Assembly (NCBI GenBank): GCA_017416245.1 | Contig: JAFQCX010000001.1 | Location: 1 to 63,953, forward strand | Direction: 5' to 3' | DNA from: Oscillospiraceae bacterium | Lineage (GTDB): Bacteria; Bacillota; Clostridia; Oscillospirales; Oscillospiraceae | Length of the DNA stretch: 63,953 nucleotides | Made by a program: the position numbers and the translations under genes | Shown: piece by piece, positions 1 to 63,953 of the stretch | Position numbering within the stretch: position 1 is the stretch's first letter | How the letters are laid out: each line of letters begins with the position of its first letter | Notes under the pieces: model-generated | The model's input: the letters and a program-made list of their open reading frames with translations, nothing else | What the model was told of the DNA's origin: nothing | Database searches by the model: none

Positions 1-233
1 CATATCAGCTCGAACAGCTTCGGGGGGATGAGGTCGGTATCGGCGAGGTCTGCCACGGTTAGATGCTTTGTTCCGATGCAGAGGTCTTTGGCACAGCAGA
101 AAAGGGCGTATCCGTTTTCGTGGATATTCTTGAGCCGGATATCCGCAAAATTGATGCTGATCTTTCCCACGTGGCGTTTGGACAGGTTCCACAGACGAAG
201 GTCTGCGGTCAGAAGGTACAGAGCTGCCATCAT
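1..233 (-). CDS. Unrecognised accessory protein, C-terminus off the window
   Basis: This reading frame starts with ATGATG and runs off the left edge; 77 residues are visible, beginning MMAALYLLTADLRLWNLSKR. It overlaps the stop of the preceding leftward gene in an ATGA arrangement, which supports translational coupling and a real gene. I see no signal peptide, membrane segment or motif I can name. Its neighbours are also unrecognised and all point left, away from the nearby tRNA-Ser, which suggests an accessory or integrative element. The function is unknown. Confidence 0.55.
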   Translation of the reverse strand, partial: MMAALYLLTADLRLWNLSKRHVGKISINFADIRLKNIHENGYALFCCAKDLCIGTKHLTVADLADTDLIPPKLFELI

Positions 234-556
234 TGCATAGTCCTTCTTATCCTTTTTCTGATGGCTTCCTCGAATTCGCTTTGGTGCTTTTCGTTCTTGT
301 ATCGCATAGGGTTCATCTCGCTTTCTTTCAGATATTTGTTGAGACGGTGTCGGAATCGTCTGTGATAGATTGCCTTGGTGGTTTCGGTCAAGATCTCTCG
401 GTGGGTTGCCGTTCCGTCCTGTATTCGCAGAATGACAAGCGGTTCTGTAGGACGGCTGCCGACGATGACGACACCGTGGCCTCTTGGTTTGAAGTTAGGA
501 ATGCCGACCATCATTCGCTCGTAATATCGGTCGGAGTGGTTGTCGCTGAAATACAT
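230..556 (-). CDS. Hypothetical protein, 108 aa, accessory region
   Basis: This small soluble protein starts MYFSDNHSDRYYERMMVGIP and has a very basic C-terminal half rich in Arg, Lys and His, including a run ending RKRIRRTMQ. That composition would suit nucleic-acid binding, but I see no recognised fold. A GGAG motif lies about 10 bases before the ATG. Its stop overlaps the start of the next leftward gene, so the two are probably co-translated. A strong terminator just upstream separates it from the 218-aa gene. The function is unknown; conjugative or phage cargo is my inference. Confidence 0.6.
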   Translation of the reverse strand: MYFSDNHSDRYYERMMVGIPNFKPRGHGVVIVGSRPTEPLVILRIQDGTATHREILTETTKAIYHRRFRHRLNKYLKESEMNPMRYKNEKHQSEFEEAIRKRIRRTMQ

Positions 557-589
557 CCGTGTGGGACTCCTTTCTCTGTAAACAGAAAA

Positions 590-626
590 AGCCCACGGTT
601 TTGTTTGGGGTTCAAAACCGTGGGCT
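590..626 (-). terminator. Rho-independent terminator after the 218-aa gene
   Basis: A 14-bp perfect inverted repeat (AGCCCACGGTTTTG and its complement) has a 9-base loop. Read leftward, a short T run follows it, so it fits as the terminator of the gene ending at 637. Confidence 0.85.
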
Positions 627-636
627 ATATATTTTC

Positions 637-1293
637 TTACATATTTAATATTGGGTTTTCGCCGTCATCGAAGGTGGGCGGATTATCCTTTAGGTGCGGA
701 TACGCCGTTTGGAGCTTCTCCATCAGCTCCATGAGACCTCGATCCTGTTCGTAAGTCAGCGACTCGCAGTTATCTCTTGCGAAGGCTGCACACTTGAACA
801 GTTCCTCGGCTTCTTCTTTGGTGAACAGCTTATTGTCATCGACGAGTCCGGCACGGACGGCGAAGTTCTCCTTGGATGAGAGGTAGTCGGGTGAGTAGTC
901 GCCGTGTGCAAGATATCTGCCGCCGTCTGACTGCCGCCAGCTACAGAACATGAAGCCGTGCTTTTGACTGTACATTCCGGCGAACACCACGTCGCCGTAC
1001 TCAGATAACTTACGGTAGTTCTGCACGTCCTTCGGTTTCATCTGTGGGGCTGACTGGTAGAGGCCGACATACTCTCGGACGGTTTCAGCATCGTCCGTAA
1101 GGTGGGAGAATACCTCACGGGATTCGGGATCAGTGAGATCCTTGCTGTTGTAGAACATAAATCCTTCGGGGTTGATTGCGGTCAGATGGACTCCTTTGTG
1201 CGAGATTAGCAGGAGCTGGTCTGCTTCGTCATAACTTGTGATGCATCCGTAGTGCTGCGCCTTGCGCTGCATTTCTTCTTGGTATATGGTCAT
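637..1293 (-). CDS. Hypothetical protein, 218 aa, accessory region
   Basis: This is an acidic, apparently soluble protein starting MTIYQEEMQRKAQHYG. AGGAGG lies 6 bases before the ATG, a strong start signal. There is no signal peptide or membrane segment. A central stretch rich in Tyr, Gly and Trp (about residues 100-135) and an acidic C-terminus are the only visible features. I do not recognise the family. It has its own terminator at 590-626. With the two smaller genes to its left it appears to form the edge of an integrated element next to tRNA-Ser(GGA); no integrase is visible in the window. Confidence 0.65.
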   Translation of the reverse strand: MTIYQEEMQRKAQHYGCITSYDEADQLLLISHKGVHLTAINPEGFMFYNSKDLTDPESREVFSHLTDDAETVREYVGLYQSAPQMKPKDVQNYRKLSEYGDVVFAGMYSQKHGFMFCSWRQSDGGRYLAHGDYSPDYLSSKENFAVRAGLVDDNKLFTKEEAEELFKCAAFARDNCESLTYEQDRGLMELMEKLQTAYPHLKDNPPTFDDGENPILNM

Positions 1294-1385
1294 TTGGTTA
1301 CCTCCTGATTTTCATAAAAATGGGTACAAAAAAAGCACATGGATTTGTTCTTATCCATGCGCTCGGTGGCTTGTATTCGGTTTTG

Positions 1386-1404
1386 CGAGAGTTCAAATCT
1401 CTCG
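1386..1404 (+). repeat. T-arm-like tRNA fragment, inverted relative to tRNA-Ser(GGA)
   Basis: A 6-bp stem CGAGAG/CTCTCG encloses TTCAAAT, a perfect tRNA T-loop. It is not part of a complete tRNA, because I find no matching acceptor or anticodon arm. It lies in inverted orientation downstream of tRNA-Ser(GGA), across that tRNA's terminator. It could be an attachment-site remnant or a decayed tRNA. Confidence 0.45.
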
Positions 1405-1470
1405 GTTTAGGCAAAATAGGCGGTTTTCATCTGTCATTCTACCTTTGTGTTTTTTGACCGTAAAAACGGC

Positions 1471-1497
1471 GAAAACCCCGATAAAATCGGGGTTTTC
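1471..1497 (-). terminator. Terminator downstream of tRNA-Ser(GGA)
   Basis: A 12-bp stem (GAAAACCCCGAT with its complement) has a 3-base AAA loop and lies 30 bases beyond the tRNA 3' end, with T-rich sequence after it in the leftward direction. The rest of 1294-1527 holds no gene; it contains this hairpin, a short CATGGAT hairpin near 1340 and the T-arm-like fragment. Confidence 0.75.
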
Positions 1498-1527
1498 TGT
1501 GGGTGCATCTATTTTATGCAACCCTTT

Positions 1528-1619
1528 TGGCGGAGAAGGAGGGATTTGAACCCTCGATACCCTTTTGGGGTATACACGATTTCCAATCGTGCGCGCTCGG
1601 CCAGCTACGCGACTTCTCC
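1528..1619 (-). tRNA. tRNA-Ser (anticodon GGA)
   Basis: Read on the minus strand this is a complete class II tRNA of 92 nt including an encoded CCA. The acceptor stem is GGAGAAG/CTTCTCC, the anticodon loop is TTGGAAA giving GGA, there is a long variable arm, and the T-loop is TTCAAAT. Such a 3' end is a common integration target, and accessory genes lie immediately beyond it. Confidence 0.95.
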
Positions 1620-1710
1620 ATAGCGACCGCGATTGCAGTCAGCCTGTGTATAATACTCCATTTGTCCCGATTTGTCAACCCCCATTTTACAGAAAAGTCT
1701 GAAATATCAG

Positions 1711-1739
1711 TTGACATTACCTATATTTACGGATATAAT
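1711..1739 (+). promoter_or_regulatory. Sigma-A promoter for tRNA-Thr
   Basis: TTGACA, a 17-base spacer and TATAAT form a perfect consensus promoter. It ends 17 bases before the tRNA. Confidence 0.85.
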
Positions 1740-1756
1740 GTTAAAGCTAAATAAAT

Positions 1757-1832
1757 GCTAGTGTAGCACAGTCGGTAGTGCATCTCACTCGTAATGAGAA
1801 GGTCGCCTGTTCGAGTCAGGTCACTAGCTCCA
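1757..1832 (+). tRNA. tRNA-Thr (anticodon CGT)
   Basis: A complete 76-nt tRNA with acceptor stem GCTAGTG/CACTAGC, anticodon stem TCTCA/TGAGA, loop CTCGTAA (anticodon CGT), T-loop TTCGAGT and encoded CCA. It reads the ACG codon. A consensus promoter lies directly upstream and a hairpin directly downstream. Confidence 0.95.
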
Positions 1833-1835
1833 CAG

Positions 1836-1865
1836 ACCACCCAGCCCCATTCGGGGTTGGGTGGT
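1836..1865 (+). terminator. Hairpin downstream of tRNA-Thr
   Basis: A 13-bp stem (ACCACCCAGCCCC against GGGGTTGGGTGGT, with one G-T pair) has an ATTC loop and lies three bases after the tRNA. The trailing T run is weak (TTTGT), so termination may be partial. Confidence 0.65.
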
Positions 1866-1876
1866 TTGTACTGTGT

Positions 1877-1991
1877 CCTGACTCGAACAACTAAATGCGA
1901 CGCGAACGAGCGTCGCCGGCGAGGGCTTGACCGAGCCGAACATTTATTTTTCACATCGTGAAAAATGCAAACGTGTCAGGTCACAGCTCCA
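1877..1991 (+). repeat. tRNA-Thr-derived repeat with hairpins
   Basis: The segment opens with an inverted copy of the tRNA-Thr T-arm (CCTGACTCGAAC, complementary to 1809-1820). It continues with hairpins GCGACGC/GCGTCGC and ATTTTTCAC/GTGAAAAAT, and closes at 1975-1991 with GTCAGGTCACAGCTCCA, a direct copy of the tRNA-Thr 3' end lacking two bases. No gene is present. This resembles a scar of small-element insertion at the tRNA 3' end. Confidence 0.6.
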
Positions 1992-1992
1992 T

Positions 1993-2025
1993 AAAATATC
2001 CCACCCTTTTGGGGTGGGATATTTT
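1993..2025. terminator. Bidirectional terminator between tRNA-Thr and recR
   Basis: A 14-bp stem (AAAATATCCCACCC and its complement) is flanked by A on one side and T on the other. It can terminate transcription both from the tRNA side and from the leftward recR operon. Confidence 0.85.
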
Positions 2026-2033
2026 TCATAATC

Positions 2034-2633
2034 TTATATCTCTTGTCTGCCCTCCAGAGCACGGGAAAGCGTTACCTCATCCGCATATTCCAGCTGGCTT
2101 CCCACGGGCACACCGTAGGCAAGCCGGGTAACCTTAACCTCCATAGGACGCAGTAGGCGGGAAATATACATCGCGGTGGCCTCCCCTTCTGTGTCCGGAT
2201 TGGTCGCCATAATTACTTCTTTAACATCACCTTTGGACACCCGCATTAACAGTTCCTTGATGCGGATATCATCCTGAGTAATGTGGTTTAGGGGAGAAAT
2301 CACACCGTGAAGCACGTGATAAACGCCATTAAACTCACGGCTGCGCTCCATTGCAATCACATCCCGGGGCTCGGCAACAACACAGATGACACTGTGATTA
2401 CGGGAAGCATCATCGCAAATAGGGCAAATCTCCCTGTCCGTCAGATTCTGACAAACCGGGCAGGTATGGACGGTATTTTTTGCCTCTATAATCGCATCTG
2501 CAAAGGCCTGTGCATCCTGAAGCGGTAAACTCAGCACGTGAAACGCAAGCCGCTGAGCCGTTTTTCCTCCCACACCGGGAAGGCGCGCAAACTGGTCAGC
2601 TAAATCTTGCAGCGCTGCGGGAAAATACTGCAT
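2034..2633 (-). CDS. recR: Recombination mediator RecR
   Basis: RecR acts with RecF and RecO to load RecA onto single-stranded DNA gaps in recombinational repair. The 199-residue length is typical. The order is an N-terminal helix-hairpin-helix (LPGVGGKTAQRLAFH, about residues 18-33), a four-Cys zinc finger (CPVC at about 58 and CPIC at about 70), and a Toprim domain with the acidic DTEGEATA segment near residue 146. AAGGAGG precedes the ATG. It lies directly downstream of ybaB and dnaX, the classic conserved order, and ends at a bidirectional terminator. There is nothing unusual in the sequence. Confidence 0.97.
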   Translation of the reverse strand: MQYFPAALQDLADQFARLPGVGGKTAQRLAFHVLSLPLQDAQAFADAIIEAKNTVHTCPVCQNLTDREICPICDDASRNHSVICVVAEPRDVIAMERSREFNGVYHVLHGVISPLNHITQDDIRIKELLMRVSKGDVKEVIMATNPDTEGEATAMYISRLLRPMEVKVTRLAYGVPVGSQLEYADEVTLSRALEGRQEI

Positions 2634-2642
2634 AATGCCTCC

Positions 2643-2987
2643 TTAGAACAGGCCGCCCAGATTCAGACCGCCGGTAAGCTTGGACATATTGTTTGCAGAA
2701 TCCACATCAGCCGCGCGAATCGCCTCATTCACCGCAGCAATCACCATATCCTGCAGCATTTCCACATCGTCGGGGTCAACGGCCTCGGGATTGATTTCCA
2801 AATTCATCAGCTCGTGCTTGCCATTCACCTCGGCCTTTACCATACCGCCGCCGGCTGTTGCAGAAAAGGTCTTTGTTTCCATTTCTTCCTGCATACGGAG
2901 CATCTCCTGCTGCATCTTCTGCGCCTGCTTGATCATAGCTGCCTGATTCATTCCACCGGGCATACCACGAAATCCACCTTTTGCCAT
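2643..2987 (-). CDS. ybaB: YbaB/EbfC family nucleoid-associated protein
   Basis: This is a small DNA-binding protein that dimerises through an extended helix and coats the nucleoid. The 114 residues include the family's Met/Gln-rich N-terminal helix (about residues 15-40), the GGGMVKAEVNG strand pair (about 46-56) and a conserved NEAIRAA helix. AAGGAG lies 8 bases before the ATG. It sits between dnaX and recR with gaps of about 10 bases, so the three are almost certainly one transcript. The Gly- and Met-rich N-terminal tail (residues 1-12) varies widely across the family. Confidence 0.95.
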   Translation of the reverse strand: MAKGGFRGMPGGMNQAAMIKQAQKMQQEMLRMQEEMETKTFSATAGGGMVKAEVNGKHELMNLEINPEAVDPDDVEMLQDMVIAAVNEAIRAADVDSANNMSKLTGGLNLGGLF

Positions 2988-2998
2988 TTTCTTACTCC

Positions 2999-4582
2999 TT
3001 AATCTTTAATATTGATCACATTGGAATGGTCTCTGCCAAATTGCAGAAGCTGTTCCATCTGTTTATTGGTAGCATCGGACTTATCGGACACCAAAACTCT
3101 TACGGGGTGTCCTAATTTTGCGGATACCTTTCTGGTTACCAGTTCCAGCACCTCAGGCTTATCCACAACCTCTTTTGCAAATTTATTTGCGCAGGAAAGC
3201 ACCATGGTATTCCCCTGCAATACACCCTGCACAGGACCATTAGGCGCAAAGAAGCCAGACACAGGAGGCTTTAGTTCCTTTCTGACCTGCATACACACAT
3301 CCGTCCAAAAACCGGCTGGGGCCTCGTCTACTGCCTCATAAGCGGGTATTCCTGCGGGGATCTCCTCCACAACAGGCGCGGGCTGCTCCTCAACCACCGT
3401 TTGAGAGACGGACACGGGTGCAATTGCGATATCGCCGCTGTTGACCCTATCTTCCAGACGGGTCAGGCGGGTGTTCAGACTTTCCGCGTCAAGTTGCAGT
3501 TCGGGCTGGCAGAGATTCACAATGCACAGCTCAGCATCCATTCGACGGCTTGCGCTTCTTATAAAGCCTGCGGTTGTTTTTTGGATCAAGTCCAGCATCC
3601 GCACCAGCTCCGCAGATGTAAACCTTGTGGAAAGTTTTTTTACTTCCTCATCGGTAGCAACGCCGGAAAGCATTCCGATCGCCTCTTTTGGCGCAGATTG
3701 CATCACCATAAAGTCACGGGTCAGGCAGGCAAGCTCATCCAACAGAGCTCCCATATCCTTACCTTCGGCATAAAAGCGGTTTAGTAAAGACAGAGCCTCC
3801 CCTGTGTTATGATCCGCAATATGTGCCATCAGCTTGCCACATTCCTGTATTCCCGCAATACCCAGGCAGGAATAGACCTTGTCCGCGGTCAATTCGCCGG
3901 TGGTAGCAGATGCACATTGATCCAGCAAGCTCAAGCCGTCACGCATACCGCCGTCAGCCAGACGGGCCAGCACACGGGCAGCGGTATCGTCCAATTCAAT
4001 TTTTTCCTCATAGGCAACGTACTGCAGCCGTGCAGCAATATCCTCCTGGCTGATTCGCCGGAAAGAGAATCGCTGGCAGCGTGACAGAATCGTTGCAGGA
4101 ACCTTATGCAGTTCCGTGGTAGCCAAGATAAAGAGCAAATGCTCGGGTGGCTCTTCAATAATTTTCAGAAGCGCATTAAATGCGGAAATGGACAGCATAT
4201 GCACTTCGTCGATGATATAAACGCGCATTTTCACCTGCGAGGGTGAATAAATCGCATCATCCCGCAAATCACGCACGTTATCCACACCGTTGTTGGATGC
4301 GGCGTCGATCTCCAATACATCCATACAGGAACCGGAGTCGATCGCCAAGCAGGATTTGCAACGGTTACAGGGATTTCCATCCTGCGGATTCTCGCAGTTA
4401 ACCGCCTTTGCCAAAATCTTGGCGCTACTGGTTTTACCTGTTCCCCGAGAGCCGGTAAACAGGTATGCGTGGCTCAGACGTCCACTCTGTATCTGGGTTT
4501 TCAGAGTTTGCGTCACCGCCATTTGGCCAACCACATCGTCAAAGGTCTGTGGTCTATATTTTCGATACAGCGCCTGATACAT
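2999..4582 (-). CDS. dnaX: DNA polymerase III subunit gamma/tau
   Basis: DnaX is the clamp-loader ATPase that opens the beta ring and, as tau, couples it to the polymerase core. The protein is 527 aa. Walker A is GSRGTGKT (about residue 45), a zinc-binding four-Cys module spans about 62-82 (CENPQDGNPCNRCKSC), the DEVH Walker B lies near 127, and the SRC arginine-finger motif near 168. The C-terminal third is a variable tau region. I chose the ATG giving MYQALYRKYR because GAGAGG is 8 bases upstream; a TTG two codons earlier is less likely. The SRP RNA gene lies just upstream, as in Bacillus. Confidence 0.97.
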   Translation of the reverse strand: MYQALYRKYRPQTFDDVVGQMAVTQTLKTQIQSGRLSHAYLFTGSRGTGKTSSAKILAKAVNCENPQDGNPCNRCKSCLAIDSGSCMDVLEIDAASNNGVDNVRDLRDDAIYSPSQVKMRVYIIDEVHMLSISAFNALLKIIEEPPEHLLFILATTELHKVPATILSRCQRFSFRRISQEDIAARLQYVAYEEKIELDDTAARVLARLADGGMRDGLSLLDQCASATTGELTADKVYSCLGIAGIQECGKLMAHIADHNTGEALSLLNRFYAEGKDMGALLDELACLTRDFMVMQSAPKEAIGMLSGVATDEEVKKLSTRFTSAELVRMLDLIQKTTAGFIRSASRRMDAELCIVNLCQPELQLDAESLNTRLTRLEDRVNSGDIAIAPVSVSQTVVEEQPAPVVEEIPAGIPAYEAVDEAPAGFWTDVCMQVRKELKPPVSGFFAPNGPVQGVLQGNTMVLSCANKFAKEVVDKPEVLELVTRKVSAKLGHPVRVLVSDKSDATNKQMEQLLQFGRDHSNVINIKD

Positions 4583-4605
4583 AAACAAATCCTCTCTACG
4601 TAAAA

Positions 4606-4906
4606 AGCCGGCTCATAACAAGATCGCACACCCACATTTGAACCTGCACAATGCCCGGTATCCCTGCAGCCAGCTCAGAAACGGCAACCCTGCGGCACAC
4701 AGAAAAGTCCGCTTAATGCTGCTTGGTTCCCCACCTGACATGGTTCACGGGATTCTGTTGCGCAGGACCGTTCCTTCAACACCGCTTACAAGGTCCGGAC
4801 GGCACTGATACAAGCCCGGGTGTAGGAATTCATCCCTGCTATAGCGGATTGCAGGTACAGGGCACCGCTATCTCCCCGACTAGTGCGACCTTGTTATAAG
4901 CCGGCT
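4606..4906 (-). ncRNA. ffs: Signal recognition particle RNA, large form with Alu domain
   Basis: Read leftward, the 5' part carries the Alu-domain signature ending CTAGTCGGGGAGATAGCGG. The S-domain helix 8 appears as GTCAGGTGGGGAACCAAGC, and the ends pair (AACAAGGTCGCAC with GTGCGATCTTGTT). Flanking AGCCGGCT inverted repeats extend the end stem and, followed by TTTTT, probably act as terminator; the mature RNA is likely about 4615-4897. It scaffolds Ffh (encoded at 19.3 kb) for cotranslational membrane targeting. It fills the gap between acpP and dnaX. Confidence 0.95.
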
Positions 4907-4930
4907 GCCATAACAAGGGTATCTCGATTT

Positions 4931-5152
4931 TTAGTTTACCTTGGACTCTACGAAATCTGCCAGCTCCTGGAAGGTAGTGATCTTCTGATCTTCCATTTCC
5001 AGCTCTACGCCCAGTTCAGACTCCAGGTCCATAATCATCTCAACAATGTCCAAAGAGTCAATGCCCAGACTCTCGAAGGTGCTGCTGGGAGTAATGTCAT
5101 CAGGATTCAGGTCCAACTGCTTTGCTGCATAGGATACGAGTTTTTCGTACAT
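4931..5152 (-). CDS. acpP: Acyl carrier protein
   Basis: A 73-residue, strongly acidic carrier protein for fatty-acid synthesis. The phosphopantetheine attachment motif GIDSLDIVE is present, with the modified Ser at about residue 37. GGGAGG precedes the ATG. It has its own promoter just upstream and stands apart from a fab cluster; no other fatty-acid synthesis gene is in the window. The SRP RNA follows on the same strand. Confidence 0.95.
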   Translation of the reverse strand: MYEKLVSYAAKQLDLNPDDITPSSTFESLGIDSLDIVEMIMDLESELGVELEMEDQKITTFQELADFVESKVN

Positions 5153-5191
5153 ATTTCTTTCCCTCCAATAGGTTTTACTTTATCTTAGTGT

Positions 5192-5220
5192 ATTTTATTA
5201 CAAGCAGGTATGTTTGTCAA
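5192..5220 (-). promoter_or_regulatory. Sigma-A promoter for acpP
   Basis: Read leftward, TTGACA, a 17-base spacer and TAAAAT lie about 40 bases before the acpP start. The -35 box overlaps the stop codon of the upstream flavoprotein gene. Confidence 0.75.
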
Positions 5221-6443
5221 TCAAAGTTTTTCACTGCCATACCGGCGCAATAGGCTGTTGCCCACGCAATTTGTAGATTAAAGCCACCTGTATAGGCATC
5301 GCAATCTATGATTTCGCCTGCAAAATACAAGCCTTGAACCAGTTTAGATTCCATCGTTTTCGGATCGATTTCGGACACTTTAATGCCGCCCGAGGTAATG
5401 ATTGCCTCTTCCACAGGCCGTTTTCTTAAAACCGTCAAGGGAAATGCTTTCAGCAGCTCCACAAGCCCTCTGCGGTCCTGCCTGGTAAGAGAATTGGCCT
5501 GCAAATCTGCAGGTATTCCCAGCAGTTTCAGCACCACAGGTATCATTGAGTGAGGCAGCAGGTCAGTCAAAGCATTTTCCATACTGCGATTTTTGTAGGT
5601 TTCCAAATCCCGCAGGATTCTGTCATTGAGCTTATTCTCATCCAAGGCCGGCTTCAGATCCAGCAGAAGCTTACAGCCATCTCCATTCAGGTGTGCGCTG
5701 GCACTGAGAACAGTTGGCCCGGAAACACCAAAATGGGTAAAGAGGAGCTCGCCAAAGTCCTTATAAAGCAGTTTTCCCTTTGCGTTTACCAGTTTCACGC
5801 CAACATTACGAAGGCTTAACCCCTGCATTTGTTGGCAGACATCTCCATCGATTTCCAGCGGGACAAGGCTTCCCTCAAGTGCAATGACTGTATGACCTAA
5901 GCGCTCTGCCATACGGTAGCCATCCCCTGTTGAGCCTGTGCTGGGATAGGACACGCCACCGGTGGCTAAAATCACCCTGCGAGCTGAGTAAGTTTCTGTC
6001 TTTGTTTTGACACCAGTCACACAGCCATCGGTTGTGAGGATCTCAAGTACCCTTGCCTTTTCAACGGCTATTCTATGCCTGCGCATCTCATCTTTCAGGC
6101 AATCCAAAACGGATTGGGATTTATCGCTAACGGGAAACACCCGGTTGCCACGTTCTGTTTTCAGTTGGCAGCCACGGGTTTCAAAGAAGTCCATTACCTG
6201 TGACGGCGGGCATTTCTCCATTGCGCTATATAAGAATCTGCCGTTACGGGGAATGTTTTGCAACACCTCATGGGGTGTGCAATTATTGGTTACATTACAG
6301 CGGCCTTTTCCGGTGATGAGCAGTTTTTTGCCCAGCCGTTCGTTTGCCTCCAGCAGAAGTACCCTACTTCCCTGCTCTGCTGCTGTAATTGCAGCAAACA
6401 TTCCTGCAGGCCCGCCACCAATTACGATCACATCCATGTCCAT
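5217..6443 (-). CDS. NAD(P)/FAD-dependent oxidoreductase, BaiN/HI0933-like
   Basis: A 408-aa flavoprotein. The N-terminal Rossmann dinucleotide motif is VIVIGGGPAGMFAAITAAEQ (about residues 5-24), followed by the family hallmark LLITGKGRCNVTN (about 41-53), a second glycine motif ATGGVSYPSTGSTGDGY (about 161-177) and the C-terminal FAD segment GLYFAGEIIDCDAYTGGFN. This is the HI0933/BaiN fold. Some members reduce bile-acid intermediates and some act in membrane or tRNA redox chemistry, so the substrate cannot be read from sequence. AAGGTAG precedes the ATG. The gene sits six bases after rluB, so it is part of the same leftward operon. Confidence 0.9.
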   Translation of the reverse strand: MDMDVIVIGGGPAGMFAAITAAEQGSRVLLLEANERLGKKLLITGKGRCNVTNNCTPHEVLQNIPRNGRFLYSAMEKCPPSQVMDFFETRGCQLKTERGNRVFPVSDKSQSVLDCLKDEMRRHRIAVEKARVLEILTTDGCVTGVKTKTETYSARRVILATGGVSYPSTGSTGDGYRMAERLGHTVIALEGSLVPLEIDGDVCQQMQGLSLRNVGVKLVNAKGKLLYKDFGELLFTHFGVSGPTVLSASAHLNGDGCKLLLDLKPALDENKLNDRILRDLETYKNRSMENALTDLLPHSMIPVVLKLLGIPADLQANSLTRQDRRGLVELLKAFPLTVLRKRPVEEAIITSGGIKVSEIDPKTMESKLVQGLYFAGEIIDCDAYTGGFNLQIAWATAYCAGMAVKNFD

Positions 6444-6448
6444 ACTAT

Positions 6449-7156
6449 CTACCTTTTCAGTTGTTCCACTTCATCAGTTGTCAGCTGGCGCCATTCGCCC
6501 AAGGGGAGTTTCCCTAACATAAGATCACCCTCTGCGATCCGCATCAGACGCTTGACCTTCATACCAGCCATATCGCACATTCTGCGGACCTGTCGGTTTC
6601 TGCCCTCGTGAATCACCACTTCCAACTGAGCATTGCCCCGTGTGTCAGCAGTTATGCACCGCACCTGCGGCTTTTTAATGATATACCCATCAAGCTCAAC
6701 AGGCTTGCCAAGCTGCTCCAGCGCCTCAACAGAATATCCCGTCACATAAACGCGGTAGGTTTTGTTTACCTCGTGCCTGGGATGCATAAGGCTGTTGGCA
6801 AGGTCGCCATCGTTAGTCAGAATCAAAAGTCCCTCTGAATCCATATCCAATCTGCCTACAGGATACACACGGGTAGGACAGTCCGCCACTAAAAGCGTAA
6901 TATCCTTTCTTCCCTTTTCATCGGAGAGTGTTGTCACGTAGCCTCGTGGCTTATTGAGCATAATGTACGTGTATTCCGTGCCGGACGGGAGCGGTTTCCC
7001 GTCCAGCAGAATATGATCGATCTCAGGGTCTGCTCGCTCTCCCAGAAGGCAAACACGACCGTTACAGGTAACCCGTCCGGCCAAAATCAGTTCTTCTGCT
7101 TTTCGCCTGGACGTGATTCCCCGTGACGCTATAATTTTCTGTATGCGTTCGGTCAT
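6449..7156 (-). CDS. rluB: 23S rRNA pseudouridine synthase, RsuA/RluB family
   Basis: The 235-aa protein has an N-terminal S4 RNA-binding domain (MTERIQKIIASRGITSRRKA onward) and a catalytic domain with the VGRLDMDSEGLLILTNDG motif, whose Asp is the catalytic residue, near 105. It isomerises uridine in rRNA. I chose the ATG giving MTERIQK because GGAGG lies 6 bases upstream and the start overlaps the dacF stop (ATGA). RluB is the usual Firmicutes member, but the precise target uridine is inference. Confidence 0.92.
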   Translation of the reverse strand: MTERIQKIIASRGITSRRKAEELILAGRVTCNGRVCLLGERADPEIDHILLDGKPLPSGTEYTYIMLNKPRGYVTTLSDEKGRKDITLLVADCPTRVYPVGRLDMDSEGLLILTNDGDLANSLMHPRHEVNKTYRVYVTGYSVEALEQLGKPVELDGYIIKKPQVRCITADTRGNAQLEVVIHEGRNRQVRRMCDMAGMKVKRLMRIAEGDLMLGKLPLGEWRQLTTDEVEQLKR

Positions 7157-8241
7157 GATCTTCCTCCTTTCAAAAGCTTTTCCCAAATAGATGGTTTCTT
7201 TATTTCCTCTACTTCTACGGTCTGCCCGTATACCAGCGGAATCTCCCCCACAGGCTTTCCGTTTAAGCAGACATAGGCATTGCCTGCCTGCTGTGCCTGC
7301 GCCACAGGCGCATATACAAATCCAGGCTTGGAAAGAACGATTTCAGGCTCTTCCCCCGGCGCCAATGAATAAGAAAAATCCTCGGATGCAATCAGGGTTA
7401 CGCAGGTATCCTCACCGGAAACTATCGGAATTCGACCTATGCAATCCCCTTTTTTTACAATTTGACGGACTGAATAGCCTGTAAATCCTGTTTCCATAAG
7501 GCTTATATGGTCCTGCCAATCATTGCCGTCATTCATTGTGACACAAATCAGTCTGCGTCCATCGCGGGTACAACTTGAAACCAAAATACGCCCTGCCTTT
7601 TTGGTAAATCCGGTTTTAACACCGTCAGCCCCCTCCAGCAACCACAGCAGTTTGTTGTGATTTCGCAGGCTGCGACCGCCGGCCATTACAGACTTAGTTG
7701 AAACGGTTTTATAAAAAATAGGATTCTCCATAGCATATGCAGATAGAGTCGCCATATCTCTTGCGGTGGAATAGTGGCCCGGGCTATCCAACCCATTGGG
7801 ATTTACAAAATGGGTATCGTGCAGGCCCAGTCTGTGGGCCTTGTCATTCATCAATTCGGCAAAGCCCTCAACTGTACCGCCACAGTAGATCGCCAGCGCA
7901 ACGGCAGCATCGTTGCCGCTGTGCAACATCAGCCCGTACAGAAGCTCCTGAACTGTCAGGACTTCGCCCTCTTTCAGATACATAGAAGAGCCTTCGATCC
8001 CCACGGCTTCCTTTGGGATCCGCACTCTGTCCAATACATTCACCTGTTCGCAGACAATGAGCGCCGTCATAATTTTGGTTGTGCTTGCGATCAAGCTCTG
8101 TTTATCCGGCTGTTTGCTATAAAGAAGTCTTCCTGTCTGTCCGTCCAGTAAGACAGCACTGCCGGCAGAAATTGCCCTACAGGGAAAAACCAGGCTGGCA
8201 GCCAGAAATGCAGCTGCCACCCCGGCAAAAAAACGTTTCAT
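7153..8241 (-). CDS. dacF: D-alanyl-D-alanine carboxypeptidase, DacF-like
   Basis: A 362-aa serine DD-carboxypeptidase that trims the terminal D-Ala of peptidoglycan stem peptides. A signal peptide covers about residues 1-26 (KRFFAGVAAAFLAASLVFP). Catalytic motifs are STTK (SxxK, about 54), SGN (about 111) and KTG (about 212), followed by a C-terminal beta domain. GAGG lies 9 bases before the chosen ATG; two codons for Met lie slightly upstream. DacF-type enzymes shape spore peptidoglycan crosslinking, and the downstream ytfJ-like context agrees, but a vegetative role cannot be excluded. Confidence 0.93.
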   Translation of the reverse strand: MKRFFAGVAAAFLAASLVFPCRAISAGSAVLLDGQTGRLLYSKQPDKQSLIASTTKIMTALIVCEQVNVLDRVRIPKEAVGIEGSSMYLKEGEVLTVQELLYGLMLHSGNDAAVALAIYCGGTVEGFAELMNDKAHRLGLHDTHFVNPNGLDSPGHYSTARDMATLSAYAMENPIFYKTVSTKSVMAGGRSLRNHNKLLWLLEGADGVKTGFTKKAGRILVSSCTRDGRRLICVTMNDGNDWQDHISLMETGFTGYSVRQIVKKGDCIGRIPIVSGEDTCVTLIASEDFSYSLAPGEEPEIVLSKPGFVYAPVAQAQQAGNAYVCLNGKPVGEIPLVYGQTVEVEEIKKPSIWEKLLKGGRS

Positions 8242-8280
8242 ATCCATCACCCTCAGGTAGTTTCCCCCGGGCAGGTTGCT

Positions 8281-8673
8281 TTATTCTGCTTTTTTCTCCA
8301 TACGGGAATCAATAAAGCCGGTAATCTTATCCAGTGTATCGGGAATCATTTCCACAAGGCGGTCTGCTGTGGTGTTAGCCGGCGCTGCTACGGGCAGCAT
8401 CCGCACACTGCCGTCCTTAATTACCAAAAAAGCAACAGGGGTAACCTTCACGCCGGCGCCTGCGCCGCCACCAAAGGGATTTTCCTTCGTATTGGGGTGT
8501 TTGGACACAAAATCAGAACCGCCACCGCCAAAACCAATGCTGATTTTAGAAATAGGAAGAATGGTAACGCCATCATCAGTTTTTATCGCTTCACCTACCA
8601 CTGTGTTTGCATCCACCATTTTTTTGATCTCATCAATGGTGCTGGAAAGCATATTGGAAAGATTCAAATTCAT
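8281..8673 (-). CDS. ytfJ: Sporulation protein YtfJ (GerW family)
   Basis: A 130-aa protein of the YtfJ/GerW family, made in sporulating cells and needed for efficient germination in Bacillus. The family core is visible: VDANTVVGEAIKTDDGVTIL, then KISIGFGGGGSDF and a second Gly-rich block NPFGGGAGAGVKVTPVAFLV. There is no signal peptide. The start MNLNLSNML overlaps the stop of the DUF2953 gene (ATGA), so the pair is translationally coupled, as in many spore formers where ytfI and ytfJ are adjacent. The upstream in-frame extension has no ribosome binding site. Confidence 0.93.
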   Translation of the reverse strand: MNLNLSNMLSSTIDEIKKMVDANTVVGEAIKTDDGVTILPISKISIGFGGGGSDFVSKHPNTKENPFGGGAGAGVKVTPVAFLVIKDGSVRMLPVAAPANTTADRLVEMIPDTLDKITGFIDSRMEKKAE

Positions 8674-9251
8674 AATTCGGCACCGCCTTTTCGTAATTTT
8701 TTCAAATTCATCAGTTGTTTTATGATTTTTAAACCGTGCACTGACAACAACTGCAGGGCACGTATGATCGTAATGGTTGCATCCAATCGGGCATAAATCA
8801 GCGTTTCTTCTGCCAGGAAGTCGCATTCCACCTGAATGTTTCGTTTCTTGATTACAAGAAAACGCTCCAGCTGCGGAATCAAGCTACCGACAGCAGCCCA
8901 GGTTCTGCCGTAGTTCACTGCCAGGTCACTGGGGTCACTACCTGCCAACACAAGTCGAAGTTCCAAATTCTTTACGCGGATTTTCTTTCGGAACTCCTCG
9001 AGAAATTGCAGGATCGTCTGCGCAACAGGCTGGAAATCTCGGAAGCTTCCGCCCTTAGACCGGCTACTGTCTGTCGCGCTTGTCTTTTCCTGTTTTGCGC
9101 TTTTCTCTTTCTTATTTCCCGGGAAAACCCGAAGCTTAAATGGTCCGATCAAAAGCCAAACACCGGCATTGGATCGCCTGTAGATCGCGCAAAATCCCAA
9201 AGGAAGGAAAAGCAACGCCAGAAGGGCTAGCAATGCAATCAGCCAGCCCAT
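8670..9251 (-). CDS. ytfI: DUF2953 domain protein (YtfI-like)
   Basis: A 193-aa membrane-anchored protein. One N-terminal transmembrane segment (about residues 3-24, LIALLALLALLFLPLGFCAI) is followed by a short basic and serine-rich linker and the DUF2953 region, recognisable by LELRLVLAGSDPSDLAVNYG near residue 98. Its molecular function is not known. It precedes ytfJ with an ATGA overlap and follows scpB by one base, so it belongs to a sporulation-associated transcript. The gene symbol follows the Bacillus pair by position and domain. Confidence 0.85.
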   Translation of the reverse strand: MGWLIALLALLALLFLPLGFCAIYRRSNAGVWLLIGPFKLRVFPGNKKEKSAKQEKTSATDSSRSKGGSFRDFQPVAQTILQFLEEFRKKIRVKNLELRLVLAGSDPSDLAVNYGRTWAAVGSLIPQLERFLVIKKRNIQVECDFLAEETLIYARLDATITIIRALQLLSVHGLKIIKQLMNLKKLRKGGAEL

Positions 9252-9252
9252 A

Positions 9253-9831
9253 TCAGACTTCCTCCATTGTCATTTGGTTGGGGTCAACCGGCTCTTCTAT
9301 CACTTCCGGCTCACCCAGGTTCACCTTTTCAATAGCCGGAAGCTCCTCCAAAGAGGACAGGCCGAAGGTACGCAGGAAATTGGGTGTTGTTTTATACAAA
9401 ATAGGGCGACCGGGTACATTCAGTCTGCCCGCATCCTCGATAAGCTTTTTATTGAGAAGGGCGCCGATAGAATAGCTGCTGTCCACACCGCGAAGCTGTT
9501 CCACCATAGCCTTGGTAGCAGGCTGATAGTAGGCAATAATGGTCAGTGCCTCCAGCTGGGATGCAGAAAGCTTGGGCGGCTTGCGGGTCTCCAGCGCCTG
9601 TGTAATATACTCAGCCATCTCGCCGGAGGACACCATTTGGTAGCCATTCTCCAGCCGCAAAATACGAATGCCCCGGCGGTTATAGGCCAGGTCATTGGCA
9701 AGGGCATCGGTAGCTTCAATAATGTCCTTTGCGTCTGATTGCAGCACATTGGCCAGCTGCGCGATCTCCACGCGCTCACCTGCAGCAAATAAGATGGCTT
9801 CAATGGCCCTCTGTAATTCAATTTGTTCCAT
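9253..9831 (-). CDS. scpB: Segregation and condensation protein ScpB
   Basis: ScpB is the winged-helix kite subunit of the SMC-ScpAB condensin, binding ScpA as a dimer. The 192 residues contain the conserved opening EQIELQRAIEAILFAAGE, the ALETRKPPKLSASQLEALTI block and PGRPILYKTTPNFLRTFGL near the C-terminus. I chose the ATG at MEQIEL because GGAG lies 9 bases upstream; it overlaps the end of scpA by 14 bases. smc itself is not in the window. Confidence 0.96.
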   Translation of the reverse strand: MEQIELQRAIEAILFAAGERVEIAQLANVLQSDAKDIIEATDALANDLAYNRRGIRILRLENGYQMVSSGEMAEYITQALETRKPPKLSASQLEALTIIAYYQPATKAMVEQLRGVDSSYSIGALLNKKLIEDAGRLNVPGRPILYKTTPNFLRTFGLSSLEELPAIEKVNLGEPEVIEEPVDPNQMTMEEV

Positions 9832-10630
9832 TTTCGTCATCTCCTTGTTTTGTGAGTGCTGTTTCATCTATCAATCTTACATTGGGATTTTCGCCGGAAA
9901 CGTCATCCTCTAATGTAACGGAATTGGTTTTGCACAATTCCAGTATTGCCAAAAATGTGGCAACAATTTCAGAACGGGTGCGACTTCCTTTAAATAAGCT
10001 CTTTAGCTTTTGGACACCCCGCAGGATCAGGTTATGGATCAGTTCCTTTGCCTTTTTGGTCACAGGGTATGGCTCTTTGCCAACGATTCCCTTAAAGTTC
10101 ACTGTTGGGGGCGGCAGACGGCGCTGATTCCGCTGGGTGATCTCATCCAACGCCCAAAGCATATCCATAACATCGTGCTTATAGCGATAGGTCTCATCCC
10201 GGCGCAATGGCTCCGGCGCCTTGGTAAACAGGCAGCGGCCAATATCATTCATCGGCTCCAAAACTGTAACCGCCATACGAATTTGATCCATCGCCTCGTG
10301 ACGCTGGCGCTCGATCAGCGACTGGCGAAGCAGATCCAGCTCTGTTTCAGCCTCGATCGCCTCAGCGGTGGAAAGCAGCATTTTGGTCTTGATCAGCATC
10401 AGGTGAGATGCCATGGTGATAAACTCACTGGCAAGCTCGATATCCAGCCGCTTCATCTCCTCCAGGTATGCCAAATACTGCTCCAAAATCGCCGTAATGG
10501 AAACATCCTGAATCTCTATTTTGTTTTTACTCAGCAACAGAAAGATTACGTCCAGCGGACCTTCAAAGTCCTCCATCAGCTCGCTTTTGGTGTGGACGAT
10601 ACCTTCCAAGCGATATTTTGGTTCTGCCAT
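9818..10630 (-). CDS. scpA: Segregation and condensation protein ScpA
   Basis: ScpA is the kleisin that bridges the SMC heads. At 270 aa it is of normal length. The N-terminal helical region has FEGPLDVIFLLLSKNKIEIQ (about 23-42) and ASEFITMASHLMLIKTKMLL (about 65-84), both family hallmarks; the C-terminal winged-helix region binds an SMC head. AAGGAG precedes the ATG. It is the first gene of the leftward scpA-scpB-ytfI-ytfJ series, and no clear promoter box stands out in the 146-base gap upstream. Confidence 0.96.
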   Translation of the reverse strand: MAEPKYRLEGIVHTKSELMEDFEGPLDVIFLLLSKNKIEIQDVSITAILEQYLAYLEEMKRLDIELASEFITMASHLMLIKTKMLLSTAEAIEAETELDLLRQSLIERQRHEAMDQIRMAVTVLEPMNDIGRCLFTKAPEPLRRDETYRYKHDVMDMLWALDEITQRNQRRLPPPTVNFKGIVGKEPYPVTKKAKELIHNLILRGVQKLKSLFKGSRTRSEIVATFLAILELCKTNSVTLEDDVSGENPNVRLIDETALTKQGDDENGTN

Positions 10631-10722
10631 AGTCGCTCCTTGCCCATACTTTCACATAATATTGACTTATTATACCAAATAAACCTGTATCCTGCAAGTA
10701 TTTGTAAAAATTTTCACACATA

Positions 10723-10751
10723 TTGCAATTTTCGACAGGTTATGCTAAAAT
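10723..10751 (+). promoter_or_regulatory. Promoter for the 115-aa membrane protein
   Basis: TTGCAA, a 17-base spacer and TAAAAT precede the gene by about 25 bases. A GGAGG lies between them and the ATG. Confidence 0.65.
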
Positions 10752-10776
10752 ATAGAAAAACGCTGGAGGGATAAAA

Positions 10777-11124
10777 ATGGCACAAAAACCCAACCGCTAC
10801 AAAATTATGGAACGCTATATGACCTTTGCTTTATGTCTGGACGCGATTTTGTTTATTCTTTATATGATCGTTGCCGGGAATGGTATTATCTGGCTTAAAG
10901 TTATTCTGACTCTGCTGTGCCTTGCCCTTTCCGGCGCGCTGCTTTGGTTTTTATATGTAACCAGGGAGCTGCTTCGGCAGCGCAGTCTGTGGATCACTGC
11001 CGGCGCAGGCGCGATTGCAATATGTCTGCTGTTTTCTCTGCTTCTTAATTTCCCCAGTCCCAACAAATATAAACAGGCAGATCCTCAAGAGGGCTCCGCA
11101 TATCAAGTTATCGAACAAATTTAA
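10777..11124 (+). CDS. Small membrane protein of unknown function, 115 aa
   Basis: Three hydrophobic helices are visible (about residues 16-33, 38-58 and 71-90), the last two separated by a basic loop TRELLRQRSLW, with a short polar C-terminal tail. There is no signal-peptide cleavage site and no catalytic motif. It is a monocistronic gene with its own promoter and a strong terminator immediately after. I do not recognise the family. An orientation with the basic N-terminus inside is likely by the positive-inside rule. Confidence 0.75.
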   Translation: MAQKPNRYKIMERYMTFALCLDAILFILYMIVAGNGIIWLKVILTLLCLALSGALLWFLYVTRELLRQRSLWITAGAGAIAICLLFSLLLNFPSPNKYKQADPQEGSAYQVIEQI

Positions 11125-11128
11125 TATA

Positions 11129-11158
11129 AAAAGGACGTGTCGCAAAACACGTCCTTTT
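11129..11158. terminator. Bidirectional terminator
   Basis: A 12-bp stem AAAAGGACGTGT with its complement lies between the convergent membrane-protein gene and the feo operon; it has A and T runs on either side. Confidence 0.85.
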
Positions 11159-11160
11159 CA

Positions 11161-11301
11161 TTATGCCTTTTTGTTTTTCTTTCCGGCGCAGCCATTACAA
11201 TGTTCACAGTTGCCACCGCAGCCGGGTTTGTTCTTTCGCAGCAGAACATATAGGCAGTAGCCGGCAACCAATGCAAGTATCAGCAAATCGTACCATTTCA
11301 T
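11161..11301 (-). CDS. FeoB-associated Cys-rich membrane protein
   Basis: A 46-residue protein with one transmembrane helix (about residues 3-21) and a short cytosolic tail carrying a Cys cluster (CGGNCEHCNGC) and a Lys-rich end. This is the FeoB-associated cysteine-rich architecture found at the end of many feo operons in anaerobes. Its ATG overlaps the feoB stop (ATGA), so it is translationally coupled. A role in handing Fe(II) to or from FeoB is proposed by context; the mechanism is unproven. Confidence 0.88.
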   Translation of the reverse strand: MKWYDLLILALVAGYCLYVLLRKNKPGCGGNCEHCNGCAGKKNKKA

Positions 11302-13298
11302 AGCAGCACCCCAATCTGATAAACGATCAGCGCTACCAGCCAGGCAACCACGCATTGCATCACCACTGCGCCTAAGGCTTTCCAGCCGGAGTTGAGTTCT
11401 CTGCGAATGGTTGCAACAGCCGCAACACAAGGCGTATACAGCAGGCAGAAGGTCAAGAAGCTACAAGCAGACTCTGTTGTAAAGATACTGTGCAGCGCCG
11501 TTGTTAACTGCTCTGTACCCACGCCCAATATGACGCCAAAGGTACTGACGACAGCTTCCTTCGCAGTAAAGCCGGATACCAGCGCAGTTACCATCCGCCA
11601 ATCACCAAAGCCAAGGGGCGCAAAAATCGGTGACACCACACGGCCCAAGGTTGCCAGTATGCTCTGCGCGCTGTCTGTAACTACATTCAGCCGTATATCA
11701 AAGGTCTGCAAAAACCAAATCAGTACCGTAGCCACAAAAATGACAGAAAATGCCCGCTGTAGGAAATCCTTTGCCTTTTCCCACATCAATAGGATAACGC
11801 TTCTTGGCGCAGGAAGCCGGTAGTTCGGCAGTTCCATTACAAAGGGCACAGGATTGCCCTTGAAGGCGGTATTTTTCATAAGCAGCGCAACCAGAACGCC
11901 AACTGCCATACCGCCAAAGTACAGCGCCAGCATCACCAGCAGCTCTCTGCCGGGAAAAAAGGCTGCTGCAAATACCGAATAGATCGGGATCTTTGCTGAA
12001 CAGCTCATATAAGGCGTCAACAAGATGGTCATTTTTCTATCCCGGTTGGAGGATAATGTTCTTGTGGCCATAATGCCCGGAACGCTGCAGCCAAAGCCAA
12101 CCAGCATAGGCACAAAGCTTCTGCCGGACAAGCCGATCTTTCTTAACAGCTTATCCATTACGAAGGCCACACGTGCCATATAACCGGAGTCTTCCAGCAA
12201 GGATAAGAAGAAGAATAGCACAACGATCAGCGGCAGGAAGCTCAGCACGCTGCCCACACCGGAGAATATACCGTCAATGATCAGGCTATGTACGATGGGG
12301 TTGAGCCCATAGCGTGTCAGCAGGTCATCTGCCAGCAGCGTCAGTCCATCAATGGCATAGGCAAGCACATCTGACAGGAATGCGCCAAACACATTAAACG
12401 TCAGGAAAAATACCAAACCCATAATTGCAACGAACAACGGAATTGCAAAATAGCGGTGGGTCAGGATCCTGTCGATCTGCATACTTCTGCGGTGTTCCTT
12501 GCTCTCCTTAGCCTTCACTACGCAGTCTTTACAAACAGACTCGATAAAGTTATATCGCATATCCGCCAATGCGGCATTTCGATCCAGCCCCCGCTCAGAT
12601 TCCATTTCGATCACGGAATGCTCGATCAGTTCAATTTCGTTCTGGCTCAGCTGCAGCAAGTCACCAAAGTCCCGCTCTCCCTCAATCAGCTTCATCGCGC
12701 AGAATCGGCGGGAGATATCAACCATTGTTGCGTGGTCCTCAATAATATGACTTACCGCGTGAATACACCGGTGAACAGGTCCATCGGGGCAGAAATCCTG
12801 CACTTTTGGCAGAGTCTTGTTCTGCGCAGTTGCGATTGCCGTTTCCATCAGCTCGGAAATGCCCTGCTTTTTTGCAGCGCTGATGGGCACAACCGGTACG
12901 CCAAGGGCTTTTACCATCTTCGCAACATTTACACTGCCGCCGTTTCCGTGGAGCTCGTCCATCATATTCAGTGCAATTACCGTAGGAACACGAAGTGTCA
13001 GCAGCTGCAATGTCAGATAGAGATTTCTCTCAATATTTGTGGCATCTACAATGTTAATAATGCCATCGGGCTTTTCCTTCAGAATAAAATCCCGGGTGAC
13101 GATTTCCTCCTGAGAATAGGGACGGATAGAGTAGATTCCAGGCAGATCCACCACCTGGTGTTCGGTGTTGCGGATGTAACCGACTTTTTGATCCACAGTT
13201 ACACCGGGGAAATTTCCCACGTGCTGATTGGCGCCTGTAAGGGCGTTGAAAAGCGTAGTCTTGCCGGAGTTTTGATTTCCTGCCAATGCAAAAATCAT
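11298..13298 (-). CDS. feoB: Ferrous iron transporter FeoB
   Basis: A 666-aa polytopic Fe(II) transporter with a cytosolic GTPase domain. The P-loop is GNQNSGKTTLFN (about residues 7-18), switch and G3 follow as VVDLPGIYSIRP (about 49-60), and the G4 element is NMMD (about 111). The membrane part starts near residue 280 and contains two Gate motifs (the first near MLVGFGCSVPGIMATR) and two conserved Cys positions in the core. It overlaps feoA upstream and the Cys-rich gene downstream, each by four bases, forming a tight feoA-feoB-partner operon. Confidence 0.97.
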   Translation of the reverse strand: MIFALAGNQNSGKTTLFNALTGANQHVGNFPGVTVDQKVGYIRNTEHQVVDLPGIYSIRPYSQEEIVTRDFILKEKPDGIINIVDATNIERNLYLTLQLLTLRVPTVIALNMMDELHGNGGSVNVAKMVKALGVPVVPISAAKKQGISELMETAIATAQNKTLPKVQDFCPDGPVHRCIHAVSHIIEDHATMVDISRRFCAMKLIEGERDFGDLLQLSQNEIELIEHSVIEMESERGLDRNAALADMRYNFIESVCKDCVVKAKESKEHRRSMQIDRILTHRYFAIPLFVAIMGLVFFLTFNVFGAFLSDVLAYAIDGLTLLADDLLTRYGLNPIVHSLIIDGIFSGVGSVLSFLPLIVVLFFFLSLLEDSGYMARVAFVMDKLLRKIGLSGRSFVPMLVGFGCSVPGIMATRTLSSNRDRKMTILLTPYMSCSAKIPIYSVFAAAFFPGRELLVMLALYFGGMAVGVLVALLMKNTAFKGNPVPFVMELPNYRLPAPRSVILLMWEKAKDFLQRAFSVIFVATVLIWFLQTFDIRLNVVTDSAQSILATLGRVVSPIFAPLGFGDWRMVTALVSGFTAKEAVVSTFGVILGVGTEQLTTALHSIFTTESACSFLTFCLLYTPCVAAVATIRRELNSGWKALGAVVMQCVVAWLVALIVYQIGVLL

Positions 13299-13525
13299 TT
13301 CACTACCTCCTGCAAGCCAATCATTTTGGCATCCTCCCTGCGGATCGTCAGTTCATATCCCCGGACCTGGATTTGGATGGGATCTCCCATAGGGGCAACC
13401 TTTTGCAAAAGCACACTTGTCCCTGGGATCAGCCCCATATCTAAAAAGCGTAAGCGCAACGCACCCTCTCCACCTACTGTGGAAATGATGCCTTGTTGCC
13501 CTATTTGCAGATCATTAATTGTCAT
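13295..13525 (-). CDS. feoA: Ferrous iron transport protein FeoA
   Basis: A 76-aa SH3-like cytosolic protein that supports FeoB. The family core is visible in LRLRFLDMGLIPGTSVLLQK (about 22-42), then PIQIQVRGYELTIRREDAKMI. GGAGG lies 6 bases before the ATG. It is the first gene of the operon, behind a promoter with a palindromic operator. Confidence 0.94.
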   Translation of the reverse strand: MTINDLQIGQQGIISTVGGEGALRLRFLDMGLIPGTSVLLQKVAPMGDPIQIQVRGYELTIRREDAKMIGLQEVVK

Positions 13526-13539
13526 ATTTTCCTCCTTGA

Positions 13540-13596
13540 GTTAGCACACACTAACATTAGCATATTTATACTACCCCCATTGTAATTATTTGTCAA
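13540..13596 (-). promoter_or_regulatory. feoAB promoter with DtxR/IdeR-like palindrome
   Basis: Read leftward, TTGACA (13591-13596), a 17-base spacer and TAGTAT (13568-13573) form a good promoter. Just downstream of the start region lies GTTAG-N6-CTAAC (13540-13555), a dyad resembling the TTAGG-rich operators of iron-dependent DtxR-family repressors. Iron repression is inferred; no DtxR or Fur gene is in the window. Confidence 0.6.
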
Positions 13597-13602
13597 TAAA
13601 AA

Positions 13603-13632
13603 TACGCACCTGAAAGATTTTTCAGGTGCGTA
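13603..13632 (-). terminator. Terminator after metA
   Basis: A 13-bp perfect stem (TACGCACCTGAAA and its complement) is followed leftward by TTTTTATT. Confidence 0.9.
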
Positions 13633-13639
13633 CGGGAAA

Positions 13640-14563
13640 TCATTCATTACCGATACTGGTAATATCGTAGGGTGTCGTCTGATAGACGAAGTAGTTGAGC
13701 CAGTTTGAGAACAACAGGTTTGCGTGTCCCCTCCAGCGAACAATGGGCGCCTGGGTATCATCGTCATTGGGATAGTAATTCTTAGGAACTGCTATAGGTA
13801 AACCTGCATTTTTGTCCCGCAGGTATTCCTTTTCCAGAGTGTCGGGGTCGTACTCAGAATGTCCTGTGATAAAAATGTGCCGTCCCCGCTTGCTCATCAC
13901 CGCATAGACGCCTGCCTCCTCGGAGGATGCCAAAATCTTCAGTTCGGGAACTGCCTCAATTTCTTCCCGCAACACAGTTGTATGGCGGGAATGGGGCGCC
14001 CAGAAGTGATCGTCAAAGCCACGCAGAAGTATGGAACGGGGATAATCCCGTGTGTGCTCAAACACGCCAAACAGCTTTTCGTCCAAGGGGTGTTTGTCGA
14101 TCCCGTAATGGTAATAAAGGCCTGCCTGCGCACCCCAGCAAATATGGAAGGTGCTATGGACGTGGGTCTTGCTCCACTCCATAATTTCGCACAGCTCCTG
14201 CCAATAATCCACCTCTTCAAAGGGAAGATTCTCCACCGGAGCGCCGGTGATCACCATGCCGTCAAACTTTCTGTCCTTCAGCTCATCAAAGGTTTTATAG
14301 AAGGTCAGCAGATGCTCCTGGGCGGTATTTTTTGCAATGTGGGTCCTTGTGTGCATCAATTCCAACCGCACCTGCAAGGGGGTATTGCCCAGCAAGCGGC
14401 TTAATTGGGTTTCCGTAACGATCTTTGTGGGCATCAGATTCAAAACCACGATCTCCAAAGGCCGAATGTCCTGCGTGATTGCTCTGTTTTCCGACATTAC
14501 AAAGATATTTTCCTGCTGCAGAATGCTGGTAGCAGGCAGGTTGTTGGGGATTTGGATAGGCAT
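13640..14563 (-). CDS. metAA: Homoserine O-acetyltransferase, MetA family
   Basis: A 307-aa enzyme that activates homoserine for methionine synthesis. The MetA fold is shown by the [20 protein letters not shown] opening block, the catalytic Cys in [16 protein letters not shown] (about residue 142) and the His/Glu pair in the [10 protein letters not shown] segment. Residue 111 is Glu in TGAPVE. In characterised MetA proteins Glu at this place selects acetyl-CoA and Gly succinyl-CoA, so the name MetAA is an inference from that residue. It is monocistronic, with only 55 bases to the next gene and no riboswitch. Confidence 0.93.
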
Positions 14564-14617
14564 AGCGTTTCCCCCTTTCGACAGTTTTCACTATTCTACA
14601 AAATTATTGCGGGTTTG

Positions 14618-15601
14618 TCAATTCTGTCCGTAGTCTTTCAGCACTGTTTCGGGGTAATAGTGAGATAGGATCTGCGCATAGTTTGCTCCTCTGACCGCCA
14701 TTGCCTCTGCCCCGTACTGGCTCATACCCACACGGTGTCCGAATCCCTTCGTCACAATATGCACGCTGTCGCCAATTGGCGTAATGGTAAACGCTGTGGA
14801 ACGCAGACCCAGCACCTTGCGCAAATCCGTGCCGGGAAAGGTTTTACCTGCTATCACGATCGTGTCCACACCACCGCCATTTGTGTAGGTAACGCTTCCA
14901 AACCACGTTGCAAGCTGTCCTTTCGGGTCAATGCCCAGCAGTTTAGCAAACTCCTGTTTTGTAAATCGCACCGAATCGGTATAATGGGCAGCTTGTTCCT
15001 CTCCCGGGCTGTCCACTGCCTGTAAATAAGGAATCTCTGCGCCCCAAACCGCAACTGCATCCTCTGTTCTGCCTCCCGAGCAGGAAAAATATGTTGCTTC
15101 AATCAACTGATTATGGTACGTCAGTATTTGATATGCAGTTTCGTTTACTGCTGATGTAACTTTATCCACTGTTTCCTGCCTGCCACCCTTTGCCAGGTAA
15201 TCATCAATTCCGCAATAGGCTTGACAGCAAACAGAGTCCATACAGACAGCTCCACTATGCTTTTGCGCGGTTGATTGCCGCTTCAATGCATAAGTGCGGG
15301 CGACCACAGCCTGCGCTTTCATTGTTTCTTCATCAAAGTCTGCCGGCAACTCCCCCAGCAGGACACCCACTACATATGTATTCAGATCCATAGCTTCTAT
15401 TTCTGACGCGTCATTTTGCACATTGATTTTGTGTTCCACGGAGTACTGTGGGAGTGTTTGCATATTGCTTGACTCTGTGGGAGAAGTCTGTATTGGCGGC
15501 CTTTTGTCTTTATGCAAATACCACTTTTCCGCAACAGAAAAAATAAGCCCCGGAAGAGCCAGACCCAACACAAACGCCATCGGCCAAGATTTTCCTTTCA
15601 T
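14618..15601 (-). CDS. spoIID: Stage II sporulation protein D
   Basis: SpoIID is the lytic transglycosylase that cleaves peptidoglycan during engulfment with SpoIIP and SpoIIM. The 327 residues begin with one membrane anchor (about 7-25). The SpoIID domain follows with the VGVLLGELPADFDEETMKAQ block, where the catalytic Glu lies in GELPADF. AVVARTYALK comes next, and then GFGHRVGMSQYGAEAMAVRG near the C-terminus. GGTG lies 6 bases before the chosen ATG; GTG codons a few bases upstream are alternatives. It points to a spore former. Confidence 0.95.
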   Translation of the reverse strand: MKGKSWPMAFVLGLALPGLIFSVAEKWYLHKDKRPPIQTSPTESSNMQTLPQYSVEHKINVQNDASEIEAMDLNTYVVGVLLGELPADFDEETMKAQAVVARTYALKRQSTAQKHSGAVCMDSVCCQAYCGIDDYLAKGGRQETVDKVTSAVNETAYQILTYHNQLIEATYFSCSGGRTEDAVAVWGAEIPYLQAVDSPGEEQAAHYTDSVRFTKQEFAKLLGIDPKGQLATWFGSVTYTNGGGVDTIVIAGKTFPGTDLRKVLGLRSTAFTITPIGDSVHIVTKGFGHRVGMSQYGAEAMAVRGANYAQILSHYYPETVLKDYGQN

Positions 15602-15677
15602 TTGCATCACCACATAATATTTTACATTTCATACAAATAAAAACATGACGGATTCTGTTGGGGTATCCCAGTTTTCC

Positions 15678-15706
15678 TTGACACAATAGTCCTTTGTGAG
15701 TATAAT
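15678..15706 (+). promoter_or_regulatory. Consensus sigma-A promoter for the LRR protein
   Basis: TTGACA, 17 bases and TATAAT match the consensus exactly. It lies about 33 bases upstream of the start codon, in the divergent region with spoIID. Confidence 0.85.
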
Positions 15707-15738
15707 TAATGTGATATTTTATCGAAATGGAGCGAACC

Positions 15739-17472
15739 ATGAAAAAATCAATTCGAATTATATTACCGATTGTGCTGGCGCTTGCAATTATCATTTGCAC
15801 TGGCTGGTATCTGTTTATATATGACCGCGCTTTCACCCGTGACGTTCTGCTGCACACTGCCCGGTATTTTGAAAGCAGTGGAAATCATACTGTATCTGCC
15901 TGGTTTTATAACCATGCCTATATGCAGGCCGGTGACAGCGATGCGGTCGCAATCGAACTGGCTGAGCAGTACAAAGAAAGCGGCAACTACACAAAAGCAG
16001 AGTACACCCTCTCCCACGCCATTTCCGACGGCGGCGGAGTTGATGTATATGTTGCGCTTTCCAAAACCTACGTGGAGCAGGACAAGCTGCTGGACGCTGT
16101 AAATATGCTTGATAACGTTACAAATAAAGACGTTAAAATGCAGCTGGATATGATGCGCCCTGCCGTACCAACCAGCACGCCCGACCCTCTGAGCACCGGT
16201 GCCTACTACACCCAATATATTACCGTAACGATCTCGGCTGATAGCGGCAAGCTTTACGTCAGCCAGGATGGTGAATTCCCCTCTGTGAAAGAAGATGCCT
16301 ACTCTGAAGGCATTACATTAAAGGATGGCAAAAATATAATTTACGCTGTTGCAGTGCTTGATAACGGACTTGTCAGTCCTGCCGCAGTTTTTGGCTTTAC
16401 CGTAGGCGGCGTTGTTGAACAGGTACAGTTTGCAGACACTACTATGGAATCTGCTTTCCGTAAATTGCTGGAATTAGATGCAGAAACGCCCATTTATACC
16501 AATGATCTGTGGACGATCAAGGAGTTCTCTGTTCCTGAAAACGTCACATCCCTTGCGGATCTGCAGCACCTGGCATTTTTGGAAAAGCTGGATATTCACA
16601 GTGGTGCTGCCGACCAGCTTACCAATCTTTCCAAGCTTTCTAACCTGAAAGAATTGAGCATTACAGATACCGCTATCAGCGCGCAGGAGTTATCCGTTAT
16701 CGGTGCGTTGCCCAGCCTTACCAAATTGTCCATTCGGGGATGCGGCCTTTCCACCACTGCAGGTCTTGAGCAGGCAAAGAGCCTCACGCACCTGGATTTG
16801 AGCAACAATGCAGTGCGTGACATTGCACCCTTGAGCAGTCTTCAAAAGCTGCAGGAAGTGAATCTGTCACACAACGCTGTGAACGATTTGTCTGCCCTTT
16901 CCGCTTTGAGCGCGATCACATCCTTGGATGTATCCTACAACAACCTTGAAACGCTCTCCCCTGTCACCACACTATCCGGCCTCAAAAAGCTGATTGCCGG
17001 AAATAACGCTCTCAAAGATGTGAGTTCCTTCCAAAATTACACTGTCTTAGAGGAACTGGATCTTTCTAACAACACCGTAACCGATGTTGCGCCTCTGTCC
17101 GCCTGTGTTGCATTGCGAGAGTTAAATCTATCCGGCAATACCATAAAAGACATTACCTCTCTATCCAAGCTTACAAAGCTCGAAAACTTCAACTTCTCCA
17201 ACAACAAGGTTACAAAGCTGCCCCAATGGAGCACCGATTGCGCGCTCGTGAACATCGACGGCTCCTATAATCAACTGGATACGCTGGTACCTCTGCAGGG
17301 ACTAAAGAAGCTGAACAATGTCTTTATGGATTATAACAAGGGTATCACCTCTGTAAAGGCGCTGGCAAGCTGCCCTGTTCTGATTCAAGTAAATGTCTAC
17401 GGCACAGGCGTTCGTCAGGTCAGTGACCTTACTTCCCAAAGCATTGTGGTAAATTACGACCCAACTAAATAA
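15739..17472 (+). CDS. Secreted or membrane-anchored leucine-rich-repeat protein with TPR-like N-terminus
   Basis: A 577-aa surface protein. One N-terminal membrane helix (about residues 5-25) is followed by two TPR-like helical pairs (about 45-140) and a CHB_HEX_C_1-like strand module (PTSTPDPLSTGAYYTQYITV through the SGKLYVSQDGEFPSVKED block, about 140-220). From about 255 to 560 there are roughly a dozen internalin-type 22-residue leucine-rich repeats with SLxxLTxLxxLxLSxNxVxD spacing. GGAG lies 6 bases before the ATG. It is monocistronic with its own promoter and terminator. Such repeats bind proteins; the ligand is unknown. Confidence 0.85.
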   Translation: MKKSIRIILPIVLALAIIICTGWYLFIYDRAFTRDVLLHTARYFESSGNHTVSAWFYNHAYMQAGDSDAVAIELAEQYKESGNYTKAEYTLSHAISDGGGVDVYVALSKTYVEQDKLLDAVNMLDNVTNKDVKMQLDMMRPAVPTSTPDPLSTGAYYTQYITVTISADSGKLYVSQDGEFPSVKEDAYSEGITLKDGKNIIYAVAVLDNGLVSPAAVFGFTVGGVVEQVQFADTTMESAFRKLLELDAETPIYTNDLWTIKEFSVPENVTSLADLQHLAFLEKLDIHSGAADQLTNLSKLSNLKELSITDTAISAQELSVIGALPSLTKLSIRGCGLSTTAGLEQAKSLTHLDLSNNAVRDIAPLSSLQKLQEVNLSHNAVNDLSALSALSAITSLDVSYNNLETLSPVTTLSGLKKLIAGNNALKDVSSFQNYTVLEELDLSNNTVTDVAPLSACVALRELNLSGNTIKDITSLSKLTKLENFNFSNNKVTKLPQWSTDCALVNIDGSYNQLDTLVPLQGLKKLNNVFMDYNKGITSVKALASCPVLIQVNVYGTGVRQVSDLTSQSIVVNYDPTK

Positions 17473-17476
17473 GCCA

Positions 17477-17506
17477 AAGCGGGATGACCATTGGTCATCC
17501 CGCTTT
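17477..17506. terminator. Bidirectional terminator between LRR gene and trmD
   Basis: A 13-bp stem AAGCGGGATGACC with its complement and T-rich flanks separates the convergent genes. Confidence 0.85.
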
Positions 17507-17507
17507 A

Positions 17508-18251
17508 TTATTCGGAATCTTCCTGTTCAATTTCAGCAAGTAGTTTTTTATCCTGTTTGCCGGACAGATCCAGCTTTTCATACATATCGGGTCTGCGTTC
17601 GCGGGTACGGCGAATGGACTGTTTTCTCCGCCACTGGGCGACCTTTTCGTGATTGCCGGATAAAAGAATTTCCGGCACTTCCCTGCCGTGCCACACCGCG
17701 GGGCGGCTGTACTGGGGATATTCCAGCATACCGTTAAAGTGGCTTTCGTCCTCAAAGCATTCAGGATCTGCCAGCACGCCGGGTACCATACGGCAGATAG
17801 CGTCTGTCATTGCCATTGCGGCAATTTCTCCGCCGGTGAGCACGAAGTCACCTAATGAAAGTTCCTCGTCCACACACTCATCAATGAACCGCTGGTCGAT
17901 CCCCTCGTAATGGCCGCAGACAAATACGATGTTCTCCAGCTTGCTCAAGCGAATAGCGTCTGCCTGCTTGAAGGTCTTTCCACAAGGCGACAGATAGATG
18001 GTATGCACAGGACCGCCAGCCTTATCGCAGACTGCCTCCCAGCAGCGGTACAGGGGGTCTGCCTGCATCACCGCGCCACGGCCGCCGCCGTAGGGGTAAT
18101 CATCCACCTGCATTTGCTTATTGCTGGTGTAATCCCGAATTTGGTGGGTTTCAATGGCAATGAAGCCACGCTCCTGCGCCCGCCCCAAAATACTTTCGGA
18201 CAACACATCTCCCACAGTTTCGGGGAACAGAGTCAGAATATCAATTCTCAT
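17508..18251 (-). CDS. trmD: tRNA (guanine37-N1)-methyltransferase TrmD
   Basis: TrmD methylates G37 of tRNAs with SAM, preventing +1 frameshifting. The 247-aa SPOUT protein shows MRIDILTLFPE at the start, the YGGGRGAVMQADPL block, the knot segment IVFVCGHYEGIDQRFI (about 106-121) and LSLGDFVLTGGE. I chose the ATG at MRIDIL, which overlaps the rimM stop by 11 bases; the upstream Met lies inside rimM. It is the last gene of the cluster, and rplS, which often follows, is absent here because a terminator comes next. Confidence 0.96.
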   Translation of the reverse strand: MRIDILTLFPETVGDVLSESILGRAQERGFIAIETHQIRDYTSNKQMQVDDYPYGGGRGAVMQADPLYRCWEAVCDKAGGPVHTIYLSPCGKTFKQADAIRLSKLENIVFVCGHYEGIDQRFIDECVDEELSLGDFVLTGGEIAAMAMTDAICRMVPGVLADPECFEDESHFNGMLEYPQYSRPAVWHGREVPEILLSGNHEKVAQWRRKQSIRRTRERRPDMYEKLDLSGKQDKKLLAEIEQEDSE

Positions 18252-18729
18252 TGCTTGCCATCCCCTCAATGAGCTTCACAACCATCTCATTTTTGTCAAT
18301 ATCCGTGGACAGAATAAACTCCTTCACCGCAGGAATCATATATGCGCCCTTGTCGATCACGTAAACAGAATTGCCGGGGTAATCCAGCACCTCGGTAATG
18401 ACACCAATCTTTTTACCCTCACTGAAAACCTCTACGCCAATCAGTTCATCGCCGAAAATCACATCATTGCTGATGTCTTCGCGGTACAAACGAACAATTT
18501 TCCCGCGCATAGCCTGCGCAGACTCCATAGAATCCACACCCTGCAATTTCAGCAAATTGCAGGTTTTTTGCACACGGCAGGACTCAACTTTATATTCCAC
18601 TGCATCAATGCAGCAACGTTCAAATTCACATAGCATTTCAGGGGAATCCAGCCAGGTCAAAACCTTCACCTCGCCACGCACACCGTGGGTGGTGACGATT
18701 TCCCCTGCGTCTATAAAGTTTTTTCTCAT
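18241..18729 (-). CDS. rimM: Ribosome maturation factor RimM
   Basis: A 162-aa 30S assembly factor that binds S19. The N-terminal barrel has AGEIVTTHGVRGEVKV (about 8-23), and the PRC-like C-terminal domain carries DELIGVEVFSEGKKIG and VYVIDKGAYMIPAV. GGAGG lies before the ATG at MRKNFIDAGE, which I prefer to the upstream Met. It overlaps trmD, the usual order. Confidence 0.95.
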   Translation of the reverse strand: MRKNFIDAGEIVTTHGVRGEVKVLTWLDSPEMLCEFERCCIDAVEYKVESCRVQKTCNLLKLQGVDSMESAQAMRGKIVRLYREDISNDVIFGDELIGVEVFSEGKKIGVITEVLDYPGNSVYVIDKGAYMIPAVKEFILSTDIDKNEMVVKLIEGMASNEN

Positions 18730-18782
18730 AGCATCCTCCAAATAACGAAATATGCGTGGCGCCAAGCGTCACGCATAAGCCG

Positions 18783-19013
18783 TTAATCCACGATTTCCAC
18801 CGTGACTTTTTCGCCGGTGCGCTGGGCAACGGTTTTCACAATGGTTCGGATCTCTTTAGCAATCCGTCCCTGGCGGCCAATGACCTTACCCATGTCGCCG
18901 GGGGCAACACGGAGCTCCAGCACCTTACCTTCTTCGTCAGAAACTTCGGTCACTGTAACTGCCTCAGGTTCATCCACCAGATTCTTTGCCATATACAGCA
19001 AAAGCTCTTTCAT
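18783..19013 (-). CDS. khpA: KH-domain RNA-binding protein KhpA
   Basis: A 76-aa single KH-domain protein. The GxxG loop is visible as VIGRQGRIAKEIRTI (about residues 45-58). KhpA (YlqC) pairs with KhpB and affects cell elongation and RNA stability in Gram-positives. It sits between rpsP and rimM, the conserved position. The ATG is preceded by AAGGAGTTGTTCCA. Confidence 0.94.
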   Translation of the reverse strand: MKELLLYMAKNLVDEPEAVTVTEVSDEEGKVLELRVAPGDMGKVIGRQGRIAKEIRTIVKTVAQRTGEKVTVEIVD

Positions 19014-19035
19014 TGGAACAACTCCTTACGGGTAA

Positions 19036-19275
19036 TTACAGCACGCCGGCGTTCTTCAACAGGCCACGTACAGTGTCGGTGGGCTGAGCGCCGTTCTTAA
19101 TCCAAGCCTGAACCTTCTCTGCGTCTACGTTGATAGTAGCAGGGTTAGTCAGAGGATTGTAGGTACCGATTTCCTCGATGCAACGACCGTCACGGGGAGA
19201 GCGAGCATCAGCAACAACGATACGGTAGAAAGGAGCCTTCTTTGCGCCCATTCTTCTCAGTCTGATTTTAACCAT
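19036..19275 (-). CDS. rpsP: 30S ribosomal protein S16
   Basis: The 79-aa protein opens with [20 protein letters not shown], the S16 signature, and continues with [20 protein letters not shown]. It is of typical length and binds 16S rRNA during 30S assembly. GGAGG precedes the ATG. It lies between ffh and khpA. Confidence 0.97.
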
Positions 19276-19345
19276 GGGATTTCACCTCCAAATTTTTTCT
19301 GAATAATCTATATCGCAAAGCTATTTGCTTAGAGCGAACAATTTA

Positions 19346-20695
19346 TCAGAAGCCGGGGAATCCGCCGAAACCGCCGAATTTACCCATATGCTTCATCTTT
19401 TTGCCCATTCCCGGGCCGGACAGCTGCTTCATCATCGCTTTCATCTGATCGAAGGATTTCAGCAGTCTGTTTACATCCTCTACCTTCACGCCTGCGCCGT
19501 TTGCAATACGCTTTTTGCGGCTTGCGGCGATGATGTTGGGGTTTTCCCGTTCCTTGGGAGTCATAGAGAGGATGATCGCCTCTGTGCGGCCCATAGCCTT
19601 CTCGTCCATTTGGACGTTTTTAAGACCTGCGCCACCGGGAAGCTGCGCAAGAATATCCTGCATAGAACCCATAGACTTTAACTGCACCATCTGGTCGTAG
19701 AAGTCCTGGAGCGTAAACTTGTTGGATTTCAGCCTTTCCTCCATCTCAGCAGCCTTCTTGGCATCAAATGCCTGCTCGGCCTTTTCGATCAGGGAAAGCA
19801 CATCGCCCATACCCAGAATACGGGAAGCCATACGGTCCGGGTGGAAGGTTTCAATATCCTCCAGCTTTTCGCCCATACCTGCGAATTTGATAGGCTTACC
19901 GGTGGTAGCGCGGACAGACAATGCTGCGCCGCCTCTGGCATCACCGTCCAGCTTGGAAAGCATTACAGAATCAATGTCCAGCCACTCATTAAAGCTCTGG
20001 GCGGCATTTACCGCATCCTGGCCGGTCATAGCGTCCACAACCAGCATAATTTCATCGGGCTTTACGGCAGACTTGATATTCTTCAGTTCTTCCATCAACG
20101 TTTCATCAACGTGAAGACGTCCGGCGGTGTCAAGAAATACCATATCGTGACCGTGCTGACGCGCGTAGAGAACTGCGTCTTTGGCAATCTGCACAGGGTC
20201 TGTCTGACCCTTTTCAAACACAGGAATTCCCAGCTTTTCACCGCAGACCTTTAACTGCTGGATGGCAGCGGGGCGGTAAATATCACAGGCCACCAGCAAG
20301 GGGTTTTTGCCCTGCTTTTTCATAAGACCGGCAAGCTTGCTTCCGTTGGTGGTCTTACCTGCGCCCTGCAGACCCACCAGCATCACAACTGTGGGGCCAT
20401 TGGGATTGGTGGTAATATGCTTGGCCTCGCTACCCATAAGGGCGGTCAGCTCTTCATTGACGATTTTTACGATCATCTGCGCGGGACTCAGCGCTTCAAG
20501 CACGTCTGCGCCAACGCAGCGCTCCGACACAGATTTCACAAAATCCTTAACTACCTTGTAGCTGACGTCCGCTTCCAGCAACGCCATACGTATCTCACGC
20601 ATAGCCTCCTTAACGTCGGACTCCTTCAGACGGCCTTTGCCTCTGAGCTTTTTGAAGGTAGCAGAAATTTTTTCGGTTAATCCTTCAAATGCCAT
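19346..20695 (-). CDS. ffh: Signal recognition particle GTPase Ffh
   Basis: A 449-aa SRP54 homologue that binds signal sequences and the SRP RNA and docks with FtsY. Domain order is N (1-90), G with P-loop GLQGAGKTTNGSKLA (about 108-122), DTAGRLHVDE (about 191) and TKLDGDARGG-like SKLDGDARGGAALS (about 248), then a Met-rich M domain ending in GMGKKMKHMGKFGGFGGFPG. It begins three bases after ylxM. The partner RNA gene is in the same window at 4.6-4.9 kb. Confidence 0.97.
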   Translation of the reverse strand: MAFEGLTEKISATFKKLRGKGRLKESDVKEAMREIRMALLEADVSYKVVKDFVKSVSERCVGADVLEALSPAQMIVKIVNEELTALMGSEAKHITTNPNGPTVVMLVGLQGAGKTTNGSKLAGLMKKQGKNPLLVACDIYRPAAIQQLKVCGEKLGIPVFEKGQTDPVQIAKDAVLYARQHGHDMVFLDTAGRLHVDETLMEELKNIKSAVKPDEIMLVVDAMTGQDAVNAAQSFNEWLDIDSVMLSKLDGDARGGAALSVRATTGKPIKFAGMGEKLEDIETFHPDRMASRILGMGDVLSLIEKAEQAFDAKKAAEMEERLKSNKFTLQDFYDQMVQLKSMGSMQDILAQLPGGAGLKNVQMDEKAMGRTEAIILSMTPKERENPNIIAASRKKRIANGAGVKVEDVNRLLKSFDQMKAMMKQLSGPGMGKKMKHMGKFGGFGGFPGF

Positions 20696-20698
20696 TTT

Positions 20699-21043
20699 CT
20701 ACTCCTCAATGGAATTTGCCGCGGCCGCAATTTGATCGGCAGCTTCCCGCACCAACGGGTCTGTATGGTCCAGCAGCTTTGCAACGCAGGATAAGATCTC
20801 CTGCATAGCGCTGCGACTTTGCAAATAACGGCGAACACATCCTGTCTTTGCCTCCATCTTCTGAAGATGGGCTTCGGCGCGGATGATATTATCGTGAACG
20901 CCCTGACGGCTGACACCCAATTCCTCAGCTATCTCCGCCAGAGAAAGGTCTTGATTATACCGAAGGTCTAAGCACATCTTTTGGCGCTCTGTGAGCATAT
21001 CGCCGTAGTAATCAAACAGCAGCAGCATCTCAACTGCGTCCAT
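20699..21043 (-). CDS. ylxM: Helix-turn-helix SRP-associated protein YlxM
   Basis: A 114-aa acidic helical protein with a sigma-70 region 4-like helix-turn-helix (LSLAEIAEELGVSRQGVHDN, about 34-53). Members associate with the Ffh/SRP complex in Gram-positives. AGGAGG lies 7 bases before the ATG giving MDAVEMLL, and the first in-frame Met upstream is less likely. It is the first gene of the SRP-rpsP-trmD cluster. Confidence 0.93.
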   Translation of the reverse strand: MDAVEMLLLFDYYGDMLTERQKMCLDLRYNQDLSLAEIAEELGVSRQGVHDNIIRAEAHLQKMEAKTGCVRRYLQSRSAMQEILSCVAKLLDHTDPLVREAADQIAAAANSIEE

Positions 21044-21110
21044 AGATGCACCTCCTGTCAATCAGTTTACCTTTACACCTGCCATATCATACACCAAATT
21101 TATGGGCTTG

Positions 21111-21764
21111 TCAAGTATTTTTTCTTGTCAGCACATCATACCAGCGGGAAAGCTCAGAAACCCTGATAAATCCCAGCTTTTCGTACAGCTTTAAAGCAGG
21201 CGCATTATTAGATGCTACCTCTAATACTATTCTTTCTGAGAACAGGCTGCTGCACAGAGCCAGCATAACAGCCTCCCCTACCCCTGGCTTTGCGGCGATC
21301 ACAGATTCAACCGTATCGCCGAATGCACTTCCTATGCCCAACAGTTCCCCATCCTTGTGGATAAAGTATCCGCCGCCGCGGGTAAGGAGCTTTTCCATAT
21401 CCGCATTGGTCATTGTGGAGGAATTGGAAACAGCTTTCATTTTCTCATTATATAGATTCTGCCATTGATCCTTTGTCTTTTCGGTTACAGGAAACAGCGC
21501 GCAATCCGTTTCCTGAATTCCCTCACGAGAGCGACTCATTTTCAGTACAGACGTATACAAAGGATACTTTTCCAACATTTCGTGACCCGTGGCATAGATA
21601 TGCCGCGCGCCTGCCATTTGGGCAAACTCTACACATTCCGTCAGCAGCTCCGTAGGTGCAAGCGAGTCTTGTATGGTAATATAGGCAATCCCTTTATAGG
21701 GCACTTCCTTAAGCACAATGCTTGCCACACCGTTTTCCGTTGTAAACACAGGAAAATCACGCAT
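21111..21764 (-). CDS. GNAT family acetyltransferase, two-part
   Basis: A 217-aa protein. The C-terminal half is a GNAT fold: an acetyl-CoA-binding segment KPGVGEAVMLALCSSLFS (about 165-182) replaces the usual Q/RxxGxG/A loop, followed by LEVASNNAPALKLYEKLGF, a typical GNAT C-terminus. The N-terminal half may be a decayed second GNAT copy. GAGGTG lies before the ATG at MRDFPV. The substrate cannot be read from sequence. It is monocistronic and points left, 50 bases from ylxM. Confidence 0.8.
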   Translation of the reverse strand: MRDFPVFTTENGVASIVLKEVPYKGIAYITIQDSLAPTELLTECVEFAQMAGARHIYATGHEMLEKYPLYTSVLKMSRSREGIQETDCALFPVTEKTKDQWQNLYNEKMKAVSNSSTMTNADMEKLLTRGGGYFIHKDGELLGIGSAFGDTVESVIAAKPGVGEAVMLALCSSLFSERIVLEVASNNAPALKLYEKLGFIRVSELSRWYDVLTRKNT

Positions 21765-21897
21765 ACTATCACCTCTTACTTTATCATAACATATCAGCAT
21801 ATTGCCGTCCAGCAGTATTTACACCGACTTCATTCGCTTTTTTTCGCAGAAAAAACGTGTATAATTAGGTAAAAACACATCATTTGGAGGCTTTACT

Positions 21898-22131
21898 ATG
21901 AAAAGAATTATCGGCAGAAAGGAATATGACACCGAAACTGCTACCATTATTAAAAAATACACCTTCGGTCAGTTTGGGGATCCTGACGGATACGAGGAGA
22001 TTCTATATCAAACGCCCGACGGATTCTATTTTATCTATGTCAACGGCGGCAGTATGTCAGACCATCCCCAGGAAGGAATTTACCGTTTATCCAAAGCAAA
22101 ATTAGAGGAATGGCTGAAAAATCACAAGTAA
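21898..22131 (+). CDS. Conserved small hypothetical protein, 77 aa
   Basis: A small soluble protein starting MKRIIGRKEYDTETATIIKK, with a TxDGFYFIYVNGGSxSxxP-like middle and an amphipathic C-terminal helix. GGAGG lies 7 bases before the ATG, and a terminator follows directly. TATAAT lies at about 21860-21865, but its -35 box is poor. I recognise it as a type common in gut Clostridia but cannot assign a function. Confidence 0.75.
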   Translation: MKRIIGRKEYDTETATIIKKYTFGQFGDPDGYEEILYQTPDGFYFIYVNGGSMSDHPQEGIYRLSKAKLEEWLKNHK

Positions 22132-22141
22132 TACATCAAAT

Positions 22142-22171
22142 GCCCACACTTTACAGTGTGGGTTTTTTATG
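22142..22171 (+). terminator. Terminator after the 77-aa gene
   Basis: CCCACAC and GTGTGGG form a 7-bp stem followed by six T. Confidence 0.85.
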
Positions 22172-22247
22172 TCTATATGTTGAAACGCCCGTATATCTAC
22201 CTACAGAACACCAGACACTAGTTACACGAAAAATGGGAGGTATTGTT

Positions 22248-22535
22248 ATGGACTCGATTTGGGTGCAGGATATGCCGCGTGTGCAGTTTGATACGGCAAA
22301 AGAAAACATAAACACCGATGTGTTGATCATTGGCGGTGGAATTGCAGGCATTTTATGCAAATACAAGCTAAAAAACGCCGGGATCGATTGCACGCTGGTT
22401 GAAGCCACAGAAATCTGCAGTGGAATTACCAAAAACACCACAGCAAAGATCACCCTGGGTCACGGCTCCCGCTTCACCGAGCACGGTGAACTGATCGACA
22501 ACCCCGCGACGGATGACCGGCGCTGGTACAAATAA
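22248..22535 (+). pseudogene. Internally deleted FAD/Rieske oxidoreductase remnant
   Basis: A 95-residue frame with a good GGGAGG site. It starts MDSIWVQDMPRVQF and has the FAD dinucleotide motif DVLIIGGGIAGILCKYKLKN (about residues 26-45), then ICSGITKNTTAKIT. The text then jumps to GHGSRFTEHGELIDNPAT, which resembles the C-terminal Rieske cluster of large FAD-dependent oxidoreductases in Clostridia (normally CPCHGSRF). The full family is about 480 aa, so some 380 residues appear lost in frame. It may be inactive or a new mini-protein. It sits just outside the cobalamin island. Confidence 0.75.
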
Positions 22536-22552
22536 GGCTCTTTTCAAAGCAC

Positions 22553-22580
22553 AAAACACCACCTTGTTGGGTGGTGTTTT
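22553..22580 (+). terminator. Terminator matching the one beside tRNA-Ser(GCT)
   Basis: The stem is AAAACACCACC/GGTGGTGTTTT with T-rich sequence after it. A nearly identical hairpin lies at 32942-32969 beside tRNA-Ser(GCT), and both are followed by the tRNA 3' end, so the hairpin is part of a longer duplicated segment. Confidence 0.85.
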
Positions 22581-22584
22581 GTTT

Positions 22585-22771
22585 TGGCATAGTGAGAGGG
22601 ATTTGATTTTGGCTGGATAATTACTTTCTTTAACCAAAGTTAACCGTTTGCTAGTAAATAGCAGCCAATTCCAAACATTTACTTGCCACTTTTAACCGCC
22701 GTTAACCACCGTTTACTATCCCCGTAAGGGAAAAAATAAGGGAAAAACGCAGCATAGCAGGTACACAAAAT
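22585..22771 (+). repeat. Left island boundary repeat with tRNA-Ser 3'-end copy
   Basis: It opens with a 22-base copy of the tRNA-Ser(GCT) 3' end (20 of 22 bases match). It contains the blocks ACTTTCTTTAACCAAAGTTA, repeated TTAACC/GTTAACC motifs, TAAGGGAAAAAATAAGGGAA and GCATAGCAGGTACACAAAAT. The same blocks recur in reverse order and orientation at 32568-32758. I infer an attachment/arm-site region of a tyrosine-recombinase element; no integrase gene is present. Confidence 0.75.
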
Positions 22772-22775
22772 ATAA

Positions 22776-25418
22776 TTATTCAACTAATCCGTATTTGACT
22801 TTGATGCGGTCAAGCTTTTCCAGCATAGGTTCAGCGGCGATGAGGATGAAGATAACCGTTGCGGCGGCGTGGATCAGGTCCATTGGTAGTCCGGATACAT
22901 AGTAAGCCTTGAGCATTTCCCAGTTGATTGTTTGTGAATTGTACATCAGCGCAGCGGCGGGATTCATAATGCCGCCGTAGATGATCACTGCTGCAAACGC
23001 ACCGAAGGTAGCCAAACTGCCACGGCTGCGACGCAGGAGACCTTTGCGAAACAGCACACCTGCCAGGAAGCCGATGATACCCATGCTGAACATCTGCCAG
23101 GGCATCCAGGGGCCTTGGGAGAACAATACATTTGACACTATCATGGTCACAGCGCCCACAAGGAATCCGGCCTCACCGCCGAGTGCAACGCCGGAGATGA
23201 TGACCAACGCCAGCACCGGCTTGAACTGGGGCAGCATAAAGAAGGCAGACCGACCCGCGATACCAATAGCGCACAGCACAGCGATGGTCACCAATTCTCT
23301 TGCCTTGGGTTTGCGGCTTTCAAACACTAGGAAAAAGGGCACCATACATTCAATCAGCACCAGCATAGCGGTCACATTGTAATGCTGATTGCCCAGATAC
23401 ATTACACCGGCAAAAATGGTCAGCGGGATGCACAGCACGATCAGCACCGCGGCAACAATCGTGCGTTTGCTGAGTTTTCTCTGTTTAGCAGGAATTTGGA
23501 GCAAAGCAGAAGGAGCGCTTCTTCGACCAATGGATGCGATAAATACTCCCAAAGCAGCAACGAGCACCAGATATAGCGAAAGCTGCTGTTCTCCGGTGGT
23601 GCTGATGCCATCTTTGCCAATGAGTGCAGAAAGGTCTGTGATACTGGTGGCATAGAAGAACACCAGCATTGCAATCACCAGGGATACACCTGCCAAGAGT
23701 TTTCTCCATAGTGGCAGCGGCTTGGGTTTGAAGTTGACCGCCGTTTCCTTCGGTTCGAGCAAGACAGTTGCTTCGGGGATTTCCGGTTCTGCAGGTAGCT
23801 CACCACCGCAGCAGCCGATAATGTCAGCCACAGTCACAGCCTTGGGGATCAAGTGCCGTGCCATGCGGTTAGCCGGGGTGGTGTAGAAGCTGTTGCCGGA
23901 GAAGAACTCACGGGGTGTACCCTCTGCCACGATACTGCCATCAAAAAACAGACCGCACTTGTGGGCATATTCGGCACAGAAGGGTACATCGTGGCTGACC
24001 ATCAGAATGGTTACTCCTTGTGCAACCAACCTGCGCAGGATCAAGGCGAAGGTTACCTTGAACTCTGCGTCAAAACCCTTGGTAGGCTCGTCCAGCAGCA
24101 GAATGTCGGGTGCGGTCAGCAGTACCTTCGCCAAAGCGGTGCGCTGCTGCTCACCACCGGAAATGTCATAGGGATGCCGATCCAGGAATTCCCGCAGACC
24201 GCAAAGCTCTGTGATCCGTGCAACCTCTGCGTCCTGCTTTTCTTTGGGGATCTTCTCGCCCCGGAATACCTCGTACAGATCCTCCCGGACGGTGCGTTTT
24301 ACAAATAGGGTTTGTGGATTCTGGGGCAGGTGTCCAAGCTTGCCTTGTAAACGAACATCGCCACGATAGGCAGACCGCAAGCCGGAGATCACCTTCAGTG
24401 TGGTGGATTTTCCTGCACCGTTGCCGCCCAGGATGGCATAGAACTCGCCCTTGCGCAGCTTCAAAGAAAAGCCTTTCACTACATCCGGGCTATCCTTTTC
24501 GTAGCGGAACCACAAATCATCACATTCCAGCGTTACATCCTCTGGGTACACCGGGGGATCTTTTACGGCCAGAGGGAGAAGCGATTGTTCCTCTACGCGT
24601 TGAGAAAGGAAACTGCTGCCGTCACGGACGGTCATGGGGCAATCCAGCTTCGTTTCCACCGCTGCCCACACCCGCATAGCGGTGGGCATAGCCAGAAACA
24701 TTCCGCTGCCCTTATCCTTTAACTGCAAGCCTACATTCTCCGGCTTGTCATCGCAGATAATAGCGCCCTCATCCATGACAATAACACGAGTAGCAAAGGG
24801 AAAGGCCTCCTCCAAACGATGCTCCGTCAAAATGATGGTCGTACCTAGTTCTCGATTGATCTTGCCCAACAGAGCCAGGAAATCAGCGGCGGCAATGGGG
24901 TCAAGCTGTGCGGTCGGCTCGTCCAGCACCAGCACACCCGGCTGCATCGCCATAACCGATGCAAGGCTTAGCAGCTGCTTCTGTCCGCCGGACAGCTCCG
25001 TGACATTCTTATAAAACCAATTCTCAATGCCAAAGAATGCGGCAATTTCCGCAACCCGGCGGCGAATGGTGGGGGTATCGTAGCCTAAACTCTCCAGGCC
25101 AAAGGCAAGTTCGTGCCAAACCTTATCGGTGACTACCTGGTTTTCCGGGGATTGGAGGACGTAGCCGATTTGCTGTGCCTGCTCCCGTTGGGAAAGTTCA
25201 GACAACAGCGTACCTTGATAGCGAATCTCACCGGAGAATAGTCCATGGGGTGTCAGACAGGATTTTAAGTGCCGCAAAAGGGTGGATTTGCCACAGCCGG
25301 AGGGGCCACAGAGGATCACGAACTCGCCCTGTTGAACTGTGAATGAGATATTGCAAAGGGCCTTTTTCTCGCCCTCCGGGTATGTAAAATCTACATTTTT
25401 GAATGAATAGCTTTCCAT
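22776..25418 (-). CDS. Fused ECF transporter: two ATPases plus S component (probable cobalamin)
   Basis: An 880-aa polypeptide joining three normally separate subunits. ATPase 1 has Walker A GPSGCGKST (about 38-46), signature LSGGQKQ (about 142) and VLVLDEPTAQLDP. ATPase 2 has GGNGAGKST (about 331-339), ISGGEQQ (about 420) and ILLLDEPTKGFD. From about 571 to the end comes a polytopic S-component domain with the stretch SGVALGGEAGFLVGA followed by SQGPWMPWQMFSMGIIGFLA. This resembles the CbrT-type S components proposed or shown for vitamin B12. GGAG precedes the ATG at MESYSF, which overlaps ecfT by 28 bases. The cobalamin substrate is inferred from the operon and riboswitches. Confidence 0.9.
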   Translation of the reverse strand: MESYSFKNVDFTYPEGEKKALCNISFTVQQGEFVILCGPSGCGKSTLLRHLKSCLTPHGLFSGEIRYQGTLLSELSQREQAQQIGYVLQSPENQVVTDKVWHELAFGLESLGYDTPTIRRRVAEIAAFFGIENWFYKNVTELSGGQKQLLSLASVMAMQPGVLVLDEPTAQLDPIAAADFLALLGKINRELGTTIILTEHRLEEAFPFATRVIVMDEGAIICDDKPENVGLQLKDKGSGMFLAMPTAMRVWAAVETKLDCPMTVRDGSSFLSQRVEEQSLLPLAVKDPPVYPEDVTLECDDLWFRYEKDSPDVVKGFSLKLRKGEFYAILGGNGAGKSTTLKVISGLRSAYRGDVRLQGKLGHLPQNPQTLFVKRTVREDLYEVFRGEKIPKEKQDAEVARITELCGLREFLDRHPYDISGGEQQRTALAKVLLTAPDILLLDEPTKGFDAEFKVTFALILRRLVAQGVTILMVSHDVPFCAEYAHKCGLFFDGSIVAEGTPREFFSGNSFYTTPANRMARHLIPKAVTVADIIGCCGGELPAEPEIPEATVLLEPKETAVNFKPKPLPLWRKLLAGVSLVIAMLVFFYATSITDLSALIGKDGISTTGEQQLSLYLVLVAALGVFIASIGRRSAPSALLQIPAKQRKLSKRTIVAAVLIVLCIPLTIFAGVMYLGNQHYNVTAMLVLIECMVPFFLVFESRKPKARELVTIAVLCAIGIAGRSAFFMLPQFKPVLALVIISGVALGGEAGFLVGAVTMIVSNVLFSQGPWMPWQMFSMGIIGFLAGVLFRKGLLRRSRGSLATFGAFAAVIIYGGIMNPAAALMYNSQTINWEMLKAYYVSGLPMDLIHAAATVIFILIAAEPMLEKLDRIKVKYGLVE

Positions 25419-26281
25419 TTTCTCTCCTCTAAGTAGTTCAACACCACGGGCATCAAACACAGAATCAAATATACAAACTGAAAAGAAAGGGTTACAGAGT
25501 TCAAGCCAATATAGCGGATGCTGGGGAAATACCGGAATCCAAAGGCAGTCACGATCATACCTGCCAGCAGATAAAAGCCACAGAAACCCAAGTAGAGCAG
25601 CGCCATCTTATCCCGGTCATCAAAGCGGTAGATAGAAAAGGCGGTGCGGCCTTTCAGACCGTAACCCCGGCTTTTCATGCTGTCGGCGGTTTCAATGGCA
25701 TTTTCCAATGCCCAGGTGACCATGATGGATAGCACGGTAATGGCGATCTTCGTTCGGTGCCAAAGAGAGCCCTGCGAAATATCTCTGCCGATGCTCCGCT
25801 GAGCATCCACCACCGAATCCATCTGCGCCTTAAACTTTGGGATAAACCGCAGGGTCATACTCAAAACCAAAGACATCGCCGGGATGATGCGACCAAAGAG
25901 ATAGATAAACTTGTCGGAGGTAATGACCCGGTTAAAGTTCAGAAACCAGAGCATCACGGTAGCGATCATCACACCGGCAGACAGACCGTAAAGGATGCTC
26001 TCCAAGGTCAGCGGATTTCCTGTGGGGAAATACATCAAAATGGTGATACCCTCATGGCTGAAAGCAGGATTCATAAATGCCGTCAGCAGCATAATAGGCA
26101 GACACCATTTGAGGGTGAACAGCACCGCCTTTTTCCCTTCCGCCTGCACAGCATAAAGACAAGCGCAGATAAGAGATATCCCTTGCGCCAAAGGGTGATT
26201 CAACGCCATGGAGAAGCCAATCACCAAAGTAAAATACAGAAAGTTTACCAAGGGATGGTACTTTGAAAAACGATCAACCAT
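25391..26281 (-). CDS. ecfT: ECF transporter transmembrane protein EcfT
   Basis: A 296-aa transmembrane coupling subunit with about six hydrophobic helices and the two cytosolic coupling motifs. These are AQRSIGRDISQG (first ARG-like site) and ADSMKSRGYGLKGRT, the classic SRGYG motif, at about residues 190-206. The start MVDRFSKYHPLVNF is typical. Its ATG follows the lipoprotein stop by two bases, and it overlaps the fused ATPase gene downstream, so all are one translational unit. It transmits ATP hydrolysis to the S component. Confidence 0.93.
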   Translation of the reverse strand: MVDRFSKYHPLVNFLYFTLVIGFSMALNHPLAQGISLICACLYAVQAEGKKAVLFTLKWCLPIMLLTAFMNPAFSHEGITILMYFPTGNPLTLESILYGLSAGVMIATVMLWFLNFNRVITSDKFIYLFGRIIPAMSLVLSMTLRFIPKFKAQMDSVVDAQRSIGRDISQGSLWHRTKIAITVLSIMVTWALENAIETADSMKSRGYGLKGRTAFSIYRFDDRDKMALLYLGFCGFYLLAGMIVTAFGFRYFPSIRYIGLNSVTLSFQFVYLILCLMPVVLNYLEERKWKAIHSKM

Positions 26282-26283
26282 AC

Positions 26284-27474
26284 TCAAAACAGATTCTTTC
26301 CGCCCACATCGTTGCCCAGATCGCAGGTGTAGCGCCACTCTACTACATCGCCGTCTTGCAGCTGATAGCGGGAACAGCCGTAGTTGGGATACCAGCCGTT
26401 GACCCGGTACATCCAACCGGAGAGTGCGCCGCAATCAAATTCGTACAGATTGTGGATGCCTTCGATGTAAGCACTATTGTAGATGGGCGTCCAGGAGGAC
26501 TCCAAGTGGATGCCCTTTTCTTTGCAGACCCGCTGCAGCACATTGAACACAGATTCTCCCTCATAGAAGCTGACGGTTGTCTTTGCCAGGATCGTACCTC
26601 CGGAGGGGACCTTTTCCAGCTTGTCGGGGTCTAACTGATCCAGATTATTCAAAATAGTGGAACACTCAATGGAGAAGGTACAAGTATAGGTTTTACCCTT
26701 GTCTACATCCTGATCTTCCGGCTCCACCGGCTTGGGTTTGCCTTCCGGTATTGGATCAGTAAGGTACTGATCCTTGCCCTGCGTTTCCTTCGGCTTAGTA
26801 GGTTCGGTAGTTTCTTCCGGCTCAGTAGCTACAGTCATCGGAACCGTTTCCGTTTCAGGTTCGGTAGGTGCGGTAGTAGGAACAGTTTCCTCCTTCGGTT
26901 TGGTGGGTGCAGTGGTAGAGTCAACCGAAGCTTCCGGCACAGAAGGCTCTGTGCTATGGGTTGGCGTTTGATCCTGCGGTATGGGATCAGGATGGATAAC
27001 AAAGGTATCCACAGTGCCGTCTAAATTAAGGTTCAGAATCGTGCACTCACTGCCGGTTATAGAGACAGCTGTAAAAGCATTGTTACCTGCATAAGCAGTT
27101 GCGCTTTGAGCATCCCATTGCTCGTCCAAATAGATGGCCAGCGTTGCGGAAAAACCAAAGGCGTGTACTTGCCGCAGAGTAACTTGTATATTACCTTCGG
27201 CGGTTTTACTGATTTGTACGCCGAGATTGATCTCCCGGGCTTGCGCAATGTCGCTGCCAAAGACAGTCCACTCATATCTCAAATCGCCGGATTTGCCAAC
27301 AAAAACGGCGATGGTATTTTCGTTTTTAATTTGGGCAACAGTGCTTTTTGATATCACACCGTCTTCAGGAATTTGCACAGGATCTTTTAAGTTCACGCTG
27401 CCAAAGTTTCCCTGACAGGCAGAAAGGAAAAGCACTGTAGCTATAATCAACAAAATGCAAAGGAATCGTTTCAT
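26284..27474 (-). CDS. DUF4430 lipoprotein, probable extracellular cobalamin-binding protein
   Basis: A 396-aa lipoprotein. The signal peptide ends at the lipobox LSAC with Cys20 as the lipidated residue. A folded N-terminal domain (about 25-160) is followed by a Thr/Pro/Glu linker with repeated TxPTxPE units (about 165-255) and a DUF4430 domain (about 265-390). That domain has the FYEGESVFNVLQRVC and GALSGWMYRVNGWYPNYG blocks and ends near DGDVVEWRYTCDLG. DUF4430 corresponds to the C-terminal beta domain of animal transcobalamin and intrinsic factor. It precedes ecfT by two bases. Delivering cobalamin to the ECF complex is inference from fold and operon. Confidence 0.88.
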   Translation of the reverse strand: MKRFLCILLIIATVLFLSACQGNFGSVNLKDPVQIPEDGVISKSTVAQIKNENTIAVFVGKSGDLRYEWTVFGSDIAQAREINLGVQISKTAEGNIQVTLRQVHAFGFSATLAIYLDEQWDAQSATAYAGNNAFTAVSITGSECTILNLNLDGTVDTFVIHPDPIPQDQTPTHSTEPSVPEASVDSTTAPTKPKEETVPTTAPTEPETETVPMTVATEPEETTEPTKPKETQGKDQYLTDPIPEGKPKPVEPEDQDVDKGKTYTCTFSIECSTILNNLDQLDPDKLEKVPSGGTILAKTTVSFYEGESVFNVLQRVCKEKGIHLESSWTPIYNSAYIEGIHNLYEFDCGALSGWMYRVNGWYPNYGCSRYQLQDGDVVEWRYTCDLGNDVGGKNLF

Positions 27475-27490
27475 AGTTCTCTCCAATCAC

Positions 27491-27543
27491 AAATCCAGTA
27501 CTTTGGATTTGTATGCAGGTGGCAGGACAAGCCTGCCACCTGC
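27491..27543 (-). promoter_or_regulatory. Intercistronic double hairpin between receptor and transporter genes
   Basis: A 12-bp perfect stem GCAGGTGGCAGG (27515-27526 with 27532-27543) and a 6-bp AAATCC/GGATTT hairpin lie between the sortase-anchored gene and the lipoprotein gene. No U tract follows, so it is more likely an RNA-stability or attenuation element than a full terminator. It could set a higher level of the surface protein than of the transporter. Confidence 0.6.
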
Positions 27544-27549
27544 GGAATA

Positions 27550-30500
27550 TTATTTTACGTATTTTTTCTTGCTCAGTGTCAAAACTGCCATGCAAGCGAC
27601 AGAAATGACCATCAAGCTTGCACAAAGAGTAATCGGGGTATTGTCACCAGTCTTAGGATTGCTGGGGGTTACCGTAACTGCAGTATCCGTATACACAAGT
27701 GCATAGGTAGAGAAGCAATCGGTCTGGAAGGACAGCTTGCCGGTTGTTGCATCATAAGCCGTATCCAAAACATCTGTCTTGCCATCGTGTATGCGAATCA
27801 CCTTGTAGGTACGGTTCACTTTGGAATCTGTATTGCGGAGATTTTCGGGCACAACCACGGTGACGGTAACCTCGCCGTTGGTTTCGGTGATCTTCACAGG
27901 CTCAGCGTTACCCAGTTTCTTGGACAGGGTAATATCCAGATACAGGCCTACGGTATTCTTATCAAGGGATTTTTCAATCAGCGCCTTGTCTGCAGCAGAA
28001 ACATTTAGACCGATATCATCCACAGACAATTCGATACTGATGTTCACGCCGGCTGCTACCTGCTTTTCTTCTTCCTGAGTCAGCAGCTTATCGACAAGCT
28101 CTGTTGCAGGAATATCCAGCGCGCCGGTATAGGCATTTTCCTTTGTATCGGTGGTATTTTCCACCTTGCCTGCCCCGGTATTATTGCTGCGGAGAATTAC
28201 GTCGCTCATATTGTACAAGGTGGTTTTTCCTTCCTTAAAGCGGAAATAGGAAACCAAGGCATACTGGCCCTGTTCGGTGGCCATACCATTAACACCACTA
28301 TTGGGAACATGGGCAAAGCCGCCGTCTTCTACAGCAAATAAGCACATTGCATCTAAGACAGAAACGCCGTTCTTAACAAACCGGGGATCTGTCTCAGGGT
28401 CAATGCCCAATGCAGTCAGCGCCACCACCACCTGCGCGCAGGATTCTGTACAGACACCGTCTACAGCGCCGAAACCGCCGTTTGCCATCTGCTTGTTGCT
28501 CAGGCAGGTCAGCGCCTTATCCACAGCTGTCTTTACTGCATCGTTTGTTTTGTAGTAAGGAGCCAGCGCCTGAATAGCCATACCGGTCATATCCGGGTCC
28601 GCTGCCCGATTGGCAAGGTCCCAACCGCCGTCAGCAAGTTGCTTTTCCAGAATATAGGCTATCAGCTTTTCCCGGGTTGCCTGTTCGGTAGCGTTGGGGT
28701 TAATGGGAATTTCATAGTTGTGGGAATCAAAGGCGATCAACGCCCAGATAGGACCGTTGACACCCTGCTTGGGAATGTAAGTCATATCTGTCAGACCCAT
28801 CAGCAGGTTATGGCCATCTACATTGGTCACATCGTAACCGGCGGCGGTCAGAGCAAGAATAATACGGGAATTTTCCGTGCTTTTAGATCTGTGAAGCTGC
28901 TCCTTGTCGTTAATTTCTGCTTTCACAAAATCTACAACATTTTTGTAATAACCCTCGGGGCATGCTTGACCAGCACGGATCAGATCAATGACCATCCATT
29001 CGCCACCGGTAGAGCCCACGCCGGGTGTGCCAAGACCTGCAATATACTTACCAGTTGCCTCATAAATTGCCTTATGGTCTGCCTTAGCCGCATGCTTGTA
29101 AAGCTCTGTTAACGCGCTTTCTGCTGCGGTCAAAACTGTGACATTGTCAACCAGCGCCTTCTGGGTATCGGTCAAAGCATCAAAAGCAGCGCGGGCATCA
29201 TCAATCTTCTTTCCGGAGAAAACTGTTACCGTCCCAATGGTTGCAATTTGTTCTTCAACGGCGTCTGCTGCAGCCTGGTCTGCTGCAGCCTGGGCAGCGG
29301 CATCCTTTAACTGCTGCAATTTTTCTTCTGCAGTGGTCAGCGCGGCATAGTTGGAAACCATTGCCTTGCGAGTATCGTTCAGGGCATCGTAGGCTTCTCT
29401 TGCTGCAGTAATTGCAGCTTCCTTGGTCAAGTCCACGGAGCCAATGGAGGTGATCAAAGCTTCTACCTCATCGGCAGCCTCCCGGTCTCCCAACAAGGTG
29501 TTGTAGGTTTCCTGGGCTTCTTCCAGCAGTTCTGTCACCTCAAAATAGGCAAGAACCTCTTTTTCCATATCGGACAAGGCTTCGTAAAGTGCAGTCGCGT
29601 TACGGATCGCTTCGCCGCTTTCCAGGGTGATTTCCCCGTTGTCATAAATTGCAAAAATGGCATCCATTGCGTCTAAAGCATTGTCCGTCAGCAGAACAGG
29701 CTTGATATCCCAGCTGCCGGCAGTGTTATAAGCACTCTCTGATCCCAATTGGAGATAGAATTCAATGTATTCCTTACCGGTATCCTCGTCAGTATAACCA
29801 AAGCCGTAACCGGTCCAGCAATCGTTGCCAAGATCCCAATCCACATAGCCATCACCGGGATCATCGGCAAAGTAATTCTCACCGTTTACATTCCAGCCAA
29901 TCACATTGCTGTCTGTGTAGAAATCCACATAGAGGATGTACTGGTCATAGTCTGCCACAGAAAAGCCGAATTTGACGTTATCACCCGCCTCGCAGGTGTC
30001 GTCCAGGTATGCAAAATCGGCCTCGTTCAGATTGTAGGCGATCATACCGCCATCATAAATAGGAGCGGTCAGATCACTCAAATCCAAGTTAAACTCCAGG
30101 TCAGGCACATTTACAGTAGCAAACGCCGGCGAAGAAACAACGCAGGGTTCACCGGTGCTGAAATAGGAATCGCACCAGTCATGCATACCTTCTGTTCCCT
30201 GTCCGCCGTTCACCCAAAGGTAATAGGTGCCGGGATCGGTGAAGGTAATGGACGCGCAGCCATCCGCATCGGTCGTAACACTGCCTATTTCATCGTAAAG
30301 GGTCGTGCCGTAGTAAACGGTGCAATCGGGAATATCAAGAAATGCAGTGGAATAGTCGCCACCCATACTTGCGCCGCCCTTAATCAGCTTGATATTAGTG
30401 GCATCTCCTGCCTGGGCAGTATAGGTATGGGTGATTTCGTCGTTTTCATCAGCAAAATACTGGAACCCAAAGGCTTCATCTCCATAAAAGCCCCAACAGC

Positions 30501-31011
30501 TATATCCGGCAAGGTCAATAAAATCACCGGGCTGTAAAACGATGTGATCTGATGTAGCGCCCCAACTCTCACTCTCCAGAGGATACGCACCATTTAAGTA
30601 ATAGTTCAGGTTTTCGTCCTGTCCAAACAGACCGCCTGCAAAGTAGGTGCTTCCAGGCGTGCCTGAGAAATTAACCTCGCTCCAGCTGCCACCATAGAGA
30701 TTTTCGTGTGCATAAATGATCAGATGCAGCGCAGTGATTTCATAACTTCCGTCGCCATCTGCATCATACAGATAGTCTGCCAAACCATACGCATCCAGAT
30801 CGATCGTTGCCAGTTCGTCAAAAGAAACCGGGACATACGCCATAGGCTTGCCGGTTTGATCATTTTTATATATGCCATTAAAGCTTACGGACATATATAC
30901 TGTACCTTCCTGCAACACTTCCACATTCGTTGCCAGGGCAACTGCAGGCAGCAGACCCAGCACCATCACAACTGCCAGGATCATACTCAAAAGTTTCTTG
31001 GTAATTCGCAT
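27550..31011 (-). CDS. Sortase-anchored transcobalamin-like surface protein, 1153 aa
   Basis: The signal peptide covers about 1-27. N-terminal beta domains (about 30-300) include an Ig-like part with DPGTYYLWVNGG and a DUF4430-like stretch. A further beta domain (about 305-440) and three helical repeats (about 450-640, unit YDALTDTQKALV-like) form a stalk. Residues about 650-930 are a prenyltransferase/squalene-oxidase-type alpha/alpha barrel with paired ADGGWDL and NGGFGAV motifs, the fold of the large domain of intrinsic factor. A C-terminal beta domain precedes NPKTG (1118-1122), a hydrophobic helix and KKKYVK, a cell-wall sorting signal. It is the largest product behind two cobalamin riboswitches. 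B12 binding is inference. Confidence 0.87.
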   Translation of the reverse strand: MRITKKLLSMILAVVMVLGLLPAVALATNVEVLQEGTVYMSVSFNGIYKNDQTGKPMAYVPVSFDELATIDLDAYGLADYLYDADGDGSYEITALHLIIYAHENLYGGSWSEVNFSGTPGSTYFAGGLFGQDENLNYYLNGAYPLESESWGATSDHIVLQPGDFIDLAGYSCWGFYGDEAFGFQYFADENDEITHTYTAQAGDATNIKLIKGGASMGGDYSTAFLDIPDCTVYYGTTLYDEIGSVTTDADGCASITFTDPGTYYLWVNGGQGTEGMHDWCDSYFSTGEPCVVSSPAFATVNVPDLEFNLDLSDLTAPIYDGGMIAYNLNEADFAYLDDTCEAGDNVKFGFSVADYDQYILYVDFYTDSNVIGWNVNGENYFADDPGDGYVDWDLGNDCWTGYGFGYTDEDTGKEYIEFYLQLGSESAYNTAGSWDIKPVLLTDNALDAMDAIFAIYDNGEITLESGEAIRNATALYEALSDMEKEVLAYFEVTELLEEAQETYNTLLGDREAADEVEALITSIGSVDLTKEAAITAAREAYDALNDTRKAMVSNYAALTTAEEKLQQLKDAAAQAAADQAAADAVEEQIATIGTVTVFSGKKIDDARAAFDALTDTQKALVDNVTVLTAAESALTELYKHAAKADHKAIYEATGKYIAGLGTPGVGSTGGEWMVIDLIRAGQACPEGYYKNVVDFVKAEINDKEQLHRSKSTENSRIILALTAAGYDVTNVDGHNLLMGLTDMTYIPKQGVNGPIWALIAFDSHNYEIPINPNATEQATREKLIAYILEKQLADGGWDLANRAADPDMTGMAIQALAPYYKTNDAVKTAVDKALTCLSNKQMANGGFGAVDGVCTESCAQVVVALTALGIDPETDPRFVKNGVSVLDAMCLFAVEDGGFAHVPNSGVNGMATEQGQYALVSYFRFKEGKTTLYNMSDVILRSNNTGAGKVENTTDTKENAYTGALDIPATELVDKLLTQEEEKQVAAGVNISIELSVDDIGLNVSAADKALIEKSLDKNTVGLYLDITLSKKLGNAEPVKITETNGEVTVTVVVPENLRNTDSKVNRTYKVIRIHDGKTDVLDTAYDATTGKLSFQTDCFSTYALVYTDTAVTVTPSNPKTGDNTPITLCASLMVISVACMAVLTLSKKKYVK

Positions 31012-31027
31012 TTCAGTTCGTCCTTTC

Positions 31028-31228
31028 TTACTGCGATTCGCTTACTTTCTTTTCCTTGGGCTGTTTCAGCCCGGCAGACTCCAACGCACGGGGCCACGGC
31101 CCAAGGTAAGCCTTGATTTGGGCGCAAGCAGCATTGTCGAAGTCTTTTTTTGTAGGGAGCCTTCCAAGCTCCGCAAACTTTTGTCGCAGAAGGTCCTCCG
31201 CCCAGGTCTTCTTTTCTTCCGGTGTCAC
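31028..31228 (-). CDS. Homing-endonuclease-associated-repeat miniprotein, 66 aa
   Basis: This small basic protein lies between the second riboswitch terminator and the surface-protein gene. It contains one HNH_repeat-type unit (FAELGRLPTKKDFDN through YLGPWPRALESAGLK, about residues 16-52), the helical repeat found beside homing endonucleases and in small proteins. No nuclease motif is present. I prefer the GTG start (TPEEKKTWAED next) because GGGAGG lies 7 bases upstream; an ATG two codons earlier lies too close to it. Seventeen bases separate it from the next start codon. A regulatory or nucleic-acid-binding role is a guess. Confidence 0.7.
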   Translation of the reverse strand: MTPEEKKTWAEDLLRQKFAELGRLPTKKDFDNAACAQIKAYLGPWPRALESAGLKQPKEKKVSESQ

Positions 31229-31274
31229 TTGCATCCCTCCCTTACTGTTTTGTGGTTCTCCCGCAAACAAAAAA

Positions 31275-31317
31275 GTGCAACCCATTTATCCTCAAGTACG
31301 GATAAATTAGGTTACAC
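31275..31317 (-). terminator. Riboswitch-controlled terminator 2
   Basis: Read leftward, a long stem GTGTAACCTAATTTATCC/GGATAAATGGGTTGCAC is followed by TTTTTT. It lies between the second aptamer and the first coding sequence, the place for a cobalamin-controlled terminator. Confidence 0.85.
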
Positions 31318-31335
31318 TCTCCTGTCAAAGCGTGA

Positions 31336-31460
31336 TAAACCCAATCGACATGGCAGGCTCTCTGACTTATGGCAAACGCCAAACACAGCAATGGACGGTT
31401 GTTCCGGTTTCTCACCGGATCACCTTACCGCATCGATAAGCAATATTCAGTTGGTTTGCG
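31336..31460 (-). promoter_or_regulatory. Cobalamin riboswitch aptamer 2 (promoter-distal, compact)
   Basis: Read leftward, the core CCGGTGAGAAACCGG, then CCGTCCATTGCTGTG and AGTCAGAGAGCCTGCC match the B12-box layout (family consensus GCCACTG and AGTCAGGAtaCCTGCC). AACCAA near 31451-31457 and TTGGGTT near 31338-31345 pair as the closing stem. At about 125 nt it is shorter than the classic type, so it may be a variant class. A separate 9-bp hairpin GTGACCGTC/GACGGTCAC (31465-31520) lies just upstream. Confidence 0.78.
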
Positions 31461-31523
31461 GGCTGTGACCGTCAGGGCAATCAGCAGGTCAAGGGGGATG
31501 AGACCCACACAGACGGTCACAGC

Positions 31524-31562
31524 AAAAAAGCTGCAGCAACCCTATACTGGGCCGCTGCAGCC
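31524..31562 (-). terminator. Riboswitch-controlled terminator 1
   Basis: GCTGCAGC pairs with a second GCTGCAGC across a GGCC/GGGTT-closed loop and is followed leftward by TTTTTT. It lies after the first aptamer and before the second. Confidence 0.8.
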
Positions 31563-31621
31563 GTTTTTTTCCGCAACAAAAAACCACAGGCTCCGTACTT
31601 GCAGACCCTAGTGTTTTTACC

Positions 31622-31816
31622 TCATTTGAGCAGTTCTCCTGGCTTACGCATCATAAGCTCCCACACAGCCTTCTCAGGACTGACCCAATGACCGACTTTC
31701 GTCTTGTGTGGGTGCCTCCACGCATACAGTGGCGGTACCGTCCGGGATTCTCACCCGGTTTTCTATTCTCCTACGGGGCTGTTACCGCGTCCGCAGGCAC
31801 TCAAACGGAATATTTA
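31622..31816 (-). promoter_or_regulatory. Cobalamin riboswitch aptamer 1 (promoter-proximal)
   Basis: Read leftward, the aptamer shows GAGTGCCTGC near its 5' end, CCGGGTGAGAATCCCGG, then ACGGTACCGCCACTGTATGC (the B12 box) and AAGCCAGGAGAACTGC, in the order and spacing of the AdoCbl-type cobalamin riboswitch. It starts within about 10 bases of the expected transcription start. Confidence 0.9.
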
Positions 31817-31825
31817 CTTGTAAAC

Positions 31826-31854
31826 AGTATACACGATTGGTCCCCAAAAGTCAA
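31826..31854 (-). promoter_or_regulatory. Sigma-A promoter for the cobalamin operon
   Basis: Read leftward, TTGACT, a 17-base spacer and TATACT place the start of transcription just before riboswitch 1. The divergent DUF2284 promoter lies about 85 bases away. Confidence 0.85.
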
Positions 31855-31938
31855 TCGAAAAAGAAGAAACCTTAATATTTAAGATAAATTGTAACATAAA
31901 CTTAAAAAAGCACAGGATTATAGACAATTCTCTGTTTC

Positions 31939-31967
31939 TTGACAAGGTGTGTACCAAACAGTATAGT
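31939..31967 (+). promoter_or_regulatory. Promoter for the DUF2284 gene
   Basis: TTGACA, 17 bases and TATAGT lie 18 bases before the ATG, giving a very short leader that contains only GAGGTG; there is no riboswitch on this side. Confidence 0.8.
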
Positions 31968-31985
31968 TATTGTGAGGTGTTGCAT

Positions 31986-32525
31986 ATGACAGAAAATGAA
32001 ATGATCCAATTAGCTCTCGACGAAGGCTTTGCGGCGGCTGCAATCGTGGATACCGCACAGATTGTATTTGACCCATCCTTCCGTCCATACTGTGAAGAAA
32101 ACCTCTGCGGTCAATATGGTGCAAACTATTCCTGCCCGCCCGATTGCGGCAGTCCGGAGGAAATGAAACAGCGGATCTTGGCACATAAGAAAGCACTGGT
32201 CTTGCAGACCATCTGGCAGGTAGCAGACTATTCCGATGTACCAGCCATCAAGCACGCAAAGAAAAGCCATAATGCATCTGAGATCCGTGTGGTAAAGAAA
32301 ATGCGTGAAGCCGGACATGACGGCTTGATCGTAGGTGCCAGCGGCTGTGCTCTCTGCACTCCCTGCGCTCAGACGCAAGGACTACCTTGCAACTTCCCAG
32401 ATCTCAAATATTCCTGTATGTCTGCCTACTGTATCTTTGTCAAGAAGTTGGCAGATGCCTGCGGTATGGAATACGATTGCGGAGAAGGACTCCTTGGCCT
32501 GTTTGGTATGTATGCATTTGATTGA
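31986..32525 (+). CDS. DUF2284 Cys-rich putative metal-binding protein
   Basis: A 179-aa soluble protein rich in Cys. CGQYGANYSCPPDCG (about 41-55) and GASGCALCTPCAQTQGLPCN (about 118-137), with CMSAYCIF near 150, are hallmarks of DUF2284, a family annotated as predicted metal-binding and often thought to carry iron-sulfur clusters. GAGGTG lies 6 bases before the ATG at MTENEMIQL. It is transcribed divergently from the cobalamin operon and lies inside the same boundary repeats. Its biochemical role is unknown; a link to corrinoid chemistry is suggested only by location. Confidence 0.85.
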   Translation: MTENEMIQLALDEGFAAAAIVDTAQIVFDPSFRPYCEENLCGQYGANYSCPPDCGSPEEMKQRILAHKKALVLQTIWQVADYSDVPAIKHAKKSHNASEIRVVKKMREAGHDGLIVGASGCALCTPCAQTQGLPCNFPDLKYSCMSAYCIFVKKLADACGMEYDCGEGLLGLFGMYAFD

Positions 32526-32567
32526 AGTGTTACTAAGGAAACAAGCAATTATAGATGCCTAACACCA

Positions 32568-32758
32568 ATTTTGTGTACCTGCTATGCGGATGTATTAGAT
32601 TTTCCCTTATTTTTTCCCTTATGGGGCTGGTAATAGGTGGTTCAAGGTGGTTTTAGGCGGTTAATAAAGTTCGGGAAACTACAGAATATGGTGGTAAAAT
32701 GCTAACTTTGGTTAAAGAAAGTAGAAACTCCCCGAAATTCAAATCCCTCTCACATAAA
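32568..32758 (-). repeat. Right island boundary repeat, inverted copy of 22585-22771
   Basis: Reverse-complemented, this segment repeats in order the tRNA-Ser 3'-end piece (GTGAGAGGGATTTGAA), ACTTTCTTTAACCAAAGTTA, TTAACCGCC motifs, TAAGGGAAAAAATAAGGGAA and GCATAGCAGGTACACAAAAT. The copy appears to continue to about 32800 through the GCCACCC hairpin. The spacers between blocks have diverged. Confidence 0.75.
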
Positions 32759-32772
32759 TACCTATGCCAATA

Positions 32773-32925
32773 AAAATGCCACCCAAATGGGTGGTGCCAC
32801 TATCTTTATTATAGAGCAGTGCCTCCAGCCATCCGGCTGTATTCACTGCTCTATGGATTTTCCCACGGCCTAAAAACAGTCCACCGGACTGTTTTCTTAA
32901 CGGCCTTTCAAATCCCTCTCACACA
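32773..32925. repeat. Hairpin-rich gap with a further inverted tRNA-Ser fragment
   Basis: No gene is seen here. It holds a TGCCACCC/GGGTGGTG hairpin near 32777-32797, an AGAGCAGT/ACTGCTCT hairpin (32814-32853), an AAAACAGTCC/GGACTGTTTT hairpin (about 32873-32896), and at 32908-32922 an inverted copy of the tRNA-Ser T-arm (TTCAAATCCCTCTCA). Confidence 0.65.
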
Positions 32926-32941
32926 AATACCAAAGCCAACA

Positions 32942-32969
32942 AAAACACCACCCTGTTGGGTGGTGTTTT
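32942..32969 (-). terminator. Terminator of tRNA-Ser(GCT)
   Basis: AAAACACCACCC pairs with GGGTGGTGTTTT around a TGTT-type loop. It lies 4 bases beyond the tRNA CCA end, with T-rich sequence on the leftward side. It is duplicated at 22553-22580. Confidence 0.85.
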
Positions 32970-32972
32970 TGT

Positions 32973-33064
32973 TGGCGGAGTGAGAGGGATTTGAACCCTC
33001 GCGCGCTGTTTAGACGCCTACTCCCTTAGCAGGGGAGCCCCTTCGGCCTCTTGGGTATCACTCC
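32973..33064 (-). tRNA. tRNA-Ser (anticodon GCT)
   Basis: A complete 92-nt class II tRNA with acceptor GGAGTGA/TCACTCC, anticodon stem CTCCC/GGGAG, loop CTGCTAA (GCT), a long variable arm and encoded CCA. It decodes AGC and AGU. Its 3' end is copied at several places around the cobalamin island, marking it as the likely integration target. Confidence 0.95.
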
Positions 33065-33178
33065 GAATCAAAAGAAATATTCTTTTGTGCCAAGACATTC
33101 TATCACGGAGCAGGTGGTTTGTCAAGCCCAATTCCAAAGAATACCCGATAAAGAAAAGGGGTTTCCCCCTCTTCTCCA

Positions 33179-33877
33179 TTATACAAGACTTGCTAGCGAT
33201 TTTGCCATTGTCTGGGTAACCTCTGCGCACCGCTTTGCGGCAATTGCCTCAAAGGTGGGATAGTCCATTTGCGCAGAATCGTCAGCCTTATCGGATATTG
33301 CGCGAATGATCACAAAGGGTACATTGTTCCGCCATGCGCCATGGGCAATGGCTGCGCCCTCCATCTCTGTGCACAACGCGCCAGTATTTTCCACAATGGT
33401 TTTCTTCTGTTCTTTTTGGCAGACAAACTGGTCACCGCTGGCAACTGTGCCAACATAGGCTGAACCCTGTGTATTAGCCGCGGCAAATGCCAGATCCATC
33501 AGCAAACGGTCTGCCGGAAACGCCTTGACAGACAAGCCGGGTACCTGTCCAATGGGATATTGCAACGCACCGCAATCAAAATCGTGATAGATAGCATCGC
33601 TGCTGATCACAAAATCACCAATGTCCAGCTTCGCATCCAATGATCCTGCCACGCCGGTATTGACAATATGTGTCACGGAGAATTGGTCGCAGAGCGCCTG
33701 CACACACAGCGCCGCATTCACTTTGCCCACGCCGCACTGCACAACCACAACACGCAGGCCTTCCAAAATGCCTTCACAGTAGGTTGCGCCTGCAATTACC
33801 CTTTCGGTCTTATCGACCATTTTTTCTTTCAGGGTGGCTACTTCCACATCCATAGCGCCTATAATGCCAAGTTTCAT
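33179..33877 (-). CDS. mtnN: 5'-methylthioadenosine/S-adenosylhomocysteine nucleosidase
   Basis: A 232-aa enzyme that cleaves MTA and SAH to adenine and the thioribose or S-ribosylhomocysteine. It begins KLGIIGAMDVEVATLKEKM, has NTGVAGSLD (about 72), GDQFVCQ (about 148), and the conserved EMEGAAIAH (about 172) and ISDKADDSA (about 196) blocks with the catalytic Asp. It lies 12 bases after luxS on the same strand, so the two form the SAH-detoxification route. Confidence 0.95.
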   Translation of the reverse strand: MKLGIIGAMDVEVATLKEKMVDKTERVIAGATYCEGILEGLRVVVVQCGVGKVNAALCVQALCDQFSVTHIVNTGVAGSLDAKLDIGDFVISSDAIYHDFDCGALQYPIGQVPGLSVKAFPADRLLMDLAFAAANTQGSAYVGTVASGDQFVCQKEQKKTIVENTGALCTEMEGAAIAHGAWRNNVPFVIIRAISDKADDSAQMDYPTFEAIAAKRCAEVTQTMAKSLASLV

Positions 33878-33889
33878 TGTTTTTCTCCT

Positions 33890-34366
33890 TTACTCGGGGT
33901 ATACGAATCGTGACTTATCTGCATTTTTTAATAGATTGCTGTACTTTTTGCCCCAATAATTCGCCATCGGCAAGTTCATATCCAAATAGTTTCCGCAGTC
34001 CTTCGGACTTGCGCCGGGCACTTTTCCTTGATAATTGCCTACAAATTCAAAGCAGTTTACAATCAGCTCCCGCACATCAGATGGCGTATATTCCCCTGCC
34101 AGCAGCAGATAGAAGCCTGTACGGCAGCCCATAGGGCCAAAGTATAGGACTTTTTCTTTCCAGGAAGGCTCATTTCGCAGGTAGGTCGCTGCAAGGTGCT
34201 CAATGGTATGCATTTCAGCCGTGTTCATCACAGGCTCTTCGTTGGGGCTTGTCAGCCGCAAATCAAAGGTAGTAACCGTTTCAGCACCCACCTTATCCAG
34301 TCTGGACACATAAAGTCCGGGCTTCAGACGGATATGATCGATTGTAAAGCTGGTGATTTTCTCCAT
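33890..34366 (-). CDS. luxS: S-ribosylhomocysteine lyase LuxS
   Basis: A 158-aa Fe(II)/Zn enzyme that splits S-ribosylhomocysteine to homocysteine and DPD, the precursor of AI-2. Metal ligands are visible as HTIEH (about 53-57) and the Cys of KDCGNY (about 126). MGCRTGFYLL is the family's central block. It works directly after MtnN. Whether AI-2 signals here cannot be told; the recycling role is enough to explain the pair. Confidence 0.96.
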   Translation of the reverse strand: MEKITSFTIDHIRLKPGLYVSRLDKVGAETVTTFDLRLTSPNEEPVMNTAEMHTIEHLAATYLRNEPSWKEKVLYFGPMGCRTGFYLLLAGEYTPSDVRELIVNCFEFVGNYQGKVPGASPKDCGNYLDMNLPMANYWGKKYSNLLKNADKSRFVYPE

Positions 34367-34523
34367 AGTGTTTCTCCTGATAATTTCTTTTTAATATCAT
34401 ACCGCAATTCATCTCATTTCGCAAGTAGAAAGCGTATACTTGCCGTATTGCTATATTTTTCTTGCTTTTTATGGGATTTGACTATATAATAAGTTATAAT
34501 TTCAGAGAAAGGTGGCTATTCCC

Positions 34524-35954
34524 GTGGAAGAACAATTTCAGGAAATGAATCAACCGGTGAATCCCCGACGCAGAAAACGCACACAGATGCAAATTTTCAA
34601 AGAGACCTATCTGCCCGTCCTGATTGCAGGCGCGGCAATTATTCTGATTATTATCTTTATTATCGGCTCTATCACAAGAGGCGTGCAGAAGAGCAAGGCA
34701 GAAAAAAATGCCAGCCTTGCCGCTTCCTCCTCTGTTGCTGAGGAGCAGGCCCGCTTAGAGCAGGCTGCCCAGGATCTGATCGCACAGGCTGATCAAATGA
34801 TGGCCGGCTATGATTATCAGGGTGCGATCGCCCTTCTGAACAGCTTTGAGGGTGATCTCAGCAAGTTTACTGCGGTAAACGACAAGATTTTAGAGTGTGA
34901 GGCAGGCCAGAAGACGCTGGTTGCATGGGATGATCCCACTCAGATCCCCAATCTTTCCTTCCAGCTTTTAGTAGCTGACCCTGACCGTGGCTTCTCTCAC
35001 GAAACATACGGCTATTCCATAAACCGCAACTTTATTACAACAGAAGAGTTCTCCAAAATCCTCCAGCAGCTTTATGATAACGGCTACATACTGGTGGATC
35101 TGGATGACTTCACCACACAGGAAGCTACCGATGACGGTACAGTTGTATATAGGGCAAAGTCCTTACAGCTTCCCAAGGGCAAAAAGCCCGTTATGCTGAC
35201 ACAGACAAATGTAAACTACAATTACTATCTGATCGATAGCGATGGCGACAAGGTTCCCGACGGCAAGGGTACGGGTATTGCCAGCAAGCTTCTGTGGGAC
35301 GGCAAGAATTTCACCTGTGAAATGGTAACTGAGTCCGGCTCTACTGTAGCCGGCGCATTTGACCTGGTTCCCATTTTGGAGGACTTTGTAAAGAAGCACC
35401 CCGACTTCTCCTACCGTGGCGCAAAGGCCACGTTGGCGCTCACAGGCTACAATGGTCTGTTTGGTTACAGAACCCATCCCAGCGCTAAGGACGTGTTTGG
35501 AGAAAGTGCATATCAGCAGGCGATTCAAGATGCTAAGGTTGTTGCCGAAGCTTTGCGCAATAGCGGTTACCGTCTGGCCTGCTACACCTATGAAAACATC
35601 GCATACGGCACCAGCAGTATCACACAAATTAAGAGTGACTTGAACGGCTGGACCGAAGAGGTCGTTCCCATTTTGGGCAATCTCGACGTGTTCACATTTG
35701 CTCAGCTTACAGACATTACCACCGATCCTGTTTATTCCGGCGAAAAATATGAGCTGCTGAATAGCCTTGGCTTCCGTTACTATTTAGGCTTCTGCGAAGA
35801 TGGAAAGCCTTGGGTATCCATTACTGACAACTATGTACGGCAAGGTCGTATCATGGTAACAGGTTCTAATCTTGCTCATCACTCCGATTGGTTTACAAAC
35901 CTGTTTGACCCGTCCTCTGTTTTGGACGCCAATCGTGGAAACATCCCCGGTTAA
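34524..35954 (+). CDS. Membrane-anchored polysaccharide-deacetylase-like protein
   Basis: A 476-aa protein. A basic N-terminus (PRRRKRTQ) precedes one membrane helix (about 31-52), an Ala-rich helical segment (about 60-105), and an extracellular domain that begins LSFQLLVADPDR. The overall layout follows NodB-like deacetylases (ALTGYNGLFGYRTHP, AEALRNSGYRLACYTYENIAYG), but the metal-binding HxxxH set is not seen, so catalysis is doubtful. I chose the GTG at 34524 because AAAGGTGG lies 8 bases upstream; an earlier GTG lies inside that site. A terminator follows immediately. Confidence 0.75.
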   Translation: MEEQFQEMNQPVNPRRRKRTQMQIFKETYLPVLIAGAAIILIIIFIIGSITRGVQKSKAEKNASLAASSSVAEEQARLEQAAQDLIAQADQMMAGYDYQGAIALLNSFEGDLSKFTAVNDKILECEAGQKTLVAWDDPTQIPNLSFQLLVADPDRGFSHETYGYSINRNFITTEEFSKILQQLYDNGYILVDLDDFTTQEATDDGTVVYRAKSLQLPKGKKPVMLTQTNVNYNYYLIDSDGDKVPDGKGTGIASKLLWDGKNFTCEMVTESGSTVAGAFDLVPILEDFVKKHPDFSYRGAKATLALTGYNGLFGYRTHPSAKDVFGESAYQQAIQDAKVVAEALRNSGYRLACYTYENIAYGTSSITQIKSDLNGWTEEVVPILGNLDVFTFAQLTDITTDPVYSGEKYELLNSLGFRYYLGFCEDGKPWVSITDNYVRQGRIMVTGSNLAHHSDWFTNLFDPSSVLDANRGNIPG

Positions 35955-35958
35955 TACC

Positions 35959-35990
35959 AAACCGCACCGGCATCACCGGTGCGGTTTTTT
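35959..35990 (+). terminator. Terminator after the deacetylase-like gene
   Basis: The stem AACCGCACCGG/CCGGTGCGGTT is followed by six T. Confidence 0.88.
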
Positions 35991-36006
35991 AAGAAAGGTT
36001 AATTTT

Positions 36007-36216
36007 ATGGAAATCAAATTAGGAAAATACAGGCATTTTAAAGGCAATGAATATATAGTTCTGGGTATTGCGAATCATTCTGAAACCTTGGAACAGATGG
36101 TTGTGTATCAGGCTCTGTATGGCAATAAAGAGCTGTGGGTACGCCCCATTTCCATGTGGAATGAGGTTGTGGAAAAAGATGGCTATCACGGGCCAAGATT
36201 TACCTTTATTGAATAA
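36007..36216 (+). CDS. DUF1653 domain protein, 69 aa
   Basis: The whole protein is one DUF1653 domain: GKYRHFKGNEYIVLGIANHS, then MVVYQALYGNKELWVRPISM and a C-terminal GxxxPRFTFIE. The function is unknown; the family is a small beta-barrel. AAGAAAGG precedes the ATG. It lies between two terminators, so it may depend on readthrough or a weak promoter in the 52-base gap. Confidence 0.85.
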   Translation: MEIKLGKYRHFKGNEYIVLGIANHSETLEQMVVYQALYGNKELWVRPISMWNEVVEKDGYHGPRFTFIE

Positions 36217-36217
36217 G

Positions 36218-36243
36218 AGGGTGCGAATATCGCACCCTCTTTA
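36218..36243. terminator. Bidirectional terminator between the DUF1653 gene and uvrB
   Basis: GAGGGTGCG and CGCACCCTC pair around AATAT, followed by TTT, at the junction of convergent genes. Confidence 0.8.
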
Positions 36244-38208
36244 TTATTGATTTCCACGCAGTTCAATGATTTGGTCACGCAGCAAGGCAGCATATTCGTA
36301 TTCCATCATACGAGCAGCTTCCTTCATTTGTTTTTCCAGACGGGCAATTTCTTTTTCCTTTTCCGCCTTGGTCATCTTCACGCCATTACGTCCCTTTCGC
36401 TCCGCAGTGGGTGAGGAAATTTCAATCAAATCGCGAACAGACTTCACGATCGTTTTCGGGACAATGCCGTTTGCCTTATTATAGGCATCCTGAATTTCCC
36501 GCCTGCGTTTGGTTTCATCAATGGCTACCTGCATAGACGCGGTTACCCAGTCTGCATACATAATCACCATACCGTCCGCATTTCGGGCAGCGCGTCCAAT
36601 GGTCTGAATCAGACTGGTTTCAGAGCGTAGGAAGCCCTCCTTATCCGCATCTAAAATTGCTACCAGGCTCACTTCCGGCAAGTCCAGACCCTCGCGAAGC
36701 AGATTGATGCCGATCAGCACGTCAAACTTCGCCATACGCAAGTCGCGGATGATCTCCATACGCTCCATTGCACCAATGTCAGAGTGCATATACCGCACAC
36801 GAATACCCGCTTTTTGCAGATATACGGTCAGGTCTTCTGCCATCTTCTTGGTAAGAGTCGTTACCAGCACCCTTTCATCGCGGGCAGTGCGGGTGTTGAT
36901 CTCCCCTATCAGGTCGTCTATCTGCCCATCAATCGGTCTTACCTCCACTACAGGGTCTAACAAGCCTGTAGGACGGATAATTTGCTCCACTGTCTGCCCG
37001 GAACGTGTCTGCTCATATTCTGCAGGCGTGGCAGATACATATATCACTTGATTGATTTTAGAGTCAAATTCCTCAAAGTTTAAGGGGCGATTATCGTAGG
37101 CCGATGGCAGACGGAAGCCATAGTTCACCAAGGCATCCTTACGGCTTCTGTCTCCTGCATACATAGCGCGGCACTGAGGCAACGTTACGTGGCTTTCATC
37201 CACAAACAGAAGAAAATCATCCGGCAGATAATCCAGCAATGTGGTGGGCGGTGTGCCCGGCTGTCTGCCTTGAATAACACGGGAGTAATTCTCAATGCCT
37301 GTGCAGAAACCGATTTCCGTCAGCATCTCCAGATCGTAATTTGTGCGCTGGGCGATCCGCTGCGCCTCTAACAGCTTATTATTCTCCTTGAAATAGGCAA
37401 CCTGCCGGTCACATTCTTCCCGTATTTCCCGCATTGCCCGTTCCATCTTCTCCCGGGATGCCACATAATGACTGGCAGGATAAATGGCAACGTGGTCAAC
37501 ATATCGCTCTGCCAAGCCGGTTACCGCATTGATTTCTGAAATCCGATCTATTTCATCCCCAAAGAATTCTACGCGAATGGCTCTGCCCGTCCAATAGGCG
37601 GGATACACTTCCAGGGTATCTCCCCGCACACGGAATTTATTTCGGGAGAAATCGATATCATTTCGCTCATAGCGGATCTCTGTGAGCTTTCTCAGCACAT
37701 CATCCAGTGGATACTGCTGACCAACACGCAGTGAGATCACCATACTCTTGTAGTCAATGGGGTCTCCCAAGCCGTAAAGACAGCTTACAGAGGCGATCAC
37801 GATCACATCCCGCCGTTCAAACAGCGCTGAGGTGGCGCTGTGACGCAGGCGGTCAATTTCCTCGTTGATGGCTGAATCCTTCTCGATATAGGTGTCTGTG
37901 TGAGCGATATAGGCCTCTGGCTGGTAGTAATCGTAATAGGAAATGAAATACTCCACCGCGTTATTGGGAAAAAACTCACGAAACTCAGAGCAAAGCTGGG
38001 CTGCAAGGGTCTTATTGTGTGCCAGAATCAAGGTGGGTTTATTTACATTGGCGATCACATTTGCCATTGTAAAGGTTTTGCCCGAGCCGGTCACGCCCAA
38101 AAGCGTCTGCTCACGCAGACCCAGCTCTACGCCCTGCGTCAGCTTTTGAATCGCCTCCGGCTGATCGCCTGAGGGTATATAGTCAGAAACCAGTTGAAAC
38201 TTATCCAA
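36244..38208 (-). CDS. uvrB: Excinuclease ABC subunit B
   Basis: A 654-aa damage-verification helicase of nucleotide excision repair. Walker A is [15 protein letters not shown] (about 37-51), the beta-hairpin region is [15 protein letters not shown] is DESHVTLPQ (about 335), and helicase motifs V/VI are [15 protein letters not shown] and QTIGRAARN. The C-terminal UvrC-binding coiled coil ends the protein. It lies 14 bases after radC. uvrA is nearby at 40-43 kb; uvrC is not in the window. Confidence 0.97.
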
Positions 38209-38222
38209 TGGTTACACCTTCC

Positions 38223-38912
38223 TTATCGATCGTCCTGTGGCTTATAATACTGGGATTGCACGATAGATACATAATCGTCACCGCTGACAATAATATGATC
38301 AGCCAATGCGATCTCCACAGTTTCCAATGCGGCTGCCATACGATAGGTCGTCTGCACGTCATCCAGAGAAGGCACTGCCAGGCCACTTGGGTGGTTATGG
38401 GCCAGCACAACGCTTGTAGCGTTGGCACTCAAAGCCATCTCCACAACGCGGCGCACAGGAATGTTGGCAGAATTCACGCTGCCCTCACCCACTTTTTTAC
38501 AGCATATCACCTTACATTTTGCATCTAAGCAAAGCAAAAACACAGTTTCCTGTTCTCTGCCGAAAAAGTATGGCACCAGAAAATTACCGCATTGCTCAGT
38601 GGTGCGCAGAACTTCTCCCGCATCAAAGCGTTTCACTTGATAGTAGCGCCCCACTTGGGTAATAAGGGACAAAAAGGTTGCGGCATTCGTACTTAACCCC
38701 TCCACCTTCTCAATCTCCTCAGCGGAGGCGTTCAGCACTCCCGTCAGTGAGCCAAAGCGGTCCAGCAAACGATGCGCCAGCGGATTCGTGTCCGCACGGG
38801 GAATGCAGTAGAACAGCAAAAGCTCTAACACATATAATTCATCGAAATTATCCAGACCTTCTTTACGGAATCGGTCCTTTAATCTCTGTCTGTGTCCGTC
38901 GTGAATCGACAT
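38223..38912 (-). CDS. radC: RadC family JAMM-domain protein
   Basis: A 229-aa protein. An N-terminal UPF0758 helix-hairpin-helix part precedes the MPN/JAMM metal-site motif LAHNHPSGLAVPSLDD (about residues 172-187). The family was named for radiation repair, but that role is disputed and many members are linked to mobile DNA. It is followed by uvrB, which suits repair, but co-transcription proves nothing about function. Confidence 0.93.
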   Translation of the reverse strand: MSIHDGHRQRLKDRFRKEGLDNFDELYVLELLLFYCIPRADTNPLAHRLLDRFGSLTGVLNASAEEIEKVEGLSTNAATFLSLITQVGRYYQVKRFDAGEVLRTTEQCGNFLVPYFFGREQETVFLLCLDAKCKVICCKKVGEGSVNSANIPVRRVVEMALSANATSVVLAHNHPSGLAVPSLDDVQTTYRMAAALETVEIALADHIIVSGDDYVSIVQSQYYKPQDDR

Positions 38913-39037
38913 ATTTTCACTCCATTCGTGGATTTTACTTGCTATTTTGAAGTTTATTCGTTAAAATAGAATTTGAACTCAGATTTTGTGAAAGTTTTTC
39001 TAATTTATGCACAGGCTATAGCAGGAGGAGAGAGATT

Positions 39038-40111
39038 ATGGAAACAACAACTCAGTCGTCATTTCCCTGGTTGGAACTGATAGACCAGCCTGCTTTTTGC
39101 GTGAAAGACTCGGTAGTGGTTGCGGTCAATTCCGCCGCCGAAAACCGTATGCTCGCCATCGGTATGAATGTGTGGGAAATTGTCACTGAGCACAATGATG
39201 CCTACGAAAAATTCGTTAACGGCAGCTTGTATCTCACCATTACCGCAGGAGGACTTCCCTGTCAAGCCAGCGTTACCCGCACCAAGACCTGTGATATATT
39301 CCTGATTCACAAAACCGATGATGATAATCTGCAAGCCCTTGCGCTGGCCGCCCAGCAGCTGCGGATCCCCCTGTCAAATGTGATGCTTGTTACAGACAAG
39401 CTGCTTGCAGATCTGGATCATACCGATGCCAATGTACAGCAGCAAGCAAAGCAAATCAATCACAATCTGTTCCAGCTGCTAAGAATCGTCAGCAATATGT
39501 CTGACGCCGACAGTTACCAAAACGCACGTCATATTGGCATGGAAACCATTGATTTTGGAGCGCTGATCGCAGAAATCATGGAAAAAGCGCAGACCATTTC
39601 TCAGAATGTGGGCATTTCACTTTCCTATGCAGCTCCCAACGGGCCTATTTTAGGAATGGCCAATGCAGAGAAAATGGAACGGGCAGTTTATAACCTGCTT
39701 TCCAATGCCTTAAAATTCTCTCCTGCCGGAAGTACGATTGAAGCAAAGCTGATAAAAAGCGGCAACCACGCAAGCTTTATTATTTCCAATCAGAACATAG
39801 AGCCTGTTGACGATAACAGTTTTTGGAGCCGTTATCGCCGTGAGCCGTCTATCGAAGATAACCGGTTTGGTTTGGGCCTTGGTATGACACTGATCAGCAG
39901 CATTGCCTCCGCTCATGGCGGCACAGTGCTTGTCGATCATCCCACGCCGCTGGAAACACGGGTTACAATGACTGTAGCTGTTGTAAAAAACAATTCAGGC
40001 ACTATCAGCTCCCCTGTGTTCCGCATTGGCGACTATGCCGGCGGACGGGACAAGGGTCTGCTGGAGCTATCCGAAATTCTCCCGTCAGACTCCTACAAGG
40101 AAATCAATTGA
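39038..40111 (+). CDS. Histidine-kinase-like protein lacking the phospho-acceptor His
   Basis: A 357-aa soluble protein with no membrane helix. An N-terminal PAS-like part (about 1-90) precedes a helical dimerisation segment in which the H-box reads AQQLRIPLSNV instead of SHELRTPLTxI, so Gln replaces the phosphorylated His (about residue 108). The HATPase domain is well kept: N-box NLLSNALKFSP (about 219-229) and RFGLGLGMTLISSIASAHGG (about 276-295). GGAGGAGAG precedes the ATG. No response regulator is adjacent. It may be a pseudo-kinase, phosphatase or ATP-gated scaffold. Confidence 0.85.
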   Translation: METTTQSSFPWLELIDQPAFCVKDSVVVAVNSAAENRMLAIGMNVWEIVTEHNDAYEKFVNGSLYLTITAGGLPCQASVTRTKTCDIFLIHKTDDDNLQALALAAQQLRIPLSNVMLVTDKLLADLDHTDANVQQQAKQINHNLFQLLRIVSNMSDADSYQNARHIGMETIDFGALIAEIMEKAQTISQNVGISLSYAAPNGPILGMANAEKMERAVYNLLSNALKFSPAGSTIEAKLIKSGNHASFIISNQNIEPVDDNSFWSRYRREPSIEDNRFGLGLGMTLISSIASAHGGTVLVDHPTPLETRVTMTVAVVKNNSGTISSPVFRIGDYAGGRDKGLLELSEILPSDSYKEIN

Positions 40112-40117
40112 CACGCC

Positions 40118-40150
40118 CCCTGCCTGCAGTTTGCAGGCAGGGTATTTTTT
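40118..40150 (+). terminator. Terminator after the kinase-like gene
   Basis: CCCTGCCTGCA/TGCAGGCAGGG with a GTT loop is followed by TATTTTTT. Confidence 0.88.
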
Positions 40151-42971
40151 ATAAGTGCCGTTTCAAATAAGCGCCGGTGTAGCTTCCTTCTACCTGGGCA
40201 ACTTCTTCCGGTGTTCCTGTGGCAACCACATAGCCACCCTGGTCTCCGCCTTCCGGCCCTAAGTCAATAATATAGTCGGCTGTTTTGATCACATCCAGAT
40301 TGTGTTCGATCACAAGCACTGTATTGCCTGCATCCACCAGCTGCTGAAGAACATCGATCAGCTTGTGGACATCAGCCGAATGCAGACCTGTGGTCGGCTC
40401 GTCCAAAATATAAATCGTCCGGCCTGTGGAGGCTCTTGCCAGCTCTGTTGCCAGCTTTACCCGCTGCGCCTCACCGCCTGACAGCGTTGTGCTGGATTGA
40501 CCAAGCTTTACATAGCCCAAGCCTACCTCTACCAGCGTTTGGGCTTTTCTGCGGATCTTCGGCAGGTTTTCAAAGAAGGCGGTTGCTTCCTCGGCTGTCA
40601 TATCCAGCACCTGGGCAATATTCTTGCCCTTATACTGGACCTCCAATGTTTCTCTATTATAGCGCTGGCCGCGGCACACCTCGCAGGGAACATAGACGTC
40701 TGCCAAGAAGTGCATTTCAATCTTCACTAAGCCGTCACCGTTACAGGCCTCACACCGACCGCCCTTTACGTTGAAGGAGAATCGGCCGGGACCGTAACCG
40801 CGGAGCTTCGCATCATTGGTTGAGGCAAACAGATCGCGGATATCGTTGAACAGCCCCGTATATGTGGCAGGATTGGAACGGGGTGTCCGGCCAATAGGAC
40901 TTTGGTCAATGTCAATTACCTTATCCAGGTGCTCCATTCCGCATACGCAGCGGCAGGCACCGGGGCGTGTTCTTGCGTGGTTGAGCTTACCGAGGAGAGT
41001 TTTATTTAACACCTCGTTTACAAGGCTTGACTTGCCCGAGCCGGACACACCTGTCACGCAGGTTAATGTGCCCAATGGAATGGATACGTCTACATCCTTC
41101 AAATTATTTTCCGATGCGCCCTCGATCGTCAGGTAGTTACCTGTGCCCTGCCGTCTTACGGAGGGTACGGGAATTTTCTTCGCGCCTGTCAGATACTGCC
41201 CTGTTACGGAGCGAGGCTCTGCGCAGATATCCTTTAATGCGCCTGCTGCAACGATCTCACCACCGTGGGAGCCTGCTCCCGGCCCTACATCCACAATGAA
41301 ATCCGCTGCACGCATGGTATCCTCATCGTGTTCAACAACGATCAGCGTATTTCCCAAATCCCGCAAACGCTTCAGGGTTTCCAAAAGCTTATCGTTATCT
41401 CTTTGGTGCAAGCCGATAGATGGCTCGTCCAAAATATACAGTACACCCATAAGAGAAGAGCCAATTTGCGTTGCCAGACGAATGCGCTGACTCTCACCGC
41501 CGGACAGCGTCGCCGCAGCACGGGACAGGGTCAGGTACTGCAAGCCCACATCCATCAAAAAACGCAATCTTGCTTGAATCTCACGGACAATGGGGGCGGC
41601 AACAATGGCCATATTCCCCTCTAGCTTGAGGTTATCCATAAACGCAAGAGCCTGGGAAATGCTCATACGGCAAAAGTCCATAATGCCAATGCCACCAACT
41701 GTCACCGCACGGGCAATTTCCGAAAGCCTATCGCCGTGGCAACTGGGACAGGGCGCAGTGGCCATACATTCCTCCAGCTCCTTGCGGGCCGCATCAGATT
41801 GGGTCTCCCGGAAACGACGGCTGATGTTATTGAGGATTCCCTCAAAGGGCTGCTCCAACACACCCATACCGTTTCCGCGGTTATAGGTCATTTTCAGCTT
41901 CTCACCCTTTGTGCCGTAGAGAATCACATCCATAGCCTCCCGCGGCAGCTCCTGCACAGGTACTGTCAGGGAAAAATGGTATTTCTGCGCCAATGCCTCG
42001 AAATACATTCTGAAGATGGAATCTGTCCGCGCGTTGCTCCAGCCGGAGGCTTGAATCGCGCCGTCAAAGATCGACTTGGTCTTATCGGGAATTACTAAGT
42101 CCTCATCTGCAATTAACTGGTAGCCTAAGCCGGTACAATCCGGGCAGGCGCCTGCCGGATTGTTAAAGGAGAACATTCTCGGCTCCAGCTCCGAAAGGCT
42201 GATACCGCAATCCTCGCAGGCATAATTCTGAGAAAAACTTAACTCCTCGTTTTTATCCGGCAGATTGATAATGACCAGCCCACCTGAATGGCTGCAGGCC
42301 GTTTCAATGGAATCCGTCAGACGGCGGCGCTGTCCTTCCCGAATCACCAAACGGTCTACTACCAGATCAATGGTATGCTTTTTATTCTTTTCCAGGGCGA
42401 TTTGCTCACTTAAATCATACAAAATGCCGTCCACACGTACCCGGGCAAAGCCCTGCTTTCTGGCATCTTCAAACACCTTCACGTGTTCACCCTTTTTGTC
42501 CCGGACAATGGGTGAAAGTACAATAAAACGTGTTCCCTCGCCCAGCATTTCCACCCGGTCAACGATTTGATCAATGGTCTGGCGCGCGATCTCCTTGCCG
42601 CATTTGGGGCAATGGGGCGTGCCTGCCCGCGCCCACAACAGACGCAGGTAGTCGTAAATTTCCGTAACCGTACCCACTGTGGAACGAGGATTCTTTGAGG
42701 TCGTCTTTTGGTCAATGGAAATTGCGGGAGACAGACCGTCGATAGAGTCTACATCCGGCTTGTCCATCTGGCCTAAAAACTGTCTTGCATAGGAGCTTAA
42801 GCTCTCCACATACCGGCGCTGTCCCTCTGCATAAATGGTATCAAACGCCAAGCTGGATTTTCCCGATCCGGACAGGCCTGTAAACACGATCAGCTTGTCC
42901 CTGGGCAAGGTCAGATCCACATTTTTCAGGTTGTTTTCTCTGGCACCTTTGATAATGATTGAATCGTTCAT
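40149..42971 (-). CDS. uvrA: Excinuclease ABC subunit A
   Basis: A 940-aa damage sensor with two ABC ATPase cassettes. The first Walker A is [14 protein letters not shown] (about 31-44) and the second [15 protein letters not shown] (about 636). Both signature motifs are kept ([18 protein letters not shown] and [18 protein letters not shown]), as are zinc-finger Cys sets (CEDCG and CPDC in the first half, CEACNGDG and CEVC in the second). I take the ATG at MNDSIIIKG; a TTG seven codons earlier is an alternative. The upstream sequence is AT-rich with no clear LexA box. Confidence 0.96.
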
Positions 42972-43137
42972 AATACGCACCAACTTCAACAAAAGTCTTC
43001 CCTATAATATAACACGAAACGCCCAATTGTACAAGTCAAATTGCGCGGAAAATCTTTTCCTTCTGTTTCTTGTTGTTAATATCCAAAGCAACAGGAAAAG
43101 AATTGCTATTTTTGTTCGTTTTTATTTTCCTTTGGTG

Positions 43138-43167
43138 TTGCATTTTTAAGGCAGTTAGTGCTATAAT
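43138..43167 (+). promoter_or_regulatory. Promoter for prs-pth-mfd
   Basis: TTGCAT, an 18-base spacer and TATAAT lie about 65 bases before the prs start. The gap 42972-43231 between divergent uvrA and prs holds nothing else I can name. Confidence 0.65.
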
Positions 43168-43231
43168 AAATGCATAATGGCTTGTGGTATGATCACAAGT
43201 AGAAAAAGATGAATGTGAGGTATTTCAAAAG

Positions 43232-44197
43232 ATGATAGCTTACGGCGAAAATATCAAGGTTTTCTGTGGAAATTCCAATCGCGCTTTTGCTGAGACTGTA
43301 TGCCGCGAGTTGGGCTTGGAGTTGGGTGACGGCACTGTGCAGACCTTCTCCGACGGTGAAGTTTCTGTTTCTCTGAACGAAACTGTTCGTGGCGCTGACG
43401 TATTTTTGATTCAGTCTACCTGCAAGCCTGTTAACGACCACCTGATGGAATTGCTGGTTATGATCGATGCCTGCCGCCGCGCCTCTGCCGGTCGTATCAC
43501 CGCTGTGATCCCCTACTTCGGTTATGCCCGCCAAGACAGAAAAGCAAAGAGCCGTGACCCCATCTCCGCAAAGCTGGTTGCCAATATGCTGACTGCTGCC
43601 GGCGCAAACCGTATTTTGACTATGGATTTGCATGCTGCTCAGATCCAGGGCTTCTTTGATATCCCTGTTGACCACCTGCTGGGCAACCCCACCTTTGTGA
43701 AATACTATTTGGATAAGTTCCCTGAGGATAAGTTTGACCATGATCAGTTTGTGGTCGTATCCCCCGACGTAGGCTCTGTTGCCCGCGCCCGTGCCTTTGC
43801 TCAAAAAGTACATATGGGTCTGGCTATCGTTGATAAGCGCCGTCAGAAGGCCAATGTGTGCGAGGTTATGAACGTTATCGGCGATGTTCGCGGTAAGACC
43901 TGTATTCTGTACGACGATATGATCGACACTGCCGGTTCTCTGTGCAACGCTGCACAGGCTCTGGTAGACGTGGGCGGTGCGAAAGAAGTTTATGCTTGTG
44001 CAACCCACGGCGTTCTGTCCGGTCCTGCCTTTGAGCGGATTGAGAAGTCTCCCATTAAGGAAGCTGTTGTCCATAACACCATTCCTCTGCCCGAGAATTG
44101 CCCCTGCAAGAAGATCAAGCAGTTGGATGTAGCACCTATTTTTGCCCGCGCTATCTCCCACGTTCACGGCGGCACATCTATCGCCGACCTGTTCTAA
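43232..44197 (+). CDS. prs: Ribose-phosphate pyrophosphokinase
   Basis: A 321-aa enzyme making PRPP from ribose 5-phosphate and ATP. It has FCGNSNRAFAETVCRELG near the start, the metal-binding MDLHAAQIQGFFDIPVDHL block (about 131-149) and the PRPP-binding DDMIDTAGSLCNAAQAL loop (about 228-244). GAGG lies 10 bases before the ATG. It heads a three-gene unit with pth and mfd. Confidence 0.97.
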   Translation: MIAYGENIKVFCGNSNRAFAETVCRELGLELGDGTVQTFSDGEVSVSLNETVRGADVFLIQSTCKPVNDHLMELLVMIDACRRASAGRITAVIPYFGYARQDRKAKSRDPISAKLVANMLTAAGANRILTMDLHAAQIQGFFDIPVDHLLGNPTFVKYYLDKFPEDKFDHDQFVVVSPDVGSVARARAFAQKVHMGLAIVDKRRQKANVCEVMNVIGDVRGKTCILYDDMIDTAGSLCNAAQALVDVGGAKEVYACATHGVLSGPAFERIEKSPIKEAVVHNTIPLPENCPCKKIKQLDVAPIFARAISHVHGGTSIADLF

Positions 44198-44200
44198 GCT

Positions 44201-44794
44201 GTGTTTGGGAAGAAAGCTGATAGCTGGCTGATCGTAGGCTTGGGAAATCCGGGCAAGGAATACGAGCGCACCCGGCACAACTGTGGGTTTCGCGCCATTG
44301 ATGCTCTTGCAGAGCAGTTAGGCTGCAAGATCGACAAGAGCAAATTTCAAGGTTTGTATGGAAAGACCACATATCAGGGTCGCACCGTATTTTTATTGAA
44401 GCCGCTGACCCTTATGAATGCCTCCGGCCGTTCTGTGCTGCAGATGTCTGCCTACTACAACATCCCCCCTGCCCGAATCATCGTTCTGTTCGACGACATT
44501 TCCTTGGAGCCGGGACGCTTGCGGGTAAGAGCCGATGGCTCTGCCGGTGGGCACAACGGAATTAAGTCCGTTATCCGCGAATTGGGCTCACAGGATTTTC
44601 CCCGCGTAAAAATCGGTGTAGGCGCAAAGCCGAATCCAGACTATGATTTAGCAGATTGGGTTTTGAGCAACTTTACAGCAGCAGAGCAAAAATCTGTAGA
44701 TGCTACGCTAAAGCCTGCCGGAGATGCAGCGTTGTGCATCATTGAAAAAGGTGTTCCGGAGGCAGCTAACCGCTATAACGGATTTACACCGTAA
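44201..44794 (+). CDS. pth: Peptidyl-tRNA hydrolase
   Basis: A 197-aa enzyme that frees tRNA from peptidyl-tRNA. WLIVGLGNPGKEYERTRHN (about 9-27) carries the catalytic His, and then come FLLKPLTLMNASG and FDDISLEPGRLRVRADGSAG. The start is a GTG three bases after the prs stop; the frame is the same as prs, so it cannot start earlier. No clear Shine-Dalgarno site is present, which suggests coupling to prs translation. Confidence 0.94.
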   Translation: MFGKKADSWLIVGLGNPGKEYERTRHNCGFRAIDALAEQLGCKIDKSKFQGLYGKTTYQGRTVFLLKPLTLMNASGRSVLQMSAYYNIPPARIIVLFDDISLEPGRLRVRADGSAGGHNGIKSVIRELGSQDFPRVKIGVGAKPNPDYDLADWVLSNFTAAEQKSVDATLKPAGDAALCIIEKGVPEAANRYNGFTP

Positions 44795-44875
44795 ATATTG
44801 TCATTTAGCCACGGAAAGAGGGGTATTTTCCCTCTTTCCGCGTTGCTACGTGGAAAGAAAATTTTGAGGTATCCT

Positions 44876-47800
44876 ATGGAAAAGCTGATCGAAGCACTAA
44901 AAGCTATGCCGGAATATGAACTGGCCCTCAACTGCATATTAGGTGGACAGAATGCCGCCATCACAGGCATTGGTCAGGTAAACCGCAGCCATATGATCGC
45001 CGGACTCTATCGCCACGTAGAAAATCCGCTTGTTGTCATCTGTCAGGACGATCTCAGCGCAAAACGTCTGTGCGAAGAACTGAAATGCTTTTTGGAGGTT
45101 ACCTGCCCCATTTTACCCTCCCGTGAGCTGACCCTTTACGACAGCGCTGTTGTTTCCAGAGGCTGGGAGCAAAAGCGTCTGCGCCAGCTATATGACTTGT
45201 CTATGGGAAATGTCCATTTGCAAATCATGTCCTGGGATGCGCTCAGTCAACGGACGATCCCCCCTGCCGTATTGCGCAATGCCACCTTCTGTTTAGAGGT
45301 AGGCAAGCAGTATGATATGGATGAACTGCTATCCAGGCTGAGTCAGGCCGGCTACAGCCGTTGCGGAATGGTAGAAGGCCCCGGCCAATTTGCTGTCAGG
45401 GGCGGCATTTTGGACATTTACTCCCCTGCCGCAGAACTGCCTGTCCGCGGTGAATTTTTTGGTGACGAGCTGGATACCATGGGCTACTTTGATCCGGACA
45501 CGCAGCGACGGACGGAGAACATTTCCAGCCTTACCGTTCTGCCCGTAGGCGAAACCCAGCCAAAATTGCATCCACAAGGACTTGCCGGTCTTTGTGAGGA
45601 TATCACCAAGCTGATCGCCAAGCAGCGCAGAAGAAAGAATCCCAACGAAACACTGATCAAAACCCTGGAAGCAGATTTAGAGAAATATCAAAACGGCATC
45701 CAAAACCCCGCCTCCGACCGCTATATGGCGCTTATTTATCCGGAAATGGCAACTGCCCTTGCCTATATTCCCACAAACGCCACCGTTATTTTATGCGACC
45801 AAAGTGGAATTCACCGTGCGGCGCGTAGCAGGGTTGAGGATTTGGGTATGCAGCTGGACAGCTTGCTGCAGGGCGGTTTGGTCGCAGGTGAGCTATGCGA
45901 CTATATGTGGCAATGGGAGGATCTCTGTCAGGCGCTTCAAGGCCATTCTGTGTTGTATTTAGATACCTTTTCAGCATCTGCATACCCGGAAAGCTGTCCG
46001 CCCCATCAGCTGCTGCCTTTTACTGCCAAGCAGCTACCGGGCTACGGTGGCAATCTGGATACTGCCGCCAGTGACCTGAAGCATTATCAAAAAATGGATT
46101 TTTCCTGCCTGGTGCTTTGTGGCTCAAGACGCAGGGCAGAATTATTACAGGAAATGCTGGGCAGCCATAATCTGTCCGCATATATTTGCATTCCCCTTAC
46201 AGCAATGCCACAGCCCGGTCAGATCCTGCTGACCGATGGTACACTTCCCTTCGGTATGGAATATCCAAACGCGCGTATTGCCGTTTTGACCGAGGGGCAG
46301 CTTACGGGAAAGGCAGAGGTCAGAAAAAAGCCTGCTAAAAAATCCGCGACCAACCGTCAGAAGCTGAACTCCTTTACGGATCTCACTCCCGGCGATCTGG
46401 TCGTACACGAAAATTATGGCATTGGTCGTTTTGTTTGTATGGAACAGATCAAAATCGACAATGCCATTAAGGACTATATTAAGATTGCCTACCAAGGCTC
46501 CGACACCTTGTTTGTACCCGCCACGCAGTTGGATATGGTAAGCAAGTATATCGGTGGCGGCGGTGAGGATACCAATGTGCGGCTAAACAAAATCGGTACG
46601 GACACCTGGCAGAAAACCAAGGCCCGGGCCAGAAAAGCCGCAAAGGATATGGCAGGCGAGCTGATCCAGCTCTACGCTGCCAGACGCAGGCAGGAGGGCT
46701 TTGCCTTTGCTGCAGATTCCCCGTGGCAGGGAGAATTTGAGGATAACTTCCCCTACCCCGAAACCGATGACCAGCTTCGCTGCATCGGAGAAATCAAACG
46801 GGATATGGAATCCCCTATTCCTATGGATCGGCTGCTTTGCGGTGATGTAGGTTTTGGTAAAACCGAGGTTGCGCTGCGGGCAGTAATGAAAGCCGTTATG
46901 GACGGCAAACAGGTTGCTATTTTAGTGCCCACAACGTTGCTTGCTCAGCAGCATTATCAAACGGCTGTCAGCCGATTCCGTGGATTCCCTGTAAATATTG
47001 ATGTGCTCAGCCGTTTCCGCACCCCTACCCAACAGAACAGAACCTTGCAAAATCTTCGCGCAGGTCAGGTGGATTTGATCATCGGCACCCACAAGCTGTT
47101 GCAGAAAAGTGTTGAGTTTAAGGACTTGGGTCTACTGATCGTAGACGAAGAACAGCGTTTTGGCGTCAGTCACAAGGAACGGCTCAAGGAAATCTCCAAG
47201 GGCGTAGACGTACTGACTCTGTCAGCAACCCCAATCCCCCGCACGTTGAATATGGCCTTATCCGGTATACGGGATATGTCTACCATCGAAGAGCCACCTG
47301 CAGATCGCTACCCTGTGCAGACCTACGTGCTGGAGCACAACAATGCTGTGCTGGACGATGCCATTCGCCGTGAGGTGGAGCGTGGCGGGCAGGTGTACTA
47401 CCTGCACAACCGTGTGGAAACCATAGACCGTTGCGCCGCCGCCCTGAAAAACCGCATCCCCGGCTTGCAAGTGGCTGTTGCCCACGGCAAAATGGGCGAA
47501 GAAGCCCTTAGCGATGTAATGCGTTCTATGGCAGACGGCGAAATTCAGGTTTTGGTATGCACAACGATTATTGAGACCGGCTTGGATATCGCCAATGTGA
47601 ATACCCTCATCATTGAAAATGCTGACCGGTTTGGTCTGAGTCAGCTACACCAGCTCCGTGGCCGCGTTGGCCGTTCCACCCGTCACGCATACGCCTATTT
47701 CACCTACCGTCCCGATAAATCCCTCACGGAGGTAGCTGAAAAGCGACTGGCTGCCATTCGGGATTTTGCTGAGTTTGGCTCCGGATTTAAAATCGCCATG

Positions 47801-48388
47801 CGGGATTTAGAGATTCGTGGCGCAGGTAATCTGCTGGGCGCGGAACAATCCGGCCATATGATGTCCGTTGGCTATGATATGTATTTAAAGCTGCTGGATG
47901 AGGCGGTTTTGGAAGAACGCGGCGAGCAGGCAAAGCAGCCGGATTGTACTGCAGACTTGAACGTCACTGCTAACGTAGACAAGGACTACGTCAGCCGCGG
48001 TGAGGAGCGAATGGATCTTTACCGCCGTATGGCCGCAATTCGCTCTCAGGAGGACGCTGACGACCTTCTGGACGAAATTATCGACCGCTATGGCGAACCG
48101 CCTAAGGGCGTTTTGAATCTGGTGGAGATCGCTCTGCTGCGCGCCAACGCACGAAGCGTTGGTATCTGTGACATTCGCCAGAAAGACGGCGATGTGCAGT
48201 TTACAATGACGAACTTCGATTTTGAGATCATCGGTGCGCTATGCAACGATCCTGACTACAAAAACCGGCTGCAATTCGTTGCCACCGCCAAAGAGCCAAC
48301 TCTGCGCCTGAAGCTTGCTTCCGGTGTGGATAGTCTGCGGCAATCCAAAGTATTTATTGAACGATACAAAAAAATGCGTGATGTCTAG
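44876..48388 (+). CDS. mfd: Transcription-repair coupling factor Mfd
   Basis: A 1170-aa translocase that removes stalled RNA polymerase and recruits UvrA. The UvrB-like N-terminal domains are followed by the RNA polymerase interaction domain (LTPGDLVVHENYGIGRF), then helicase motifs: Walker A GDVGFGKTEVALRA, DEEQRFGV and the QLRGRVGRS motif. A TRCF C-terminal domain closes the protein. GAGG lies 8 bases before the ATG at MEKLIEAL; the longer in-frame extension into the pth spacer has no site. Confidence 0.97.
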   Translation: MEKLIEALKAMPEYELALNCILGGQNAAITGIGQVNRSHMIAGLYRHVENPLVVICQDDLSAKRLCEELKCFLEVTCPILPSRELTLYDSAVVSRGWEQKRLRQLYDLSMGNVHLQIMSWDALSQRTIPPAVLRNATFCLEVGKQYDMDELLSRLSQAGYSRCGMVEGPGQFAVRGGILDIYSPAAELPVRGEFFGDELDTMGYFDPDTQRRTENISSLTVLPVGETQPKLHPQGLAGLCEDITKLIAKQRRRKNPNETLIKTLEADLEKYQNGIQNPASDRYMALIYPEMATALAYIPTNATVILCDQSGIHRAARSRVEDLGMQLDSLLQGGLVAGELCDYMWQWEDLCQALQGHSVLYLDTFSASAYPESCPPHQLLPFTAKQLPGYGGNLDTAASDLKHYQKMDFSCLVLCGSRRRAELLQEMLGSHNLSAYICIPLTAMPQPGQILLTDGTLPFGMEYPNARIAVLTEGQLTGKAEVRKKPAKKSATNRQKLNSFTDLTPGDLVVHENYGIGRFVCMEQIKIDNAIKDYIKIAYQGSDTLFVPATQLDMVSKYIGGGGEDTNVRLNKIGTDTWQKTKARARKAAKDMAGELIQLYAARRRQEGFAFAADSPWQGEFEDNFPYPETDDQLRCIGEIKRDMESPIPMDRLLCGDVGFGKTEVALRAVMKAVMDGKQVAILVPTTLLAQQHYQTAVSRFRGFPVNIDVLSRFRTPTQQNRTLQNLRAGQVDLIIGTHKLLQKSVEFKDLGLLIVDEEQRFGVSHKERLKEISKGVDVLTLSATPIPRTLNMALSGIRDMSTIEEPPADRYPVQTYVLEHNNAVLDDAIRREVERGGQVYYLHNRVETIDRCAAALKNRIPGLQVAVAHGKMGEEALSDVMRSMADGEIQVLVCTTIIETGLDIANVNTLIIENADRFGLSQLHQLRGRVGRSTRHAYAYFTYRPDKSLTEVAEKRLAAIRDFAEFGSGFKIAMRDLEIRGAGNLLGAEQSGHMMSVGYDMYLKLLDEAVLEERGEQAKQPDCTADLNVTANVDKDYVSRGEERMDLYRRMAAIRSQEDADDLLDEIIDRYGEPPKGVLNLVEIALLRANARSVGICDIRQKDGDVQFTMTNFDFEIIGALCNDPDYKNRLQFVATAKEPTLRLKLASGVDSLRQSKVFIERYKKMRDV

Positions 48389-48405
48389 GCGACATCACGC
48401 ATTTT
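48371..48405. terminator. Bidirectional terminator, mfd and DUF1934 gene
   Basis: A 15-bp stem (AAAATGCGTGATGTC and its complement) spans the ends of both convergent genes. Confidence 0.85.
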
Positions 48406-48826
48406 CTTTTGCTTTTATATCCAGGTGATAATCAATTTCCCCTGCGGAGGTCTGCTCGATCTCGATGTTATACCGCAGATCGATCACGCCTCCCAAGGCA
48501 GTGATATCAGCTGCAACCTTTGTAGCGCAAACGGTCAGCATCAATGCGCCGAATTCCATTTGGTAAAGAGAATCATGGGCTACGCCCTCTGTGAAGACCA
48601 TCTGCGAATTCAGCTTGCCTGTTCTTGTGAGCGTAACAGTTTTACCCTGCACTCGAAAGGTGGTTTCCACGCCCTCCAGGCCTGTGAGATTGCTCTCGTG
48701 ATAGCGCAGCTCCCAGCCGTCCGTCAATTCCTCAAGAGTGCCTTCCGTAACCAGTTCGATCACGTCCGGCTCTTGACCGATATAGTTTTGCGTACCGCGA
48801 ATGGATAGCACCACAGTTTTTTTCAT
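48395..48826 (-). CDS. DUF1934 (YwiB-like) beta-barrel protein
   Basis: A 143-aa calycin-like protein. The family pattern is visible: VVLSIRGTQNYIGQEPDVIE at the start, ELRYHESNLTGLEGVETTF, then GKLNSQMVFTEG, and the closing GGVIDLRYNIEI block. It is of unknown function, often beside cell-wall or argS genes. It starts one base after the ddl stop, so the two are coupled. The Met eight residues upstream is an alternative start. Confidence 0.87.
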   Translation of the reverse strand: MKKTVVLSIRGTQNYIGQEPDVIELVTEGTLEELTDGWELRYHESNLTGLEGVETTFRVQGKTVTLTRTGKLNSQMVFTEGVAHDSLYQMEFGALMLTVCATKVAADITALGGVIDLRYNIEIEQTSAGEIDYHLDIKAKENA

Positions 48827-48827
48827 C

Positions 48828-49892
48828 TTATGCCTCCATTGCCAGTTCAAGCAACCGGTCTATGAGTTCACCATAAGGAATTCCGCTGGCTGCAAACAGC
48901 TTGGGGTACATAGAAATGGATGTAAAGCCCGGCAAGGTGTTGATCTCATTGAATACGATCTGATTGCCATTATAGGTCACAAAGAAGTCAACACGGCTCA
49001 GACCGCGGCAGCCGATCGCCATATAGATCAGCACAGCCATTTCCCGCAGCCGATTCTCTACATCGCCGGGAATTCGCGCAGGGATGTAGGCAACCGAAGT
49101 ATCTGTGATATATTTGGCATCATAATCATAGAAATCTGCGCCTGAATCGATTTCGCCTGCTACAGAGGCAATGGGACTATCATTGCCCAAAACGGCAACC
49201 TCCACCTCGTGACCGTCAATGAATTCCTCAACAAGGATCTTTTCATCGAATTTAGCTGCCTGCAGCAGGGCGTTTTTCAGTGTCTCCCGGTTATTTGCCT
49301 TGGAAACACCCACGGAAGAGCCGGTTCCTGCAGGCTTTACAAACACAGGATAGGCAAATTGCGCCTCTACACTCTGCAAAATTTCCTCCATACGGCTTTG
49401 CAAATCAAAGCTTCGCACCAACTGCCACTTTGCCTGGGGAATATTTGCGTTGTCCATAACCAGCTTTGTAAGGGTCTTATCCATTGCAACGGCAGAGGCT
49501 GAAACGTGGGGGCCTACATAAGGAATACCTGCCATCTGCAAAAGGCCCTGCATAGCGCCGTCCTCGCCGTTCTCACCGTGGAGAACCGGAAACACCACAT
49601 CAATATGCTCATAGCGGATGCCGCCCTCAGCAAAGCACACCAGCCCCTGGCCACGGATGGGAGAAATGGTTGCCCGGCAGTTATTGGGGTGGTTTCTCCA
49701 CCGGCCGGAGGGCAATTGGGCATAGTCATTGCCACCGTAAAGGATCCAGTCACCCTCTTTTGTAATGCCCACAGGGAAAATGTTATACTTCTGCGCATCC
49801 ATATTGTTCAGCACCGATTCCGCAGAACGCAAGGAGACCTCGTGTTCAGGGCTAATGCCGCCAAAAAGAACGCAAACACATAATTTTTGCAT
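48828..49892 (-). CDS. ddl: D-alanine--D-alanine ligase
   Basis: A 354-aa ATP-grasp enzyme making the D-Ala-D-Ala of peptidoglycan. GGISPEHEVSLRSAESV (about 11-27) is the N-terminal binding block, followed by HGENGEDGAMQGLLQMAGIPY (about 99), KPAGTGSSVGVSK (about 186) and the metal-binding NEINTLPGFT (about 316). It lies between murC and the DUF1934 gene. I read Tyr (IPYVG) rather than Phe near the specificity loop, which fits D-Ala over D-Lac, but this is weak evidence. Confidence 0.95.
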   Translation of the reverse strand: MQKLCVCVLFGGISPEHEVSLRSAESVLNNMDAQKYNIFPVGITKEGDWILYGGNDYAQLPSGRWRNHPNNCRATISPIRGQGLVCFAEGGIRYEHIDVVFPVLHGENGEDGAMQGLLQMAGIPYVGPHVSASAVAMDKTLTKLVMDNANIPQAKWQLVRSFDLQSRMEEILQSVEAQFAYPVFVKPAGTGSSVGVSKANNRETLKNALLQAAKFDEKILVEEFIDGHEVEVAVLGNDSPIASVAGEIDSGADFYDYDAKYITDTSVAYIPARIPGDVENRLREMAVLIYMAIGCRGLSRVDFFVTYNGNQIVFNEINTLPGFTSISMYPKLFAASGIPYGELIDRLLELAMEA

Positions 49893-49913
49893 ACTACTTG
49901 CCTCGTAATTTCA

Positions 49914-51272
49914 TCATTTTAGCAGGGCCTCTCCCGCGCGGAAGATGTCCCCTGCGCCCACGGTCAACACCACGTCTCCCTCCCGGAGGGTGCAGCGCAG
50001 GAATTCTGTTACCTCAGGAAGCGTCCGGCAGTATACTGCGCCGGGAATTTCCCTTTGCAGGTCAACAGAGGATATACCAATCAAATTCTGCTCTCTGGCA
50101 GCATATATTTCAGCCAAAACCACCAGATCAGGTTTTTTCAGTTCCCGAACAAAGTCGTCAAACAGCGCCTTGGTGCGGGTGTATGTATGGGGCTGAAATG
50201 CCACGATCAGGCGCTTATAGTCCATAGACCGCACCGCTTCAATGGTTGCCGCCAGTTCATCGGGATGGTGGGCATAGTCATCGTAGACATCTGCGCCGTT
50301 AAAACTACCCTTATACTGCAAGCGACGTTCCGCGCCAAAGAATTCGGCAAGGCCTATTTGCGTTGCTTCCGCGGAAATACCCAAGAGCCACGCTGCGCCG
50401 GCTGCGGCTAGCGCATTCATAGCATTGTGACGGCCCAGCACCTGCAAGTCCAGATGACAGTACTTCTCGCCATCGCAAATAACATCAAAATGCCGCCAAT
50501 CAGCGCAAATATTCTCTCCGCGCACACGATTGTTGGGCTTGAAGCCGAAGGTCACGTAATTTGTGCCCTCCAGAGCTTCTGCCACATGGGGATCATCTCC
50601 GTTTGCCAGCACGCCACCAGACGACAGGGATGCAAACTCACGGAAAGACTTTTCTACATCTGCCAGATCCTTAAAGTAATCCAAGTGGTCTAATTCAACG
50701 TTCAAAATTACCGCAAGGGTCGGTGCAAAATTCAAAAAGGAATCGCAATATTCGCAGCTTTCAAGCAGGATCGTATCCCCCTGTCCGACTCTGTGACCGG
50801 CGTGCAGCAGCGGCAGATAGCCGCCAATCATAACAGTGGGATCCCAGGAAGCTGCCATCAGAATATGGGTCAGCATAGAGGTCGTGGTAGTCTTACCGTG
50901 GGTGCCTGCTACGCAAACAGCATTCTTATAGGCGCGCATAATGACGCCCCAGGCCTGCGCTCTCTCAAACACAGGAATACCTGCGCTGCGGGCTGCGGCG
51001 ATTTCCGGATTATCATTATGAACGGCAGCCGTACGAATCACGCATTCTGCGCCCTGGATATTCTGCTCCTGATGGCCGATATAAACGGGAATTCCTTTGG
51101 CAACCAGCTCTTGTGTTGATGCTGTCACACTCATATCAGACCCGGTCACTACCATACCCATCCCCTGCAAAACAAGGCCTAATGGGCGCATAGAAACACC
51201 GCCAATGCCAACAAGATGCACACGGCGGCCGGGTTGCAGATATGCACGCAACTCATCACTTCTATTATTCAT
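49914..51272 (-). CDS. murC: UDP-N-acetylmuramate--L-alanine ligase
   Basis: A 452-aa ligase adding L-Ala to UDP-MurNAc. VHLVGIGGVSMRPLG (about 19-33) is the nucleotide-binding start, AGTHGKTTTTSML (about 119) is the ATP P-loop, and VELDHLDYF, then DYAHHPDELAATI (about 337) and FQPHTYTRTKAL are Mur family blocks. It starts a leftward cell-wall unit with ddl. No clear promoter box is seen in the AT-rich 115 bases upstream. Confidence 0.96.
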   Translation of the reverse strand: MNNRSDELRAYLQPGRRVHLVGIGGVSMRPLGLVLQGMGMVVTGSDMSVTASTQELVAKGIPVYIGHQEQNIQGAECVIRTAAVHNDNPEIAAARSAGIPVFERAQAWGVIMRAYKNAVCVAGTHGKTTTTSMLTHILMAASWDPTVMIGGYLPLLHAGHRVGQGDTILLESCEYCDSFLNFAPTLAVILNVELDHLDYFKDLADVEKSFREFASLSSGGVLANGDDPHVAEALEGTNYVTFGFKPNNRVRGENICADWRHFDVICDGEKYCHLDLQVLGRHNAMNALAAAGAAWLLGISAEATQIGLAEFFGAERRLQYKGSFNGADVYDDYAHHPDELAATIEAVRSMDYKRLIVAFQPHTYTRTKALFDDFVRELKKPDLVVLAEIYAAREQNLIGISSVDLQREIPGAVYCRTLPEVTEFLRCTLREGDVVLTVGAGDIFRAGEALLK

Positions 51273-51387
51273 TCAGGTTCACCTACCGAATTGAAATAGA
51301 TTTTGCAATTATCCTAATTATTATATTACATTTTGAAACTTTTTACAACTACTAATTTATCGCACACAGGTGCGGTTATTCTCCGTT

Positions 51388-52119
51388 TCATAGGTCATCT
51401 GTTCTGTCAATGTCCACAGCCACCACCTTGCTATACCCCACCGCATAATGATAGGGATACAAGCTTTTGGATTGCCTGGGTAAAAGGACAGGTATTTGCA
51501 CCATATAGGTGATACCGCCTACGTAGACGTTTGGTGGCGTAAGCCACGTCTTATAGTATACACACACGTTCCGCAGCGTTTCGTCCGTCAGATTATTTAC
51601 CACCACAGTTCCCAAAGCCATTTCCGTGACAGAAACATCATTGGATACCGCATTCTCCTGTCCCAGCTCCTGCCAGCCATTGCATTGAATATAATCTCCT
51701 TGTCGGTATAAGCTGCCGTTTTTCTCTAATATCACAACCGTTTCCCCTGCCGGTATATGGTCAGCTTCAAACGTATAAAAGCCGTCGCTCCAAAACAGCG
51801 CGATTCTTGCTTTGTTCACCTCTGTCGTTCCGCTGTTATACACGTGTAACGCCGCAATGTCCACCACTTCCCGGTCTGTTCCGTCCTCTAAAAACGGGCC
51901 TTCATAGGGTGAAATTTTTTGGGCAATCAGGTTTGTGCCGGAAATGGCAACAGGTAATGACACGCTTTCAGATAATGAGATTATATTTTCCATTTTGACC
52001 CCATTGTCCTCATATAGAAGTTGCTTCAAGCCATCCTCGGCAGAAAGAAACAAGGCACTGGCGCTCATAACACTTCCCAAAACTCCTAACACCATCAGAA
52101 ACACTCTTCTTAATCCCAT
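51388..52119 (-). CDS. Secreted protein of unknown function, 243 aa
   Basis: A hydrophobic N-terminus (about residues 5-26) acts as signal or anchor. The rest is a beta-rich exported region with phrases such as ALHVYNSGTTEVNKARIALF and ALGTVVVNNLTDETLRNVCV, which look like Ig-like or DUF-type sandwich strands. No catalytic motif is visible. I do not recognise the family. It is monocistronic, about 115 bases downstream of the murC start on the same strand, so it is separate from murC. Confidence 0.7.
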   Translation of the reverse strand: MGLRRVFLMVLGVLGSVMSASALFLSAEDGLKQLLYEDNGVKMENIISLSESVSLPVAISGTNLIAQKISPYEGPFLEDGTDREVVDIAALHVYNSGTTEVNKARIALFWSDGFYTFEADHIPAGETVVILEKNGSLYRQGDYIQCNGWQELGQENAVSNDVSVTEMALGTVVVNNLTDETLRNVCVYYKTWLTPPNVYVGGITYMVQIPVLLPRQSKSLYPYHYAVGYSKVVAVDIDRTDDL

Positions 52120-52326
52120 TTTTTACCCAGGACTGTCATATCCCTCAACCCCCCACAAAAGATATTTCTATTATAGCCACTAAAATTAGGGAACAATGGA
52201 AAACCGTGGTGTTGGAATGAGAAAAGTATTTGACAAACTCCTTATGCAATCTGGTGGAGTAACAGGAAAAAGAAAAGCCTACGCGGGATTTTCGCCGAAT
52301 GCTTGTTATTCTGGGGAAAGGTATTA

Positions 52327-52356
52327 AAAAAAGAGATGCCGATGCATCTCTTTTTT
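52327..52356. terminator. Bidirectional terminator hairpin
   Basis: AAAAAAGAGATGC and GCATCTCTTTTTT pair around CGAT. The surrounding 52120-52561 has no gene I can support; it holds this hairpin, the one below and a small CAGTCC/GGACTG hairpin near 52392. Confidence 0.8.
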
Positions 52357-52435
52357 AAGATTGTTTTACTCAGTCAAGCCGTCGCAAGCAGCAGTCCACA
52401 GGACTGTTGCATTTGATTGTTCAAGCCACGTCCAC

Positions 52436-52476
52436 AAAAAAACAAGAGGGATGCAAAAGCATCCCTCTTGTTTTTT
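52436..52476 (-). terminator. Terminator downstream of the DUF3267-like gene
   Basis: A long stem AAAAAACAAGAGGGATGC with its complement around AAAA lies 86 bases beyond the gene end. Confidence 0.82.
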
Positions 52477-52561
52477 GCGAAAGACGGGCAATAAGTTGCG
52501 TAAAGCGGGGTAAGAAAAGCGAAAAGGTGCGTGACTACGTTGTTTGATAAATTGGAATTTG

Positions 52562-53164
52562 TCAATTTTCTTTTTTATAAAGTCCAAAAACAACATCGTT
52601 CTTTCCAATGTGTTTCATAGAATAGAAAAACATATAAATATCGGTATAACTTCCGAAAGAAGATAATATTAACAAATACAAGAAAACAATTTTTATAACA
52701 CCAGTTGTGAAAATCGCACCAAGACCAAGTAAGATAAGAAAAACAGTAAATGGTAATATTAAACTTATCAACTGCTGATATAAATTGGTATAACCGTTAT
52801 ATATAGCACTAATGGTTCCGTGTCCTACTGTAATAATACATTTATTGTCAAGTACACCTTTTGATAAAGGAATTAGATGCAATATTTCGTGTATGGGGGT
52901 AATAACTGCCAACCAAAAAAGAATGCCACCAAGTATAACGAAAAGAAATGATGTTATATCAAGTATATCACGCAATGATTGGCGAAAAGAAAAAGCAACA
53001 ATTACAAGTATTATTGTTATGATTATATTTATTATGCGAGTATGCTTTTTGACTATATTCCAATCATACCATTTTGTATACCCATTTGTTTCAGATACAT
53101 TATTGTAAGCATAGTCATAATCTGCATTTCTTAAAACTCTCATATTACTCCTGATATATTTCAC
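52562..53164 (-). CDS. Putative membrane zincin, DUF3267-like
   Basis: A 200-aa membrane protein. Two hydrophobic helices (about 45-65 and 70-90) lead into HEILHL (about 93-98), an HExxH zinc-peptidase motif, and two more helices follow (about 130-150 and 155-175). This layout resembles DUF3267 putative zincins. The coding sequence is strikingly AT-rich, with ATA and AAT codons unlike its neighbours, a sign of transfer. It is flanked by terminators and hairpin repeats and has no nearby partner. The substrate is unknown. Confidence 0.75.
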   Translation of the reverse strand: MKYIRSNMRVLRNADYDYAYNNVSETNGYTKWYDWNIVKKHTRIINIIITIILVIVAFSFRQSLRDILDITSFLFVILGGILFWLAVITPIHEILHLIPLSKGVLDNKCIITVGHGTISAIYNGYTNLYQQLISLILPFTVFLILLGLGAIFTTGVIKIVFLYLLILSSFGSYTDIYMFFYSMKHIGKNDVVFGLYKKEN

Positions 53165-53230
53165 TACTGCTTGTCAAATTGAAAAATTCTTATTTATCGA
53201 ATAGATTATATCACTTATCTGCAAGCAAAT

Positions 53231-53362
53231 CAAGGCGAAGCCTTGTAAATCATCAACACGCAGTGTTGCATCTCATCAAGCCGCAGGAGGGTTTATGCAC
53301 GGCTATGCCGTGATGATATACAGCCCCGTTGGGGCTGATGATATGCCAAGCCTGCGGCTTGG
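53231..53362. repeat. Cluster of short palindromic hairpins
   Basis: At least five hairpins with 3-base loops lie in 130 bases: CAAGGC-GAA-GCCTTG, CAACAC-GCA-GTGTTG, CACGGC-TAT-GCCGTG, CAGCCCC-GTT-GGGGCTG and CCAAGCC-TGC-GGCTTGG. They are joined by ATCAT or TGATAT linkers. Stem sequences differ, so it is not a CRISPR array. No coding capacity is seen. Confidence 0.75.
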
Positions 53363-53364
53363 AT

Positions 53365-53407
53365 AAAAAAAGAACGAACTTTTGGTAGACAAAAGTTCGT
53401 TCTTTTT
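53365..53407 (-). terminator. Terminator of tRNA-Gly(GCC)
   Basis: An 18-bp stem (AAAAAAGAACGAACTTTT and its complement) starts right after the tRNA CCA end, read leftward. Confidence 0.88.
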
Positions 53408-53483
53408 TGGAGCGGGTGACGAGGCTCGAACTCGCTACCTCCACCTTGGCAAGGTGGCGCTCTACCAGATGAGCTACACCCGC
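53408..53483 (-). tRNA. tRNA-Gly (anticodon GCC)
   Basis: A complete 76-nt tRNA: acceptor GCGGGTG/CACCCGC, anticodon stem CCACC/GGTGG, loop TTGCCAA (GCC), T-loop TTCGAGC, encoded CCA. It decodes GGC and GGU. Confidence 0.96.
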
Positions 53484-53561
53484 GGAACAAGAGGTATTAT
53501 AACAGATTTCCCAAATAAGTCAATACTTTTTTTAGAAAAACCTGCTCCCTCTTGCAAAATT

Positions 53562-54425
53562 TTATAATGCATCCTTGGAGTATCGGGAAAATCCGTCACC
53601 CAAAACCTGGTGGGCTTCCTGAACGATCACAAAAGCATTTGGATCGATCTCCGCAACCAGTCGCTTCAGATCTGCCAGCTGTTGTTTTCTTACAGCGGTC
53701 AAAACCACCTTTGTTTGGACACCCGTGTACGATCCCTCGCCGTGAAGGAAGGTCACACCTCTTTCCAGTTCATCAGATATAGCCTTGGCTACCTGGTCAT
53801 ACTCCTTTGTTATAATAAGCGCAACCTTTGAATAGTCAAATCGATAAACCACCGCATCAATCACCTGGCCTGTCAAAAAGACAGCCACACCGCTGTATAG
53901 CGCCACAGAAATATCACGAAAAACAATGCTGGTAATGATGACAACACAGGCATCGAAACAGAAAGAAATCGTTCCGATTGGCGCATTTTGGTATTTCAGC
54001 TTCAGCAGGCGCACAATAATATCTGAGCCGCCTGTGGATGCTCCTGTGGTAAACACCAGGCCTAACCCGATGCCACAAATCACGCCGCCGTACAGTCCGC
54101 CGATCAGCGGCTCTGTTTCAGGGACCGGCAGATTGGAAAGCAGATCGATACTCACCGAGGAAAGCAGCATACCAATCAACGAGCCTACGAAAAACTTCTT
54201 GCCGATTTTCAAGCCCGCTAAGGCGAACAACGGCAGATTGATAAGCGCTGTAATCGTGCCGATACTGCCCTTCCCAAGCATATGCACCAGCACCATTGCA
54301 AGGCCGGATAAGCCACCGGCGTTCAAATCATTTGGAACAAGAAACAGATTGAAGCCAAGACTGAAAACAGCGCAGCCGACTGCTATTTTAAGAATGTCAC
54401 ATATGCGTTCAAGCTGTTTCTTCAT
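53562..54425 (-). CDS. YitT family membrane protein with DUF2179 domain
   Basis: A 287-aa protein. Five or six membrane helices (about 10-170) form the YitT_membrane part, with the family phrase FLVPNDLNAGGLSGLAMVL (about 29-47) and TTGASTGGSDIIVRLL (about 125-140). A soluble DUF2179 domain closes it (GVTFLHGEGSYTGVQTKVVL, about 223-242). Members are membrane proteins of unknown transport or signalling role. It begins 8 bases after parC. Confidence 0.92.
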   Translation of the reverse strand: MKKQLERICDILKIAVGCAVFSLGFNLFLVPNDLNAGGLSGLAMVLVHMLGKGSIGTITALINLPLFALAGLKIGKKFFVGSLIGMLLSSVSIDLLSNLPVPETEPLIGGLYGGVICGIGLGLVFTTGASTGGSDIIVRLLKLKYQNAPIGTISFCFDACVVIITSIVFRDISVALYSGVAVFLTGQVIDAVVYRFDYSKVALIITKEYDQVAKAISDELERGVTFLHGEGSYTGVQTKVVLTAVRKQQLADLKRLVAEIDPNAFVIVQEAHQVLGDGFSRYSKDAL

Positions 54426-54433
54426 ACCTTCAC

Positions 54434-56683
54434 CTACATATCAAAGCTGATTTGTTTCTCCTGGGCATCCTCATCCTTGAGAATTGCGCCGGCTGTGGGA
54501 ATTGTCTTATTGCGGTAACGGCTTGCATTTACAATCCCGCTTTCCTCCAAGGGCAGCACATCGTTTAGCTGCGCCTTTTTCTTCAGGCTCATAACAGCAA
54601 CACCCTGGGTGTTCTTGGTGGTCTTAGGTGTCAGCTGCGCGGTGGAAATAATGGCTGCGCGTCCGTCTGTGGAGTAGAGCACCACCTGCTTATCCTCATC
54701 GACAACCATCGCCTTGATCAGCGGACTCTTATCGGAGAAGGCTGCGATCAGGCGGCGGCGATTTGTTTTTGTTTCGTAGGCGGACAGAGGCACTTTAGCG
54801 CCCTTTCCGTTTTCAAAGAAGAACAGGACAAAGCCCTTGTAATCTCCCGGCAGAACCACCTGCAGGACCGTTTCGCCCGTATCCATACCTAACTTTTGCG
54901 GCAGATAGTCGCCCAGCAGGGATGCCTTACTATCTTCAAAATCAGACAGGCGGGTCTTATAGCACTGATACATATTGGTAAACACCAAAACTTCAGCCCT
55001 GTTAGAGGTTTCCACGGAGAAGGACAAACTATCCCCTTCCTTGAATTTTTGTTCCCCGGACATACGCAGGGACTGGGCAGTGATCTTCTTAAGGTAACCT
55101 TCCTTGGAAACAAAGAGTGTTACAGGATAGTCGGGAGCTTGTTCCTCTTCCTCTTCAATGTGGATTTCCTGGGCCTCATATATAATTTCAGTCTTGCGAG
55201 GCTGACCGTACTTTTCGGAAACCTGCTGCAATTCCTTAATGATCACATTCTTCAGCTTACGACTGCTGCCAAGCGTGTCGCGAAGATCCGCGATCTCCTT
55301 TTCCAATTCACTGATCGCCTTGGTTTGCTTCAGAATGTATTCTTTATTGATATTCCGCAGCTTGATCTCCGCCACATAATTGGCCTGAATCTCATCAATA
55401 CCAAAGCCGATCATCAGGTTGGGAACAACCTCATTCTCCAGCTCTGTTTCGCGGATAATGCGGATCGCCTTATCAATATCCAGCAGGATCCGCTCCAAGC
55501 CCTTCAGCAGGTGCAGGCGGTCTTCCTTTTTTTGAATCTGGAAGTACAGCCGTCGCATTACGCAATCTGTACGCCATGCGGTCCACTCTTCCAAAATCTC
55601 ACCAATGCCCATAACACGGGGCATACCGGCAATCAAAATGTTGAAATTGCAGGCGAAACTGTCCTGCAGGGGCGTCAAACGGAACAGCTTCTGCATCAGC
55701 TTTTCCGGCTCAACACCACGCTTCAGGTCAATGGTCAGCTTCAAGCCGCCCAAGTCGGTTTCGTCACGCATATCGGCGATCTCTTTGATTTTACCTGCTT
55801 TGATCAGTTCCGCCACCTTGTCCATAATGACTTCGCTGGTGGTGGAATACGGAATTTCTGTAATTTCTATCAGGTTGCCGGCCTTTACATAGTTCCATTT
55901 TGCCCGGAGCTTAAAGCTGCCGCGGCCTGTGGAATAAATTTCACGGGTGGTCGCTTCATCAAACAGCAATTCTCCGCCGGTGGAAAAATCCGGGCCGGGC
56001 AAGGTTTCCAAAATATCGTGGTCGGGATTGTTCATCAAGGCGATGGTTGTATCGCAGATCTCCTTTAAATTGAAGGAGCAGATATTGCTGGCCATACCGA
56101 CCGCAATGCCCTGATTGGCGGAAACCAACACATTGGGGAATGTGGTGGGAAGCAGGCTGGGCTCTTTCATGGTGGCATCGTAGTTATCCACCATATCTAC
56201 GGTGTCAAAGTCAATATCCCGGAACAGCTCATCACAGAACTTATCCAGCTTTGCTTCCGTATAACGGGCTGCTGCATAGGCCATATCGCGGGAATAGACC
56301 TTACCGAAGTTACCCTTACTGTCCACAAAGGGGTACAGTAAGGTTTCATTACCCTTAGCCAAACGGACCATTGTTTCATAAATCGCCGCATCGCCGTGGG
56401 GATTCAGGCGCATGGTCTGACCCACAATGTTGGCAGACTTGGTGCGTCCGCCGTTTAAAAGCCCCATTTTGTACATAGTGTACAGGAGTTTTCTGTGGGA
56501 GGGCTTAAAGCCGTCGATCTCCGGGATCGCACGGGACACGATCACAGACATAGCATAGGGCATATAGTTGATTTCCAGGGTTTCGGAAATCGCCTGCTCC
56601 GTAGTGGAGCCAACCAGGCCAACAATGCCATCGGTATTGATTTTCTTCTTATTCTGTTCCGGTTCTTTTTTCTTTCGTGCCAT
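54434..56683 (-). CDS. parC: DNA topoisomerase IV subunit A (ParC-like)
   Basis: A 749-aa type IIA topoisomerase subunit that cuts and rejoins DNA. The opening has PEIDGFKPSHRKLLYTMYKM; the active Tyr lies in MAYAAARYTEAKL (about 138). A coiled-coil and a C-terminal beta-pinwheel follow. The gyrase-specific GyrA-box (QRRGGKG) is not seen, so I call it ParC-like rather than GyrA. It lies 12 bases after its partner and forms a two-gene unit. Some clostridial relatives are annotated simply as topoisomerase subunit A. Confidence 0.85.
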   Translation of the reverse strand: MARKKKEPEQNKKKINTDGIVGLVGSTTEQAISETLEINYMPYAMSVIVSRAIPEIDGFKPSHRKLLYTMYKMGLLNGGRTKSANIVGQTMRLNPHGDAAIYETMVRLAKGNETLLYPFVDSKGNFGKVYSRDMAYAAARYTEAKLDKFCDELFRDIDFDTVDMVDNYDATMKEPSLLPTTFPNVLVSANQGIAVGMASNICSFNLKEICDTTIALMNNPDHDILETLPGPDFSTGGELLFDEATTREIYSTGRGSFKLRAKWNYVKAGNLIEITEIPYSTTSEVIMDKVAELIKAGKIKEIADMRDETDLGGLKLTIDLKRGVEPEKLMQKLFRLTPLQDSFACNFNILIAGMPRVMGIGEILEEWTAWRTDCVMRRLYFQIQKKEDRLHLLKGLERILLDIDKAIRIIRETELENEVVPNLMIGFGIDEIQANYVAEIKLRNINKEYILKQTKAISELEKEIADLRDTLGSSRKLKNVIIKELQQVSEKYGQPRKTEIIYEAQEIHIEEEEEQAPDYPVTLFVSKEGYLKKITAQSLRMSGEQKFKEGDSLSFSVETSNRAEVLVFTNMYQCYKTRLSDFEDSKASLLGDYLPQKLGMDTGETVLQVVLPGDYKGFVLFFFENGKGAKVPLSAYETKTNRRRLIAAFSDKSPLIKAMVVDEDKQVVLYSTDGRAAIISTAQLTPKTTKNTQGVAVMSLKKKAQLNDVLPLEESGIVNASRYRNKTIPTAGAILKDEDAQEKQISFDM

Positions 56684-56695
56684 TTAGAACACCTC

Positions 56696-58681
56696 TTAGG
56701 AAATATCGGCCAATTCCAAGTACTTGGAGCCGTTTTCCGCAATAAAATTCTTTCTTTCGTTGAGCGCATCGCCCAGTAATACGTCAAAATAATGGGACGT
56801 ACGCTCTGCATCCTCCGGCATAACCTTGATCAGTCGGCGGGTTTCCGGATTCATAGTGGTCATCCACATCATCTCAGGATCGTTTTCACCAAGACCCTTG
56901 GAGCGCTGGATCGTGACCTTCTTCCCTTCCAGCTCACTGAGGATCTTTACCTTTTCCTGCTCGTTATAAGCAAACCAGGTTTTATCCTTACAGGTGATCT
57001 CAAACAAGGGAGATTCTGCAATATACACATAGCCGTCCCGAATCAGCTTGGGGCAAAGACGGTAAAGCATAGTCAGGATCAAGGTGCGGATCTGGAAGCC
57101 GTCCACATCTGCGTCGGTGCAGATAACCACCTTATTCCAGCGTAGCTGAGAGATGTCAAAGCTGCTCAGTTCTTTGGATTTTTTGCCTTCAACCTCTACG
57201 CCGCAACCCAAAACCTTAATCAGGTCTGTAATGATGGGAGAGGCGAAAATGCGGTTATAGTCTGCCTTCAGGCAGTTGAGGATCTTACCACGGACAGGCA
57301 TAATGCCCTGGAATTCTGCATCCCGGGACAGCTTCACGCTACCCAACGCAGAGTCACCCTCCACGATATACAGCTCGCGGATTTCCGTGTCCTTACTGCG
57401 GCAATCCACAAATTTCTGTACCCGGTTGGCGATATCCACCTTAACGGACAGGTTTTTCTTTACATTGGCTCTTGTCTTTTCCGCAGATTCTCTTGCCCGC
57501 TTGTTCACAAGAATCTGGTCTGCCGCTCTGTCCGCATCCTGCTTGTTTTCCAAAAACCAAACCTGCAGCTGCTCCTTAAAGAACGCTGTCATAGCGTCCT
57601 GTGTAAATTTCGAGTTAACGGACTTCTTTGTCTGGTTCTCAAAGCAGCCGATGGTAGAGAAACAGTTGGTAACGATCACAAGGCTGTCCTGAATATCCTG
57701 ATAAATAATCTTGCTCTCGTTTTTGGTATATTTATTGTTCTCACGCAGGTACTTATCCATTGCGGCCACAAAGCCGGAACGAACTGCCTTGTCGGGGCTG
57801 CCGCCGTACTCCAGCCAAGAGGAGTTGTGGTAGTATTCTGTGTGGCTGACCTGCTTGGAGAAGCAGAAGGATGCGGTGATCTTCAGCTTCATTTCAGGAC
57901 GGTTTTCCGCATCACGGCCACGGCGCTCGGTTTCCCAGTATACAGGCATAGTAAAGGCATTATCGCCTACCAGCTCCTCAATATACTGCTTAATGCCGTC
58001 TGTGTAGCAGAACTCTTCTTCCTCGAACTTTTTGCCCACCTGGTTGCGGAATTTGAAGGTGATCCCTCTGTTCACAACCGCCTGACGGCGCAGCACGTCC
58101 CGATAATAGTCTGCCGGAATGTTAATATCGGTAAACACCTGCTTGTCGGGACGCCAATGGAACACTGAGCCAGTCTTGCGGCCACGGTCGGTAGGCTCTT
58201 TCTTCAGACCGCCCTTATTTCTGCCCTTTTCAAAGTGCAGATCATAACGGAAGCCGTCACGACGAATGGTAGCATCAAAAAATTCCGATGCATACTGGGT
58301 TGCGCAGGAACCCAAACCGTTCAGACCCAGTGAATACTCGTAGTTCTCACCATTTTCGCCATACTTACCGCCGGCATACATCTCACAGAACACCAGCTCC
58401 CAGTTATAGCGCTTTTCTTTCTCGTTATAGTCCACAGGACAGCCGCGGCCAAAGTCCTCTACTTCCACGGAGAGGTCCTCATACCGGGTCACAATGATGG
58501 TATCTCCGTGACCTTCACGGGCTTCATCAATGGCATTGGAGAGGATCTCAAACACCGCATGCTTACAGCCTTCCAAATCATCAGAGCCAAAAATAACCGC
58601 CGGACGTTTCCGAACGCGCTCTTCGCCCTTCAGCATCGAGATACTGGAGTTGCCATATTGTTCATTTCTTTTTGTTGCCAT
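56696..58681 (-). CDS. parE: DNA topoisomerase IV subunit B (ParE-like)
   Basis: A 661-aa ATPase subunit. The GHKL site shows FEILSNAIDEAREG (about 45-58), EDFGRGCPVDYNEKE (about 76) and GLNGLGSCATQYAS (about 118). The Toprim part has ELYIVEGDSALGSVKL (about 410) and CTDADVDGFQIRTLIL (about 505), with the metal-binding Asp residues. I chose the Met giving MATKRNEQYG, with an AGGTAA site; an earlier Met is possible. It is paired with parC. Confidence 0.87.
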   Translation of the reverse strand: MATKRNEQYGNSSISMLKGEERVRKRPAVIFGSDDLEGCKHAVFEILSNAIDEAREGHGDTIIVTRYEDLSVEVEDFGRGCPVDYNEKEKRYNWELVFCEMYAGGKYGENGENYEYSLGLNGLGSCATQYASEFFDATIRRDGFRYDLHFEKGRNKGGLKKEPTDRGRKTGSVFHWRPDKQVFTDINIPADYYRDVLRRQAVVNRGITFKFRNQVGKKFEEEEFCYTDGIKQYIEELVGDNAFTMPVYWETERRGRDAENRPEMKLKITASFCFSKQVSHTEYYHNSSWLEYGGSPDKAVRSGFVAAMDKYLRENNKYTKNESKIIYQDIQDSLVIVTNCFSTIGCFENQTKKSVNSKFTQDAMTAFFKEQLQVWFLENKQDADRAADQILVNKRARESAEKTRANVKKNLSVKVDIANRVQKFVDCRSKDTEIRELYIVEGDSALGSVKLSRDAEFQGIMPVRGKILNCLKADYNRIFASPIITDLIKVLGCGVEVEGKKSKELSSFDISQLRWNKVVICTDADVDGFQIRTLILTMLYRLCPKLIRDGYVYIAESPLFEITCKDKTWFAYNEQEKVKILSELEGKKVTIQRSKGLGENDPEMMWMTTMNPETRRLIKVMPEDAERTSHYFDVLLGDALNERKNFIAENGSKYLELADIS

Positions 58682-58852
58682 ACGTATTACCTGCCGAATT
58701 TCAGAATTTTTCAACTATATTATACACATTTTGTGATGTAAAGTCAACCAAATCAACTATATATAGTGTTTTAGTTCTATTGCCGAGCTGCGGGACATAC
58801 TCTTTTGTAGACCGTGGCAGGAGCGCACCTCCTGCAAAAAAGGAGGCTGGCT

Positions 58853-60316
58853 ATGGAAAATATGTATGCAAGCATCGCTGCCAGAACTGGCGGCAATATC
58901 TATATGGGTGTGGTTGGGCCGGTAAGGACAGGCAAATCTACACTCATCAAGCGGATCATAGAGCAGGTCGTGATCCCAAATATACACGAACCATACCGTA
59001 AGGAACGGGCAAAGGATGAACTTCCCCAAAGCGGATCTGGCCGTACCATTATGACCAGTGAGCCGAAGTTTATACCTGAAGAGGCTGTGGAAATCACGCC
59101 TGACGGCACAACAAGGCTTTCTGTGCGAATGATCGATTCTGTGGGTTATATGATCGACGGGGCTGTAGGCGCTGATGAAGATGGCGCTCCCCGTATGGTA
59201 ACGACCCCTTGGTTCGACTACGAGATCCCTATGACCGATGCTGCAGAGCTGGGCACAAAAAAGGTTATGGATGAGCACTGCACCATCGGCTTGGTGGTCA
59301 CAACCGACGGAACGATCACAGATATTCCAAGGGATGCCTATGTTGAAGCAGAACGCCGTGCAATTATGGATATGCAAAAGACCGGCAAGCCCTATCTGGT
59401 AATTATCAACACACAAAATCCAGAAGGAGAATTGGCAAAAAGCGTCCAAAATGCCATTCGTGAGGAATTTGGTGTTGACGCTATGATCGCAGACTGCCAG
59501 GCAATGAATGACGGGGATATTAACCGGCTGCTAAAGCATTTACTTTACAGCTTCCCGATGCAGAAGCTATGTGTACATCTGCCCCGTTGGTTTGATGCGC
59601 TGGAGGCAGAGCACCCTGTAAAATCTGCTCTTTTTGAAGCATTACTGTCCTGCTTTGAGGAAATCTCCACGTTATCACAGGCAAGCGATGTCCTCCTTCG
59701 CCTTAAAAATTTGGAGGCCGTTCAGGACTATTCTCTGCGGGACATTGATCTGTCCTGTGGTACTGTTAGTTGCGCGATCAGTTTCCCGGAAGCCTTTTTC
59801 TACGAGATCCTCAGTGATAAGGCAGGTATTTCCATTGAAGACGATTCTCAACTTTTGGCGCTACTCACAGAATTATCTCAGACAAAGATAGAATATGATA
59901 AAATTGCTGATGCGTTATCCTCTGTAAAAGCCACAGGCTATGGCATCGTAATGCCCGATGCCTCGGAGATGACACTGCAAACACCTGAGGTCGTACGCAA
60001 AGGCGGTGCGTTTGGTGTAAAACTGAAGGCCGGAGCCCCATCCATCCATATGATCCGCGTAGATATTGATACAGAAATCAGCCCTATGGTGGGTGGCGAA
60101 CAGCAATCCCAGGATCTTATTTCCTATCTTTCCTCGGAAGAGCCGGAAAAGCTTTGGCAAAGCAACATTTTTGGCAAATCGGTTTACACATTGATACAGG
60201 ACGGTTTGACCACTAAGCTGATCCGCACGCCGGACGAGGTGCGCGATAAGTTCCGTGGAGTGCTTACACGGGTAGTAAACGAAGGCGCAACAGGCCTGAT
60301 CTGTTTGATTCTATAA
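58853..60316 (+). CDS. spoIVA: Stage IV sporulation protein A
   Basis: A 487-aa ATPase that polymerises on the forespore to form the spore-coat basement layer. Walker A is GVVGPVRTGKSTLIKRII (about 20-37), and PQSGSGRTIMTSEPKFIPEE (about 59-78) and MDEHCTIGLVVTTDGTITDI (about 142-161) are highly conserved. The C-terminal QDGLTTKLIRTPDEVRDKF block matches the family. GGAGG lies 6 bases before the ATG at MENMYAS. It is close to the usual 492 aa and confirms endospore formation. Confidence 0.97.
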   Translation: MENMYASIAARTGGNIYMGVVGPVRTGKSTLIKRIIEQVVIPNIHEPYRKERAKDELPQSGSGRTIMTSEPKFIPEEAVEITPDGTTRLSVRMIDSVGYMIDGAVGADEDGAPRMVTTPWFDYEIPMTDAAELGTKKVMDEHCTIGLVVTTDGTITDIPRDAYVEAERRAIMDMQKTGKPYLVIINTQNPEGELAKSVQNAIREEFGVDAMIADCQAMNDGDINRLLKHLLYSFPMQKLCVHLPRWFDALEAEHPVKSALFEALLSCFEEISTLSQASDVLLRLKNLEAVQDYSLRDIDLSCGTVSCAISFPEAFFYEILSDKAGISIEDDSQLLALLTELSQTKIEYDKIADALSSVKATGYGIVMPDASEMTLQTPEVVRKGGAFGVKLKAGAPSIHMIRVDIDTEISPMVGGEQQSQDLISYLSSEEPEKLWQSNIFGKSVYTLIQDGLTTKLIRTPDEVRDKFRGVLTRVVNEGATGLICLIL

Positions 60317-60323
60317 AACTTTA

Positions 60324-60349
60324 GGGGTGTATTTTTACACCCCTTTTTT
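60324..60349 (+). terminator. Terminator after spoIVA
   Basis: GGGGTGTA and TACACCCC pair around TTTT, followed by six T. Confidence 0.9.
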
Positions 60350-60422
60350 GTATTTATCTCTTTACCCGCGGGAAATAATATGGTAGAATGGTAGAGTATT
60401 TGAATTATTCGGAGAACGCACT

Positions 60423-63104
60423 ATGAAGTTATCACAATTTACCAACCGTAAATGGAATTATCATATATTAACCTTTGCGTTTCCTTTTCTGGGAATGCTG
60501 TTTATAATGCTGCTTGGCGGCTACTCCCCCTTCGGAAAATACTCTATGCTATACTCGGATATGTACCATCAGTATTATCCGTTTTTCGTATCGTTCCGTC
60601 GGGCGCTTCTGTCCGGAGAGTCCCTGCTATATAACTGGGATGTGGGCTTAGGTCTGGATTATTTAGGTCTTTACTCCTATTATCTTGCCTCTCCCCTGAA
60701 TCTTTTGAGTGTCCTTGTGCCGGAAAGCTGGCTATTGGGGTATTTTTCCCTGTTAATGCCCATAAAACTGGGCCTTGCCAGTATGTTCTTTGGTATGTTC
60801 CTGAAAAAAATTACCGGCAGGCAGGATCTATCCAACGTTCTGTTCGGCTGCTTCTACGGTCTATGCGCCTGGGCGCTGGGATACCAATGGAACATTATGT
60901 GGCTGGATACCTTCGCGCTGCTCCCTCTGGTTATGCTGGGCATGGTCAGTCTGCTGAAAGAGCGCAAGTTCGTGCTTTACACGCTGACGCTGTTTCTCTC
61001 CATTTATACCAACTATTATATTGGTTTCTTCACCTGCATTTTCGTGCTGCTAAGCTTTATCTGCTACCAAATTTGCCGCTGGAAGAATTTCGGCACATTT
61101 ATTATGGATCTGAGCCGCATTGCTATATTTTCGCTGCTGGCAATCGGTATGACAGCCATTGTATCCCTTCCAACCCTTGCAGCCCTGCAAACCACCCAAT
61201 CCAGTGTCAACAAATTCCCAGAGGGTTTCCAGCTGAATATGACCACTGAGGACAACTGGATCGGTCTGTTTAAAACGATGATTCAGGTAGCCGGCAACAC
61301 CAATGGCGGTATTGTACCAAGCTTCAAGGAGGGTCTGCCAAACCTTTACTGCGGTGTGATCACCACCATCCTTGCTATCCTCTATCTATTTAACAACAAA
61401 GTTCGGCTTCGTGACAAGATTTGTTCTGTAGTTCTGCTTCTGTTCTTTAATGTTAGCTTTATTGTAAGGCAGTTGGACTACATCTGGCACGGATTCCACT
61501 TTACAAATATGATACCCTATCGGTTCAGCTTCCTGTATAGCTTTGTAATGCTGTACATGGCGTATATTGCCTGGACTAACCGAAAAAATTTCCGACTTTG
61601 GCAGGTCATTTTCGCCACGGTTTTGGCAATTGGTATTTTGTTCTGCTATAAGGATCTGACAGACGTTGTTTATTGGGCATATAACGGCGTTATGCTCCTG
61701 TTATATGTTACAGCCCTTATTGCTTATTGCACATTCCGTCCTGCGCCCGATGATCCCGAACAAATCCCTGCATATCGGTTGGAACGCATAAAGAGAAAAA
61801 TCAATTGCAGATATATTCTTTGCGGTGTTATGGCGGTTGAGCTGGTGCTTAACCTGGTAAATTTTGGTGTTGCATTTCCTGCCACAAACGCTTCTAACTA
61901 TCCAAGAGGCAAAGAAAACACCGCCTCAGTTCTCGCTTTTATGAACGACCTGGAAAAGGACAACCCCTTCTTCCGCGCAGAAATGACCCATACCCAAACC
62001 TTAAACGATGGCGCTCTTAACGGCTACAACGGCATCACGACCTTCACAAGCTCCGCTAATGTCAAGGTGACTGAGTTTATGAGAGCTTTGGGTTATGGCG
62101 CGAAGAACACCTACAACCGTTACAGCTTTGAAGAAAGCTCTCCTGTTTCCAATCTCTTCCTCGGTCTGAAGTATATGATCGAACGGGATGGAAAAGTTGA
62201 AAACAACCCATATTTTACCGATATTTACAGCTGTGGTAACGTTCATTTGTTGGAAAACAACGCATATCTGCCCCTCGGATTTCTTGCAAATTCTCAGCTT
62301 TTGAACGTAGATTTCAGCAGCAATGACAATCGATTCGATTTCCAAAATCAGCTTATACAGCAAGCTACAGGATTGAACGAGGATGTATGGAAGCATCTGA
62401 CAGGCAACACCCTTATCATCAGCAGTGATGGTCCTACGATCAAGCCTCAATCCAACACCGGCTACTGCAGCTACACCACAGACGAAAACACCACAGGCAC
62501 TATCACATATAGCTATACAGCGAACAAAACCGGCCTTATGTGTATAGATCTGGATCTGTCCAAGCGGAATGGTTTCTCTGTTTGGCTCAATGGCAGAGAG
62601 CTCTTCAGCGAGACTCACAGCCTGCCGCAAATGCTTTCCGTTTCTCAGGTGCAGACCGGTGATATGATTGATATTCAGTTGAAGTGCAAAAAGAACGAAA
62701 ACGGCATTATCAAAATAAAAGCTGCAGTTCTGAACGATGATGCATTTCAGAAAGCATATGAGACTCTGTCAACGTCCACATTACAGTTATCCCAATTTAG
62801 CAACACGATGATTGATGGCAGCATCGATTGTCAACGCGATGGTGTTCTCTATACGTCAATTCCTCAGAATGGCAATTGGCAAGCCATTGTTGATGGAAAG
62901 CCCGCAGACACCGTGGCCATTGGCGATGCTATGGTGGGTCTGCTGCTGGCAAAGGGCACGCACACGATCCGCTTTGAATATCATAACGATGCATTCTCCT
63001 TAGGCTGGAGAATCAGCCTTGCCTGTTTTGTTATATTTACAGGTTGCTATTTTGCTATGTACAAGCCAAAGCTGCGCCGCAAAAAAGGCAAATATGAACG
63101 ATAG
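60423..63104 (+). CDS. yfhO: YfhO family integral membrane protein
   Basis: An 893-aa protein with about a dozen membrane helices (about residues 15-450), the YfhO pattern YSDMYHQYYPFFVSFRRALL (about 44-63) and NWDVGLGLDYLGLYSYYLAS, then a large extracellular domain (about 475-855) and a final helix with a basic tail (KPKLRRKKGKYER). YfhO proteins are GT-C-type or related enzymes tied to lipoteichoic-acid glycosylation in Bacillus and Listeria; a glycosyl role here is inference. GGAG lies before the ATG. Confidence 0.92.
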   Translation: MKLSQFTNRKWNYHILTFAFPFLGMLFIMLLGGYSPFGKYSMLYSDMYHQYYPFFVSFRRALLSGESLLYNWDVGLGLDYLGLYSYYLASPLNLLSVLVPESWLLGYFSLLMPIKLGLASMFFGMFLKKITGRQDLSNVLFGCFYGLCAWALGYQWNIMWLDTFALLPLVMLGMVSLLKERKFVLYTLTLFLSIYTNYYIGFFTCIFVLLSFICYQICRWKNFGTFIMDLSRIAIFSLLAIGMTAIVSLPTLAALQTTQSSVNKFPEGFQLNMTTEDNWIGLFKTMIQVAGNTNGGIVPSFKEGLPNLYCGVITTILAILYLFNNKVRLRDKICSVVLLLFFNVSFIVRQLDYIWHGFHFTNMIPYRFSFLYSFVMLYMAYIAWTNRKNFRLWQVIFATVLAIGILFCYKDLTDVVYWAYNGVMLLLYVTALIAYCTFRPAPDDPEQIPAYRLERIKRKINCRYILCGVMAVELVLNLVNFGVAFPATNASNYPRGKENTASVLAFMNDLEKDNPFFRAEMTHTQTLNDGALNGYNGITTFTSSANVKVTEFMRALGYGAKNTYNRYSFEESSPVSNLFLGLKYMIERDGKVENNPYFTDIYSCGNVHLLENNAYLPLGFLANSQLLNVDFSSNDNRFDFQNQLIQQATGLNEDVWKHLTGNTLIISSDGPTIKPQSNTGYCSYTTDENTTGTITYSYTANKTGLMCIDLDLSKRNGFSVWLNGRELFSETHSLPQMLSVSQVQTGDMIDIQLKCKKNENGIIKIKAAVLNDDAFQKAYETLSTSTLQLSQFSNTMIDGSIDCQRDGVLYTSIPQNGNWQAIVDGKPADTVAIGDAMVGLLLAKGTHTIRFEYHNDAFSLGWRISLACFVIFTGCYFAMYKPKLRRKKGKYER

Positions 63105-63110
63105 ACAAAA

Positions 63111-63157
63111 ACATCCTCACTGGTAAGGGCGGTGCCCCATAGTGAGGATGTTTTTTT
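63111..63157 (+). terminator. Terminator after yfhO
   Basis: The stem ACATCCTCACT/AGTGAGGATGT is followed by seven T; the 19-base loop contains an inner GGC/GCC pairing. Confidence 0.88.
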
Positions 63158-63174
63158 GTACCCGTATAAAAGAA

Positions 63175-63711
63175 TCACTGTCTACTGGGGTTAGAATAAT
63201 AAATAATAGTAGCAATTGCCACGGCTAATTCAAAGGAGAACGATATTACTGTAAAAATCGGCGCATGAATCAGGACATTATACAGCACGGACAATGCCAG
63301 CGGAATTGTAATTGTGTATCGCACAATTTGTAGATTCCGGAAGCTGAAAACAATTGCATATAAGCAATAGGTAATCACCAATATAATATCAACCCAATTT
63401 GCAGTTTTAAAAACAATCACATTAACAATCAGATAATTGAGGAAAAGCACTGCGCAATTTGTAATTACGATCCAAACAGGAATTGATTTATCATTTTTCT
63501 CAAAGCAAAAATAGGTTATCGTACGCGATAATCCAAGGAACAGAGAGATCATGGCAAAATATTCTCCCATAAACAAATAAGAGAACACAAGTGATAAGCC
63601 GCCAAGCCCCTGAAACACAAGATATGTACTTTTCTTTCTAAAAAGGTAGCTGGAAGCGTACATAAGCATTGCGACAAAGCTAATTAACAATGCAATTCTG
63701 TCATTCGACAT
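63175..63711 (-). CDS. YgjV family inner membrane protein
   Basis: A 178-aa protein with six hydrophobic helices covering nearly its whole length, and the family phrase SLFLGLSRTITYFCFEKNDK (about 56-75). Members are small integral membrane proteins of unknown function. It follows the rRNA operon on the same strand, separated by a terminator. Confidence 0.82.
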   Translation of the reverse strand: MSNDRIALLISFVAMLMYASSYLFRKKSTYLVFQGLGGLSLVFSYLFMGEYFAMISLFLGLSRTITYFCFEKNDKSIPVWIVITNCAVLFLNYLIVNVIVFKTANWVDIILVITYCLYAIVFSFRNLQIVRYTITIPLALSVLYNVLIHAPIFTVISFSFELAVAIATIIYYSNPSRQ

Positions 63712-63745
63712 ATTTTGTCATACTCCGATCGTATCGATTATCTTG

Positions 63746-63776
63746 AAAAAACCTCCTACTTTCGTAGGAGGTTTTT
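63746..63776 (-). terminator. rRNA operon terminator
   Basis: AAAAACCTCCTAC and GTAGGAGGTTTTT pair around TTTC, right after 5S. Confidence 0.9.
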
Positions 63777-63893
63777 GTGTTCGCGTTACCTATCTTCCCG
63801 GGCAGTCGCCCGCCAAGTATTGTCGGCGCAAATGAGCTTAACTTCTGTGTTCGGGATGGGAACAGGTGGACCCTCATCGCAATCAACACGAAC
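63777..63893 (-). rRNA. rrf: 5S ribosomal RNA
   Basis: About 117 nt on the minus strand with the conserved CCCATCCCGAACACAGAAG and the closing stem GTTCGTGTT/AACGCGAAC. It is the promoter-distal end of a leftward rRNA operon; 23S and 16S must lie beyond the right edge. Confidence 0.95.
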
Positions 63894-63938
63894 TATTCTA
63901 TTACCAAGGCCTTCGCCTTTGCAACCTTATATAAGGAT

Positions 63939-63953
63939 TGGTGACCCGTGGGA
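63939..63953 (-). tRNA. Partial tRNA (3' end only), identity not determinable
   Basis: The last bases, read leftward, give the end of a T-stem (TCCC), then ACGGGTC, A and CCA. That matches a tRNA 3' end with a GACCCGT-type 5' strand, which lies outside the window. A tRNA between 23S and 5S is common. The 45-base spacer to 5S holds nothing else. Confidence 0.6.

Follow-up and report, generated by a model that had tools for sequence, protein, structure and literature searches.

The window, a stretch of 63,953 nucleotides from an Oscillospiraceae bacterium, carries an operon on its minus strand (coordinates written with two dots refer to this strand) that runs from a cobalamin riboswitch through genes for a surface protein, a DUF4430 lipoprotein and EcfT to an EcfA-EcfA'-S fusion. 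The host is a Gram-positive bacterium, probably of the animal gut. All of the elements named in a preliminary description of this DNA were present, on this strand and at about the positions it had assigned, and its claim of control by cobalamin was borne out by a match to RF00174 at 31612..31819 (86.8 bits against a cut-off of 31.5, E = 4.9e-20), which marks a large first aptamer. The leader in fact contains two cobalamin aptamers in tandem, the second of which, a short, AdoCbl-like element at 31304..31452, falls under the RF01482 cut-off of 50 (29.7 bits, E = 0.0018 in 631 bases). This second aptamer was matched by our own covariance model R1 at 31349-31433 (E = 2e-4), is conserved in three relatives (L027, L038 and L039) and is homologous to leaders of the R. 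bromii type; two-sided change was seen at 5 of its 12 predicted pairs in 14 sequences.

A consensus scan found a promoter-like site, TTGACT-17-TATACT (31826..31854, 10/12 matches), just upstream of the first aptamer, and another, TTGTCA-17-TATAAT, at 31917-31945 (11/12 matches). Since the region contains 15 such sites, against 10.3 ± 2.9 in shuffled sequences, a promoter-like site is weak evidence by itself. An intrinsic terminator-like hairpin, with a stem of 14 pairs and a T run behind it, lies 3' of the first aptamer (31529..31562); terminator-like sites numbered 13 in the region and 10.2 ± 3.0 in shuffles. A terminator-like hairpin 3' of the second aptamer, GTGTAACC...GGGTTGCAC followed by T6 (31269..31317), was recognised by eye and is absent from the output of the terminator scan of the region. 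The leader also contains a small ORF of 66 amino acids (31028..31228), whose GTG start at 31228 was chosen from the GGGAGGGA site; its 85-residue form, from ATG 31285, matches the homing-endonuclease-associated repeat PF18780 (Pfam E = 1.7e-10). In the same three relatives, visual inspection of the leaders showed a similar small ORF.

The surface protein (27550..31011, 1153 residues) has a signal peptide and helical repeats, both assigned by eye, and ends in SNPKTGDN, a hydrophobic stretch and KKKYVK. The NPKTG pattern and a sortase in the genome (PF04203, 1.1e-13) indicate a sortase-type anchor, while the Pfam anchor model PF00746 gave no match in this protein. The N-terminal domain (residues 37-211, 30379..30903) was not recognised as DUF4430 by Pfam or by a DUF4430 profile built here. 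Local profile-profile comparison with DUF4430 gave probabilities of 74% and 83% over 31-33 columns, spanning the last third of the domain, and runs with the -glob option gave 9.6% and 59%; three control profiles gave 0.1-0.2%. On this moderate evidence the domain looks like a divergent DUF4430. The preliminary description had the two transcobalamin-type domains split over two surface proteins, a claim that has to be revised in view of this domain and of the relatives: 42 of the 80 best, out of 582 matches, have DUF4430 and the barrel on a single polypeptide. An R. bromii protein (L064:9062-11047) likewise unites the two domains. The barrel proteins of relatives carry sortase, dockerin or SLH anchors (of the 98 barrel ORFs, 82 had tails of at least 40 residues, and 68 of these were taken into the search), and some of these surface proteins bear FIVAR, Ig-like, fibronectin or other extracellular modules.

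The alpha/alpha barrel itself (residues 641-940, 28192..29091) was recognised through relatives that match squalene-cyclase/prenyltransferase toroid families; in the window protein all Pfam matches of this domain were under cut-off (best SQHop_cyclase_N, E = 0.0096). The animal cobalamin-binding family PF01122 had no match in the window protein at E ≤ 0.01, and is not among the 25 families listed of the 43 matched by 49 relatives. Searched against the PDB, the barrel profile retrieved squalene/terpene cyclases and chains of the alpha-2-macroglobulin/complement type, and no transcobalamin chain at E ≤ 10. The cyclase matches suggested a terpene cyclase enzyme, a reading that was set aside because the operon has a cobalamin riboswitch and ECF context. 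Compared directly with the transcobalamin alpha domain, the barrel scored 36.6, against 13.9 ± 2.6 (maximum 21.0) for 60 scrambled profiles, a null that is lenient because column shuffling also destroys helix periodicity. The pair obtained a probability of 39-65% from hhalign, in a register that is probably one repeat off. A lower-scoring alternative alignment (score 23.4, 2.2% probability) would pair D-x-D-M-T and M-A-T-E-Q of the barrel with VDTAAMA and ALMISQ of transcobalamin. The resemblance may be to toroids in general, and the link is weaker than that between DUF4430 and the beta domain.

The lipoprotein (26284..27474) has a lipobox by pattern and a C-terminal DUF4430 (PF14478, E = 4.2e-17), and so is an exported DUF4430 protein, as expected of the transcobalamin-like clade of SLBB. 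The Pfam DUF4430 model matched human transcobalamin over cut-off (2.7e-5) and intrinsic factor under cut-off (0.0029). A DUF4430 profile scored 61.1 with the transcobalamin beta domain, compared with 9.9 ± 2.1 for 60 scrambled profiles, and its HMMER search of the PDB returned no transcobalamin chain. By these sequence comparisons, DUF4430 and the beta domain of transcobalamin are homologous.

EcfT (25391..26281, ATG start at 26281) is a transmembrane protein of the CbiQ family (PF02361, 3.8e-7). The fusion protein (22776..25418), which probably starts at ATG 25418 with a good ribosome site, joins two ATPases to a CbrT-type substrate-binding membrane domain: it has two ABC_tran stretches (3.4e-57), matches TIGR04520 and ECF_ATPase_1 over their cut-offs, and shows ECF_trnsprt (9.9e-9) and ECF-ribofla_trS at about residues 720-873. 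A profile of 12 S domains, including that of the window, found 6fnp_A as its best PDB match (1.7e-18), followed by 3p5n, a riboflavin uptake protein (2.2e-6), and 4hzu (9.2e-5); NCBIfam returned folate and riboflavin S families alone for the window S domain, all under cut-off. The entry 6FNP is ECF-CbrT, a B12 transporter (PMC5997447), and the 182-residue chain 6fnp_A, named only 'Membrane protein', is presumably the CbrT subunit. Among solved structures, the S domain is by sequence nearest to the ECF-CbrT entry, and it is predicted to transport cobalamin.

We surveyed 80 loci, the top-ranking ones among 582 confirmed matches (from at least 595 pattern matches), a choice in which close relatives are over-represented. 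The loci L083 and L024 represent one and the same stretch, and 520 of 535 positions are identical between the barrel proteins of L104 and L106. After 17 loci with less than 5.5 kb downstream were dropped, a separate DUF4430 protein, EcfT, EcfA and S were found in 56 of 63 assessable loci, so that chance is not a plausible explanation of the gene set; ECF genes were absent nearby in the other seven. Within the fetched stretches, ECF genes were also not found beside several distant barrel genes (L028, L029, L030, L032, L033, L035, L036 and L037).

A survey of homologous neighbourhoods had been suggested in the preliminary description as a check on cobalamin control, and it came out in favour. 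With 16 of the same 80 loci dropped for having less than 600 bases upstream, 51 of the 64 assessable loci had a cobalamin riboswitch immediately upstream at E ≤ 0.01 and 55 had one at E ≤ 1, while none was detected in nine. The model used was built without any of the 80 loci, and 58 of its 71 matches sit in the directly-upstream zone. L044 and L045 were counted as lacking a riboswitch, though a match exists further upstream, as was L071, where other searches find one. The search covered 95 sources and left out L035 and L036, in which an Rfam search showed no cobalamin riboswitch. As background, RF00174, a different model from that of the survey, had at least 68 matches in ∼72 Mb from 36 related genomes including that of the window, with part of the candidates scored. 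Three R. bromii genomes have a single RF00174 match each, located at an operon of this kind.

We examined eight carrier genomes, including three of R. bromii, each of which holds the surface barrel/DUF4430/ECF unit. All eight have a B12-binding domain over cut-off and MetH-size ORFs with this domain; CbiD was found in none, and FecCD over cut-off in none, with under-cut-off matches in two. The unit is therefore the leading candidate for the B12 importer in these genomes. R. bromii has been reported to be unable to make B12 (PMC6231298). Elsewhere, FecCD proteins do occur in the carriers from Paenibacillus (L085) and Lutispora (L092), as does CbiD in the latter. The genome of the window itself, 66% complete, yielded no B12-binding protein.

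Taken together, the riboswitch, the homology of DUF4430 to the beta domain, the 6fnp match, the recurrence of the gene set and the carrier genomes uphold the earlier proposal of a surface-capture and ECF-import unit with transcobalamin-type domains, and we consider it highly probable that this is a corrinoid (cobalamin) scavenging operon that combines surface capture with CbrT-type ECF import. When corrinoid is scarce, the leader would allow transcription to continue. The wall-attached protein, with its alpha/alpha barrel and DUF4430-like domain, would hold corrinoid at the surface, sandwiched between two domains in the fashion of transcobalamin, and the membrane DUF4430 lipoprotein would help in binding or hand-over. 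The CbrT-type S domain would then import the corrinoid, driven by the dedicated EcfT and fused EcfA-EcfA'. We infer that the surface proteins bind corrinoid and sandwich it, and that a relay leads from wall to lipoprotein to transporter, in that direction.

Rather than free cobalamin, the ligand could be a precursor or analogue of B12, such as cobinamide or other cobamides, or B12 bound to intrinsic factor or haptocorrin as its carrier, and this we regard as possible but unlikely. ECF-CbrT also moves cobinamide (PMC5997447), Bacteroides BtuG can strip B12 from intrinsic factor in vitro (PMC6977713), and the two aptamer types in the leader could mean more than one corrinoid form; however, the MetH-size B12-domain ORFs of all eight genomes need complete cobamides, and these genomes have no CbiD. 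It is also conceivable, though improbable, that the ECF transporter imports corrinoid while the surface barrel protein is merely co-controlled and has a different function, for example in adhesion or in the binding of glycans. The proximity of the barrel by sequence to squalene/terpene cyclases and TED/complement-type domains, and the extracellular modules on some surface proteins, would suit such a role, but the fusion of barrel and DUF4430 in over half of the 80 surveyed loci, the nearby separate DUF4430 and ECF set in most assessable loci, and the fact that none of the 60 scrambled profiles scored as high as the barrel with the transcobalamin alpha domain argue for a part in corrinoid capture. 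Cobalt importers are often cobalamin-regulated and the CbiQ family matched by EcfT is named for cobalt transport, but an ECF importer of cobalt or nickel controlled by a cobalamin riboswitch is extremely improbable and was rejected, as ECF-CbrT is the entry with which the S domain groups and CbiD is absent from the eight genomes, which makes cobalt for de novo synthesis by the CbiD route pointless.

Animal transcobalamin, intrinsic factor and haptocorrin likewise combine an alpha/alpha barrel with a DUF4430-family beta domain. These carriers are secreted and taken up via a receptor, whereas the bacterial proteins have wall or membrane anchors, vary in domain order and number, and contain a barrel with no PF01122 match among the families listed. 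The preliminary description took the arrangement to be previously undescribed, but toroid and SLBB surface proteins with CbiO/CbiQ genes were predicted as B12 scavengers by Burroughs et al. (2007; PMC1796856). The proteins described there have the same domains and carry signals for the cell surface, among them Gram-positive anchors; their operons encode a further SLBB protein and include genes resembling CbiO and CbiQ, and key B12 synthesis enzymes are usually missing from the hosts. That report, too, offers a prediction, namely that surface complexes scavenge B12. Its main text does not use the terms riboswitch, dockerin, S-layer, SLH, ECF or Ruminococcus and, unlike the present analysis, presents no tandem leader. 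We found no report of a published experimental test of the systems predicted in 2007. New relative to that prediction are the riboswitch statistics, the CbrT-type S domain, the exchangeable anchors (sortase, dockerin, SLH) and the tandem leader.

Among characterised importers, ECF-CbrT of Lactobacillus delbrueckii shares with this operon the closest S domain among solved structures, EcfT and two ATPases, but there one ECF module serves several S-components (PMC5997447), while here EcfT and an ATPase-ATPase-S fusion, known from sequence, share an operon with two surface proteins. In Bacteroides, BtuG and BtuH also represent surface capture proteins that feed a B12 importer (PMC8941943, PMC6977713), though BtuG is a beta-propeller with BtuB as its partner (PMC6977713), unlike the barrel and DUF4430 proteins. 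In Lacticaseibacillus, Gram-positive like the host here, an 'Additional lipoprotein component of putative cobalamin ECF transporter' has been annotated, and the text on this annotation mentions no barrel protein alongside it (PMC9963975).

A more general reading, which we put forward tentatively and hold at somewhat less than even, is that of a 'bacterial intrinsic factor' of Gram-positive bacteria, in which a barrel and DUF4430 clamp on exchangeable anchors would pass corrinoid via a membrane-tethered DUF4430 protein to a dedicated CbrT-type ECF transporter, with two aptamer types in series in some leaders. As part of this reading, the clamp would be held by sortase linkage to the wall, by the S-layer, or by dockerin binding to cohesin scaffoldins, as in R. 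bromii and relatives. If true, cellulosome and amylosome scaffolds would, through dockerin-borne vitamin capture, do more than serve polysaccharide breakdown, and the animal B12 carriers would have had an ancestor of which the bacterial clamp is a surviving relative. The unit also bears on the 2007 proposal that animals obtained these carriers from Gram-positive bacteria (PMC1796856). As the leading candidate importer in the eight carrier genomes, three of them R. bromii, it is directly testable.

The operon on the minus strand of the window is real and widely conserved, and very probably functions in vitamin B12 scavenging. A promoter-like site (31854-31826; site scan) precedes a cobalamin riboswitch (31819-31612; RF00174, 86.8 bits), which is followed by a terminator-like hairpin detected by site scan and a second, shorter cobalamin-type aptamer (31452-31304; RF01482, 29.7 bits, below the cut-off of 50, E 0.0018). 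A second terminator-like hairpin, seen by eye in the sequence, lies 3' of this aptamer, and a short ORF bearing a homing-endonuclease-associated repeat (31285-31028; PF18780, E 1.7e-10) is placed between the leader and the gene for the 1153-aa surface protein (31011-27550). The genes for a DUF4430 lipoprotein (27474-26284; Pfam DUF4430, 4.2e-17), EcfT (26281-25391) and an EcfA-EcfA'-S fusion (25418-22776) follow on the same strand. With the starts of the last two genes revised from the sequence, EcfT begins 2 bases from the lipoprotein stop and overlaps the fusion gene. The spacing suggests that the leader and all the genes form one transcript, of which terminator and promoter scans give no proof. 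The preliminary description, which listed a riboswitch, surface gene, DUF4430 lipoprotein, EcfT and EcfA-EcfA'-S, was correct in substance, as all of these were located.

Conservation of the unit was surveyed from relatives of the barrel, the alpha/alpha domain of the surface protein. A profile scan of public genomes yielded at least 582 confirmed relatives, and the best 80 of these 582 were surveyed; their source titles name gut Oscillospiraceae, Lachnospiraceae, Ruminococcus bromii, Paenibacillus, Clostridium, Lutispora, Terrisporobacter and a Coriobacteriales genome. In this set, 63 loci covered 5.5 kb or more on the downstream side of the barrel gene; 56 of them contained a separate DUF4430 gene together with EcfT, EcfA and S, and in the other seven (L052, L053, L054, L057, L072, L082 and L111) none of the four was found by the thresholds used. 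A cobalamin riboswitch was present upstream in 51 of the 64 loci with at least 600 upstream bases at E<=0.01, and in 55 at E<=1. All five features occurred in 38 of the 51 loci that were good at both ends (42 at E<=1). The riboswitch model was built without any sequence from the 80 loci, and 58 of its 71 matches in them fell in the upstream zone. The background, obtained with a different model, was at least 68 RF00174 matches in ~72 Mb (36 related genomes, including the window's own), a lower bound because part of the candidates was unscored. A barrel match at E<=0.001 was found in 15 of 60 surveyed genomes, again including the window's own. Around these matches 16 stretches were retrieved, nine of which carried a cobalamin-type riboswitch (RF00174 in L022, L025, L027, L028, L029, L032, L033 and L037; AdoCbl-II in L034). 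ECF genes lay beside the barrel in stretches from seven genomes (L022/L023, L024, L025, L026, L027, L031 and L034), and were not found beside it in the remaining, more distant or short, stretches.

Profile comparisons showed that DUF4430 is homologous to the beta domain of transcobalamin. The C-terminal part of human transcobalamin was matched by Pfam DUF4430 above the cut-off (2.7e-5), and that of intrinsic factor below it (0.0029). Profile-profile alignment of bacterial DUF4430 with the transcobalamin beta domain scored 61.1, at 96% probability, against 9.9 +/- 2.1 for 60 scrambled controls (59 shuffled profiles and one reversed); a HMMER search of the PDB with the DUF4430 profile did not recover any transcobalamin chain. 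The barrel appears to be linked to transcobalamin more weakly than DUF4430 is, scoring 36.6 with the alpha domain against 13.9 +/- 2.6 for scrambled profiles (maximum 21.0), with a probability of 39-65% across runs and a doubtful register. A single-profile PDB search with the barrel returned squalene and terpene cyclases and complement-type chains and did not find transcobalamin, and PF01122, the animal cobalamin-binding family, was not among the families listed for barrel relatives. The N-terminal domain of the window's surface protein could be aligned to the final third of DUF4430, with a probability of 74-83% in local mode and of 9.6% and 59% with -glob. Three control profiles gave 0.1-0.2%. 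We read this domain as a probable divergent DUF4430, for which the evidence is moderate. A barrel and a clear DUF4430 occurred within a single chain in 42 of the best 80 of the 582 relatives. In L085, L090, L092, L094, L095 and similar Paenibacillus, Lutispora and Clostridium loci the surface proteins are very large, each chain combining two or three barrels with at least one DUF4430 domain.

The S domain resembles a chain of a B12 transporter. Its profile matched PDB chain 6fnp_A at 1.7e-18, far above the riboflavin protein; 6FNP is the ECF-CbrT entry (PMC5997447), and its 182-aa chain A is presumably CbrT itself. NCBIfam gave weak folate and riboflavin S-family matches to the window S domain, below the cut-off.

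Eight genomes carrying the unit, three of R. bromii and five others, were checked for B12 need and other routes. BtuC belongs to the FecCD permease family, and CbiD is a marker of anaerobic B12 synthesis. All eight had a B12-binding domain above the cut-off, each genome with one ORF of MetH size (812-837 aa); none had CbiD or FecCD above the cut-off, with two FecCD matches below it. FecCD proteins were present in Paenibacillus and Lutispora carriers, and CbiD in Lutispora, which means that bacteria with alternative routes also carry the unit. Each of the three R. bromii genomes has a single RF00174 match at E<=0.001, located at this operon; two of these matches are below the curated cut-off. 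The window's own genome, which is 66% complete, yielded neither a B12-binding protein nor CbiD, and FecCD only below the cut-off; little can be concluded from this. A second RF00174 riboswitch in this genome (L003, on contig G000:C41, 6065-6773) lies ahead of a DUF4430-like protein that has a single membrane segment (DUF4430 22.6 bits, below the cut-off); the 9-kb contig yielded neither EcfT nor S genes, and a similar pair occurs on contig C23 of genome G065.

The barrel proteins differ in their anchors. The window protein carries a sortase-type signal (NPKTG, by pattern), and a sortase was found in its genome. Barrel proteins of L043 and L104 bear S-layer homology (SLH) domains, and in L025 membrane segments lie, by eye, between barrel and DUF4430. 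Scanning of 68 C-terminal tails at E<=0.01 detected SLH domains in 16 and the Pfam Gram-positive anchor in three; our own sortase pattern fitted 8 of 98 barrel ORFs. That the anchor varies while the core is conserved argues for the importance of displaying the barrel protein at the surface. At the same threshold, 22 of the 68 tails matched a dockerin, including those of R. bromii (L064, L066 and L071; E 2.3e-9, 7.9e-11 and 4.6e-13 for dockerins in this species), which suggests attachment to cohesin scaffolds. Dockerin-bearing amylases are described for the R. bromii amylosome in a paper whose main text mentions neither B12 nor DUF4430 (PMC5814915).

The preliminary description knew of no published Gram-positive relay of this form. 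Burroughs et al. (2007; PMC1796856), who named the SLBB superfamily, had predicted such a system, and the idea is therefore a rediscovery. Their paper notes bacterial fusions of SLBB with alpha/alpha toroids, anchors of Gram-positive type, a further SLBB protein encoded by the operon, neighboring CbiO and CbiQ genes, and hosts usually without key B12 synthesis enzymes; it proposes B12 scavenging, surface complexes of SLBB proteins and a transfer to animals. None of the words riboswitch, dockerin, S-layer, SLH, ECF and Ruminococcus appears in its main text. The operon belongs to the type predicted then, and the new evidence concerns control, transporter type and anchoring. A search of open-licence literature found no experimental test of transcobalamin-like B12 capture in Gram-positive bacteria, which is no proof of absence. 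In the most likely scheme, the leader aptamers would be empty at low corrinoid and transcription would go on. The wall protein would clamp corrinoid between barrel and DUF4430, as transcobalamin does with its two domains, the membrane-tethered DUF4430 protein would take part in binding or hand-over, and the S domain would deliver the corrinoid via a dedicated ECF complex. The analysis shows the gene content, control elements, conservation, DUF4430 homology and S-domain likeness, and the riboswitch response, the binding, its geometry and the hand-over order are inferred.

Each aptamer in the window leader (31304-31819, minus strand) is followed by a terminator-like hairpin. Conservation shows that the second aptamer is real. 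A search with 31286-31480 found it in the corresponding position in L027, L038 and L039 (E 2.5e-43, 3.7e-37 and 3.4e-34), and more distant matches came from 14 loci with R. bromii-type operons, again in the leader (E 6e-9 to 5e-5). It was also matched by a covariance model made from eleven large aptamers (E 2e-4), and when 14 short aptamers were aligned, five of 12 predicted pairs kept pairing despite two-sided changes in at least one sequence. This small group thus has two different-sized aptamers in series. By eye, the leaders of L027, L038 and L039 also contain an ORF like the PF18780 ORF of the window. In L041, L046 and L050 the surface and DUF4430 genes are divergent, and each side has a cobalamin-type aptamer, of which the second is weak (E 5e-4 to 0.01); ECF genes follow the divergent DUF4430 gene in L041 and L046. 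Locus L051 (1371-3575) has three cobalamin aptamers at 1031-base spacing with two identical 138-aa DUF4430 ORFs in between, a repeated unit that may come either from the organism or from the assembly.
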